From the IMG/VR virus record IMGVR_UViG_3300047564_001448, positions 1 through 42,493 of that record: a stretch of DNA of 42,493 nt; one strand, written 5' to 3'. The notes under the pieces are model-generated. The model was not told where the DNA came from, made no database searches, and saw only the letters and a list, made by a program, of their open reading frames with translations. Below, piece by piece: positions 1 through 42,493 of this stretch. Position 1 is the stretch's first letter. Each line of letters starts with the position of its first letter. Made by a program: the position numbers and the translations under genes. The stretch is from a virus.

Positions 1-455
1 TAATTGGACCAACTCCTTGGTGGCAAGCAACTATAGTTGCTGTGTGTCCAGTAGGAACCACATTACCTGATGGAAGTAGAATCATTTGTAAAGCTGGAGG
101 AACCGCCTGGATTGTTGCTCCATCATCAACTCAAGTAGGTCAAACTTGGAACAGTACCACAAACACTCTAGTGGGTAATAAACCCTGCGTATGTGATTGG
201 CCGACCTTATGTGCCCGAATGATTTCTTGTGGTTTTAATCCTGCCGACTGGTTTGTTCCTTCTAGTTGTCAACTAAACAATCCAGGCTACATCTGCAGAA
301 CCCGATGGGACTGCTTCGCCAGCGCCACGTATTGGTCTTCTACGGAGGTTAATGCTGCGTGTGGTTGCCTCCAGTACTTAAGCACTGGCAACTTCAACAT
401 CTGCCCTAAGACGGGCACGCGCTGTGTCCGAGCCTTCCGGTGCGTGACTTATTGA
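1..455 (+). CDS. Hypervariable lectin-like (DUF1566-type) protein, copy 1, 5' truncated by window edge
   Basis: The frame is open to the left edge, and the first visible residues (IGPTPWW) match the N-terminal part of the paralogue at 2966, so the gene starts just upstream; the GTG at 42 is internal. The body carries the DUF1566/Lcl-type pattern: a DWFVPS block, YWSSTE, then a C-terminal VRAFR. Such domains have a C-type-lectin-like fold in characterised relatives. The protein is rich in Cys, unusual for a cytoplasmic phage protein. The first two thirds differ from copy 2 mainly at third codon positions, whereas the stretch before the C-terminus differs mainly at positions 1 and 2. Likely a displayed adhesin or tail-tip protein; function is inferred, not recognised from a named phage gene. 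Confidence 0.75.
   Translation, partial: IGPTPWWQATIVAVCPVGTTLPDGSRIICKAGGTAWIVAPSSTQVGQTWNSTTNTLVGNKPCVCDWPTLCARMISCGFNPADWFVPSSCQLNNPGYICRTRWDCFASATYWSSTEVNAACGCLQYLSTGNFNICPKTGTRCVRAFRCVTY
348..422 (+). repeat. Hypervariable core of copy 1 (candidate DGR variable region VR1)
   Basis: These 25 codons lie between the invariant YWSSTE block and the invariant C-terminal anchor. Aligned without gaps to 3341-3415, I count 24 differences at codon positions 1 and 2 and only 2 at position 3. All 24 are compatible with an adenine at that position in a common template. This is what adenine-directed mutagenic retrohoming leaves; ordinary divergence gives the reverse pattern. Confidence 0.6.
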
Positions 456-462
456 AACTTGA
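423..462 (+). repeat. Conserved 3' anchor of copy 1 (IMH-like)
   Basis: This 40-nt block matches 3416-3455 at 39 of 40 positions. It encodes CVRAFRCVTY plus stop and continues 7 nt beyond the stop codon. Its first half is GC-rich. Position and composition fit the initiation-of-mutagenic-homing site that ends a DGR variable region. A small inverted repeat (TTGAAG/CTTCAA, 473-486) follows; whether it is relevant is unclear. Confidence 0.5.
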
Positions 463-531
463 CGATTTATCATTGAAGAACTTCAAATATACAGAGACGC
501 ACAAGAACTCAAAACTCATAAGATAAATATT

Positions 532-539
532 TCCGATTC
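532..539 (+). promoter_or_regulatory. Candidate T4-type late promoter box
   Basis: GATAAATA, one mismatch from the T4 late consensus TATAAATA, lies 31 nt before the ATG at 571 in the only gap upstream of the oxygenase-sulfotransferase-glycosyltransferase operon. Late boxes of this form are read by phage sigma gp55 with gp33 and the sliding clamp. Confidence 0.5.
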
Positions 540-570
540 AACATCATATCAATAAATTCTGAAATTCATC

Positions 571-1182
571 ATGGAACTTCTACCAATCTTCTCAACTCCC
601 ATCTGGTCATCCGTGTATCCAGACTTTGAGGAACATAAGAACTCATTTCTCACTTGTGTAAGAAACTTCAAAACCAATAATCCTAAAGGAGAGAACAAAT
701 CAAATATTGCTGGCTATCAATCACCATTTACTCTTCAAGGTGAAGAAGAACTGAGACCATTGTTTCAGTATGTCTGCGAAATGGCAATTCAGGCAGTTCA
801 AGACCTAAACTTTATTCCAAGTAATATCTTTCTGACTCACGCTTGGGTTAACTTCAATGACTCTCGTGAGTGTATGAACTCCGAACACGTTCACGGAGAG
901 GTATTCTCAGGAGTCTTTTATCTAAAGGTTCCACCAAACAGTGGAAAGTTGGTTCTGAATAACTCGGCAATGAATCGTCTGTGGGGTGGGTGTTCCCTGA
1001 TTCAAGAGAAGAATCAGTTCACTGGAGAACAAATGAAGATTGAACCAGAAGAAGGAACAATCATTCTATTTCCATCTTATCTTCCTCATTCCGTGGAGAC
1101 CAATTCTCACGATGATGAAAGAATCTCAATTTCTTTCAATCTAATGGTTCTTCCTGAAGGTCAATTTGCCCCACCCCAATGA
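571..1182 (+). CDS. Putative 2OG-Fe(II) oxygenase-like protein
   Basis: The 203-residue protein resembles the TIGR02466-type family of putative 2-oxoglutarate/Fe(II) oxygenases common in cyanophages. Visible features are HVH (residues 106-108) followed by a SGVFYL strand, PHSVE (His173) near the end of the barrel, and Arg184 in RISISFN, a plausible 2-oxoglutarate contact. Such enzymes hydroxylate small molecules, peptides or sugars; the substrate cannot be read here. The gene opens a three-gene operon: its stop overlaps the sulfotransferase start by 4 nt. A late-type box lies 31 nt upstream. The setting between two lectin-like genes suggests modification of virion or glycan components late in infection (inference). 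Confidence 0.7.
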   Translation: MELLPIFSTPIWSSVYPDFEEHKNSFLTCVRNFKTNNPKGENKSNIAGYQSPFTLQGEEELRPLFQYVCEMAIQAVQDLNFIPSNIFLTHAWVNFNDSRECMNSEHVHGEVFSGVFYLKVPPNSGKLVLNNSAMNRLWGGCSLIQEKNQFTGEQMKIEPEEGTIILFPSYLPHSVETNSHDDERISISFNLMVLPEGQFAPPQ

Positions 1183-1997
1183 GGCAATACTACTTTATTT
1201 CCGGACTTCCGAGGTCTGGGTCTACATTGCTTTCTAGTATTCTAAAACAAAATCCAGATTTTTATGCCGACATTTCCTCTCCAGTAGAAGGGCTTTGCAC
1301 GACTTCAATCAATCTTTTGACTGGTTGTGAAAGTAATGCAATCGTCAATGAAGAGAGAAGAATCACACTTCTTCAACATCTTTTTGATGGATTTTATTCT
1401 CACACCAAGGAACCTATTATCTTTGATACTTCTCGTGCCTGGACGAAAAAGACTACTCTTTTGAAGTCACTATTTCCTAAAACTAAAATTCTCTGTTGCG
1501 TAAGAGACATTGTAAACATTCTGAACTCTTTTGAACTTATTTTCAAAAAGAATCCACTTTATACAAACACATTAATTTCCGAAGACCTTTCTCATCACGT
1601 ATTTTCCAGATGTGATGCAATGATGGACAATAAGACCGGAATCGTCACTACGAACTGGTTGAATCTTCAAGAAGGATATTATGCAAATCGTGAGATGATT
1701 TATCTTGTAGAGTATGAAAAACTCTGCGAAAACCCAGAAAAAACAATAAGGAATATCTATGAGTTTTTGGAACTTCCTTATTACTCTCACAACTTTGAGA
1801 ATCTAGAGTATTCCAATGAACTCTTTGATGCCTCTTGTAATCTTTCACATCTTCATACAGTAAAAACCAAGGTTCAAAAAAATACTGCACCAATGATTCT
1901 TCCTCCAGAGATTATTGAGAAGTATTCTTCAGCAAATATGGAGTTCTGGAAAAAGAAATCAAATCATTCTGTTAAAACTTTACTTTCTTATCAATGA
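1179..1997 (+). CDS. Sulfotransferase family protein
   Basis: The N-terminus has the 5'-phosphosulfate-binding loop GLPRSGSTLLSSIL (residues 9-22), the hallmark of PAPS-dependent sulfotransferases, and a 3'-phosphate-type motif CVRDIVNILNSFE beginning near residue 107. DTSRAW (83-88) also fits the family. Length (272) is usual for the soluble sulfotransferase domain. The product should transfer sulfate from PAPS to a hydroxyl or amino group of a sugar, peptide or small molecule. It overlaps both neighbours by 4 nt, so translation is probably coupled to the oxygenase and the glycosyltransferase. The acceptor is unknown; a glycan made by the next gene is one reasonable guess. Confidence 0.85.
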   Translation: MRQYYFISGLPRSGSTLLSSILKQNPDFYADISSPVEGLCTTSINLLTGCESNAIVNEERRITLLQHLFDGFYSHTKEPIIFDTSRAWTKKTTLLKSLFPKTKILCCVRDIVNILNSFELIFKKNPLYTNTLISEDLSHHVFSRCDAMMDNKTGIVTTNWLNLQEGYYANREMIYLVEYEKLCENPEKTIRNIYEFLELPYYSHNFENLEYSNELFDASCNLSHLHTVKTKVQKNTAPMILPPEIIEKYSSANMEFWKKKSNHSVKTLLSYQ

Positions 1998-2944
1998 CAA
2001 CAATCATCACAATTGACGGTGGAATCGGAAGAGCACTGACTGCAATTCCTGCTCTTCTCTATTATGCAAAAAATCACCAAGATTTTTATGTAATGATTCA
2101 CGGATGGGATTTTATGACCTGGGGTCTTTCTGAACTTCAAGAGAGAACCTTCAATCCTGAGACAAAAGGAATCTTTGAAAATTATTTTTGGAATGCAGAC
2201 AAGGTAATTTCACCAGAACCTTATCGTGACCCAGAGTATTATCGGAATGAAATTAATCTAATTCAGGCATTTCATAAGCAAATCAATGATTCCACTGACT
2301 ATGAGAATCTACCACAAAAATATATTCAACTATCAGAATTTGAGATTCTGAAAGGATATCAAATCATTCACGAAGCCAAAGAACTTCAAAAGAAACCCAA
2401 GACAATTGTGATTCAACCTTATGGCAGTACGGCAAATAAGTGCCCTTTAGGTGTTTTTGACCCTACGTTTCGTTCAATTCCTCAGAAGATGTATGAGAAA
2501 CTGATTCAAAAACTTTCAAGGTCATATAATCTAATTTATATGGGTGCCCACGAGTTTCACGATGGAACTACATATAAACCTCAACCCGACCCGAATATGA
2601 GGGAATGGGCTGCCATTATTCAAGCAGCAGATTACTTTATTGGTTGTGACTCTTGCGGTCAGCACTTTGCAAGAGCAGTCGGTCAGAAAGCAAGTGTAGT
2701 GATTGCCGGAACTCATCGGAACAATGTTTCTTATTCGGATGATTTTCACATTATTGAAAGAGAAGCAAAGTATTATTCATCTCCAATGAGAATTTGTGGA
2801 ATGGATAGTTCTCTTGCAACCCGTCTAAATGAAGATAGAATTCGCTTTACTGATGAAGAAATTGAGACTGCTTATGAAGAGATTGTAAAGAGAATTGAGG
2901 GAAATAAGGATAAATCTATAAGTAGGCTCGGTTCGTATAAATAA
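1994..2944 (+). CDS. Glycosyltransferase family 9-like protein
   Basis: The 316-residue protein has the layout of GT-B heptosyltransferase-like (GT9) enzymes. An N-terminal GGIGRALTAIPALLYYAK resembles the GDxxxxTPxL opening. IVIQPYGSTANKCP begins the second Rossmann half, and AADYFIGCDSCGQHFARAVG (about residues 212-231) is the donor-binding block, corresponding to DSGPxHLAxAxG. Gly-Pro in that motif is replaced by Cys-Gly, as in some phage versions. It should transfer a sugar from an activated donor; donor and acceptor are unknown. Last gene of the overlapping trio; its 3' end contains the late promoter of the next gene. Confidence 0.75.
   Translation: MTTIITIDGGIGRALTAIPALLYYAKNHQDFYVMIHGWDFMTWGLSELQERTFNPETKGIFENYFWNADKVISPEPYRDPEYYRNEINLIQAFHKQINDSTDYENLPQKYIQLSEFEILKGYQIIHEAKELQKKPKTIVIQPYGSTANKCPLGVFDPTFRSIPQKMYEKLIQKLSRSYNLIYMGAHEFHDGTTYKPQPDPNMREWAAIIQAADYFIGCDSCGQHFARAVGQKASVVIAGTHRNNVSYSDDFHIIEREAKYYSSPMRICGMDSSLATRLNEDRIRFTDEEIETAYEEIVKRIEGNKDKSISRLGSYK
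2936..2943 (+). promoter_or_regulatory. Late promoter, perfect T4 consensus
   Basis: TATAAATA exactly matches the T4 late promoter, spans the stop codon of the glycosyltransferase gene, and lies 22 nt before the ATG at 2966. It implies that the second hypervariable lectin-like gene is expressed late, with virion genes. Confidence 0.65.
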
Positions 2945-2965
2945 TTAAAAAATTCTGGAATTCTT

Positions 2966-3448
2966 ATGGGTGTTACAATAGGTCCGGCAGATTGGTGGAT
3001 TACCACTCTAGAATCAATTAATAGTCTTGCGATTGGGTGTCCGGTAGGAACCACATTACCTGATGGCAGCAGAATCATCTGTAAGGCAGGGGGCACCGCC
3101 TGGATTGTTGCTCCATCATCAACTGAAGTAGGTCAAACTTGGAACAGTACCACAACTACTCAAGTTGGCAATAAACCTTGCGTATGCGACTGGCCTACTT
3201 TAAATACGAGGCTGATTAATTGTGGTTTCAATCCTTGCGACTGGTTTGTTCCATCCATCAGCCAACTAAACAATCCAGGCTACGTCTGTAGAACCCGATG
3301 GGACTGTTTCGCCAGCACCTTCTATTGGTCTTCTACGGAGATTAATGCTACGAATGCTTGCTACCAGAGCTTTATCAATGGTTGCATCTGCACCCGCAGT
3401 AAGGCGGCCACGGACTGTGTCCGAGCCTTCCGGTGCGTTACTTATTGA
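2966..3448 (+). CDS. Hypervariable lectin-like (DUF1566-type) protein, copy 2
   Basis: Complete 160-residue paralogue of the protein truncated at the left edge. The start MGVTIGPADWW is supported by the late box 22 nt upstream. Domain order is as in copy 1: CPVGTTLPDGSRI, a long GTAWIVAPSST block, CGFNPCDWFVPS, QLNNPGYVCRTRWDCFAS, YWSSTE, the hypervariable core and the VRAFRCVTY end. In the first ~54 aligned codons after CPVG I count about 16 third-position differences against 3 at positions 1-2, so the scaffold is under purifying selection. The core shows the reverse. Probably a displayed binding protein; late expression and its glycan-enzyme neighbours support a virion surface role (inference). 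Confidence 0.8.
   Translation: MGVTIGPADWWITTLESINSLAIGCPVGTTLPDGSRIICKAGGTAWIVAPSSTEVGQTWNSTTTTQVGNKPCVCDWPTLNTRLINCGFNPCDWFVPSISQLNNPGYVCRTRWDCFASTFYWSSTEINATNACYQSFINGCICTRSKAATDCVRAFRCVTY
3341..3415 (+). repeat. Hypervariable core of copy 2 (candidate DGR variable region VR2)
   Basis: Gap-free counterpart of 348-422. Changed codons include AAT against TGT, TGC against AAC (twice), TAC against CTC, AGC against TAC and GAC against CGC. First and second bases move and third bases stay, as expected if AAY-rich template codons were randomised at A. Confidence 0.6.
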
Positions 3449-3455
3449 AACTTGA
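3416..3455 (+). repeat. Conserved 3' anchor of copy 2 (IMH-like)
   Basis: Matches 423-462 with a single mismatch, running through the stop codon and 7 nt of non-coding sequence. Preservation beyond the stop argues that the DNA itself, not only the peptide, is maintained or was copied. Confidence 0.5.
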
Positions 3456-3490
3456 ACTTTGAAACTTGTATTTTGTAGCGGATTTTTTAA

Positions 3491-3838
3491 ATGAATATCA
3501 ATATTTCTATTGGAGAACTTCTAGACCGTATCAGTATTCTCCAAATAAAATCCCAACACACCTCTAAGGTTCAAGAAGAACTTCAAACTCTAAGAACTCT
3601 TGCAGAATCTAATGATGTCTACAATGATTTTTTCTTAGAATACCTACACGAGGTAAACTCAAAACTCTGGAACATTGAGGATGAACTCAGAATTCACGAA
3701 AAGAAAAAGGACTTTTCAGACACCTTCATCACCAGAGCAAGGCAAGTCTACATATTAAATGATAAGAGAGCCAAAATCAAAAGAGAAATCAATGAGTATT
3801 ACGGCTCAGAGCAACAAGAAGTTAAAATCTACTCTTAA
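3491..3838 (+). CDS. DUF6165-type protein
   Basis: The 115-residue protein opens with ISIGELLDRISILQIK and ends with RARQVYILNDKRAKIKREINEYYGS, matching my memory of the DUF6165 family (ISxGELxDKxTILxIK ... NDKRxxIKxxIN). Predicted mostly helical. The family has no assigned reaction; members often occur beside glycosyltransferases and surface-polysaccharide genes, which agrees with this setting. No clear ribosome site: the leader is T-rich (GGATTTTTTAA). It follows the lectin-like gene by 42 nt and could share its late transcript. Confidence 0.7.
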   Translation: MNINISIGELLDRISILQIKSQHTSKVQEELQTLRTLAESNDVYNDFFLEYLHEVNSKLWNIEDELRIHEKKKDFSDTFITRARQVYILNDKRAKIKREINEYYGSEQQEVKIYS

Positions 3839-3844
3839 AAACAA

Positions 3845-4444
3845 ATGAAACTCTATAGTCCACCCAATTCCGGTCATCCTCAAGAACTACCAGACCGCTG
3901 GGGATTTGAAGACGGAACAGTCAGAACTGACCTTAAAACTCTGAATGATGCTCAACTAAGACAACTCAATTGGTTGGGTCCAATTTACATTCCGGTTGCT
4001 CGGGAATTAGATGAGAATGGCAATGATGTTTTAGAGTCTTATGATTACGATAGAGAAACTCATAAGGCAATCTGGTATCGGGCAGAAAGGCGTTATGTGA
4101 TTGTAGATAAGGATGTAGACGAGGTTCCTTATGATAGTGGAGAGATAGTCATACCAGAGGGACCCCAACCGAACTGGAATGATTTCAGAAGTTCTTTGAT
4201 TTCTTCTGTTGCTCTAAATCAGTTTCTTGGTTCGGCAGTAGGTGTGATTCCTGTTGTTGCTCTTGCTCTTCCGACGATTGTATTAACTGTTGAACGTGAT
4301 GGATTTGATAACTTTGCAACTGCCTGGACTGCTCTTTCTACCGCAATGAACGGTATCCCTGTGGACCTAAAAACAGAACTTATTGCTGATGCAGAAGAGA
4401 ATTCATTGCCTGTAGAGTTTATTAATATTCTTAGAACTCATTAA
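3845..4444 (+). CDS. Conserved cyanophage protein of unknown function
   Basis: The 199-residue protein starts MKLYSPPNSGHPQELPDRW and carries YDYDRETHKAIWYRAERRYVI near residue 70, a pattern I associate with an unassigned cyanophage family. The C-terminal half (from about residue 110) is hydrophobic and Ala/Val-rich, without an obvious signal peptide. It lies 6 nt after the DUF6165 gene, at the end of the adhesin/glycan region. A structural role or a chaperone for a fibre is possible from position only; nothing in the sequence proves it. Confidence 0.6.
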   Translation: MKLYSPPNSGHPQELPDRWGFEDGTVRTDLKTLNDAQLRQLNWLGPIYIPVARELDENGNDVLESYDYDRETHKAIWYRAERRYVIVDKDVDEVPYDSGEIVIPEGPQPNWNDFRSSLISSVALNQFLGSAVGVIPVVALALPTIVLTVERDGFDNFATAWTALSTAMNGIPVDLKTELIADAEENSLPVEFINILRTH

Positions 4445-4482
4445 TTTGGGTGGGCCATAAGAAATCCTAATGGGCTCGGTGG

Positions 4483-4511
4483 TTGACAAGGGGACCTCTG
4501 GGCCTTATGAT
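4483..4511 (+). promoter_or_regulatory. Sigma70-like early promoter P1
   Basis: TTGACA (4483-4488), 17-nt spacer, TATGAT (4506-4511). The start codon at 4536 follows 24 nt later. It separates the late adhesin region from the following early-type genes. Confidence 0.75.
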
Positions 4512-4535
4512 GTGTCTGTAGTTTATTTGAGTCTT

Positions 4536-4874
4536 ATGGAAGTCCCTCAAGAGATTCTTGGCGAGTGGGAGAAGGAATGGTGGAATGAAGTGGAGCCTAA
4601 AGGTGAGATTGATGCCTATGAGTTTTTTGCCAATAAGGGCGCAAAGTGGGCTTATGAGAGGGGTGTAGATGACACATTTGAGACATCCCACGCTTTCATT
4701 GAAGATGCTTTCGGTCCTGATGAGGCCCAACAATATCTTACGGATTATGAGCGGCCAGGACAACAAACTCTCAATGACATTGCCATTAAGATGCTAGAGA
4801 CAATTGAGAGAGACGGTAGGTATCTTCCAGAAATCACTGAAACTATTCGTAAAGCCCTTAAATCCAATGCCTAA
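4536..4874 (+). CDS. Small acidic phage protein, unknown function
   Basis: I start at ATG 4536 (MEVPQEILGEWEKEWW, 112 aa) because the in-frame ATG at 4470 lies upstream of promoter P1 and would not be on its transcript. The product is acidic and aromatic-rich, with FETSHAFIEDAFGPDEAQQY in the middle and a helical C-terminus. I do not recognise the family. Its last 8 nt overlap the ligase gene, so the two are probably co-translated. Confidence 0.6.
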   Translation: MEVPQEILGEWEKEWWNEVEPKGEIDAYEFFANKGAKWAYERGVDDTFETSHAFIEDAFGPDEAQQYLTDYERPGQQTLNDIAIKMLETIERDGRYLPEITETIRKALKSNA

Positions 4875-5739
4875 GATTAAGAAGCCACTTCTTGCCGGGA
4901 ACTTTGACCCGAGCAAGGCCAAGTTCCCCTACATTGCAACACCTAAGATTGATGGAATCCGGTTCCTTATGGTGAATGGTGTTGCCGTCTCAAGAACCTT
5001 CAAGCCCATCAGAAATAAGTACATTCAGGCCCTTCTTTCTCAATATCTACATAATGGAATTGATGGAGAAATCACTTGTGGTGATACTTTCCAAGCATCC
5101 ACATCAGGTGTTATGAGCATTGAAGGGGAGCCCGATTTTAAGGTCTGGATTTTTGATTTTGTCAATGATGACCATACAGAAATTGGCCCCTTTTGTGAAA
5201 GGATTTGGTCTATTCCAGAGTTTTATGCCCCATTTAAATATGAGGTTCTAAGTGGAATCACGGTTCATAATATGGAAGAACTAGAGTCTTATGAGACCCA
5301 GTGCCTTCAAGAGAACTATGAGGGCGTGATGCTCCGGGACCCTTATGGAACTTATAAGTTCGGCCGGTCCACTGTTAATGATAACATTCTTCTAAAGCTC
5401 AAGAGGTTTGAGGATGCCGAAGCAGTACTCATTGATATTGAAGAAAAAATGAGTAATCAGAATGCAGCAGAACTAGATAACTTTGGAAACATTAAACGTT
5501 CTGCATCTCTAGAAGGAATGGTGGGTGCTAATACTGCCGGGACCCTTATTGTTCGCAATGCTGATGGTCAGGTATTTGGCATTGGCTCCGGTTTAAATGA
5601 CCAGCTCCGCGACGAAATCTGGAATAATAAGGACCAGTACATTGGCAAGCTAGTGAAATACAAGTACTTTGCCCACGGTGTAAAGGAGCTTCCTAGGCAC
5701 CCTGTACTCCTAGGATTTCGTGACCCCGACGACTTGTGA
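4867..5739 (+). CDS. ATP-dependent DNA ligase, T7-like
   Basis: The 290-residue protein carries the nucleotidyltransferase motifs in order: motif I TPKIDGIRF with adenylated Lys27, GIDGEIT (motif III, 64-70), VWIFDF (IIIa), YEGVMLRDP (IV) and LLKLKRF (V). A C-terminal OB-fold ends in PRHPVLLGFRDPDD, which recalls the end of T7 ligase (about 359 aa). It seals nicks in duplex DNA during replication and recombination using ATP. The start at MPKIKK (4867) is preferred because it begins the conserved region and overlaps the previous stop; the longer in-frame ATG at 4804 would overlap much more. Confidence 0.88.
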   Translation: MPKIKKPLLAGNFDPSKAKFPYIATPKIDGIRFLMVNGVAVSRTFKPIRNKYIQALLSQYLHNGIDGEITCGDTFQASTSGVMSIEGEPDFKVWIFDFVNDDHTEIGPFCERIWSIPEFYAPFKYEVLSGITVHNMEELESYETQCLQENYEGVMLRDPYGTYKFGRSTVNDNILLKLKRFEDAEAVLIDIEEKMSNQNAAELDNFGNIKRSASLEGMVGANTAGTLIVRNADGQVFGIGSGLNDQLRDEIWNNKDQYIGKLVKYKYFAHGVKELPRHPVLLGFRDPDDL

Positions 5740-5882
5740 TAAGCACAGAAACTCCATATAAGCTAGCAGAAATCATAAGAGACACTTGGCCTCAGCTCTA
5801 CAGACCACCAATGTCCCTTGACAAACCACCAAAAGTGCCCTATGATGACTCGGAGTCTAAGGAGGAAGAATGCAACAAGTAA
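5736..5882 (+). CDS. Possible small protein (48 aa), GTG start
   Basis: A GTG overlaps the ligase stop (GTGA) and opens a 48-codon frame beginning ISTETPYKLAEIIRDTW and ending in an acidic SESKEEECNK. Codon use looks phage-like and the overlap suggests translational coupling. Promoter P2 lies inside it, and the next small gene starts before it ends. No family recognised; it may be only a chance frame. Confidence 0.45.
   Translation: MISTETPYKLAEIIRDTWPQLYRPPMSLDKPPKVPYDDSESKEEECNK
5818..5846 (+). promoter_or_regulatory. Sigma70-like early promoter P2
   Basis: TTGACA (5818-5823), 17-nt spacer, TATGAT (5841-5846), 23 nt before the ATG at 5870, with GGAGG (5861-5865) in between. Confidence 0.75.
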
Positions 5883-5959
5883 ACTGGTTTAATGTCTTGA
5901 TAGATGTATACATTATCTATCTGGGCTTCACCTGGGGCCAACAGCCACCCGAAGAATAA
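5870..5959 (+). CDS. Very small hydrophobic protein (29 aa)
   Basis: ATG with an ideal GGAGG site 4 nt upstream and its own early promoter. The peptide contains WFNVLIDVYIIYLGFTW, a likely membrane-associated helix, then QQPPEE. Promoter, ribosome site and stop followed by a late box make this a credible gene despite its size. Function unknown. Confidence 0.6.
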   Translation: MQQVNWFNVLIDVYIIYLGFTWGQQPPEE

Positions 5960-5962
5960 ATA
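5955..5962 (+). promoter_or_regulatory. Candidate late promoter box before glutaredoxin
   Basis: AATAAATA, one mismatch from T4 consensus, spans the stop of the 29-aa gene and lies 20 nt before the ATG at 5983. Confidence 0.45.
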
Positions 5963-5982
5963 CAAAACATTTACAAAAACCT

Positions 5983-6222
5983 ATGCGATTCACTATCTAC
6001 AGCAAAGAAGGTTGCCCCTATTGCGATAAAGTCAAACAAGTGATGCAACTCACTCAACTAGAACATAAGGTCTACACACTTAATGAGAACTTCACCCGAG
6101 AAGAGTTTTATGCCGAGTTTGGTGAAGGCTCCACATTCCCTCAGGTGATTCTCAATGACACCGAGCATCTTGGTGGATGTGTTGATACCGTAAAGTACCT
6201 TAAGGAGAATAGCATCGTCTAA
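5983..6222 (+). CDS. grx: Glutaredoxin
   Basis: A 79-residue single-domain glutaredoxin with the dithiol active site CPYC (Cys11, Cys14), the cis-Pro loop STFPQV and the GG turn in HLGGCVD. It reduces disulfides with glutathione; in T4-type phages the analogous NrdC donates electrons to ribonucleotide reductase, a likely role here although no nrd gene is in the window. Length is typical of the compact phage form. Its stop and the next start share one base (TAATG). Confidence 0.92.
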   Translation: MRFTIYSKEGCPYCDKVKQVMQLTQLEHKVYTLNENFTREEFYAEFGEGSTFPQVILNDTEHLGGCVDTVKYLKENSIV

Positions 6223-6581
6223 TGGAAAGTACGTTTCACGAAGTCCATTATGATGTTGAGCGAGCCATTGATGCTGCCTTTCAAGGTAAATTCATTCTAA
6301 ACTTCCACTCCTACTTAAGTGTAAAGAAAGCTCTAAGGCGTGATGTCACTTCATTCATTAAGAGCGTCACGAGCAAGAATATTCGGAGCGTCATTAAGGA
6401 CCTTGACATTTACTTAGAGGGTGGAAGCGATGAACTTCACAAACAACTTAGAGAAGCTTATGGTTACTTACCAAAACCACAGGCTCGTAAGATTCGCAAC
6501 TACCTTCAGGGTATCTTAGAGGATGCCGACAAATATGCATGGGACAAAAGACCCGGAAGACGAGCAACCAAAACTAAATAA
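6222..6581 (+). CDS. Conserved phage protein, unknown
   Basis: A 119-residue basic, mostly helical protein (KKALRRDVTSFIKSV, then a LREAYGYLPKPQARKIRNYL segment and a Lys/Arg-rich tail). No catalytic motif is visible; the charge would allow nucleic-acid binding. Start overlaps the glutaredoxin stop, so it is in the same operon. Confidence 0.65.
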   Translation: MESTFHEVHYDVERAIDAAFQGKFILNFHSYLSVKKALRRDVTSFIKSVTSKNIRSVIKDLDIYLEGGSDELHKQLREAYGYLPKPQARKIRNYLQGILEDADKYAWDKRPGRRATKTK

Positions 6582-6750
6582 TGAAACCAGCCTTCACGTA
6601 AACCGTGGATTTGAGCTGATGCTAAGAAAGAATAGACCAAAGGAGGAACCAAAAACATTCCACATTCGTTTTGGGAAAATGGTTTCTCTACTGAAAAGAG
6701 AGTTCCATCTTCACTTTGAGTTCAGTCTGAACATCAAGAAAACCTCTTAG
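6535..6750 (+). CDS. Conserved small phage protein, unknown
   Basis: 71 residues from the ATG at 6535 (MHGTKDPEDEQPKLNNE), overlapping the previous gene by 47 nt; a second in-frame ATG lies at 6523. An AGAGG at 6518-6522 favours the inner start. The C-terminus is basic and aromatic (FHIRFGKMVSLLKREFHLHF). The frame is open to 6750 and followed by a good ribosome site for the next gene. Function unknown. Confidence 0.55.
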   Translation: MHGTKDPEDEQPKLNNETSLHVNRGFELMLRKNRPKEEPKTFHIRFGKMVSLLKREFHLHFEFSLNIKKTS

Positions 6751-6760
6751 GAGAAAGCAA

Positions 6761-6997
6761 ATGGAACTTCCCATCATCCTTACATTCACAACTCTGTTTT
6801 GTGTAATGTTTCTTTTTATTGGTATCATTGGTGGCTGGATTATAAAGCAATATCAGTTTGAGAGAATCTACGGTATTCGCAACATTCATCCCGAGTTCTT
6901 TGATGCCAATGGGAACATTATACCCGATGAGGTTCTGGCGGTTTCATTCAATCAAGACTACTTTGAGGATGAGGAAGAAGAATCACTTGAGGACTAA
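6761..6997 (+). CDS. Single-pass membrane protein, unknown
   Basis: 78 residues with one N-terminal hydrophobic segment (LPIILTFTTLFCVMFLFIG, then IIGGWII) followed by a soluble acidic tail ending DEEEESLED. GGAGA precedes the ATG by 8 nt. It probably sits in the host inner membrane with the tail in the cytoplasm. Similar small membrane proteins are common in cyanophage early regions; no function is assigned. Confidence 0.65.
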   Translation: MELPIILTFTTLFCVMFLFIGIIGGWIIKQYQFERIYGIRNIHPEFFDANGNIIPDEVLAVSFNQDYFEDEEEESLED

Positions 6998-7000
6998 ATA
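6994..7000 (+). promoter_or_regulatory. Candidate late promoter box (CTAAATA)
   Basis: CTAAATA overlaps the stop of the membrane-protein gene and lies 23 nt before the ATG at 7024, the usual late-box distance in this window. Confidence 0.45.
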
Positions 7001-7023
7001 AGCAACTGAGATGATTTAACACT

Positions 7024-7665
7024 ATGCCTACAGCACGAAAAACTACGACAACGACTACACGAAAAGCTCCTACAACTACAAAACCCGCAGCTCCAAAACT
7101 TGAGCAGTTTGCCGAAACTCCAATTATCAAACTTCAACCGAATCCATTTCAATATGAGATTCTAGAGCTTGCTTCCAAACAACGGAGCAATGCAAAGAAG
7201 GTTGAGATTCTTAAAGAGTATCGCAACCCGGCTCTAGTATCTCTTTTGATTTGGAACTTTGATGATTCTGTGGTCAGTGTTCTACCACCTGGTCCGGTTC
7301 CTTATGCCGACCCGAATGAGCAATCATCGGTTGGTGGGAATCTTACAGAACTGATTGAGAGCAAGGCAAAGAATACCAACCTGAATAATGGTGCTTATGC
7401 CGGAACTGATGAGCTGATGAATAAGCAGCACACATCACTGCGCAATGAGTATAAGAACTTCTACATCTTTGTGAAAGGTGGTAATAACGAACTCTCCCAG
7501 ATTCGTAAAGAAACCATCTTTATCAATATGCTCCAGGGTCTACATCCCCTAGAGGCAGAACTGGTTTGTCTTGTGAAGGACGGCAAACTCACTGATAAGT
7601 ATAAGATTTCCTTTGATGTTGTTAAAGAAGCCCTTCCTGACGTTAAGTGGGGTGGACGTTCATGA
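7024..7665 (+). CDS. DUF6433-type T4-like phage protein
   Basis: 213 residues. The first ~25 are a Thr/Lys/Arg/Pro low-complexity leader (ARKTTTTTTRKAPTTTKPAA). The rest fits the T4-type family I know as DUF6433: KKVEILKEYRNPALVSLLIWNFD, a VLPPGPVPY block, and IRKETIFINMLQGLHPLEAELVCLVKDGKL. The family is widespread in T4-like phages without an assigned reaction. The basic leader is an addition relative to the core family. Overlaps the next gene by 4 nt (ATGA). Confidence 0.7.
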   Translation: MPTARKTTTTTTRKAPTTTKPAAPKLEQFAETPIIKLQPNPFQYEILELASKQRSNAKKVEILKEYRNPALVSLLIWNFDDSVVSVLPPGPVPYADPNEQSSVGGNLTELIESKAKNTNLNNGAYAGTDELMNKQHTSLRNEYKNFYIFVKGGNNELSQIRKETIFINMLQGLHPLEAELVCLVKDGKLTDKYKISFDVVKEALPDVKWGGRS

Positions 7666-7970
7666 GTGAGGATTGGACCGAAGACGAGAAGAACACCATT
7701 TATTCTCGTTATGGGTGTCAGCTTCTTTTTGAGAAGACCAATCTTCAGCAAGTCAAGGACCCATCTCTACCGAGCGATGCCCACATCGTGGTTTATGAGA
7801 AAAACGGCGAGACCTTTATGGACTTATGTCGTGGAGACAAAGTGAAAATCTTTGATATGTACCACGACAAGTTTGGAGCCGGGGCTCTTAAGAAGATTGA
7901 TTGGGGATATGGTCGTGTGAGTCCTAAACTATGGGGATATAAACCACCTGAGGGGAAGAAAAAGCGATGA
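7662..7970 (+). CDS. Conserved phage protein, unknown
   Basis: 102 residues starting MSEDWTEDEKNTIYSRYGC at 7662, chosen over the ATG at 7647 because it overlaps the preceding stop as ATGA and fits the tight operon spacing. The C-terminus is basic (PPEGKKKR). It contains HIVVYEKNGETFMDLCRGDKVKIFD, which looks like a small beta-rich domain. Family not recognised. Confidence 0.6.
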   Translation: MSEDWTEDEKNTIYSRYGCQLLFEKTNLQQVKDPSLPSDAHIVVYEKNGETFMDLCRGDKVKIFDMYHDKFGAGALKKIDWGYGRVSPKLWGYKPPEGKKKR

Positions 7971-8152
7971 GCAACGGATTTAATAAAGTCAAGGTGAATG
8001 TCAATCCCGATGAGGTTGGGAAACTCTTAAAGCATTATAAGAGCATCAAGCGTTATATGCGTTCTCCCCTTTATCAGGTTAAAGTAATGGATGGAACAGA
8101 AACTGTGGTATCCAAGCTCGTTCAAGAATATGAGGACAATCCACTAGACTAA
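7967..8152 (+). CDS. Small conserved phage protein, unknown
   Basis: 61 residues, basic in the middle (LKHYKSIKRYMRS). Start and stop overlap both neighbours (ATGA and TAATG), placing it inside a continuous operon that ends in speD. No motif seen. Confidence 0.6.
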   Translation: MSNGFNKVKVNVNPDEVGKLLKHYKSIKRYMRSPLYQVKVMDGTETVVSKLVQEYEDNPLD

Positions 8153-8478
8153 TGGGTAAGCACTTTCTACTAAACCTGTACGGTTGTCCTTCATCATTAT
8201 TGAATGATGAGAACTTTCTTATTGACCTGTTAGAACGTGCTGCTGTGGAATCAGGGGCAACCGTGCTGAAAACAGTGGCTCATAAGTTCTCACCCCAAGG
8301 TGTGACTTGTTTCTGTTTATTGTCTGAGTCTCATATCAGCATTCATACCTGGCCCGAGGAACATAAGGCATCGGCAGATTGCTTTACTTGCGGGACATCA
8401 AACCCCAAGGTTGGGTGCGATATTCTCATTGATGCCCTGGCTCCTACTGAATATAAACTTCATTATGTACAGCGTTGA
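8152..8478 (+). CDS. speD: S-adenosylmethionine decarboxylase proenzyme
   Basis: The 108-residue protein has the bacterial/archaeal SpeD core: self-cleavage site SE/SHISIHTWPE with Glu59-Ser60 (Ser60 becomes the pyruvoyl group), His65, and Cys80 in CFTCG. These line up with the Ser, His and Cys catalytic residues of characterised class 1b enzymes. It decarboxylates AdoMet to the aminopropyl donor for spermidine, which could help DNA packaging or host growth. speD is a known cyanophage host-derived metabolic gene. It ends the operon and is followed by a terminator. Confidence 0.93.
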   Translation: MGKHFLLNLYGCPSSLLNDENFLIDLLERAAVESGATVLKTVAHKFSPQGVTCFCLLSESHISIHTWPEEHKASADCFTCGTSNPKVGCDILIDALAPTEYKLHYVQR

Positions 8479-8505
8479 GAACCATCAGCAAACCTTATGA
8501 GACCC

Positions 8506-8533
8506 GGAGGACCCTTGACAAGTCCTCCTTTTT
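8506..8533 (+). terminator. Rho-independent terminator after speD, with promoter -35 in its loop
   Basis: Seven-bp stem GGAGGAC/GTCCTCC (8506-8512, 8522-8528), nine-base loop CCTTGACAA, then TTTTT. It ends the 5983-8478 operon. The loop holds the TTGACA of promoter P3. Confidence 0.7.
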
Positions 8534-8543
8534 GTTGTAGACT
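8515..8543 (+). promoter_or_regulatory. Sigma70-like early promoter P3
   Basis: TTGACA (8515-8520), 17-nt spacer, TAGACT (8538-8543). The -35 is inside the terminator loop and the spacer contains its 3' arm and T-run. The ATG at 8565 follows 21 nt after the -10. Confidence 0.65.
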
Positions 8544-8564
8544 GATTCAACCCACTCCGAAAGA

Positions 8565-8729
8565 ATGAAAAAAGAAAAACTTGAGATGGTGGTGGCGACT
8601 CTTGAGTTGCTGCTGGTAACACTCAAAGAAGAACTAAAGACCACCAAGGACCCCCTTTATGATGAGGTGGTTTCTTACCTAAATGAAGAGGATGTTGATG
8701 AGTTTTATGAGGAGGAGCTTGATGTATAG
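8565..8729 (+). CDS. Small acidic protein (54 aa), unknown
   Basis: First gene after promoter P3. The 54-residue product starts MKKEKLEMVVATLELLL and ends in a strongly acidic helix (LNEEDVDEFYEEELDV); it is likely a helical pair. The stop overlaps the next start region, and a GAGGAG run in its end serves as ribosome site for the next gene. No family recognised. Confidence 0.6.
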   Translation: MKKEKLEMVVATLELLLVTLKEELKTTKDPLYDEVVSYLNEEDVDEFYEEELDV

Positions 8730-8904
8730 TGAACTGAGTCCTTATGAGAAGGCCCTGGCCAACTTTGCCGACCGTGTGGATATTATTGTTGGCTTAGAAG
8801 TGGGAGATAAGATGTCTCCAGAAGCGGCCTATCAAGAAATCAAAAAGCTGTTTAAGGACATTAAGAGACTACGTAAACAAGAAAAGAACACCTGGGAGGG
8901 TTGA
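8722..8904 (+). CDS. Small conserved phage protein, unknown
   Basis: 60 residues starting MYSELSPYEKALANFADR at 8722, overlapping the previous gene by 8 nt; GGAGGAG lies 6 nt upstream, which decides against the longer in-frame ATG at 8683. Helical, with a basic C-terminus (KKLFKDIKRLRKQEK). Family not recognised with confidence. Confidence 0.6.
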   Translation: MYSELSPYEKALANFADRVDIIVGLEVGDKMSPEAAYQEIKKLFKDIKRLRKQEKNTWEG

Positions 8905-8906
8905 TT

Positions 8907-10640
8907 ATGAAGCCAATTAAAGCAAATGACCTTTTATCACTTGACAAACGACTTGAGGTTGTAAAACTTCAATGTTATCCAATTCCAGAGCAAGTTATTT
9001 ACCAAGCAGCAAAGAACGACTATAGTGAGACCCCCATTCATCACCAGAAGATTCCTGCATCGTCTAAGTGTGGTGAGTGGATTGTTGATACTTTGTTAAG
9101 TAATGATAGGGGTCACTATGGGTGCTATTCTAGTGATACCGAAGTTCTAACTGAGAACGGGTGGGTTTATTGGCCAGATGTGACCTCCGACACTGTTTTG
9201 ATCGCATATGATACAAAAACAGGCTCAACAACTTTTGAAAAGCCCAGTGCAATTCAAAGATGGAATCATAAAGGAAAAATGTACCATCTAGAGGGTCAGG
9301 CTTTAGATTTCCTAGTGAGTCCCGACCACCGAATGATTGTTCAAAGTCGCAAAAAAGATGGGACTTGGACCGAATCCTATGATATAACTGCTGAGGAAGT
9401 ATTTAACAAGCCAGTTCGTTATATTACAACTTCCAATCTAGCAATCTCACAAAGAAAATATATTGATTGTCCAATAGATAATCCATTATTTTGGTCTCTT
9501 ATTGGATTCTGGATTGGAGATGGTGATAAGCACACTAGTAGAAATGTTCTACGATTCCACCTTCGCGTTAATAAGAAAATTAAGTATTTGGAAAGTTTGT
9601 GTGTCAATCTAGGATTGGACTTCTATCCGACAGCTAATGATAGGTATGCTTTATCATTCCCTAATATTGGTAAATGGATGATTGAAAACTGTTTGACCGA
9701 GGATGGAAACAAAAAGATTCCGGGGAACTATTTGCGGATGGAGAAAGATTGCTTTATTAATCTATTTGATGGATTAAGGAACTCTGACGGCACATCCCGA
9801 AACAAAACCTGGTCATACAGTACAACATCAAAGGTGCTGGCGGATCAAATGCAAGCATTAGCTGCAGTAAATGACGCTAAGTTTACGTTATGTACGGAAC
9901 TCAAGGAAAATGAAAATCATAATAATCTTTATGTTATGCGATTGACGGATAGATATTATCCTAGGGTTGAAATCTCTCAACACATGCGCTCAAAAAGCTA
10001 TGTTGAATCTTGGATTGATTATGATGGAGAAATCCATTGCGCTACGGTGACAACTGGAGCACTTATAGTTCGTCGCAATGGAAAAGTCGCTGTTTGTGGA
10101 AACTGTCTAGAACATCCAGGAATCACGTTGTCGGTGTCTGGCTACGTTCATAGCGTTATGGTTCAAGGAAGAACCCATAGAATCGGGACTTCTTGGGATT
10201 GTCAATCTCAACGCTATACGGGTCAACGGGTATTAAAGGTTGCCAAAGATGAACTCCCTGTTGATGATGTATTTTACATCCGCCCCCCAGGGTATTATAC
10301 TAATCGTAAGGGCAAAAAGTATGAATGGACTCTAGAAGATTATAATGATGAGCTAGACTTCATTTATGAAGGATGTAAACGATATGCTGATAAGTTTAAT
10401 CGCGGTATGTGTGAGGAGCACATTAGAGATTATCTGGCTCAGGCTATTCGCCAGAACTTTGTAGTATCATTTAATCTTCGTTCTATCCTACACTTTATGG
10501 ACCTTAGAGCGAAAATGGATGCTCAACTAGAAATTCAGGCTCTGTGTGAGCAGTTAGTTCCCATTTTATCAAGCTGGGCTCCTAATGTTTGGAAGTATTA
10601 TGAAGAGAAGCGTCTGCATCGCGCTCGCTTATCCCCATAA
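8907..10640 (+). CDS. thyX: Flavin-dependent thymidylate synthase ThyX with in-frame intein
   Basis: The 577-residue precursor encodes a ThyX of about 250 residues split by a 327-residue intein. After removal the extein reads RGHYG-CLEHPGITLSVSGY, then QGRTHRIGTSWDCQSQRYTG, a variant of the ThyX signature (canonical RHRxxSxNxxSxR) retaining His-Arg, Ser and the final S-x-R. ThyX methylates dUMP to dTMP with methylene-tetrahydrofolate and FAD, feeding phage DNA synthesis. The start at 8907 is preferred over TTG 8901 because GGAGGG lies at 8895-8900. The extein is inactive until splicing, because the FAD-binding GH-LEH block is interrupted. Confidence 0.9.
   Translation: MKPIKANDLLSLDKRLEVVKLQCYPIPEQVIYQAAKNDYSETPIHHQKIPASSKCGEWIVDTLLSNDRGHYGCYSSDTEVLTENGWVYWPDVTSDTVLIAYDTKTGSTTFEKPSAIQRWNHKGKMYHLEGQALDFLVSPDHRMIVQSRKKDGTWTESYDITAEEVFNKPVRYITTSNLAISQRKYIDCPIDNPLFWSLIGFWIGDGDKHTSRNVLRFHLRVNKKIKYLESLCVNLGLDFYPTANDRYALSFPNIGKWMIENCLTEDGNKKIPGNYLRMEKDCFINLFDGLRNSDGTSRNKTWSYSTTSKVLADQMQALAAVNDAKFTLCTELKENENHNNLYVMRLTDRYYPRVEISQHMRSKSYVESWIDYDGEIHCATVTTGALIVRRNGKVAVCGNCLEHPGITLSVSGYVHSVMVQGRTHRIGTSWDCQSQRYTGQRVLKVAKDELPVDDVFYIRPPGYYTNRKGKKYEWTLEDYNDELDFIYEGCKRYADKFNRGMCEEHIRDYLAQAIRQNFVVSFNLRSILHFMDLRAKMDAQLEIQALCEQLVPILSSWAPNVWKYYEEKRLHRARLSP
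9123..10103 (+). mobile_element. Intein with LAGLIDADG homing endonuclease in ThyX
   Basis: 327 residues from Cys1 (CYSSDTEVLTENGWVYW, a clear block A) to the C-terminal GN, followed by Cys+1 of the extein. A block-B-like LVSPDHRM follows. The centre holds two LAGLIDADG/DOD motifs: LIGFWIGDGD (intein residues ~126-135) and LFDGLRNSDG (~214-223). Block F/G ends GALIVRRNGKVAVCGN. The penultimate His of most inteins is Gly here. Protein splicing joins the exteins; the endonuclease would spread the element into intein-free thyX alleles. Confidence 0.92.
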
Positions 10641-10646
10641 GAACCA

Positions 10647-10805
10647 ATGAAATCCTACTGTATCAAAGACCATAAGACCGGACACGTCTTTAAGATTCTT
10701 CTAAGTGAAGAAGAAGTTGTCCGGTTCTTTGAGGAAAATCCTTATATGAAAGAGTGTGTTGATTGTGTTGAGTGCGATGATGCATCCAGCATTACCCTAG
10801 AATAA
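10647..10805 (+). CDS. Small Cys-containing protein (52 aa), unknown
   Basis: 52 residues, MKSYCIKDHKTGHVFKILLS at the start and KECVDCVECDDAS near the end. The CxxCxxC cluster, with Cys5, could bind a metal. It starts 6 nt after thyX. Its stop is embedded in a late box. No family recognised. Confidence 0.6.
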   Translation: MKSYCIKDHKTGHVFKILLSEEEVVRFFEENPYMKECVDCVECDDASSITLE

Positions 10806-10808
10806 ATA
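10801..10808 (+). promoter_or_regulatory. Candidate late promoter box
   Basis: AATAAATA, 23 nt before the TTG start at 10832; it spans the stop of the 52-aa gene. Confidence 0.45.
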
Positions 10809-10831
10809 CTCAAAGTTACAGGAGATACAGA

Positions 10832-11080
10832 TTGCCAACATATCCGGTAAGAAATACAGAAACGGGTGAACAAAAAGAAGTCACCATGAGCATCAATGAT
10901 TGGGATGAATGGAAGACCAAAAATACGGAGTGGATTAGAGATTGGAGTGACCCATCAACTGCCCCTAATAGTTGTGAAACGGGTGAATGGAAAGACAAAC
11001 TCGTTCAGAAACACCCTGGATGGAATGAAATCCTCGACAAAGCTTCTCGGGCTCCACAGTCAAAGGTCAAAAAAATCTAA
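10832..11080 (+). CDS. Conserved T4-like phage protein, TTG start
   Basis: 82 residues. Start codon is TTG, preceded by AGGAG (10820-10824) and giving MPTYPVRNTETGEQKEVTMS; the MPTYxxRNxETGE opening is one I recall from marine T4-like phages, which supports this start. The first part resembles a small beta-ribbon; the C-terminal part is Trp-rich (WDEWKTKNTEWIRDW). Function unassigned. It precedes phoH by 18 nt. Confidence 0.65.
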   Translation: MPTYPVRNTETGEQKEVTMSINDWDEWKTKNTEWIRDWSDPSTAPNSCETGEWKDKLVQKHPGWNEILDKASRAPQSKVKKI

Positions 11081-11098
11081 ACCCCCCACAACATCTGT

Positions 11099-11842
11099 AT
11101 GACAAGGAAGAGGAAGGCTTCTCCAGAATCCCAACCACTCGGGATTCATAAGAACAAGAAACTCATCAACCAAGATTTACTAGTCACACTCAATCCACTC
11201 ACAGACAACCAAAAAAAGCTCTTTGATGCTTATGATTCTGGGAAGAACATTATAGCCCACGGAGTACCAGGTTCTGGAAAGACTTTGGCTCTCTTCTACA
11301 AAGCTCTAAAGGAAGTTCTAAATGAACGGACTCCTTATGAGAAAGTTTATCTCTTTAGGTCAAATGTGGCCTCACGTTCTGTTGGCCACTTGCCGGGACT
11401 TTTGTCAGAAAAAATGTCCGTTTATGAAGACCCATACAAGGGAATGGTGAGGAAACTCTTCAACATCCCAAATGAGATTGACTTTGCTATGGTATATGGT
11501 GCCCTTAAGAACCAGGGAACTTATGAGTTTATGAGTACATCATTCATTCGTGGTATTACTCTAGAAAACTGCATTATTATTGTGGATGAGTTCCAGAATC
11601 TTTCATTTGGAGAAAACTTTTCACTAGTTACTAGATGTGGTATGAACAGCAAGATTATGTTTGCAGGTGACGTTGAACAGAGTGACTTTACTCGTTCTGA
11701 TGAGAAGAGGGGAGTCCTAGACTTCTTAAAAATCACTGGCATTATGCCATCCTTTGAGCGCATTGAGTTTGGTGTAGACGACATTGTTCGCTCACCGCTA
11801 GTTAAAGAGTTCATTATTGCTAAAAAATCACTAGGTCTCTAA
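11099..11842 (+). CDS. phoH: PhoH-like ATPase
   Basis: The 247-residue protein has Walker A HGVPGSGKT (ending at Lys61-Thr62), Walker B CIIIVDEFQN, and the PhoH-type continuation FAGDVEQSDF. RSNVASRSVGHLPG corresponds to the sensor-type loop after Walker A in PhoH proteins. The family includes RNA-associated ATPases induced by phosphate starvation in bacteria; its job in phages is not settled. phoH is one of the commonest cyanophage host-like genes. It is followed 3 nt later by the nuclease gene. Confidence 0.92.
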   Translation: MTRKRKASPESQPLGIHKNKKLINQDLLVTLNPLTDNQKKLFDAYDSGKNIIAHGVPGSGKTLALFYKALKEVLNERTPYEKVYLFRSNVASRSVGHLPGLLSEKMSVYEDPYKGMVRKLFNIPNEIDFAMVYGALKNQGTYEFMSTSFIRGITLENCIIIVDEFQNLSFGENFSLVTRCGMNSKIMFAGDVEQSDFTRSDEKRGVLDFLKITGIMPSFERIEFGVDDIVRSPLVKEFIIAKKSLGL

Positions 11843-11845
11843 ATT

Positions 11846-12523
11846 ATGACATTTGACCACATTGACTTGAACCTCCCGACACTACAGCGGGAGCATATTG
11901 ATGGAGTTCGTTATTACAAAATCAATAATGAGAACAAAAGGCTGGTATCCATCACCTCGGTTATCAGCCACTATAATAAGGACAAGTTTGCCGGTTGGCG
12001 CAAACGTGTAGGAGAAGAAGAGGCAAACAGAATCACCAAGCGTGCAACCAGTCGGGGAACCGACATGCACACTCTGGTTGAAAACTATCTCTATAATGTC
12101 CCAGAGCTACCAGAGGTTCAACCAATCTCTAAGATGCTCTTTAAGGTTGCCCGTCCTACACTGGACCGCATAAATAGCATACACACTCTAGAGGGTGCTC
12201 TTTACAGCGAGATTCTAGGTGTTGCTGGAACCACAGACTGCATTGCACATTTTGATGGTGAACTAGCCGTCATTGACTTTAAGACTTCTAAGGAGCCAAA
12301 ACCTGAAGCCTGGGTTGAGTCATACTTTGTTCAGGCAATGTTCTATGGCATGGCCCTTTATGAGATGACCGGAATCCAGGTCAAGAAACTTGTGATTATT
12401 ATGGCTTGTGAGAACGGTGAGTGTGCCGTTTATGAGGAACGGGACCTTGAGAAGTATATGAAGCTGGTAGTCAAGTACATTAAAAAGTTCGTGGCCGACA
12501 AGCTCTTGACAACCGATTCCTGA
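11846..12523 (+). CDS. PD-(D/E)XK nuclease, RecB/Cas4-like
   Basis: 225 residues with the order expected of a RecB-type nuclease core: TSRGTDMHTLVENYL (motif I-like, His), GVAGTTDCIAHFDG (catalytic Asp), AVIDFKTSK (Asp-x-Lys) and a following Gln-Tyr-type helix YFVQAMFYGMAL. It should cut or degrade DNA in a Mg-dependent way; roles in host DNA breakdown, recombination or DNA-end processing are all possible. Its 3' end contains promoter P4. Confidence 0.85.
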   Translation: MTFDHIDLNLPTLQREHIDGVRYYKINNENKRLVSITSVISHYNKDKFAGWRKRVGEEEANRITKRATSRGTDMHTLVENYLYNVPELPEVQPISKMLFKVARPTLDRINSIHTLEGALYSEILGVAGTTDCIAHFDGELAVIDFKTSKEPKPEAWVESYFVQAMFYGMALYEMTGIQVKKLVIIMACENGECAVYEERDLEKYMKLVVKYIKKFVADKLLTTDS

Positions 12524-12534
12524 GGTGCTATGAT
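12506..12534 (+). promoter_or_regulatory. Sigma70-like early promoter P4 (33-59-32 operon)
   Basis: TTGACA (12506-12511), 17-nt spacer, TATGAT (12529-12534). The -35 lies inside the nuclease gene. The ATG of gene 33 follows at 12558. TCCGAAAGAA at 12543-12552, near the expected transcript start, also occurs after P3. Confidence 0.75.
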
Positions 12535-12557
12535 GGTTCCAGTCCGAAAGAAACCGA

Positions 12558-12848
12558 ATGCCCCCGACGCTGATTGAGCTAATGTCCGCAGACTACCAAG
12601 ATGAACTAGAAAAGGTGTTTGAAGAGAAGTTCTTCTGCCCATCACGCTTTGCTCAAGAGATTGAGAATCTAGTAAAGGAAGAATCACTCTCCTACATTGA
12701 AGCTGTCATCAACTTCTGCGAGACTAATGCAATTGACTTAGAGTCAGTTCCCAAGCTACTCTCTAAGCCTCTTAAGGAAAAGATTCGCTTTGAGGCAACA
12801 GAGCTAAACTTCCTGAAGAAAACATCAAGAGCCCGACTTGTATTTTGA
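12558..12848 (+). CDS. 33: Late transcription coactivator gp33
   Basis: 96 residues matching the cyanophage gp33 pattern: EEKFFCPSRFAQEIENLVK, SYIEAVINFCETNAIDLESV, and a C-terminal PLKEKIRFEATELNFLKKTS ending hydrophobically in RLVF. In T4, gp33 bridges the RNA polymerase beta-flap and the sliding clamp, the latter through its C-terminal tail, to activate late promoters with gp55. Its presence fits the late boxes in this window. The stop overlaps the TTG start of gene 59. Confidence 0.88.
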   Translation: MPPTLIELMSADYQDELEKVFEEKFFCPSRFAQEIENLVKEESLSYIEAVINFCETNAIDLESVPKLLSKPLKEKIRFEATELNFLKKTSRARLVF

Positions 12849-13432
12849 ATCCTTTTCAGACATACTCAACGTTCCTGGCACTTAAGAACCACTTCTCCAA
12901 TAAGAAATATAACTACTTCACATACAACGGAAAAGTAAGAGCATCTCTTCAATCTTTCTATAAAAGAAAGGACAGATTCTACTTTGAGAAAATGTCTAGA
13001 CAGAAAAGCGATGAAGAGATTGTGAACTTCTTTGTTGCCAACTTCATTAACAGTGATGACCCCGGTTCCTTATGGATTGGTGATATTATCAGAGACGGGG
13101 AAGAGAACTATAAGAACTGGCAACGCAGAACCCAATCACTTTCTTATCTGTTTAAACAAGAGGCTGGTATCTTTGATGCTTCTAACTTTGATTCAATGTT
13201 TGCCCTTGAGGGTAATAAGCACCCAAGACTCATCAAAGAATACCTCCAAAAGAAACTTTCTCTTGAGACTCTGGTTATTCTGAATCTCATTCTTGGATAC
13301 AAGAAACAGTTTGATTCTCGTCTCTTAGACCCTGTATGGGAAATGATTTCATTGAAGATTGAGAAGTACACCCCGTTCTTAAGAGTTGATAAATCTAAGT
13401 ACACTGATATCTTGAAGTCAGTAGTTTTATGA
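12845..13432 (+). CDS. 59: DNA helicase loader gp59
   Basis: 195 residues, start TTG in TTGA overlapping the gp33 stop; MNPFQTYSTFLALKNHFSNK is the conserved gp59 N-terminus, supporting the non-ATG start. FYKRKDRFYFEKMSRQKSD and FFVANF are further family landmarks. gp59 loads the replicative helicase gp41 onto gp32-covered forked DNA. Gene order 33-59-32 is as in T4. The rare start codon together with overlap suggests low, coupled translation. Confidence 0.9.
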   Translation: MNPFQTYSTFLALKNHFSNKKYNYFTYNGKVRASLQSFYKRKDRFYFEKMSRQKSDEEIVNFFVANFINSDDPGSLWIGDIIRDGEENYKNWQRRTQSLSYLFKQEAGIFDASNFDSMFALEGNKHPRLIKEYLQKKLSLETLVILNLILGYKKQFDSRLLDPVWEMISLKIEKYTPFLRVDKSKYTDILKSVVL

Positions 13433-13470
13433 TTCTGGGCTGGACGACCCCTTAAGCTAAGTCAAACAGG

Positions 13471-13500
13471 CCAAATACAAACAAAACAAACAGCAAACAC
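13471..13500 (+). promoter_or_regulatory. Unstructured A/C-rich leader of gene 32, candidate autogenous operator
   Basis: The 30 nt before the ATG are A and C except for one T and one G, and lack a Shine-Dalgarno sequence. In T4, gp32 represses its own translation by binding a weakly structured leader; this composition would suit such control (inference). Confidence 0.4.
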
Positions 13501-14472
13501 ATGAGCTTTGAATCCCTAAAGAAACAATCAAAACTAGGTTCCCTGACCGAAAAACTGGTCAAGGAAGTTGAAAAAATGAACGACGGTGGCGGTGGCGCCG
13601 ATAGTCGTCTATGGAAAATGAGCCTGGGCAAGGGGGATGTAGGTTCTGCCATCATCCGCTTTCTCCCAGCCCCAGAAGGCGAAGAAATGCCTTTCGTAAA
13701 GGTCTTCAATCACGCATTCAAAGGCCCTACCGGCCAGTGGCTGATTGACCAATGCCCGACCACTGTCGGTTCCAAATGTCCGATTTGCGTAAAAAATTCT
13801 GAGTACTGGAACTCAGGAATTGAGGACGATAAGGCAATCGCCCGAGACCGTAAGCGTAAGCTCTCGTACTACTCCAATATCTACATCATCAACGACCCAG
13901 CGAACCCAGAGAACAACGGTCAGGTCAAGATTTTCAAGTACGGCAAGAAAATCTTTGATAAGATTCTAGGTGCCATGCAACCAGAATTTGAGGATGAGAC
14001 CCCAATTGACCCATTTGACTTCTGGACTGGTGCCAACTTCCGCCTTAAGATTCGTAAGGTAGAAGGGTACTGGAACTATGATAAGAGTGAGTTTGATTCA
14101 CCCGGTCCTCTGCTAGATGACGACGATGCCCTAGAGGCAATCTGGAAGAAGCAGTATTCTCTTGCTGCCTTTATTTCCCCAGACCAGTTCAAGTCTTATG
14201 AAGACCTAGAGCGCCGCATGAACACTGTTCTCGGTAAGGACCGTGCTGCCGCCAACGTTGCAGCCGCTGAAGAGCAATATGATTCTTATGTGGCTCCTGC
14301 TCGTCAGAATACCGAGGAATCGGTCATGAATGAGCTAGAAGAGTCCTATCGTAGGAGCAAGGTTGCTGCCCCTCCGGTTCCCGATGACCTTAAGGCAGAG
14401 CTGAACTCATTGGCTTCTTCAGATGAAGACGATGATGAGACTCTATCTTACTTTCAAAAGCTAGCTAGTTAA
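13501..14472 (+). CDS. 32: Single-stranded DNA-binding protein gp32
   Basis: 323 residues with the three T4 gp32 parts: a basic N-terminal arm (SFESLKKQSKLGSL), an OB-fold core with zinc ligands His71, Cys85, Cys93 and Cys96 (QCPTTVGSKCPIC), and an acidic C-terminal tail (SSDEDDDETL) that binds replication partners such as gp59. It coats ssDNA in replication, recombination and repair. The core segment RKRKLSYYSNIYIINDP is typical. It ends in a convergent 12-nt overlap with gene 53. Confidence 0.95.
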   Translation: MSFESLKKQSKLGSLTEKLVKEVEKMNDGGGGADSRLWKMSLGKGDVGSAIIRFLPAPEGEEMPFVKVFNHAFKGPTGQWLIDQCPTTVGSKCPICVKNSEYWNSGIEDDKAIARDRKRKLSYYSNIYIINDPANPENNGQVKIFKYGKKIFDKILGAMQPEFEDETPIDPFDFWTGANFRLKIRKVEGYWNYDKSEFDSPGPLLDDDDALEAIWKKQYSLAAFISPDQFKSYEDLERRMNTVLGKDRAAANVAAAEEQYDSYVAPARQNTEESVMNELEESYRRSKVAAPPVPDDLKAELNSLASSDEDDDETLSYFQKLAS

Positions 14473-15495
14473 TCTAATATTATCGGCTCGTTTCAGGGTG
14501 GAGTTCACGTACTGGGCTCCACCCTTTTTGTATGGCATGAGTTCATCAAGGTCATTATAAATCACATTCAAGTAGATTGGTTTCAGTAGATAGATATTTC
14601 TCTTTGCTTCTTCCTTTTCAATCTCATATTCGTAGTTGGTCACGGGTTTTACAAAAGAAGTTGAAGGAACCTGAATGGCATATCCAAATCCTGGGTCCCA
14701 GTACTCATAATAATAAGAGTTCCCAGTAATGGAAGATGATTCTCTTACAGTAAAATGAACTTCTTCTTTTCTCGGGTCACTCAAAGTTGGTTGAATGTCA
14801 TCAGGAATAAAAGGTAGTTCATAAGTAAAGCCACTCACCACACCAGCAGAATCCACAAGAACCAAGTCTTTTACAACGTGCTGACCATTATACTGTCTAC
14901 TGGATACTCCATCAATGGTCACCTGGTCACCCGGTCTAAGACCGTTTATATCACTTAACATATAAACATAAACGGTTGAGCCAGAAGTCAGTGATTCGGC
15001 ATTCACACCACACGAGATATTGGCAATCTTTGTACTCACCATTTCTAAGAAGTTACCATTCGTCTTCCAGGTTGGTGATACTTTTAGACCAGCCTGGAGC
15101 ACCTTAAGACCCAGAGAGTTTCTGATTTCTAGAGTCTCATAATGATGAATACCGGATTGGAAGTTCTCATAAGAACCATACTTCTCCAACATAACCTGCT
15201 CAAAGGTCTGAGTCGTCATGGGCCATTCTTCTTGAATGTTGAGAATGTTATTGGATAGTAGAACCACCCAGTCTAGTGTCGGGTCATTGTAGTACTTCGC
15301 TGCCACGTTGTCGGGCCTTTCATCACCTTTGATTGAATACTTCTCAAAGAAGTTCAGACTCTCAAAGATGTCTTCTCTGAGTTTTGCTTTTTTGAATAGG
15401 TTCTTAAGAGTGACGTACTCATTAAGATACTGTTCTCCTTTAACTCTGGAGACGTATTCAAAGTTTGGAACCTGGCGGAAGTATGGTTTAGACAT
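14461..15495 (-). CDS. 53: Baseplate wedge protein gp53
   Basis: 344 residues. The N-terminus (PYFRQVPNFEYVSR ... NDPTLDWVVLLSNNI ... WPM) and the C-terminus (NIYLLKPIYLNVIYNDLDEL) are gp53 landmarks. T4 gp53 is about 200 residues; the excess is an insertion at about residues 150-280 that contains GDQVTIDGVSSRQYNGQHVV, a small beta-domain also seen twice in the giant fibre protein. gp53 joins wedges to the central hub at the end of baseplate assembly. It begins 1 nt after the gp48 stop; AGGAT precedes the ATG. Confidence 0.9.
   Translation of the reverse strand: MSKPYFRQVPNFEYVSRVKGEQYLNEYVTLKNLFKKAKLREDIFESLNFFEKYSIKGDERPDNVAAKYYNDPTLDWVVLLSNNILNIQEEWPMTTQTFEQVMLEKYGSYENFQSGIHHYETLEIRNSLGLKVLQAGLKVSPTWKTNGNFLEMVSTKIANISCGVNAESLTSGSTVYVYMLSDINGLRPGDQVTIDGVSSRQYNGQHVVKDLVLVDSAGVVSGFTYELPFIPDDIQPTLSDPRKEEVHFTVRESSSITGNSYYYEYWDPGFGYAIQVPSTSFVKPVTNYEYEIEKEEAKRNIYLLKPIYLNVIYNDLDELMPYKKGGAQYVNSTLKRADNIRLTS
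14496..14529 (+). terminator. Terminator of gene 32, inside gene 53
   Basis: Eight-bp stem GGGTGGAG/CTCCACCC (14496-14503, 14517-14524), 13-nt loop, then TTTTT on the plus strand. It would stop plus-strand transcription 24 nt after the gp32 stop, within the antisense C-terminal codons of gene 53. Confidence 0.7.
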
Positions 15496-15496
15496 T

Positions 15497-17002
15497 TTAA
15501 TATCCTATTGGATGATTAGTTGCGCCACCTTCTGGGCCATAATCAGTATCATAGATTGGGGTTATTTCTTGGAACTGCAGAGATAATGTATAAGCAACCA
15601 TGGTGCCATTTTTTTCTGGGTCTGGGTCATCAATATTTGTCATATAAGACCCTAAAGGCGTGTAATCAACTGAACAGTTTGTTAATGCGCACGCTTTTTT
15701 ATTATCTTCAGGACTTATGAGATTGATGCCTGGGTGTTGTGGCTTCATACCTTTTAGGTATTGAATCGTAAAAACGTGTGGGGCTCGCAAAAATAAACCT
15801 TGCTCTCTCCTTACTGCCATATGATACTTAAAATACTTTATGATTCTCTTTATAGCTACTGCTTCATCGGGTTCTCTGGCAGTCATTTTAAACTGGAATG
15901 TAAATGGTCTGAGTTGTGGTCCTTGAAATAGCAACTCTAGATTTGGATTCAGAATGGCAGAATCAGTTCTTGATAGTACATTGTTTAGTCCAGCAGCTTG
16001 TCCTGCGAGAAATTTCTGTATTCTATCTTTATTTCCAGTAAATCCATCTAATATGTCTTTAAATGCTCCTTCAACTGCTTTAGTTGGATCTGTCTTCATA
16101 ATTTCCAAAGATTTATTATACAAAAATGCCTCAATAGCATTTACAGAATCTGGACCCCATCCAACAGAATTTTGGTCTGTTATTGGAGCTTGTATTGATA
16201 GAAATATTGGACCATCTACTGGATTGTATATTGGTTGACCATCTATAGAATCTGCTGACCTAGTTATTTCTACAGCCAAAAACTTTATTTTATCTTGGTC
16301 ATCTACCATTTTTAGTGGATATCTTATTCCTGAACCACTTGAAATCTTTAATGGTGTACCCAAAACTAACTCATTTGAACCAATATCTATTGGCTGAATT
16401 TGACTTGGTTCTGGAAGGTCTACTGGTGAGGGAGTCTCATTTCCAGTAGGTGTCGTGGTTCCGCCACCCTGAGATTGTGTTTGTGGATTCCCTCCTTGCT
16501 GGTCTCCTTGAGGGGTGGTTTGTGATGTATTTTGTAGTTTTGCTGCCAATTGTGGGGCCAATCCTGGTCTAGTTTCAACAGCAGTGTTTATTACTGAGTT
16601 TTGAATAGCCTCATTCAAAACTTGACCTCTGGTGGTTAAAGATTGAACTGCTGCGGCACCAAGAACAGGGTCTCCTACATTTTTTCCGCTTGGTATTCTT
16701 CCCGCATCTGCATCGTCTTGAGTGTAGTTAAGAAGTTGAAACGTTTTTCCTCCATCTGTAGTAACTGCAGCCTTAACAAATCCACCCGAATTAAAAGATT
16801 CTCCAGTAGGAGAGCCTGGTGTCCAGACATCACCATTTTTTGCCCTTCCTCCAGGAATTGCAGTATAATAAACAGAAGTCTCTTTATTTGATACTTGTCT
16901 AGATTGATTTTCCGTATAAGAGGTAACTGTTCTAAAATATAATTTTTCTCCCGTAGGTAATGTTGGTCCAGTCTGGTTACTGTAAATAACTTTTTCGGCC
17001 AT
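15497..17002 (-). CDS. 48: Baseplate tail tube cap gp48
   Basis: 501 residues. The C-terminal ~290 match gp48: YPLKMVDDQDKIKFLAVEI, FTFQFKMTAREPDEAVAIK, APHVFTIQYLKG, CALTNCSVDYTPLGSYMT and a final LQFQEITPIYDTDYG. The N-terminal ~200 residues are an extension absent from T4 gp48 (about 364 aa); its end is a Gln/Thr/Pro/Gly-rich linker. gp48 caps the baseplate hub and nucleates the tail tube with gp54. The ATG has a strong GGGGAGG upstream, and a minus-strand late box lies at 17086-17093. Confidence 0.88.
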   Translation of the reverse strand: MAEKVIYSNQTGPTLPTGEKLYFRTVTSYTENQSRQVSNKETSVYYTAIPGGRAKNGDVWTPGSPTGESFNSGGFVKAAVTTDGGKTFQLLNYTQDDADAGRIPSGKNVGDPVLGAAAVQSLTTRGQVLNEAIQNSVINTAVETRPGLAPQLAAKLQNTSQTTPQGDQQGGNPQTQSQGGGTTTPTGNETPSPVDLPEPSQIQPIDIGSNELVLGTPLKISSGSGIRYPLKMVDDQDKIKFLAVEITRSADSIDGQPIYNPVDGPIFLSIQAPITDQNSVGWGPDSVNAIEAFLYNKSLEIMKTDPTKAVEGAFKDILDGFTGNKDRIQKFLAGQAAGLNNVLSRTDSAILNPNLELLFQGPQLRPFTFQFKMTAREPDEAVAIKRIIKYFKYHMAVRREQGLFLRAPHVFTIQYLKGMKPQHPGINLISPEDNKKACALTNCSVDYTPLGSYMTNIDDPDPEKNGTMVAYTLSLQFQEITPIYDTDYGPEGGATNHPIGY

Positions 17003-17077
17003 CAGACAACCTCCCCATAAAGGAACATAAGAACTCTACTGTTATTCTGTACGTTCCTCATTAAACCTAGAGATTGC

Positions 17078-17557
17078 CTATCTCTTATTTATGAGCCCCA
17101 GTTCACGCTCCGTCAACAACATAAACTCCAACATTCTATCTTTACACCATTCTTCTGCTGCTCGCCACTTGGCTCGGTTCTTCTCATAAGTCACTGCCTC
17201 CGTAATAAGAGTCTTCTTTTTCTTTTTACCTGGCTCTGGTGGCTGTGTCTGCCTATAAGGCTTAATCTCTATAATGTACTTCTTAATATTCCCATCATTA
17301 TTACGAATCTTCATATAAGCATCTGGGTAATACTTACGCATCTTTCTTGTCGTTGGGTCATAATAAGGAATAAAGAACTCTTCACTACCCCACTCAATAA
17401 TCTGGTCATTTCTATCACACCACTTCATAAACTTTAGTTCCCAGGAAGAACGGTAGACAATGTTCTCTGGGTTGCCCTTATATTTGTCGGGATTCTGGGG
17501 ATGAAATCTACCCTGATGATACTTGCTCTCGGCCACTCTAAATAGCTCTATAGCCAA
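17078..17557 (-). CDS. 4: Head completion protein gp4
   Basis: 159 residues with the gp4 landmarks GRFHPQNPDKYKGNPENIVYR, WELKFMKWCDRND and EWGSEEFFIPYYDP. KYYPDAYM followed by YIIEIKP gives a PD...ExK nuclease-like arrangement, in line with the endonuclease-like fold proposed for gp4. It acts at the last step of head filling, before tail joining. The start reads TTG (MAIELFRV); no upstream in-frame ATG exists. A GTG at 17536 is an alternative. Confidence 0.88.
   Translation of the reverse strand: MAIELFRVAESKYHQGRFHPQNPDKYKGNPENIVYRSSWELKFMKWCDRNDQIIEWGSEEFFIPYYDPTTRKMRKYYPDAYMKIRNNDGNIKKYIIEIKPYRQTQPPEPGKKKKKTLITEAVTYEKNRAKWRAAEEWCKDRMLEFMLLTERELGLINKR
17086..17093 (-). promoter_or_regulatory. 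Candidate late promoter for 48-53
   Basis: On the minus strand this reads CATAAATA, inside the last codons of gene 4 and about 84 nt before the gp48 ATG. It would serve genes 48 and 53. Confidence 0.45.
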
Positions 17558-17561
17558 AGTG

Positions 17562-17568
17562 TATTTAG
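17562..17568 (-). promoter_or_regulatory. Candidate late box (CTAAATA) for gene 4
   Basis: CTAAATA on the minus strand lies only 4 nt before the TTG start. With usual late spacing the transcript would begin at about the start codon, so either gene 4 is leaderless, translation starts at the GTG 17536, or the box is chance. Confidence 0.35.
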
Positions 17569-18408
17569 ATGGCCTCAGCTCCGCAGATTAAAAAAGTTCC
17601 ATTTAAGGAACTTAGAAAAAAGCTACTGAGGCCTGCCCTTACCTCACACTTTATTTGCGAGTTCACTCCACCAAACACTGACTTTATACGTGATAGAATT
17701 AATACCGCACCAACAGAACTTTACGACAGACTAGCTCTTGCTTGTAGTGATGCTGCTCTTCCTGGTTCAAGTTTGACAACCAATGACATTACTGATGACT
17801 TCACTGGTGTAAGTGAGAAACACGCCTATCGTAGACTTTATGACGATAGTGCATCCTTTACCTTTTATGTTGATGGTGATGAGTATTACGTCATAAGGTT
17901 CTTTGAAGCCTGGATTGGCTACACAATGAACGAGCAATATTTTAACGAGCAGTTTATTCAAAGTAGGGAATACTTCTATAGAGCACAGTGGCCCAACAAC
18001 TACACTGTAGATACCTTAAAAATTACAAAGTTTGAAAGGGATTATGAAATTGGTGAATTTGGAGTTCTCAATGTAATCCCTAAGAAATATTCCCCTAGGG
18101 CACTACAATACAACTTTGTGAAGGCATATCCGATTAGTATCACTTCAATGCCAGTGTCCTATGAGCAATCACAGTTGCTCAAGTGTACGGTGACATTCAC
18201 TTATAGTCGTTATTGGCTCAAGAATCTTATCGGTAAAGGTACTGGAACTCAACCGAATCCAAATGCTCCTGGAGTTCCTGAACTGAATAGACCACCGGGA
18301 CAAGCAACGACTCCACCAGCTCCGCCAACTTTGGAAACTAAGCCTGTACAAGCTCCCCCACCAATTTTGCCACCACAGTCTGTACCAGCTCCTCCGCCAT
18401 TGTTCTAA
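17569..18408 (+). CDS. 54: Baseplate tail tube initiator gp54
   Basis: 279 residues. The body matches gp54: TSHFICEFTPP near the N-terminus, ASFTFYVDGDEYYVIRFFEAW, NVIPKKYSPRALQYNFVKAYP, and CTVTFTYSRYWLKNL near the end of the folded part. gp54 sits on gp48 and starts tail-tube polymerisation. From about residue 230 there is a Pro-rich tail (PPAPPTLETKPVQAPPPILP) that is not a T4 feature I know and may be disordered. It is divergent from gene 4 with 11 nt between start codons. Confidence 0.85.
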   Translation: MASAPQIKKVPFKELRKKLLRPALTSHFICEFTPPNTDFIRDRINTAPTELYDRLALACSDAALPGSSLTTNDITDDFTGVSEKHAYRRLYDDSASFTFYVDGDEYYVIRFFEAWIGYTMNEQYFNEQFIQSREYFYRAQWPNNYTVDTLKITKFERDYEIGEFGVLNVIPKKYSPRALQYNFVKAYPISITSMPVSYEQSQLLKCTVTFTYSRYWLKNLIGKGTGTQPNPNAPGVPELNRPPGQATTPPAPPTLETKPVQAPPPILPPQSVPAPPPLF

Positions 18409-18411
18409 ATA
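18405..18411 (+). promoter_or_regulatory. Late promoter box (CTAAATA) before gene 26
   Basis: CTAAATA spans the gp54 stop and lies 28 nt before the ATG at 18440. Confidence 0.5.
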
Positions 18412-18439
18412 ATAAGAACTGATTACATCATTAAAGAAT

Positions 18440-19159
18440 ATGCCACTGCCTAAAATCTCAGTACCACACTATGAGATTGAGTTGCCATCAACTGGTAAAC
18501 CCGTAAAGTTTCGTCCATTTCTTGTAAGAGAAGAAAAGCTATTGGTTCTTGCTCTTGAGAGCGAAGATACCAAAGAAATCACAACTGCAATGAAGACAGT
18601 TCTTAAGAACTGCATTGAGACAAAAGGAATCAAAGTAGAAACTCTACCCACCTTTGATATTGAATACCTCTTTCTCAACATTCGGGCTAAATCCGTGGGT
18701 GAGGACATTGAAGTAAACATCATCTGTCCTGATGATGGTGAGACCGAGGTTCCTGTAAAAATCTCAGTGGATGACATTAAGGTCACCAAGAATGAGAATC
18801 ACACCCGTCAAATCAAGGTGGATGAGAACATTATGATGGAAATGAGATATCCATCACTTGACCAGTTCATCAAGAACAACTTTGACCTTGGAGCCCAGAA
18901 CAATCTTGACCAATCATTTGACCTGATTGCATCTTGTATTGATAAGATTTACACTGAAGATGAAGCCTGGTCTACAAGTGATGTGACCAAGAAGGAACTT
19001 ATGGACTTTCTGGACCAGATGAATAAGGCCCAATTTGACCAAATTGAGACCTTCTTTGATACTATGCCCAAGTTATCTCATACGATTACAGTGACTAATC
19101 CTAATACCAAAGTTGAAAGTGAAGTTGTTCTAGAAGGGTTAGCAAGTTTTTTCAGTTGA
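18440..19159 (+). CDS. 26: Baseplate hub assembly protein gp26
   Basis: 239 residues beginning MPLPKISVPHYEIELPSTGK, then KFRPFLVREEKLLVLALES and a C-terminal LMDFLDQMNKAQFDQIETFFDTMP in overlapping segments, the pattern of cyanophage gp26. T4 gp26 (about 208 aa) is needed for assembly of the baseplate hub. ICPDDGETEVPVKISVDDI in the middle is the conserved beta part. The stop overlaps the next gene's leader. Confidence 0.82.
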   Translation: MPLPKISVPHYEIELPSTGKPVKFRPFLVREEKLLVLALESEDTKEITTAMKTVLKNCIETKGIKVETLPTFDIEYLFLNIRAKSVGEDIEVNIICPDDGETEVPVKISVDDIKVTKNENHTRQIKVDENIMMEMRYPSLDQFIKNNFDLGAQNNLDQSFDLIASCIDKIYTEDEAWSTSDVTKKELMDFLDQMNKAQFDQIETFFDTMPKLSHTITVTNPNTKVESEVVLEGLASFFS

Positions 19160-19161
19160 GT

Positions 19162-19341
19162 ATGAGTCATATGGACCTGGAGAGTTTCTTCAAACTAAAC
19201 TTCTCTCTGGTCCAATATCATAAGTGGAGTCTTACTGAAATAGAAAACCTTCTACCTTGGGAGCGTGACATTTATGTTATTCTACTGAAGAATCATCTAG
19301 AGGAAGAAGAACAAAAAGCCCAACAGAAAGCAAATGCCTAG
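19162..19341 (+). CDS. 51: gp51-like baseplate hub assembly protein
   Basis: 59 residues from ATG 19162 (MSHMDLESFFKLNFSLVQYH); a TTG at 19156 overlapping the gp26 stop is the alternative start. SLTEIENLLPWERDIYVILL resembles the short cyanophage proteins labelled gp51 that follow gene 26. The end is a charged helix. T4 gp51 (about 250 aa) acts catalytically in hub assembly; the large size difference makes the name provisional. It may equally be a tail assembly chaperone. It overlaps the next start by 8 nt. Confidence 0.55.
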   Translation: MSHMDLESFFKLNFSLVQYHKWSLTEIENLLPWERDIYVILLKNHLEEEEQKAQQKANA

Positions 19342-22111
19342 TAGTCAAGTAAGAGCAGACACTATTGATGGGGTCGTACTTCGGCTACTGGGCCTAAATC
19401 CTGGGCAAGAACTTGATTATGAAACATACTTTAATCTTATTCGGAAACGTCTAGTTAATTCTAGAATTTCTAATAGGGCATTTTCTCCAGAAGAAGACCA
19501 ACTCTTAAGAGCCGAACTTAAGAGAGCCCAAAGAGCAAAAGCTTCTGGTGTAAGATTCAAGGTCAAGGAAGGTAGAGCCAGAGTCTCATCAGCACCCAGA
19601 CCTTCCAGACCTTCTCAAAAACTCTTAAGGTCCAAAGGTGAGCTAGTAAAAGCCCAGCCACAAAAGATTACAAGAAAAGAAGATACTACAGTAAAGAAAG
19701 TAGACGTAAAGGACGTTACTCCTAAAAATCCAATAGATGCCCTAAGAGGACCACTAGATTCAATCTTTGGTATTCTTCAGTCTCGCTTTAAGTTTGACCA
19801 GAAGCAGAAAGAGAAAAAAAGAAAGGAAGATGAAAGCGAAAAACGAGGAAAGAGAGAATCTTCTCTAGAGGGATTCAAGAAGGGAATCAGTGAAATTGTG
19901 TCAGCAACTAAGAAAATGCTGGCTCCCTTTGAAGACGTAATCAATAGAATCAAGAGATTTATATTCTTCACTCTTCTCGGTAGAGCCTTTACTGGCTTTA
20001 TGGATTGGATGAAGGACAAAGGAAATCAAGAGAAGTTTAACTCCTTTGTTGAGTTTCTTTCCAAACACTGGCCGGCCCTTGCTGGTCTTTATATTCTGTT
20101 TGGAACAAGTCTCGGAAAGGTAGTTCGTGGTGTTGTCAAGCTGGCTGCTAGAATGGTAGTGGCTCTGGCAATGATGATTCCAAAGCTATTCTCATTCATT
20201 AGAAAGAATAAAAAACTATCAGCAGTTGGTCTTGCTCTTGGTTCTTATGCGAGCGGCAGGGTTGCCGAGATGCTCAATAGCAAAGAAGCTCCTGAAGCAG
20301 CAACTCTTGCAAAACCAACAGATGACCTATCTGGAGTAAAATCAGACATTGGTAAAATTAAGGAATCTCCGGCACCCAAACTTAACACTTTTAATCTAGG
20401 TGGTCTGGTTCCCAAGTTTGCTGCCGGTGGAATCAATCAATTCGGCGGTATGGATTTTGGTGAAGGTGTTCCCGTTAAAGGAGCAGGAAAAGATGATACC
20501 CTGATTGCAGCCAAGACTGGTGAGGCCATTCTTACTGAGGATGACCAAAAGACCATAAGCCAACGATATATTGATAAAGAAACTGGCGAACCTCTGAATA
20601 TTCCCCAGTATCTTTCTGGAAGAAAACCTGGTCAGGTTGCATTCAGCAATCTTCGGTTTCCAACTATGGGTGGTGCATTCTCTAAAGGTGGGATGATTTC
20701 TGGATTCAATAATGGTGGAATAGTTGGTGGGAAAGGATTATCAAAAACTCCAGGAAGAAGCGGAAGTTCCTTTGGAATGACGATTGAGAATGCTCAACAA
20801 AGACTTATAAATCGTCAAGGAGAAAGAAACACAAATTATTATAATCCATTTAATCATTTGTTGAATAATCTGGGGTGGAATATGCGACTACCCAGTCACG
20901 ACCCATCACAAAGAAGATATAATACTCCGGGATATAATCGAAATAATTGGACTGAGCTTAATCAATTTAGAAATACTGCTCCTGGACCCAGAGGAGGATG
21001 GGAAAAGAAAGAAGGAAGATTGAGATATGCTCCACAGTTTCAACAACCGGGAACACTTCACCCTCTATCCTTACAAAAAGGGGGGAAAGTAGAAGTTAAA
21101 AAAGGAAGCAATACAGGCAAATTCAATCTTATCAATCCAAGAGCAAGGGCCATTTTTGATAGGTTAGTGGCTGGTGGATTGTCAAGAATTGCCGCTGCTG
21201 GCATTGTCTCAAATATTGGGGTTGAGACTGGATATACCTATGACCCCAGTACACATCAAAGAAGGGGTGGTCCGGGGAGGGGATTGGTTCAATGGGAGAG
21301 AGGTGGGAGATATGATACCGATAACATAAATCTACTTTCTTTTGCAAAAAGTAAAAATAAACCTTGGAATGATTTGAGTACACAAGTAGATTTTATACTT
21401 CACGAACTGAACGCTCATCCAGAGTATCAACTAGTCAAACAAGAGATTAATGCCTCTAGAGACGTTCCATCTGCAGTTAAAATATTCTTAAGTAAGTATG
21501 AAAAGGCCGGAGTTCCTCACGTAGAAGATAGATTGAAAGTTGCACAACAACTCATTCAATCTGGATACTTGGCCCCACCACAACCAAAACCGAAGCCCAA
21601 ACCCAAACCAAAAAATCCGTCGCTTACAGATAGAATAGGTAGCTTTGCAAGTGGAGTGGGAGAGAATATACGCAATCTATTTGGCTCATTTGGTTCAAAG
21701 GGGAAAAAAAGTGGAGGAATAGTAAAAGAAAGTTCTATAAAGATTCCTGGAGCAACCGCAGATAGAATACCTGCCGCACTTCATCCTGGCGAGTTTGTTG
21801 TCACGAGAAGGGCAACCAGCGTTCCTGGTGTACTCCCAGCTCTTGAGAATCTTAACCGCACATTTGATTCTAACTCTGCTGCATATCTTGGGAAGAGTTC
21901 CGTTAAATTGCCCCAGATAGCTCCACCAATGGCAAGGGCATCATCAATGCCAAACATAATGGAACTACCACCCATAATGACATCTGCTGGTGGTTCCCTA
22001 AGGCCTAGAGCCTCAGGACTCGGTGGAGGTTCTCAGGTGCCTTCATTCTCCGCAGTGGCTCCTGATAATGAGCGTGATAAGAATGCTTCCATCTATGGGT
22101 TGGTAGGCTGA
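19334..22111 (+). CDS. Large tail protein with tail-lysozyme domain, tape-measure-like
   Basis: 925 residues. Residues 1-200 are charged and helical. A hydrophobic stretch follows (RFIFFTLLGRAF, then WPALAGLYILFGTSLG and a basic/aliphatic helix to about 285). A Gly-rich region carries AKTGEAILTEDD-type motifs. Residues ~597-746 form a phage tail-lysozyme-type domain (GIVSNIGVETGYTYDP, candidate catalytic Glu631, and GLVQWERGGRYD). A KPKPKPKPK linker leads to IPAALHPGEFVVTRRA, a motif frequent in tape-measure proteins. It probably sits in the hub/tail lumen and cuts peptidoglycan on entry. Lysozyme activity is inferred from the domain. Confidence 0.75.
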   Translation: MPSSQVRADTIDGVVLRLLGLNPGQELDYETYFNLIRKRLVNSRISNRAFSPEEDQLLRAELKRAQRAKASGVRFKVKEGRARVSSAPRPSRPSQKLLRSKGELVKAQPQKITRKEDTTVKKVDVKDVTPKNPIDALRGPLDSIFGILQSRFKFDQKQKEKKRKEDESEKRGKRESSLEGFKKGISEIVSATKKMLAPFEDVINRIKRFIFFTLLGRAFTGFMDWMKDKGNQEKFNSFVEFLSKHWPALAGLYILFGTSLGKVVRGVVKLAARMVVALAMMIPKLFSFIRKNKKLSAVGLALGSYASGRVAEMLNSKEAPEAATLAKPTDDLSGVKSDIGKIKESPAPKLNTFNLGGLVPKFAAGGINQFGGMDFGEGVPVKGAGKDDTLIAAKTGEAILTEDDQKTISQRYIDKETGEPLNIPQYLSGRKPGQVAFSNLRFPTMGGAFSKGGMISGFNNGGIVGGKGLSKTPGRSGSSFGMTIENAQQRLINRQGERNTNYYNPFNHLLNNLGWNMRLPSHDPSQRRYNTPGYNRNNWTELNQFRNTAPGPRGGWEKKEGRLRYAPQFQQPGTLHPLSLQKGGKVEVKKGSNTGKFNLINPRARAIFDRLVAGGLSRIAAAGIVSNIGVETGYTYDPSTHQRRGGPGRGLVQWERGGRYDTDNINLLSFAKSKNKPWNDLSTQVDFILHELNAHPEYQLVKQEINASRDVPSAVKIFLSKYEKAGVPHVEDRLKVAQQLIQSGYLAPPQPKPKPKPKPKNPSLTDRIGSFASGVGENIRNLFGSFGSKGKKSGGIVKESSIKIPGATADRIPAALHPGEFVVTRRATSVPGVLPALENLNRTFDSNSAAYLGKSSVKLPQIAPPMARASSMPNIMELPPIMTSAGGSLRPRASGLGGGSQVPSFSAVAPDNERDKNASIYGLVG

Positions 22112-25100
22112 TGAAGAAAATCACTGACCCATCAAAACTACTACCCGCTGCCAAGTCTGTTGCTGTCACTAGGGGAAAGAAAGCAGAAATAAACCCCAGC
22201 AGTGCTCTGGTAACAAGACCTAAGAAAGACTCGGCTATTGTAAGCTCTCGGAAGAAGTCTTCGGCTCTTGTAAGAAAAGAAAATAAGGGAGTTGAGTACG
22301 TAAATGTAAGAATGATTGCAATTGAGAATCTCTTTCGCAATGACTTTGCCAATGTAAAGAAAGAAGCCGAAGAGAAAAGGCAAAAAGAAGAAAAGCAAGA
22401 CTTCACAGAAGCGGAAAAGAAACTAGAAACTCCTAAGACAAAGAAGCTCGGATTAGGTGGTGGAGGTGGAGATTCTCCTTCAATAGGATTCTTTGATAGA
22501 GTCAAAAGGTTCCTATTCTTTACGGCTCTTGGTTGGTTACTTCCGAAGATTCTAGAGTTTCTTCCTAAACTTCAAGGTGTCGTAAAAACCATTGGAACCA
22601 TTTATAAGTTTGCCGAAGGATTATTCGGTAAACTCTTTGATGGGTTTATGACTCTTGTGAAGTTTGGTGGTGACCTAAAGAAAAGTACTTTAGGTTTCAT
22701 TGCCGGAATGAAGGAGGGTGATTACAAAACTGAGTTCACCAAACTAGAGAAGACTTTTGATACCTTTGTTAATGCTTCTATTATTGCCGGCGTTCTGGCT
22801 GCCGATATTGGGTTTGCCGCAGTTGATGAATTTAATAAGTGGAGAGGTAAAAATAAAAAACTAGAAACCGAAAAAGCCAAGCCAACCAAAAAAGGCAAAG
22901 AAGAAAGGTCCAAAGTAACCCAAGGAAGGGGTGGTAGGGCTGCTCTGGGTGCTGCTTCTAGAGTTACTCAAGGAAAAGGTGGTAAGGCTCCTGGTTGGTG
23001 GAATAGGATTCTCCGTGGCCCTTTTGCAAAACTTAAGGGTCCATTATCCAAGTTTGCAGGAGCTGCGGTTCCTGGTCTGGGCGCGGTTGTCGGTGCTGCT
23101 GATGCTCGGGCAAGATTTGCTGCCGATGATAGAATTGGTGGTTCTCTTGCATCGGTTTCGGCTGCATTGGATGTTGCCACTGTTGCTTCTGCCCTAACTG
23201 GAGTCGGCCTTCCTGTTGCTGCCGTTCTTGGAAGCGTCAGCATGGGCATTGATGCTCTCCTACTGATTAGGGATATAACAAAAACATTTTTCCCATTCAT
23301 CCCAATGTTTTCTGGGGGTGGCCGAGTAGTCAACGCATATCAAGGTGGCGGAACCGCAAGAACAACCAGAAGACCTCCGCCCAAACCACCAAAAGTCAAA
23401 AAACCAATAAAAACCAAACCACCCGAAACTAGGGTTGGTCGTGATGTTGGTGGTGAAAATAAAGTTGTTCAGTTCTATGCAAAAGACACTAAAGACGGAA
23501 AAGAAACAACTCCAATCTTTGGGAACTTTGCGGCAGCACTTAATTACTTTAGCGGCAGTCCTAAAAATAAGGAGCAAAACCGCCCGCTGAATGCTCTTAA
23601 GGGAGTCTCAAAGATTCTTAAGGACCTGCCATTTGGTCTAGGATACTTTGCGGGTGGTGCCATTGATATTGCTCTCGGCCAATCAATGGACGTGAAGAAA
23701 GGCTTGAGTCAGTTGTCCAGTGGCATTGCCTACATGGTTGATACTCTGGCAAATCAAAGAGCTAATATGAGTATGACGGGTCTCATAAGAGACTTGAATG
23801 CCTTTGCAGAAGGGGGAACCATTCCGGCTACTAGAACTCTGGCCAATCCTTATTCTTCTGTTAGTTCTAGTGACCTTATTGCCAAAGTCATTGGTCCTAC
23901 GATTGAACAGAAGGTCAATGAAGCAATGCAGAGTATTGAGAAGGACCTTAGAAGTCTTCAGCAACAGAAAAAAGAAGAACCTCCTTCTCCGGGTCCAGGA
24001 CCGGGAGAATATGGTTCTGCTGGAGGAGAGTATGGCGGATATGCTCCCCAATCTGGATTACAGAAGGAGATTTATGATTATTTGACAAAAGAGAAGAAAC
24101 TGAGTGATGTTCAGGCTCTTGGATTGATGGCAAATATCAATAGGGAAAGTTCCTTCATTCCCGGTAATATTGAGCCTGGTGGTGGCCGAGGGCATGGATT
24201 AATGCAGTGGTCTTATGAAAGAACTGCTGCAATGATTAGGGCAGTTCCCGATTGGAAAACAAACTGGCGAGCCCAGTTAGATTATGCATTGAATGAGCCC
24301 TACAATATGTCATTAGTTAAACCAGGAGAATACCAATCAACTCGTTTTTCATCAGCACAGGAAGCTGCAGACTGGTGGATGAGGAGATTTTTGCGTCCAG
24401 CAGATGAGGTTAGTGGCTCAAGAAAGCACGCAGAATATTTGAAGGGAATCCCCAAAGCCCTGGATGGAACAGCCAAATTTAGGGTTGCAGAAGGGCCGGC
24501 CCCTCAAATGCAAGGGATATCAACTGATAAGCTAATTCCGCATAGTGGGCCTGGGGGATTTTTACAAGGTTCATCTGGATTTGGGCGTGAGGATTTTCCA
24601 AAATATGGTGTACATTTCCACTTAAGTCCACCAAATACAACTAAGGATGGACTTTCCAGAACAAGAAGTGTGGCATTTTCGGCAATAAAAAGAATGATTG
24701 CTCGTGGTTCACGAGTGTACTTACCGAATATTAAAAGACATGTTCCTAGTGATGCCTCGGATTCACAAATACAATCATTACTAGTAGCTGAACAGAGAGC
24801 ACATACAGCTCCTGGTAGAACTCAAGGTGGCATTGATATACAAGAGTTGGATACTCCGAATGTAGGACCAACACATAGGGGGTTGCCCGGTTCAAAAACA
24901 GCATTTCCATTTGCTGTTGGGCCAGTAAGTCAATTGTCCAGTGGTAGTGGTTATGGTAGAGAGGCAGAGGTTTTAGGTAGTGGTGGAGTCGTGTTGGCGC
25001 ACGGAGCTTCAGGTTCGGCGGCAACTGACCGTAGAATTATAGATGCAGAAATAGCAAAACGAGGGAGGGAATCTCAGCGAGCAGGAGAAAGAAGACAATA

Positions 25101-26157
25101 CGATGTTATCATTCCTCTTGACCACCATACTGGGAGACTTCCAGATAAGTCATTATGGCCCAATGCGTCCCTTGGTGCTGCCGGAAGAGAACGTCAGGCA
25201 CAAAATCCCACCGCAGAACTTATGAGGCAAAGACTCGAGGCCAAGGGATTAAGAGTCAAGATTCTAAGACCAGAAGATTATAGAACAGAAAGAGAGTATA
25301 ATGCTGCTCTTGTTAGATTCAGTAAGGCCGGAGCCGTTGTGAGTGCTCTGCATTATGATGCCCCAAGAAGTCAAGGTGGTGTGGGGTTCCTTGCAAGACT
25401 TGGCTCAAGTCCAGATAAAGCTGATAGAGACTTCGCAAACAAATTGGCTCCAGTTCTACAAAGAATGGCTGCGGCTTCTCGGGGCGACCAAATTTATGGT
25501 GGTATTGATACAGCTGGAAATATAACTATGAGTAAAGCGGGACCAGCAACTGCGGCACTCATAGAACTTGGGTCCCTAGTTGAACAAGAAAAACGGTATG
25601 GAAAACAGTTCTGGAAAAATCCAGAGTTCATTAAGCACCTTGATGCTCTTGCCAATGTAACTGCATCGTCAGTACAGAGAGACCAGACTCCACCTAGAAA
25701 TACGGCACAAAGACAAGCATCACCTCAAGGTCAAGGACAAATTACAACAAGACCACAGCTCGGCTCGGCAATAACAAACTTAAGACCGGGACAAACTTTA
25801 ACAATACCTGGTGTTGGTAGAGTATCAAGGGATAAAAACGGTAATCCCGTATATATTGTTGATGGTAAAGGTCAAGTTGCACCTATGAAGTTCTTTGCTG
25901 CTTTTGATGCAAAGAATAAACCATCTAATCCACCAAAGATGCAACAAGGTGGCATTATAAAACCCAGAGGAACTCAACTTCCCATACCAAACTCTTATGC
26001 TCCTTATGAGACTCCAGCAGGCTCAACCATGGTTCTAATACAACCATACGTCATAGAGAAACCATCCATAGCATCAGGAAACAGAACCATTGCATTCCCA
26101 GTTCCCATTTCCTTAAATACTAGTAATAAGAACTTAGAAGCTCTAAGTAGAGGTTAA
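22111..26157 (+). CDS. Giant tail protein with tail-lysozyme and amidase-3 domains
   Basis: 1348 residues. It repeats the plan of the preceding gene: charged N-terminus, RVKRFLFFTALGWLLPKIL, Gly/Ala-rich hydrophobic region, then a tail-lysozyme-type domain at ~647-780 (LMANINRESSF with Glu679; GHGLMQWSYERTAAM). Residues ~997-1189 look like an amidase_3 zinc amidase: IIPLDHHTG (His1005/1006), SALHYDAP (His1081) and ALIELGSL (Glu1152) followed by a PEFIKHLDALANVTASSV helix. Between them lies a His-containing GVHFHLSPP segment I cannot assign. Such a protein could cut both glycan strands and stem peptides. Its start overlaps the previous stop by 1 nt. Confidence 0.75.
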   Translation: MKKITDPSKLLPAAKSVAVTRGKKAEINPSSALVTRPKKDSAIVSSRKKSSALVRKENKGVEYVNVRMIAIENLFRNDFANVKKEAEEKRQKEEKQDFTEAEKKLETPKTKKLGLGGGGGDSPSIGFFDRVKRFLFFTALGWLLPKILEFLPKLQGVVKTIGTIYKFAEGLFGKLFDGFMTLVKFGGDLKKSTLGFIAGMKEGDYKTEFTKLEKTFDTFVNASIIAGVLAADIGFAAVDEFNKWRGKNKKLETEKAKPTKKGKEERSKVTQGRGGRAALGAASRVTQGKGGKAPGWWNRILRGPFAKLKGPLSKFAGAAVPGLGAVVGAADARARFAADDRIGGSLASVSAALDVATVASALTGVGLPVAAVLGSVSMGIDALLLIRDITKTFFPFIPMFSGGGRVVNAYQGGGTARTTRRPPPKPPKVKKPIKTKPPETRVGRDVGGENKVVQFYAKDTKDGKETTPIFGNFAAALNYFSGSPKNKEQNRPLNALKGVSKILKDLPFGLGYFAGGAIDIALGQSMDVKKGLSQLSSGIAYMVDTLANQRANMSMTGLIRDLNAFAEGGTIPATRTLANPYSSVSSSDLIAKVIGPTIEQKVNEAMQSIEKDLRSLQQQKKEEPPSPGPGPGEYGSAGGEYGGYAPQSGLQKEIYDYLTKEKKLSDVQALGLMANINRESSFIPGNIEPGGGRGHGLMQWSYERTAAMIRAVPDWKTNWRAQLDYALNEPYNMSLVKPGEYQSTRFSSAQEAADWWMRRFLRPADEVSGSRKHAEYLKGIPKALDGTAKFRVAEGPAPQMQGISTDKLIPHSGPGGFLQGSSGFGREDFPKYGVHFHLSPPNTTKDGLSRTRSVAFSAIKRMIARGSRVYLPNIKRHVPSDASDSQIQSLLVAEQRAHTAPGRTQGGIDIQELDTPNVGPTHRGLPGSKTAFPFAVGPVSQLSSGSGYGREAEVLGSGGVVLAHGASGSAATDRRIIDAEIAKRGRESQRAGERRQYDVIIPLDHHTGRLPDKSLWPNASLGAAGRERQAQNPTAELMRQRLEAKGLRVKILRPEDYRTEREYNAALVRFSKAGAVVSALHYDAPRSQGGVGFLARLGSSPDKADRDFANKLAPVLQRMAAASRGDQIYGGIDTAGNITMSKAGPATAALIELGSLVEQEKRYGKQFWKNPEFIKHLDALANVTASSVQRDQTPPRNTAQRQASPQGQGQITTRPQLGSAITNLRPGQTLTIPGVGRVSRDKNGNPVYIVDGKGQVAPMKFFAAFDAKNKPSNPPKMQQGGIIKPRGTQLPIPNSYAPYETPAGSTMVLIQPYVIEKPSIASGNRTIAFPVPISLNTSNKNLEALSRG

Positions 26158-26158
26158 A

Positions 26159-27478
26159 ATGCCAGCTAATCTACCGGCCCAAGGTGGCGAAGGTAAAATC
26201 AATCTACTTAAGTTTTACTCAAATTACAATGAGCCAGTAGAGGTTGCTGGTGGTATCATTGAAATCAACTATTATGAATCCATTCTAGAAAACACAACAC
26301 GCTGCACGGCAACCTTTGCAGACACTGGTTATCGTGATAATGAGGATGGGGTATCAGTCCTAGAAAAGGATGACATTAACTTAACCTCAGGTGAAAAGGT
26401 AGAAATCAAACTTGAAGATTGGTATGGATTCAAGTTAGACTTTATTGGCGACAAGCACTTCTGTCTCAACGGAGACCCAGGAGCAGCAAGTGAGGACGTG
26501 AATAAACTCATATTCTCTGCCAATATGTACTCTAAGGAATCTGTAGACAACCATAATGCAGAAAACTGGGTTTATGGTCGTTATGATGGTAAGATTCCCG
26601 AATCGGTTGAATCTATTCTTAGAGACGTTCTAAAAACCCCCAAGGACATAAAAGCGGACCCAGGACTGAACACATATAACTTTCTTGGACATGCAGAAAA
26701 ACCGTTCTACATCTGCACTTCTTTGGGGAAAAAGTGTGTTCCAGACCTTCCTGATGCTTTCGGCAAGTTGGCTGGTTACTTCTTTTATGAGACTTATGAT
26801 GGATTCCAGTTTCGATCCATTGACACCCTATTCACACAAAAACCAAAAAGAAAACTAATCTTCAATCAACTTGTTGGTCAAGTTCCTCCTGGCTATGATT
26901 ATCAAATTCTTGAGTACTCATTTAACGGAACTATAAATCTTAACAATAGTCTTGGAACAGGTTCTCTAACGAACATAAGGAAACAAGAGTTCAACCGAAT
27001 GAAGAATACTTACGGTGAAAACTCTAGAAGTTCTGAGGACTCTTATCAAGAGTACAATAATGGTGGTAAAGAAAGGGCAATCATTGCCAAGCACACAAAA
27101 ATTCAAGAAAAGGTGACCCGACACACAAATGCCCTTCCGGCTGATGACGGTATTCTTCCCCCAGGATTCACTCTTGCCCAGCAGATTCCCGGTTCTCAGA
27201 CACCAAACTTCAACATGGATGAGATTCTACGTCAGTCCATTATGAGATATAACCAACTCTTTACCCATAAGCTCTCTATTGCAGTTGCCGGAGACTTTGA
27301 GTTAAGAGCCGGAGACCTCATCTTCTGCGATTTCCCAGAAGTATCATCTAAGACCAATCGTGTGGTGAGCCAGAAGATTAGCGGGCTATATATGATAGCA
27401 GACGTATGTCATCGCATAACAAAGAACAACTGCTACAGCCGATTGAATCTTGTAAGGGATTCCATTTACAGAAAGTAA
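26159..27478 (+). CDS. 27: Baseplate hub subunit, gp27-like
   Basis: 439 residues with the hub layout: an N-terminal beta domain (VEVAGGIIEINYYESILENT, TCT-type strand ATFADTGY), VESILRDVLKTPKDI in the middle, AGYFFYETYDGFQFRSIDTL, and a C-terminal barrel (LSIAVAGDFELRAGDLIFCDFP). T4 gp27 forms the trimeric ring that connects the gp5 spike to the tail tube. It is followed 4 nt later by the CP12-like gene and then the gp5-like gene, consistent with the T4 gp27-gp5 partnership. Identification is by layout and position, since gp27 sequences diverge strongly. Confidence 0.75.
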   Translation: MPANLPAQGGEGKINLLKFYSNYNEPVEVAGGIIEINYYESILENTTRCTATFADTGYRDNEDGVSVLEKDDINLTSGEKVEIKLEDWYGFKLDFIGDKHFCLNGDPGAASEDVNKLIFSANMYSKESVDNHNAENWVYGRYDGKIPESVESILRDVLKTPKDIKADPGLNTYNFLGHAEKPFYICTSLGKKCVPDLPDAFGKLAGYFFYETYDGFQFRSIDTLFTQKPKRKLIFNQLVGQVPPGYDYQILEYSFNGTINLNNSLGTGSLTNIRKQEFNRMKNTYGENSRSSEDSYQEYNNGGKERAIIAKHTKIQEKVTRHTNALPADDGILPPGFTLAQQIPGSQTPNFNMDEILRQSIMRYNQLFTHKLSIAVAGDFELRAGDLIFCDFPEVSSKTNRVVSQKISGLYMIADVCHRITKNNCYSRLNLVRDSIYRK

Positions 27479-27482
27479 CCCA

Positions 27483-27695
27483 ATGGACAGAACACTTCAG
27501 CAACACATTAATGATGACCTGAGTGAAATTAATAATCCAAATATAAGTAGCCAACGTCGTCGTCATCTAGAAGGCGAAGTGGATTCGCTAGAGAAGTATC
27601 AGGCTCGGCATCCCGAAGATAATCACGACCCAACTCCACTAGAGCTTTATTGTGATGCACATCCGGATGCTCTTGAGTGTCGTACTTATGATTGA
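27483..27695 (+). CDS. CP12-like small protein
   Basis: 70 residues. The C-terminal DPTPLELYCDAHPDALECRT (residues 49-68, then YD) closely follows the CP12 C-terminal motif (DPLExYCxxNPExxECRxYD), with Cys57 and Cys66 separated by the same eight residues that form the GAPDH-binding disulfide loop in CP12. The N-terminal Cys pair of full CP12 is absent and the N-terminal half is a charged helix (SQRRRHLEGEVDSLEKY). CP12 locks GAPDH and phosphoribulokinase and slows the Calvin cycle; cyanophages are known to carry CP12. Its position between hub genes is odd and may mean a structural use of the fold. Confidence 0.7.
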   Translation: MDRTLQQHINDDLSEINNPNISSQRRRHLEGEVDSLEKYQARHPEDNHDPTPLELYCDAHPDALECRTYD

Positions 27696-27699
27696 GTAA

Positions 27700-30108
27700 A
27701 TGTCTAATAACTTCTTTGAGACTGAATCAGCCCATTCAAACATCATGTACTGGTGGCACGGTGTCATCGTAGATGATAAGTTCTGGGCTGGGTGTGGTGA
27801 TGGTGATGTATCTAATGAGAACTCAAAGATTCATATAGCCAAACAACTAGAAGAAAGGCCCAAAAAAGGATGGGGCAAAAGATATAAAGTAGCCATTGTC
27901 GGTAGACATTATGACGTAAAGGCCAATCCTAATGAGGCCGATTTGCTGGAAATGGCGGAAGTCGTTTATCCAGTAACGGCGGGTTCTGGTCTCGGTGGAA
28001 CCAAACAAACTGCGGCACTTCGTCAGGGAACTCATGTTATTGGGTTCTATGCTGATGGTAAAGAAGGAAGAAATCCAATCATTCTAGGGGCCTTTGGAGT
28101 TAACGAGCAGAATGAACCAATCATTTACCCTGGAGACCCACCAAGATTCTTTCAGGCTAGATCGGCAACCAAAGGGGCATGTGGAGAAAGACTGAGGCCA
28201 TTAGGAGAAAAAGAGCAAAATTTAAATGAGCCCACTGAAATTCATGCGAATGATAGCCCTCTTCAGGCATCTAAGGCAGTTGACACTAAATCAAAAGATG
28301 GTGGAATTGTAGAAGAAGTATATTCAACAACCGGTTGTGAAAAATCTTCAGGTATAATCAATCAAATCAAGAGCCTCCTAAACAAACTTTCATATGTCGT
28401 AAATCTAGCCAAACAAGGGGCATCGGATTTAACAGCAAACTTACAAAACATCATTCGCTCCATCACTAATGGTATCTCGGGTCTTGCCAATGGTCTAATG
28501 GACCGTATGAGGGGATTTGTCACCAATAAAATTAATAATGGGGTGAAGGACCTTATGAATCTTATACCACCATACCTAAGGCCCAGCTTTAATGAGGAGA
28601 CGCAAAAGAGTCTTACAAGTTTATCTTGTGCGTTCAACAACATAAAAAACGGAATCTATAATATTGTTGATGACCTAATAAAACAGTTTATTGACAACTA
28701 CATTAATGCCCCATTGTGTGCTGCAACTAACTTTCTTGGCTCATTACTAGGAAACGTAATCGGTTCTGTTAATGGTATTATTGATGGTGTGGTGGGTTCA
28801 ATCAATGGGTTTCTAAACCTTGACTTTGGCATTTCGGGTAATGCCCTGGATGTACTTGATTTTGCTCTAGATGTACTAGGTTTATTTGATTGTGATAGAG
28901 ATAGTCCAGAATGTCCTGGAACTACTAAGTGGTCATTCTGGAGAGGTCCCAATGAACTTTCATCATCCATTCAAACCAAGGTGAGTCGTAAGGTAGACAC
29001 CATCATCAAAGACGTTGAGACCGCTCTACCAGGAAGTTCAACCGGTGCTAACTCAAATCCGTGCAACTCAAGACAGATTCCATGTGGTCCTCCGACGATT
29101 CAGATTGATGGTGGTGGGGGTTCTGGTGCCAGGGCAAATCCTGTAATAAGTGTCACAGGAAAAATATTAGGTCTAGATTTTTCTGTATTTGGTTCTGGAT
29201 ATACATCCAATCCCCGCATTGATGTGGTTGATTCTTGTGGTACGGGAGGGGGAGCAGTGATTAGGCCCTTTATGAGACCCACAGGAACCTTTAATGAGTT
29301 TCAAGAGGAATTAATGGAACTTACTGGTGCAGTTGTTCTGGATTCTGGCATTCAATATTTACCAGCACCCAATGGAACTTTTGGTGGAAATGGCCTCATA
29401 TTCTCTAGACCTAATGATACGATTCTCTTCAAGACAGGAACGACCCAAATTATAAATGGCAAAGAAGTTGCCGGAGTTGGTTATGATGTTTATAAACCAG
29501 GAACTACAATCTCACTAAAAGTAAATGACGAGATTTACTTGCCTTCTGGAACTCTTGCATACATCTATAATAAGCTAGGTGAAATAGTCCAGACCCTAAT
29601 CGGTCTAGGTCAACAAAAGGGTATTATTATCAAAGAAGCCGGAACTCTCACAACACCATCAAATCCAGATAATGTAGAAACCCCTCCTCAGATAGAATAC
29701 CCACTTATAGGTGGAGAAGTTATACCACCAACGACCGGAATCTCAACTTCAATTAATGGAAAAAACTCATACCCTATTGTTGCTGAGATTGAGAGTGTGT
29801 TCATCAAAAATCCAGGATTTGGATATAAAGACACAGACACAATCTTGATTTCTAATAACAAAGGAGCTATATTGGACTTCAAGGTGAATGATTCTGGTCA
29901 AGTAACCGAAGTGTCTGTGGTTAATGGTGGATTAGGATTTACTGATGTTCCTTACATCTTCATTGAATCCCCAACAGGATATAACTTTGAGGCTGTTGCG
30001 GTATTCAAATTTACCCAACTGAGCGATATCAATCTAAATAATGTCACTCCACCACCAGGAGCAAAGTTAATCAGTGTCATTGATTGTGTGGGTAAGATTC
30101 AGCAATGA
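27700..30108 (+). CDS. 5: Baseplate central spike protein, gp5-like, without lysozyme domain
   Basis: 802 residues. The first ~150 form the gp5 OB-fold: YWWHGVIVDD, GKRYKVAIVGRHYD, EMAEVVYPVTAGSGLGG, GTHVIGFYADGKEGRNPIIL. Then comes a helical region (~200-400) and a beta-rich part with repeated FGSGYTSNPRIDV-type and PGFGYKDTDTILI-type strands. No T4-lysozyme motif is present, unlike T4 gp5 (575 aa). As the spike hub it should bind the gp27-like ring. The C-terminal beta-helix of T4 gp5 may be supplied by the next gene, which overlaps by 4 nt. Confidence 0.78.
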   Translation: MSNNFFETESAHSNIMYWWHGVIVDDKFWAGCGDGDVSNENSKIHIAKQLEERPKKGWGKRYKVAIVGRHYDVKANPNEADLLEMAEVVYPVTAGSGLGGTKQTAALRQGTHVIGFYADGKEGRNPIILGAFGVNEQNEPIIYPGDPPRFFQARSATKGACGERLRPLGEKEQNLNEPTEIHANDSPLQASKAVDTKSKDGGIVEEVYSTTGCEKSSGIINQIKSLLNKLSYVVNLAKQGASDLTANLQNIIRSITNGISGLANGLMDRMRGFVTNKINNGVKDLMNLIPPYLRPSFNEETQKSLTSLSCAFNNIKNGIYNIVDDLIKQFIDNYINAPLCAATNFLGSLLGNVIGSVNGIIDGVVGSINGFLNLDFGISGNALDVLDFALDVLGLFDCDRDSPECPGTTKWSFWRGPNELSSSIQTKVSRKVDTIIKDVETALPGSSTGANSNPCNSRQIPCGPPTIQIDGGGGSGARANPVISVTGKILGLDFSVFGSGYTSNPRIDVVDSCGTGGGAVIRPFMRPTGTFNEFQEELMELTGAVVLDSGIQYLPAPNGTFGGNGLIFSRPNDTILFKTGTTQIINGKEVAGVGYDVYKPGTTISLKVNDEIYLPSGTLAYIYNKLGEIVQTLIGLGQQKGIIIKEAGTLTTPSNPDNVETPPQIEYPLIGGEVIPPTTGISTSINGKNSYPIVAEIESVFIKNPGFGYKDTDTILISNNKGAILDFKVNDSGQVTEVSVVNGGLGFTDVPYIFIESPTGYNFEAVAVFKFTQLSDINLNNVTPPPGAKLISVIDCVGKIQQ

Positions 30109-30716
30109 GTAATGGTCCTAAGGAAACATTTGAGTCTTTACAATATGGAAACCGTTTCGGGGAAATCTCATTTGGCACCCTGAATCTTGCCGGAACTGGG
30201 GGTCTAGAGGCGGACGTATTGACTGGGGTTAAGCTCCAGGCATACAACTCTCTCCATTATATGCAAATGGAGAATGATGGATATCGCCAAGGTTGGACTA
30301 TGACTAGATGCCCAGGTGTCTGGGAAGTGAAGTGTGCAGATACGGTCCAAAAAGGTGACATTGGTGGATACCTTCATGTTGAAAACGGAGACCTAGTAAT
30401 CAAAGCTCCTAATGGACGCATAAGAATTCAGGCTGTTGATATTGACCTAAGAGCTGACGGAACCAATGAAAGGACTGGTTACATCAACATTGAATCAAAT
30501 AATACTGTTAGTGTCAAAACAGGACAGTTCAAAGTAACGGCTCAAAATGGAGTAAATGTCTTTAGTCCTCAAGCAGTCAAAATCGCCTCAAATACTGCCC
30601 TCACTTTCGCTAGTAACTTTGTCAGTGGAGTGACATCAGCATCAAATATTTTTGGGGCCAAGGCGTTCCCCGATTCAAAAACTCAGTTTATTAAAAATAA
30701 CAGATACGAAGGTTAA
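30105..30716 (+). CDS. Beta-helical spike/needle-like virion protein
   Basis: 203 residues, overlapping the gp5-like gene by 4 nt (ATGA). GGYLHVENGDLVIKAPNGRI, INIESNNTVSVKTGQ and FKVTAQNGVNVFSPQAVKI are short alternating strands of the sort found in the triple beta-helix of T4 gp5. It may be the separate C-terminal spike domain of the preceding protein. Two Cys flank the start of the helix (TRCPGVWEVKC). Function inferred from pattern and position. Confidence 0.6.
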   Translation: MSNGPKETFESLQYGNRFGEISFGTLNLAGTGGLEADVLTGVKLQAYNSLHYMQMENDGYRQGWTMTRCPGVWEVKCADTVQKGDIGGYLHVENGDLVIKAPNGRIRIQAVDIDLRADGTNERTGYINIESNNTVSVKTGQFKVTAQNGVNVFSPQAVKIASNTALTFASNFVSGVTSASNIFGAKAFPDSKTQFIKNNRYEG

Positions 30717-30721
30717 CTTAT

Positions 30722-31519
30722 ATGTCATTCCAATTTGATACTCTCCATATAACTCATCAACTAACAACGGGCACTGGATATCCTTTTTGTTTGGGACTGA
30801 ATGAAAAAACTATTCGTGGTTCAGTTTATCTGGATGGGCCAACTATTATTGGTGATGAAAATGCCTTCAAGAATGTAGAGGGCTCTCTAATGATAGGGCC
30901 ATGTAATAATACAGATTCTCCTGTACCCATTGTTGCCGATTCTATAAGTATTTGTGGAGCACTCAAAAATCCCTACTCTCTCGTAGTAAGGGCGGGCTCG
31001 GCATCAGGAGCAGGACTTTTTATTGGTGATTTAGATGTAAGTGGAGTTGCGCGTATTAAAGAAAGTGTTATTTCTGAAGGCGATGTGATATCTCAATGTG
31101 GAGTTCATAGGCTATCTCAAAAGAAAAACTTTGACATTCCCCATCCATCCAAAGAAGGTTGGAGGCTTACTCACAGTTGCATTGAAGGTCCAGAAGCGGC
31201 AGTTTATGCTCGTGGAAGGGTAACAGGTTCTACTGAGATTGAGTTGCCATCTTATTGGAAGGACCTCGTTGACATTCAATCTATTACGATTCAGTTGCAA
31301 CCCATTGGTTCCCATCAGGATGTGATTATTAAAAGATGGGATGATAAGAAAGTCTACTTACAATCCAAAGGTGGAATGCCCATTGATTGTTTCTATCACA
31401 TCTACGGAGAACGTAAGGACACAGAGAAACTGATTCCAGAATATAAGGGAACCATTGAGGATTATCCGGGCGATAACTCTCAACGGTCTATTGCAGGCTA
31501 CCACTACGACGTAAAGTGA
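30722..31519 (+). CDS. Virion structural protein with conserved GWRLTHSCIEGPE domain
   Basis: 265 residues. The N-terminal half is a fibre-like beta repeat (NVEGSLMIGPCNN, SLVVRAGSASGAG, GDLDVSGVARIKE). The C-terminal half has HPSKEGWRLTHSCIEGPEAA, ELPSYWKDLVD and YHIYGERKDTEKLIPEYKG, a domain I recall in many marine phage virion proteins. It probably closes the baseplate/spike operon as a short fibre or spike accessory. The reaction, if any, of the conserved domain is unknown. Confidence 0.65.
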   Translation: MSFQFDTLHITHQLTTGTGYPFCLGLNEKTIRGSVYLDGPTIIGDENAFKNVEGSLMIGPCNNTDSPVPIVADSISICGALKNPYSLVVRAGSASGAGLFIGDLDVSGVARIKESVISEGDVISQCGVHRLSQKKNFDIPHPSKEGWRLTHSCIEGPEAAVYARGRVTGSTEIELPSYWKDLVDIQSITIQLQPIGSHQDVIIKRWDDKKVYLQSKGGMPIDCFYHIYGERKDTEKLIPEYKGTIEDYPGDNSQRSIAGYHYDVK

Positions 31520-31522
31520 CCC

Positions 31523-31551
31523 TTGACAGTTTGCTCAGGGGGTGCTAGGAT
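31523..31551 (+). promoter_or_regulatory. Sigma70-like early promoter P5
   Basis: TTGACA (31523-31528), 17-nt spacer, TAGGAT (31546-31551), starting 4 nt after the end of the late tail operon and 24 nt before the ATG at 31575. Confidence 0.7.
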
Positions 31552-31574
31552 TGGTAGAAATCCCAGGAGCCACT

Positions 31575-31802
31575 ATGAATCCTTATAAAATTGACATTAA
31601 GTCTCTTAAGAACATTCCTGTCAAGACAACTCCAGAAAACGTAAAGGAAGCTCACGAGGGTCTCTTTTATGCAAAAATGAATCTCCCAGAAGCTGCGGCT
31701 CACTGTGGAATGTCTCATAAGGAAATGCGGATGACATTCTTTGAGTATCTCAAATATCACCCTGTCACTTACGAGACTCTAAATACTCATAAAGAGGTCT
31801 GA
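31575..31802 (+). CDS. Small conserved phage protein, possibly HTH-like
   Basis: 75 residues from ATG 31575 with CAGGAG 6 nt upstream; longer in-frame starts would precede the P5 transcript. LPEAAAHCGMSHKEMRMTFFE resembles a short helix-turn-helix (AAxHCGMSxxEM). The N-terminus is basic. An early DNA-binding regulator is possible but unproved. Stop and next start overlap (TGATG). Confidence 0.55.
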   Translation: MNPYKIDIKSLKNIPVKTTPENVKEAHEGLFYAKMNLPEAAAHCGMSHKEMRMTFFEYLKYHPVTYETLNTHKEV

Positions 31803-32083
31803 TGGCTTATAAAATCACCTGGGCCTACACTTACTATAAGCCCAATGAGAAAGAAAAATACATCATCAAGACCTTTATGCTCAATGAGATTCCTTTCACG
31901 TTTGATGATGTAACCGACGAAGAACAAGAAGACCCAGAAGTTATTAAGAAAGCAGATAATCAAATGACAATGACTCCTGAAATTTTCTTTTTGAAATCGT
32001 TCTATCTTATCGAAGAGGAAGCCCATCCTTGTGTCTTTGACCTTGAACTAGAAAATCCAGAAGTTTTGGAGCAACTAAACTAA
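31802..32083 (+). CDS. Small acidic phage protein, unknown
   Basis: 93 residues; aromatic N-terminus (YKITWAYTYYKPNEKEKY) and acidic remainder (FDDVTDEEQEDPEVIKKADN). Overlaps both neighbours by one base in a three-gene early cassette. No family recognised. Confidence 0.6.
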   Translation: MAYKITWAYTYYKPNEKEKYIIKTFMLNEIPFTFDDVTDEEQEDPEVIKKADNQMTMTPEIFFLKSFYLIEEEAHPCVFDLELENPEVLEQLN

Positions 32084-32238
32084 TGTCTCTACTATCACAA
32101 AAGGACCGTGAGATGGCCATTGAGGCTCTTGAGTTTTATGTCAATGAGCTGAAAGAAGATGATTATAGACCAGAATATATTCAGCCATATAATTCCCTAC
32201 TAAACTGGATTCGCTTAGAATATAATAAAAACAAATAA
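32083..32238 (+). CDS. Small protein (51 aa), unknown
   Basis: ATG overlaps the preceding stop (TAATG). The 51-residue product (SLLSQKDREMAIEALEFYVN, then SLLNWIRLEYNKNK) is helical and soluble. Last gene of the P5 cassette; the late promoter and inverted repeat for the giant fibre gene follow. No family recognised. Confidence 0.6.
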   Translation: MSLLSQKDREMAIEALEFYVNELKEDDYRPEYIQPYNSLLNWIRLEYNKNK

Positions 32239-32241
32239 CTG

Positions 32242-32286
32242 ATTAGTTCTCTAGTCTAAATAAGTCATAAAGGCTAGAGTACTAAT
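32242..32286. repeat. 13-bp inverted repeat bracketing a late promoter
   Basis: ATTAGTTCTCTAG (32242-32254) and CTAGAGTACTAAT (32274-32286) pair at 12 of 13 positions around a 19-nt loop that contains CTAAATA. No T-run follows, so it is not an ordinary terminator. The right arm lies just before the ATG at 32291. Confidence 0.6.
32256..32262 (+). promoter_or_regulatory. Late promoter box (CTAAATA) of giant fibre gene
   Basis: CTAAATA, 28 nt before the ATG at 32291, in the loop of the inverted repeat. Confidence 0.55.
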
Positions 32287-32290
32287 AACA

Positions 32291-35200
32291 ATGAGTCTAT
32301 CCCGTCTGCAGAATCTTCTCAATGCCCCACGGGGAACTAAATTTTATGTTGATGTAAATGCTCTTGATGCAACAGATAGCATTGAGAATCGGGGAACTAG
32401 TCCAACAAGACCATTCCGCTCAATTGCTCGGGCACTTGCGGAAGTTGCGAGATACTCATATCAGCAAGGATTTAATAACGATAGATTTGATAAGTCATCT
32501 GTCATTATATCACCGGGTACATACTTTGTCGATAACCGTCCTGGGGCAGTCGTAAAGAATGATGGTTCTCTGGTTCTTCGTAATGGTGGCCCCACATCTA
32601 TTAGTCAATGGACTCTGGCATCCAACTTTGATGTCGGAATTTCGGATAATGACCTCTATAAGCTCAACTCAGTTCATGGTGGTCTAATCGTTCCCCGTGG
32701 TTGTAGTCTTATCGGGGAAGATTTGCGTAAAGTTAAGATTATTCCTCTTTATGTTCCAAACCCAGAGAATGATGACATTGAAGCTGGTGCAGTATTCCGA
32801 GTCACTGGTGCATCATATTTTGAGGGGTTTAGTATTTTTGACAGCGACCCGAATGGCAACTGCTACAAGGACTATACCAGAAATCTATTTGTTCCCAACT
32901 TCTCTCATCACAAGCTCCGTGCATTTGGGTATGCAGATGGGGTAAATTCCGTTGTTATTGATGATGAGTTTCAAACGGTCAGCACGAACTTCACTGACCT
33001 TCAAATGTATTATGATAAGATTGCACGAGTTTATGGTGAAAGTTCAGGAAGACCCATTAATGATGCCACATATTCTGGTGGCATCACAATTGACCTACAA
33101 CCAGTCGTAGATGAGTATCGTATTGTTGGTTCTCGTGGTCTAGAAGTTGGCATCACAAGTATTCGTTCTGGTGATGGTGGAGTCAATCCTTCAATTAATA
33201 TTACGGTAACTCTTGATGAGGCAATTCCCGACCTGAGTGTTGATAGTCCTATTGAAATCTCTGGAGTCGGTGCTGCTGGGTATGATGGTCAATACGTCGT
33301 ATCAAATGTCATCAGTCCTACAGAAATTGAATATATTGTACAGAATGTTCCATTAAATTCATCTCCCGGAACCACTGGAGCTACTTTAAACCTTGTAGTT
33401 GATACAGTAACATCAGCCTCTCCATACATTTTCAATGTATCCTTGAGGTCCGTTTATGGTATGTGTGGCCTACTTGCTGATGGTAGCAAGGCCGATGGTT
33501 TCCGTAGTATGGTTGTTGCCCAATATACGGGTATCGGTGTTCAGAAGGATGATAATGCCTTTGTTCTTTATGATTCTAACATTGGTGAGTACAGAGATTC
33601 TACCACTGTCACTGACCTTCACACAAACTCAAGAGCAAGATATAAGCCCGCCTATGAGAGCTTCCATATCAAGGCAACCAATAATGCATATCTTCAACTA
33701 GTATCAATCTTTGCTGTTGGTTATTCTGAACAGTTTGTCACTGAAAGTGGCGGGGACTTCTCACTTAACGGTTCTGTATCCAACTTTGGTGCTCGGGCTC
33801 TTACCTCATCTGGATTCCGTAATGAGGCATTTCCACGTAATGACCTAGGTTACATCACTCACGTCATACCACCTCAAGAGATTGAATCTGAAGAGACCAG
33901 TGTAGAGTTTCTCTCTATTGATGTTGGCATCACGACTCAACGGTCTGCTGGTGCCGCAACTACCACAAGACTCTATCTTTATAATCAAAACAATCAAAAT
34001 GAGCCTCCAGAAAGTGTTCTTTCTGGGTATCGTATTGGTGCTCGTCCGAATGAGGTTCTTAGAGTACAAATAAAGGACTCCGGCACTATCACAGAGTTCT
34101 CATCCAATATTGTAATCCCCAATACAACAAGTTCTTATGAGAAGTCCTTTAATGTAGCGAAAACAGGACTTGGTGAGAACAATATTGTTAGTTCTATCAT
34201 CAATCTCACCAGCTCTCATACATTCCAAAATGGAGAAAAGGTAAGAATTCTAAGTGATAATGGACATCTTCCCGATGGACTGAGTGTAAATGATGTTTAC
34301 TACGTAATCACTACTGAAGGAAACGTTGGCCTCAGTTCATCTCAAATTCAACTAGCCCAGACCTTAAGTGGTTCTGTCTTAGGGGAAAATCTTTCTTTTA
34401 ATGCTAAGGGTGGGAATCTAAGAGTTGTCAGCAGAGTAAGTGATAAGTCTTCGGGTGATATTGGACATCCCATTCAGTGGGACTCTTTTGGAAACTGGTA
34501 CATTTCAGTATCAGCAACCAATAATACCATTTACGACACTATTCTATCCTCTGGTGTTGCCGGTCTTGGCGGAGCAACTTCAAGAACTTATATTCAACGT
34601 AGAGTAGATTCCCGCAATCTTCTAGACACTGCTTATCGTCTCCGTTACGTTCTACCTAAGGATTCTCCATTTACCGCAAGACCACCACTTGATGGATTCA
34701 TTCTACAAGAATCATCAACATCTAATGCATTTAATGCCACAGATATTCAGAACTACTTTAGTGATTCTCCAGTAGAACTAACAACATCAACTGAACTTAG
34801 AAATCTTAGAATCATCTCTAAACTCACCTGGGATTCTGGCTCTGCCACAGTTACCACAGAACTTCCACATAATGTTCAGGTAGGTAATACCGTAACGCTG
34901 TATAATGTGTCTCCAGAAGGTTATAATGGAACTTATGAAGTATCCTCAATTGTTTCAACAAGAGAGTTCAAGTTTGCTCTTGCAACTAATCCAGGCGCAT
35001 TTGCAAATGACACTTCCACTCGTGATATCAATCTTCCTTATCTACTGAAGAAGACATTTACAAGAACCTATCAGATTTATAAGTCCGAAGAGATTAAACA
35101 ATATGTTCCCAATGAACAGGATGGTGTTTATTATCTAACGGTTGTAAACTGCTCAAACTCACCTTCTGTGACCCCATTTATTGATGAGGAGTTCACCCAA

Positions 35201-38116
35201 CCAATTCAATATCTCTATCCTCAACATAACAGAGATAATCCAACATCAGACCCATCATCCGCTAGGTCATTTGCCGTTCCAGATACTATTGGTCAAGTTG
35301 TAATAAATGACCCAGAATCCAGCATCACCAAAGAAACTCTTGGGCACGTTGTTCAAGACCTTAATATCGGTTTTGGTATCACTGCCATTGTATCCAACGT
35401 AGTTGGAACTTCTCATACAATCTTCACCGAGACCAATCATAATCTATCGGGTATCACCTCAGTAAGAATTCTCAGCGGTGGTTCCAACTATCTCTCTGGA
35501 ACTTATTATGGTACTAATGTAGTTGGGTTTGCTGGTTCTTCGGTTGGTTCTGATGCTAGCCTTAAGATTGTTGTTAATGACCTTGGTTCTGGTATCGGTA
35601 CGGTAACCCAGGTTCAGGTGATGTACGGCGGGGGTGCCTATGGCATTGGCAACACCCTGAATGTGGTTCCTGCCGCTGGTATTGGAACTACGACTGGATT
35701 TACTCCTGCGATTGTTGAAGTTACTTCAATTGTAGATGGGACAAATCAGGTCATAAGTCTCAGTGAATCTGACTCTTATGATAATCTATATCGTGTCACA
35801 AGTATTGTCAATAGCAAGGAACTTCAAGTAGAATCTTCTACAATATCTGGAGCATCAGTGACTCCTCTGGTTCTAGATGCTCGGGGAACCAGAACCGGAG
35901 CTGCCCTATCAATCTCCACTTTTGTCTATGATTCTGTAACTGGCATTGCAACCATTGGATTCAGCACCAGTCACGGACTATATGTAAATAACAAGATTCG
36001 CCTTACTGGATTTGATGCTGACTTCTTCAACAAAGATGTTGTCGTAAAACGTGAAAATAGTATTATTTCAGTAGAGGTAAATGCGGGTAAAGGTGGAGCT
36101 GGCGAAGTAACCACCGGAACTCGATCGGTCTATTTGAATGGCTACACGTCCAATGGGGGTCTTATTAGTCGTGACAATGAGAACCTGAGTGGTCGGTTAA
36201 TTCCAGAATACGGTGGAGTCGCATCATTCCTTATTAGTTCTGCAACTAGAACTGCAACTACTCTAGTTATTGTTAATGCAGTAGAACTAGGATTTAAAGT
36301 AGGAGATTATCTACAGATTGCCGGTGAAATCTTCCGCATTAAGAACACAGTAACCAGCAATACGGTCACAGTATTCAGAGCGATTCTGGGCTCAAATCGT
36401 GAGGCTCATCAGGCAGGTTCAGTTGTCCGTAAAATTAACGTCAAACCCGTTGAGCTACGTAGAAACTCCATCATCAACTCATCGGGTCACACTTTTGAGT
36501 ACGTAGGATATGGTCCCGGTAACTACTCTACTGCATTCCCCGAAAGGCAAGACCGAATCCTCAGTTCTCAAGAAGAGTTTCTTGCTCAGTCATATAAGAC
36601 CAATGGTGGTGTAGTCATTTATAATGGTAAAAACAATGATGGAGACATTTATACTGGCAATAAGAAGATTAACACTGCTACTGGTGAGGAGGAACTATTT
36701 GATGCCCCAATCCCAACAGTAACTGGAGAAAGTCCATTTACGGGTTCTTCTAGATTTGGATATGACCTGGCGTCATCTTCTGAATATAGAATCACTCGGG
36801 CACTTAAGGTAGAAGGTGGTCCTGACAATAATATTATCTCTGAGTTCGGTGGTCCAGTTATCTTTAATGAGAAAATTACTTCTTATAAGGATATTGAAGG
36901 ACGTTCGCTCTTTATTCAAGGTAATGAAGAAGTTTCACGTAGGCTGTCTGTCAACTTTGAAAAGCCCAACTTTGTGGGTAACTATGGCGACATTGAGTTT
37001 AATAGCGAACCACAGAAGTATGGATTTGCTGGTTGGATTTATACGACAGATAATGACTGGGAACCTTGGGGTTTTGTTGGTGGTCCTGGTGTAGGTATTG
37101 CATCTGCGGGTAACTACGTTGGGTTTTCAACTCTGATTAATCTTGTGGGAAATGGCATTAATCTTAATGTCCAATATAATGAAATTTCTGGAATTAGCAC
37201 AATCTCCATTGATGCTAATCCTCGTGTTGCCATTACAACCGGTGCTCTAGGTCAAAATTTTGTTGGTCTTGTTACTACCATCAACTTTATTGGACCTCTT
37301 GTAACTGTATCTGGTAGTCCCAATGGAATCGCCACAGTAAACGTGGCTCCGGTCCCAACGGAGGGTGGCTTGCCTGGTGCCCCGCAAAACTCTCTACAGT
37401 TTAATGACAATGGTCTATTTGGTGGAGTGCCCATCACATATTATGATGAAGTAGATACTTCATTGCACATTGGTTCTTATCCAAATATCCTTAATACTCT
37501 CACAATAACAAGTGATGGTCGGGTGGGCTTGTCAACATTTAGCCCTTCGGCAAAAATTGAGGTTTATGCTGATAATGAAACATCACTCCACATAAAATCC
37601 ACTAGTGGTACAGAAATCGTAAGAATCGAAAATGGTCTAAACGATACCACACCATTCTTGATTGATGAGAATGGTTCTGTTGGTATTAACACCGAAAACC
37701 TTATTGCCCCACTAGATGTTGTGGGCAATATTGCTCTTAATGGTGAGCTAAGACTATATGGTTCCAACAACAGAACCAACTACATTGGTCTATCAGCCCC
37801 AAGTGTAAATCAAAACTACCGATTTACACTTCCTGGTTCTTTTGGACAAAGTGGTCAGGCTCTTATTACCAATGGTTCTGGTGGCCTATCCTGGGGTTCA
37901 TTTACTGTAGGAAATCTTGTTACATCAGGAGTTGGTGTTAATATTACTTATAATGGTCAAAATGCCACCATAAGAAACACTGGGGTTCTAAAAATTAACG
38001 GAGGTTCTGGAATCTCAGTTACACCATCCGAGGGAACTGGAGAGGTCACAGTTTCTGCTGTTGTTGATTCCTCCCCTTATCCCTTTACTACACCTGGATT
38101 CAGCCTTATTATTTAA
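32291..38116 (+). CDS. Giant virion protein (1941 aa), putative tail fibre or baseplate periphery
   Basis: The N-terminus (SRLQNLLNAPRGTKFYVDVN, then NRGTSPTRPFRSIARALAE and SPGTYFVDNRPG) is a conserved opening of very large structural proteins in T4-type cyanophages. Residues to about 500 look like a beta-helix (PRGCSLIGEDLRKVKIIP, GLIVPRG). The middle repeats small beta domains (AAGYDGQYVVSNV; SPEGYNGTYEVSSI). The C-terminal ~200 residues have fibre motifs (VGLSTFSPSAKIEVY, VGINTENLIAPLDVVGN). No enzyme motif seen. It probably contacts the host surface or carries the fibres. It converges on the next gene with a 4-nt overlap. Confidence 0.75.
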   Translation: MSLSRLQNLLNAPRGTKFYVDVNALDATDSIENRGTSPTRPFRSIARALAEVARYSYQQGFNNDRFDKSSVIISPGTYFVDNRPGAVVKNDGSLVLRNGGPTSISQWTLASNFDVGISDNDLYKLNSVHGGLIVPRGCSLIGEDLRKVKIIPLYVPNPENDDIEAGAVFRVTGASYFEGFSIFDSDPNGNCYKDYTRNLFVPNFSHHKLRAFGYADGVNSVVIDDEFQTVSTNFTDLQMYYDKIARVYGESSGRPINDATYSGGITIDLQPVVDEYRIVGSRGLEVGITSIRSGDGGVNPSINITVTLDEAIPDLSVDSPIEISGVGAAGYDGQYVVSNVISPTEIEYIVQNVPLNSSPGTTGATLNLVVDTVTSASPYIFNVSLRSVYGMCGLLADGSKADGFRSMVVAQYTGIGVQKDDNAFVLYDSNIGEYRDSTTVTDLHTNSRARYKPAYESFHIKATNNAYLQLVSIFAVGYSEQFVTESGGDFSLNGSVSNFGARALTSSGFRNEAFPRNDLGYITHVIPPQEIESEETSVEFLSIDVGITTQRSAGAATTTRLYLYNQNNQNEPPESVLSGYRIGARPNEVLRVQIKDSGTITEFSSNIVIPNTTSSYEKSFNVAKTGLGENNIVSSIINLTSSHTFQNGEKVRILSDNGHLPDGLSVNDVYYVITTEGNVGLSSSQIQLAQTLSGSVLGENLSFNAKGGNLRVVSRVSDKSSGDIGHPIQWDSFGNWYISVSATNNTIYDTILSSGVAGLGGATSRTYIQRRVDSRNLLDTAYRLRYVLPKDSPFTARPPLDGFILQESSTSNAFNATDIQNYFSDSPVELTTSTELRNLRIISKLTWDSGSATVTTELPHNVQVGNTVTLYNVSPEGYNGTYEVSSIVSTREFKFALATNPGAFANDTSTRDINLPYLLKKTFTRTYQIYKSEEIKQYVPNEQDGVYYLTVVNCSNSPSVTPFIDEEFTQPIQYLYPQHNRDNPTSDPSSARSFAVPDTIGQVVINDPESSITKETLGHVVQDLNIGFGITAIVSNVVGTSHTIFTETNHNLSGITSVRILSGGSNYLSGTYYGTNVVGFAGSSVGSDASLKIVVNDLGSGIGTVTQVQVMYGGGAYGIGNTLNVVPAAGIGTTTGFTPAIVEVTSIVDGTNQVISLSESDSYDNLYRVTSIVNSKELQVESSTISGASVTPLVLDARGTRTGAALSISTFVYDSVTGIATIGFSTSHGLYVNNKIRLTGFDADFFNKDVVVKRENSIISVEVNAGKGGAGEVTTGTRSVYLNGYTSNGGLISRDNENLSGRLIPEYGGVASFLISSATRTATTLVIVNAVELGFKVGDYLQIAGEIFRIKNTVTSNTVTVFRAILGSNREAHQAGSVVRKINVKPVELRRNSIINSSGHTFEYVGYGPGNYSTAFPERQDRILSSQEEFLAQSYKTNGGVVIYNGKNNDGDIYTGNKKINTATGEEELFDAPIPTVTGESPFTGSSRFGYDLASSSEYRITRALKVEGGPDNNIISEFGGPVIFNEKITSYKDIEGRSLFIQGNEEVSRRLSVNFEKPNFVGNYGDIEFNSEPQKYGFAGWIYTTDNDWEPWGFVGGPGVGIASAGNYVGFSTLINLVGNGINLNVQYNEISGISTISIDANPRVAITTGALGQNFVGLVTTINFIGPLVTVSGSPNGIATVNVAPVPTEGGLPGAPQNSLQFNDNGLFGGVPITYYDEVDTSLHIGSYPNILNTLTITSDGRVGLSTFSPSAKIEVYADNETSLHIKSTSGTEIVRIENGLNDTTPFLIDENGSVGINTENLIAPLDVVGNIALNGELRLYGSNNRTNYIGLSAPSVNQNYRFTLPGSFGQSGQALITNGSGGLSWGSFTVGNLVTSGVGVNITYNGQNATIRNTGVLKINGGSGISVTPSEGTGEVTVSAVVDSSPYPFTTPGFSLII

Positions 38117-38604
38117 GTTCCATCCTCCTTGATGGCCAGAATGTTATAGGGTCCACAAATGGCACTAAACGTCTGGTTTGGTGCCAGATAAATCTCAAGA
38201 GGAAGAGCGATTGATAGAGAAAATCCAGACCATTCTCTAGCATTGCGAGTCCACCAGAACCAACCACGAACCCACTTAGAAATATCGGTTTCCCTTGTGG
38301 GTAGTTTAATTGCCACATTTTGGGCAGCAATAGAACTCCTAGGGTTTCTTGATGAAAGCGGAGCCAAAAACCAGGTAAATATTGACCATGGCAAATAGAA
38401 CAAGTCCCCGTACCACCCAGAAGCACAAGCAATATTTTTACCGATTGCCTCAATACCATTCTCTCCGACACTCACACCAGCCCAGTTCAACGTAATCTCA
38501 TCGTTCTCATTTGAATACATATAGTTGATTACGATTCTTACGTTTTGATTCGTATTATTCGTGTAAACTGGGTTACGAGAACCATTCAAAACCTGAGACG
38601 CCAT
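38113..38604 (-). CDS. Trp-rich minus-strand protein, probable virion protein
   Basis: 163 residues on the minus strand, the only such gene in the fibre module. It opens MASQVLNGSRNPVYTNNTNQ, followed by a beta strand VRIVINYMYS; the middle has WYGDLFYLPWSIFTWFLAP and WVRGWFWWTRNAREW. It ends in PLEIYLAPNQTFSA. The make-up suggests a beta-sandwich with an aromatic patch, as in small head or tail decoration or receptor-binding proteins. It has its own late box (38630-38636, minus strand). Family not recognised. Confidence 0.6.
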   Translation of the reverse strand: MASQVLNGSRNPVYTNNTNQNVRIVINYMYSNENDEITLNWAGVSVGENGIEAIGKNIACASGWYGDLFYLPWSIFTWFLAPLSSRNPRSSIAAQNVAIKLPTRETDISKWVRGWFWWTRNAREWSGFSLSIALPLEIYLAPNQTFSAICGPYNILAIKEDGT

Positions 38605-38629
38605 TTTATGACCTAAATCTGTTTCTTAG

Positions 38630-38636
38630 TATTTAG
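38630..38636 (-). promoter_or_regulatory. Late promoter box, minus strand
   Basis: CTAAATA on the minus strand, 25 nt before the start of the gene ending at 38113. It is back to back with the plus-strand box at 38641. Confidence 0.5.
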
Positions 38637-38640
38637 GAAG

Positions 38641-38648
38641 CATAAATA
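38641..38648 (+). promoter_or_regulatory. Late promoter box, plus strand
   Basis: CATAAATA, one mismatch from T4 consensus, 31 nt before the ATG at 38680; the two divergent boxes are 4 nt apart. Confidence 0.55.
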
Positions 38649-38679
38649 CTATTGTTATCTCGGTGGAGAGTGAAGCCGA

Positions 38680-39282
38680 ATGGCAGTAAGTAAGAACTTC
38701 AACATAAAAAATGGTCTAGAGGTAAATCAAGACCTTGTTTATGCTGATGCGGGGTCGCAAAAAGTAGGTATTAATACTAATACTCCAGAATATAGTTTAC
38801 ATATTCGTGGTGGAATCGGAGTTACTGATATTAGTGCATCTGGAATAAGTACATTTGGAACAGTAAATATCTCAGATGCAAACATTTCTACTGGTATAAT
38901 ATCAGCAACTAGTTTAAATGCTCATTCTTTTAATGTAATTGGTGTTTCCACTTTTAGTCATATAAACTTAAGTGGAACGGTATCAATAGCCGGTACTAGT
39001 GGAGTAGATGGTCAAATATTAAGTACAACTGGAACTGGAGTTACTTGGAAAAACGTAGTCCCACCAAGAACATCTGTTGTCTATTCTGCTGGAATTGGGT
39101 CAACGGGTTTCTCTGTTTCTTATGATGTTGGATTGATAGATACCTATGTCAATGGGGTTAGATTAGTACCTCCACCCTCTGCACACGCAGAATTTACAGC
39201 TTCAAGTGGAACGGAAGTCATTTTAAATGACCCTTGTTTTGGTGGTGAAATAGTTGAATTTGTAGTTTACAACCAACTCTAA
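38680..39282 (+). CDS. Tail fibre-like protein
   Basis: 200 residues starting MAVSKNFNIKNGLEVNQDLV, a frequent opening of cyanophage fibre proteins. KVGINTNTPEYSLHIRGGIG is the fibre repeat also found in the next protein. Short Ile/Ser/Gly strands follow (ISASGISTFGTVNISDANIS). The C-terminus (YVNGVRLVPPPSAHAEFTAS, GGEIVEFVVYNQL) is a small beta domain common at phage fibre tips. Likely trimeric. GGAGAG lies upstream. Confidence 0.75.
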   Translation: MAVSKNFNIKNGLEVNQDLVYADAGSQKVGINTNTPEYSLHIRGGIGVTDISASGISTFGTVNISDANISTGIISATSLNAHSFNVIGVSTFSHINLSGTVSIAGTSGVDGQILSTTGTGVTWKNVVPPRTSVVYSAGIGSTGFSVSYDVGLIDTYVNGVRLVPPPSAHAEFTASSGTEVILNDPCFGGEIVEFVVYNQL

Positions 39283-39292
39283 GGAGAATACA

Positions 39293-40870
39293 ATGACGCA
39301 AAAAAATAGAGAACTATCTCAGTTTGGCTCATTCCTAGAAGTTGATAATACAAATAAAAACATTGCAATTACAACTTCAACAACTCCAAATATTGGTATT
39401 GGAACTACAAATCCCCAAAGTAAACTTGATGTTCTTGGGAATGCAAATATATCCGGTTTTGTAAGTGCCACATCATATTATTTAAATGGAACTGCTTTAG
39501 TTGATGCTTCACTTGAGTTGTGGTCCGTAAGTAATGGTGATGATATCTACCGATTAAATGGAAATGTAGGTATAGGAACCACAATTCCGGCATTTAATTT
39601 AGATGTTTCTGGTGACATCAATCTAACTGGAGAACTCTATCAAAATGGGGTTCCTTTTGTTGGTTCTAAGTGGACTGATGGGTCAAGTAGTGATATCTAT
39701 AGATTGGATGGAAATGTTGGAATCGGGACATCAACAATAACAGAGAAACTTACGATTTTAGGAAATATCTCTGCCACGACACTTGTTGCAACCGGGTCTC
39801 CTCCTCTTTCAGTTTCTTCTCAAACTCTTGTCACAAATCTGAATGCCGATTACCTGCGAGGAAAACTACCTCCATCAGGAGACCTTGTTGGGAATAGTGA
39901 CAATCAGACACTCACTAATAAGACAATAAATCTGGCGAATAATACTCTAACCGGAAATATCTCTCAATTCAACACTGCCCTAAATGATGCAGATTTTGTA
40001 ACCACAACTGGTTCTGAGACTCTTACCAATAAGACTCTAACTTCTCCGGTTATTTCTGTAATCTCCAATAGTGGAAATCAAAACGTTCCTACCGGAAATG
40101 GAACATTGGTTTCTACAAATAGTGTTGGTGTAGTAACCAGTGGGATGATTGCTGATGGCTCAATCTCTAATGTAGATATTGCATCTAATGCGGCTATTGC
40201 CATTTCTAAACTAGCATCCTCCACTATTTCTGGAGTTTCTCTGGGTAGCAACTTAAATAATCTAACAGCCGGTTCCTTCGTAAATTATAACTCTGGAACC
40301 ACTTATAACGGTTCTGCTGCTATTACTGTATCGGTTGCCGGAACAACTACAAATACGGCAAATACTCTGGTTGCCCGTAATGCATCTGGAGATTTTACTG
40401 CAGGAACTATTACTGGGTCTGTTTTCAATGCAACATCTCAGGACGCATTTAGGGTTAATGGAACCACAGTTATTAATGGTGGTAGAAACATTATAAGTGT
40501 TGAGAACATTAGTGCCACAGGTATTACAACTTCATCTTCTGGGTTCAGGGATTCGGCTGGAAATATTCGTGCAATTCCTCAAAATTCTCAATCAGTTACT
40601 TATACCTTGCAGTCTTCTGATGTTGGAAAACATATTAGTATTACTGCTGGAAATGGAGTTCAAGTCTCTTCGGGTGTCTTTAATATTGGAGATGCAATTA
40701 GTGTCTTTAATAATACTGCAACTCAAAAGACTATTACAGCTTCTGGTGTCACTTTAAGACTTGCTGGAACCGCTTTAAGTGGAACTAGATATCTGGCACA
40801 GTATGCCCTAGGAACCATTATATGTGTGGCATCTGACGTATTTGCTGTAACCGGAGCGGGGGTAACTTGA
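39293..40870 (+). CDS. Tail fibre protein with repeats
   Basis: 525 residues, Asn/Thr/Ser/Gly-rich with few charged residues. It has three IGIGTTxPxxxLDVLGN-type repeats in the first 160 residues, YLRGKLPPSGDLVG, and NQTLTNKTINLANNTLTGNI with SETLTNKTLTSPVIS, classic fibre-shaft phrases. The C-terminus (DVGKHISITAGNGV, AGTALSGTRYLAQYALGTII) looks like a small globular tip. A GGAGA site precedes the ATG. It should bind the host surface, so the tip is the part expected to vary between related phages. Confidence 0.8.
   Translation: MTQKNRELSQFGSFLEVDNTNKNIAITTSTTPNIGIGTTNPQSKLDVLGNANISGFVSATSYYLNGTALVDASLELWSVSNGDDIYRLNGNVGIGTTIPAFNLDVSGDINLTGELYQNGVPFVGSKWTDGSSSDIYRLDGNVGIGTSTITEKLTILGNISATTLVATGSPPLSVSSQTLVTNLNADYLRGKLPPSGDLVGNSDNQTLTNKTINLANNTLTGNISQFNTALNDADFVTTTGSETLTNKTLTSPVISVISNSGNQNVPTGNGTLVSTNSVGVVTSGMIADGSISNVDIASNAAIAISKLASSTISGVSLGSNLNNLTAGSFVNYNSGTTYNGSAAITVSVAGTTTNTANTLVARNASGDFTAGTITGSVFNATSQDAFRVNGTTVINGGRNIISVENISATGITTSSSGFRDSAGNIRAIPQNSQSVTYTLQSSDVGKHISITAGNGVQVSSGVFNIGDAISVFNNTATQKTITASGVTLRLAGTALSGTRYLAQYALGTIICVASDVFAVTGAGVT
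39520..39780 (+). repeat. In-gene fibre repeats (DIYRLxGNVGIGT)
   Basis: Two close copies, DDIYRLNGNVGIGTT (from about 39538) and SDIYRLDGNVGIGTS (from about 39690), are spaced about 150 nt apart; a shorter NIGIGTTNP copy lies upstream at about 39390. The DNA copies are similar but not identical, so expansion is not recent. Confidence 0.55.
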
Positions 40871-40871
40871 T

Positions 40872-41561
40872 ATGTCAATAATGCAATCATTGGTTCATTC
40901 TGAAAGAAAAAATATAAATTTAGTAAGTTCTACCCTATCCACTATTGCGACGATTCAAGTACCAACTTCTCCAAATGCTGCAGTTGGCGATCTTGCGATT
41001 CTTTTTGATACTGCATTTTCTACCAGTACATCAATTATACCAACAACAGTAGTTCCGGGGGGATGGAATGTAATTTCTAATCAATCGGCATCAAGAGACC
41101 TTGGCGGTTTAGGGAGATCATCTATAAGATCCATTATATCTTATAGATTTTTAACTAGCGGGAATCTCGGTTCAACCATAACTGGAATGGATACCCCAAC
41201 AAGAAAAATTTTATTGATTTTTAGACCAAATTTTACTACATCATCAATAAATTTTTTACCCTCTCCAATATTAGACAATGGAATTAGCGGAAATGGTTCC
41301 GCCACTCATGAATTATCTTTATCTCAGAATATATCTCCACTAATATTAATTACCCATGGAGCATCATCGGATGCTGATGAATATACACTTACTGCATCTG
41401 GAAATTCTACTACTACTATTTCAAATGCTGCTAATCAAGTTAAATATGCAATATTTAACTCAAATGAACCTCCAAATGATGCTTCAATAACTTTAACTGC
41501 AAATGTGTTTTTCGGTGTAATATCTAGCACTCTCCAATCATTCTTTATAGTGTATACGTGA
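40872..41561 (+). CDS. Putative adhesin/fibre-associated virion protein
   Basis: 229 residues, one base after the fibre stop. It is Ser/Thr/Asn-rich with beta strands throughout; AAVGDLAILFDTAFSTS and GGWNVISNQSASRDLGG resemble a GDLxxLF...PxGW pattern seen in phage and bacteriophage-derived surface proteins. Base composition is visibly more AT-rich than the flanking fibre genes. Last gene of the fibre operon, where host-range adhesins often sit. Function inferred. Confidence 0.55.
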   Translation: MSIMQSLVHSERKNINLVSSTLSTIATIQVPTSPNAAVGDLAILFDTAFSTSTSIIPTTVVPGGWNVISNQSASRDLGGLGRSSIRSIISYRFLTSGNLGSTITGMDTPTRKILLIFRPNFTTSSINFLPSPILDNGISGNGSATHELSLSQNISPLILITHGASSDADEYTLTASGNSTTTISNAANQVKYAIFNSNEPPNDASITLTANVFFGVISSTLQSFFIVYT

Positions 41562-41585
41562 ATTTAAAGACATTGATGGTTTATA

Positions 41586-41602
41586 AAATTTATAATAAAT
41601 TT
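41586..41602. repeat. AT-only palindrome in the 41562-41693 gap
   Basis: AAATTTAT-A-ATAAATTT is a perfect 17-nt palindrome in an AT-rich gap of about 130 nt after the fibre operon. It could be a hairpin end of the fibre transcript or a binding site. I see no gene in this gap. Confidence 0.4.
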
Positions 41603-41693
41603 ATTACAATTGATCCACTTCTCCAACTGTCATAAGGACTCCCAAGACCTCAAACTCCCTAAAGTAAACTTCCATTGTAACCAAACCCAACCA

Positions 41694-41798
41694 ATGGAGT
41701 TTTCAAACACAGACCGCATTCTACTCTTTGGGTCACTCCTGCTCTTTATGAACTGGGGTGTCCGTTTGGTCGAAGTTGTCATTAACTTTTTCATGTGA
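41694..41798 (+). CDS. Very small membrane protein (34 aa)
   Basis: From ATG 41694 the product is MEFSNTDRILLFGSLLLFMN followed by WGVRLVEVVINFFM: essentially one membrane helix. An upstream in-frame start at 41610 would add a polar leader of doubtful reality. Stop and next start overlap (TGATG), suggesting coupling to the metallopeptidase gene. Confidence 0.5.
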   Translation: MEFSNTDRILLFGSLLLFMNWGVRLVEVVINFFM

Positions 41799-42226
41799 TG
41801 CTTACCATTTATACATCTGGATACGGATACTCCAAGCGTCTCTGCAAGGACGTGGTGTGTTGGTTTGTATCTAAGTATCTCCCTCGTTACAAATTGGACA
41901 TTGAAGTTCTTCATCGCGGTATGAAGCGTGAAGGTTTTTTGGGATTGTGTGATATTGCTGGAGAAACAATAAGACCAAGAAGTTTCATAATTGAACTAGA
42001 CACTTATTTAGATAAGGAGATTTATACAACTGTTCTCATACACGAGTTGATACATTTAATGGATTTCTGTACTGGAGACCTCAAGATTAAGTCTTCCAAA
42101 AGATACTTTAAAGGTGAGTGTATTGAAGACCTTGAATATTTTGAGCAGCCTCACGAAATCCGTGCTCACTATATGGAGAGTATTCTTTATAACCAATATA
42201 TGCAGCATAAAAACAACTCTAAATAA
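41798..42226 (+). CDS. HExxH zinc metallopeptidase-like protein
   Basis: 142 residues. HELIH (His82, Glu83, His86) in VLIHELIHLMDF is a zinc-metallopeptidase helix, preceded by RSFIIELDTYLDKEIYTTVL and followed by EQPHEIRAHYMES, whose Glu could be the third ligand. Length and layout recall SprT-like or related minimal peptidases. It may process a phage or host protein; no signal peptide is seen. Translationally coupled to a one-helix membrane protein. A strong terminator follows 34 nt later. Confidence 0.65.
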   Translation: MLTIYTSGYGYSKRLCKDVVCWFVSKYLPRYKLDIEVLHRGMKREGFLGLCDIAGETIRPRSFIIELDTYLDKEIYTTVLIHELIHLMDFCTGDLKIKSSKRYFKGECIEDLEYFEQPHEIRAHYMESILYNQYMQHKNNSK

Positions 42227-42260
42227 AATTACCTGAACTTGATTGGCGTCTTTTCAGGTT

Positions 42261-42288
42261 GGAGTGGAGAAATCCACTCCTTATTTTT
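42261..42288 (+). terminator. Rho-independent terminator
   Basis: Eight-bp perfect stem GGAGTGGA/TCCACTCC (42261-42268, 42273-42280) with a GAAA tetraloop and TTATTTTT. It ends transcription from the metallopeptidase gene. Confidence 0.85.
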
Positions 42289-42295
42289 ATAAATA
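42288..42295 (+). promoter_or_regulatory. Late promoter, perfect T4 consensus
   Basis: TATAAATA begins at the last T of the terminator tail and lies 25 nt before the ATG at 42321. Confidence 0.6.
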
Positions 42296-42320
42296 ATTAA
42301 TGCCAATCAAGTAAAGGATT

Positions 42321-42493
42321 ATGAATTATCTAAAGGCTTATTGTAACCTTATAAGAAAAGCAGAGAAAAGAGGTTACACCAAGAAAAAAGCAAAAGAACA
42401 AGGATTGTATGTAGAGGGACATCATACATTTCCGATAAGTATTTTTGGAAAAAATAAAAGAATTGTTTATCTAACAGCAAGAGAACATTATAT
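42321..42493 (+). CDS. HNH homing endonuclease, 3' truncated by window edge
   Basis: 57 complete codons are visible. YCNLIRKAEKRGYTKKKAKE and VEGHHTFPISIFGKN, then RIVYLTAREHY, match the free-standing HNH endonucleases frequent in T4-type cyanophages (the HH of EGHHTFP is the HNH histidine pair). Such genes cut related phage genomes next to their own insertion point and are copied in by repair. AAAGGA precedes the ATG, and a perfect late box lies upstream. AT-rich relative to the structural genes, as usual for mobile endonucleases. Confidence 0.8.
   Translation, partial: MNYLKAYCNLIRKAEKRGYTKKKAKEQGLYVEGHHTFPISIFGKNKRIVYLTAREHY

Follow-up and report, generated by a model that had tools for sequence, protein, structure and literature searches.

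We find that two lectin-like genes in a 42,493-base stretch of viral DNA very probably carry, in their most divergent parts, variable repeats (VRs) of one and the same diversity-generating retroelement (DGR), whose cassette of Avd, template repeat (TR) and reverse transcriptase (RT) has most likely been deleted save for a trace of Avd. The whole stretch, here called the window, is IMG/VR record IMGVR_UViG_3300047564_001448, possibly a fragment, with one contig edge inside the first of the two genes (target A). In the mechanism we propose, an Avd-RT complex would have made faulty copies of template-repeat RNA, the faults falling at adenines, and the resulting cDNA would have replaced the 3′ end of each target gene, randomising adenine positions and resetting all other bases to the template. 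The cassette between target A and an oxygenase gene would later have been lost, save the Avd trace, so that the two VRs would now alter by ordinary mutation only and both window variants are probably frozen.

Target A (3-455, plus strand, as are all features of the window given here) is an open frame from base 3 whose 5′ end is cut by the contig edge; target B (2966-3448) is complete and encodes 160 amino acids, and the two are 71% identical. Between them lie three genes that are syntenic in relatives: a 2OG-Fe(II) oxygenase (571-1182; PF13759, E = 9e-22), a sulfotransferase (1179-1997; PF13469, E = 4e-20) and a gene (1994-2944) with no Pfam match, which we refer to by the working label GT9. 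This group (571-2944) accompanies the targets in most relatives, often together with a carbamoyltransferase-like gene, and may serve to modify surfaces or small molecules. Many target stop codons are followed by T-rich near-repeats resembling CTTGTNACTTGT (window 3449-3490; L003:10472-10510; L004:4809-4850; L005:1814-1860).

The last 51 codons of the targets (303-455 and 3296-3448) align without gaps. Within 26-codon cores (about 348-422 and 3341-3415), codon positions 1, 2 and 3 differ 12, 12 and 2 times, and amino acids are changed at 18 of the 26 codons; on recount, the alignment and the core counts given in a preliminary description of this DNA were confirmed. Over the 115 aligned codons upstream of the core, the corresponding differences number 18, 10 and 35, a reversal of the core pattern (Fisher p = 1.6e-5); this points the same way as the preliminary description's figure for the roughly 54 codons after CPVG (about 3 differences at positions 1-2, 16 at position 3). 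Resetting of non-adenine bases to the template would explain why third bases agree in the core and not upstream of it. A further third-base difference lies at codon 327/3320 (ACG/TTC), just outside the core as first delimited. One copy has A at 17 of the 26 core differences; the earlier count, for positions 1 and 2, was 16 of 24.

A search with target B identified eight related IMG/VR contigs, and a profile six more. An RT is encoded beside a target in L005, L009 and L019, and also in L076 and L079, which are identical to each other. RT, TR and A-specific VR mismatches occur together in L005, L009, L019 and L076; Avd is seen in L005, L009 and L076, L019 being cut there by the contig end, and is recognised as such by NCBIfam (DivGenRetAVD, 3e-16) and Pfam (bAvd, 4e-17). 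By far the best match of the RT is PDB 8ub7 (E = 5e-24), which we take to be the BPP-1 enzyme, and the two have in common the motif PIG.LTSQ, typical of DGR RTs. The gene order in L005 is target, target, Avd, TR, RT, oxygenase, carbamoyltransferase-like gene, sulfotransferase, GT9-labelled gene and third target. A single RT there serves three VRs up to 5.5 kb distant. The L005 TR (2342-2475) differs from these VRs by 15, 18 and 20 mismatches, all 53 of them at TR adenines. Template adenines likewise account for 26/26 mismatches in L076, 13/13 in L019 and 21/23 in L009. The relatives therefore hold complete DGRs with A-only mutagenesis, which supports the DGR interpretation first offered for the window. 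L005 and L021 are identical in sequence, as are L076 and L079, so that neither contig pair, taken as a sample of the population, shows any variation.

When the L005 TR is laid column by column on the window pair, VR A extends over 311-444 and VR B over 3304-3437, each with a hypervariable part (about 327-422 and about 3320-3415) and an IMH-like end (about 423-444, where it is invariant, and about 3416-3437). Of the 27 variable columns, 23 fall on adenines of the L005 TR, compared with 13 among the 74 invariant columns (p = 6e-10). Judged on this TR rather than on a template of the window's own, whose former existence they suggest, most of the VR differences thus lie at template adenines. It had been proposed earlier that every difference at positions 1 and 2 could derive from a template A; this holds for 23 of the 24 and fails for the second base of codon 363/3356. 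Three of the four off-adenine columns are third bases, as expected from ordinary drift. With codon position held fixed, 12.9 of the 27 columns would be expected on A, and in 200,000 draws the number never rose as high as 23 (p ≤ 5e-6). Gene conversion between the copies, with the lectin tip under strong diversifying selection and no retroelement involved, could account for the third-base agreement, and such selection on the tip is itself likely; it predicts, however, neither changes on the adenines of a relative's non-coding template nor A-only differences between template and genes in relatives. On the outcome of these draws we rejected it, and its probability appears close to negligible.

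The machinery itself is missing from the window. Throughout the 42.5 kb record we found no RT, and no TR, the only matches to the latter being the two VRs, in accordance with the preliminary description; nor is there an intact Avd gene, the one candidate being a probable remnant at 469-510. In relatives the cassette lies in cis, directly after the target corresponding to target A and followed by the same neighbour genes. The equivalent slot of the window (456-570) is reduced to 115 bases, which explains why no RT is seen there. One frame of this slot reads IIEELQIYRDAQEL, which resembles the start of L005 Avd, MVEELQIYRDISEM, but has no ATG and runs into a stop codon. Searched with an Avd profile, the slot segment ranked first of 2012 window segments (E = 0.004, about 14 residues). 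This match is short and weak by itself and takes its weight from its position; it is a probable remnant of the Avd start.

Since relatives keep the machine in cis and the window slot is near-empty with an Avd trace, local loss would be the simpler account, and a DGR acting from elsewhere in the genome, as first suggested, is not the best default. An intact RT and template outside the sequenced fragment, for example upstream of target A, could still act on both targets remotely: the record is possibly a fragment that ends inside target A, and so has room for a second cassette beyond it; the single RT of L005 reaches VRs several kilobases away; and in G002, 72 kb without an RT, VR pairs are still free of third-base differences. 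Against this stand the near-empty slot with its Avd trace where relatives keep the cassette, the two third-base changes accumulated in the window cores and the fact that a cassette at another site was not seen in any relative, and we regard such remote action as unlikely. Much less likely again is that the DGR of a co-infecting relative acts in trans on the orphan VRs of the window. Related phages with cassettes exist, and in a reconstituted system DGR parts placed on separate plasmids have been found to function (PMC12875486). It would nevertheless require a matching template, and none turned up when viral contigs, from which very close records may be absent, were scanned for exact copies of the window 3′ VR motif AACTGTGTCCGAGCCTTCCGG; moreover, third-base changes have gathered in the VRs of several RT-less relatives. 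A like scan for the start of the window's oxygenase gene gave no matches either. Bacterial genomes scanned with the target alignment yielded one 19-residue match, of no value.

Local deletion, the reading we favour for the window, has counterparts among its relatives. In L003, Avd 1-61 is joined in frame to RT 285-343; in L004, an IS605-type TnpB gene (L004:5007-6191; PF01385, PF07282) lies inserted between two pieces of Avd; and in L010 the Avd start is frameshifted. The last of these has a sister, L009, with flanks 84-90% identical, from which it differs by the absence of 1.48 kb of Avd-TR-RT. These three remnants are clearer than that of the window, mutually different and independent. In L007, L008 and L020, the target adjoins the following gene with no trace of a cassette. 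Assembly collapse at repeats was considered as a cause of the deletions and judged unlikely, as the breakpoints fall within Avd and RT, outside the repeats, and differ between contigs. On a tree of the GT9-labelled gene, which has open forks and is of a kind (single-gene) that can mislead in phages, RT-bearing and RT-less contigs are interleaved, making several separate losses of the cassette likely.

Third-base differences within VR pairs number 0 in all pairs of L005, where the RT is present, and also 0 in G002; the window has 2, G001 has 3 and G005 has 2-5, while G006, which no longer shows the signature, has 9-22. This series fits DGR-made variants ageing after loss of the cassette. As G002 illustrates, a contig that lacks an RT need not represent a long-dead system. 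At L008:6414-8018, three tandem targets have variable parts with differences spread over codon positions 1, 2 and 3 alike, as though the DGR signature had faded with age.

To consider what the targets do, we turn to their fold. An AlphaFold2 model of target B, built from 19 sequences, reached pLDDT 80 and pTM 0.74. Its best match among solved structures is the C-terminal domain of Legionella Lcl (8q4e, E = 5.9e-6); C-type lectins come next and score weakly, and its viral fold matches are DUF1566 and fibre-like proteins. The targets thus resemble Lcl_C/DUF1566 proteins in fold, as the preliminary description had proposed, and have the C-type-lectin-like fold of DGR targets; they depart from this family in sequence, relatives scoring below the Pfam cut-off and the window targets having no Pfam match. 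The target of L079 has an extra N-terminal stretch and is located after a collagen-like fibre gene. On a 243 kb contig (G008), two further genes have a similar C-terminal lectin-like variable domain and different N-terminal parts (L068:18915-19036, L069:1513-1627). In one survey, those VR regions that were annotated proved systematically to have C-type lectin folds (PMC8144416). By analogy with this survey and with BPP-1, the likeliest role of the targets would be that of receptor-binding tips of tail fibres.

The gene set of the window is of T4-like cyanophage (Kyanoviridae) type, with PhoH, a helicase loader, a single-strand DNA-binding protein, and baseplate and tail fibre genes. One tail protein has matches in 144 records, every one of which bears the name of a Synechococcus, Prochlorococcus, cyano- or marine phage, and the closest isolate by this protein is Synechococcus phage B23 (Kyanoviridae; 47.5%), which has a similar run of structural genes. 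By gene content, the source virus is therefore probably T4-like and kyanovirus-like, with a cyanobacterial host. No record in the isolate-phage collection, that of B23 included, holds a relative of the window target protein.

In the literature we found no report linking DGRs to T4-like cyanophages, within a coverage that is incomplete; the DGR itself is known, and it is the kyanovirus setting and the recurrent loss that look new. Surveys that start from the RT miss orphan VRs such as those of the window, and past hypermutation of phage host-binding genes would consequently be undercounted. With intact, freshly deleted and long-dead cassettes, the relatives offer a system for asking whether drift or selection removes the mutator from phages, and what becomes of DGR-made variants as they age. 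Tentatively, and as a possibility to which we give limited credence, the DGR may be retained during the exploration of host-binding tips, and its loss through deletion of Avd-TR-RT may be favoured time after time when a good variant has arisen. If so, phages would be left with fixed, DGR-shaped receptor binders.

Comparison with characterised DGRs helps to place that of the window and its relatives. In Bordetella phage BPP-1 (mtd-avd-TR-brt), the order of target, avd, TR and RT, the A-specific changes and the C-type-lectin-like target are the same as here, whereas the window keeps only the VRs and the Avd trace. A second difference concerns RNA structure. In relatives, the approximately 145 nt between Avd and TR (L005:2195-2346; L009:10873-11020; L076:9707-9864) have a conserved fold of 36 pairs, of which 14 show compensatory changes, over only three sequences; none of 500 shuffles scored as high, for a structure derived from the same three-sequence alignment. 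This leader has no Rfam match, and its covariance model, run over 1.1 Mb, hit nothing beyond the three sequences from which it was built. The fold thus lies 5′ of the TR, while the structured spacer of the BPP-1 DGR is 3′ of it (PMC12875486). In relatives, the TR ends 8-10 nt before the RT gene; the distance is within about 15 nt in every case (L005:2475-2483, L009:11150-11156, L076:9989-10001; also L154-L156), so that any 3′ priming structure would have to fall inside RT coding sequence. Burkholderia phage Magia, Pseudomonas phage Haboob and Shewanella phage QDWS are more similar in layout, with two VRs, Avd, a leader of about 155-165 nt and a TR abutting the RT, which is 37-38% identical to that of L005. 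Unlike the virus of the window, these phages have smaller genomes (45-50 kb) that are not T4-like, and an intact cassette, and their targets have no sequence kinship with the window target. The layout common to all three is therefore a feature of a DGR subgroup that reaches beyond the window's family alone.
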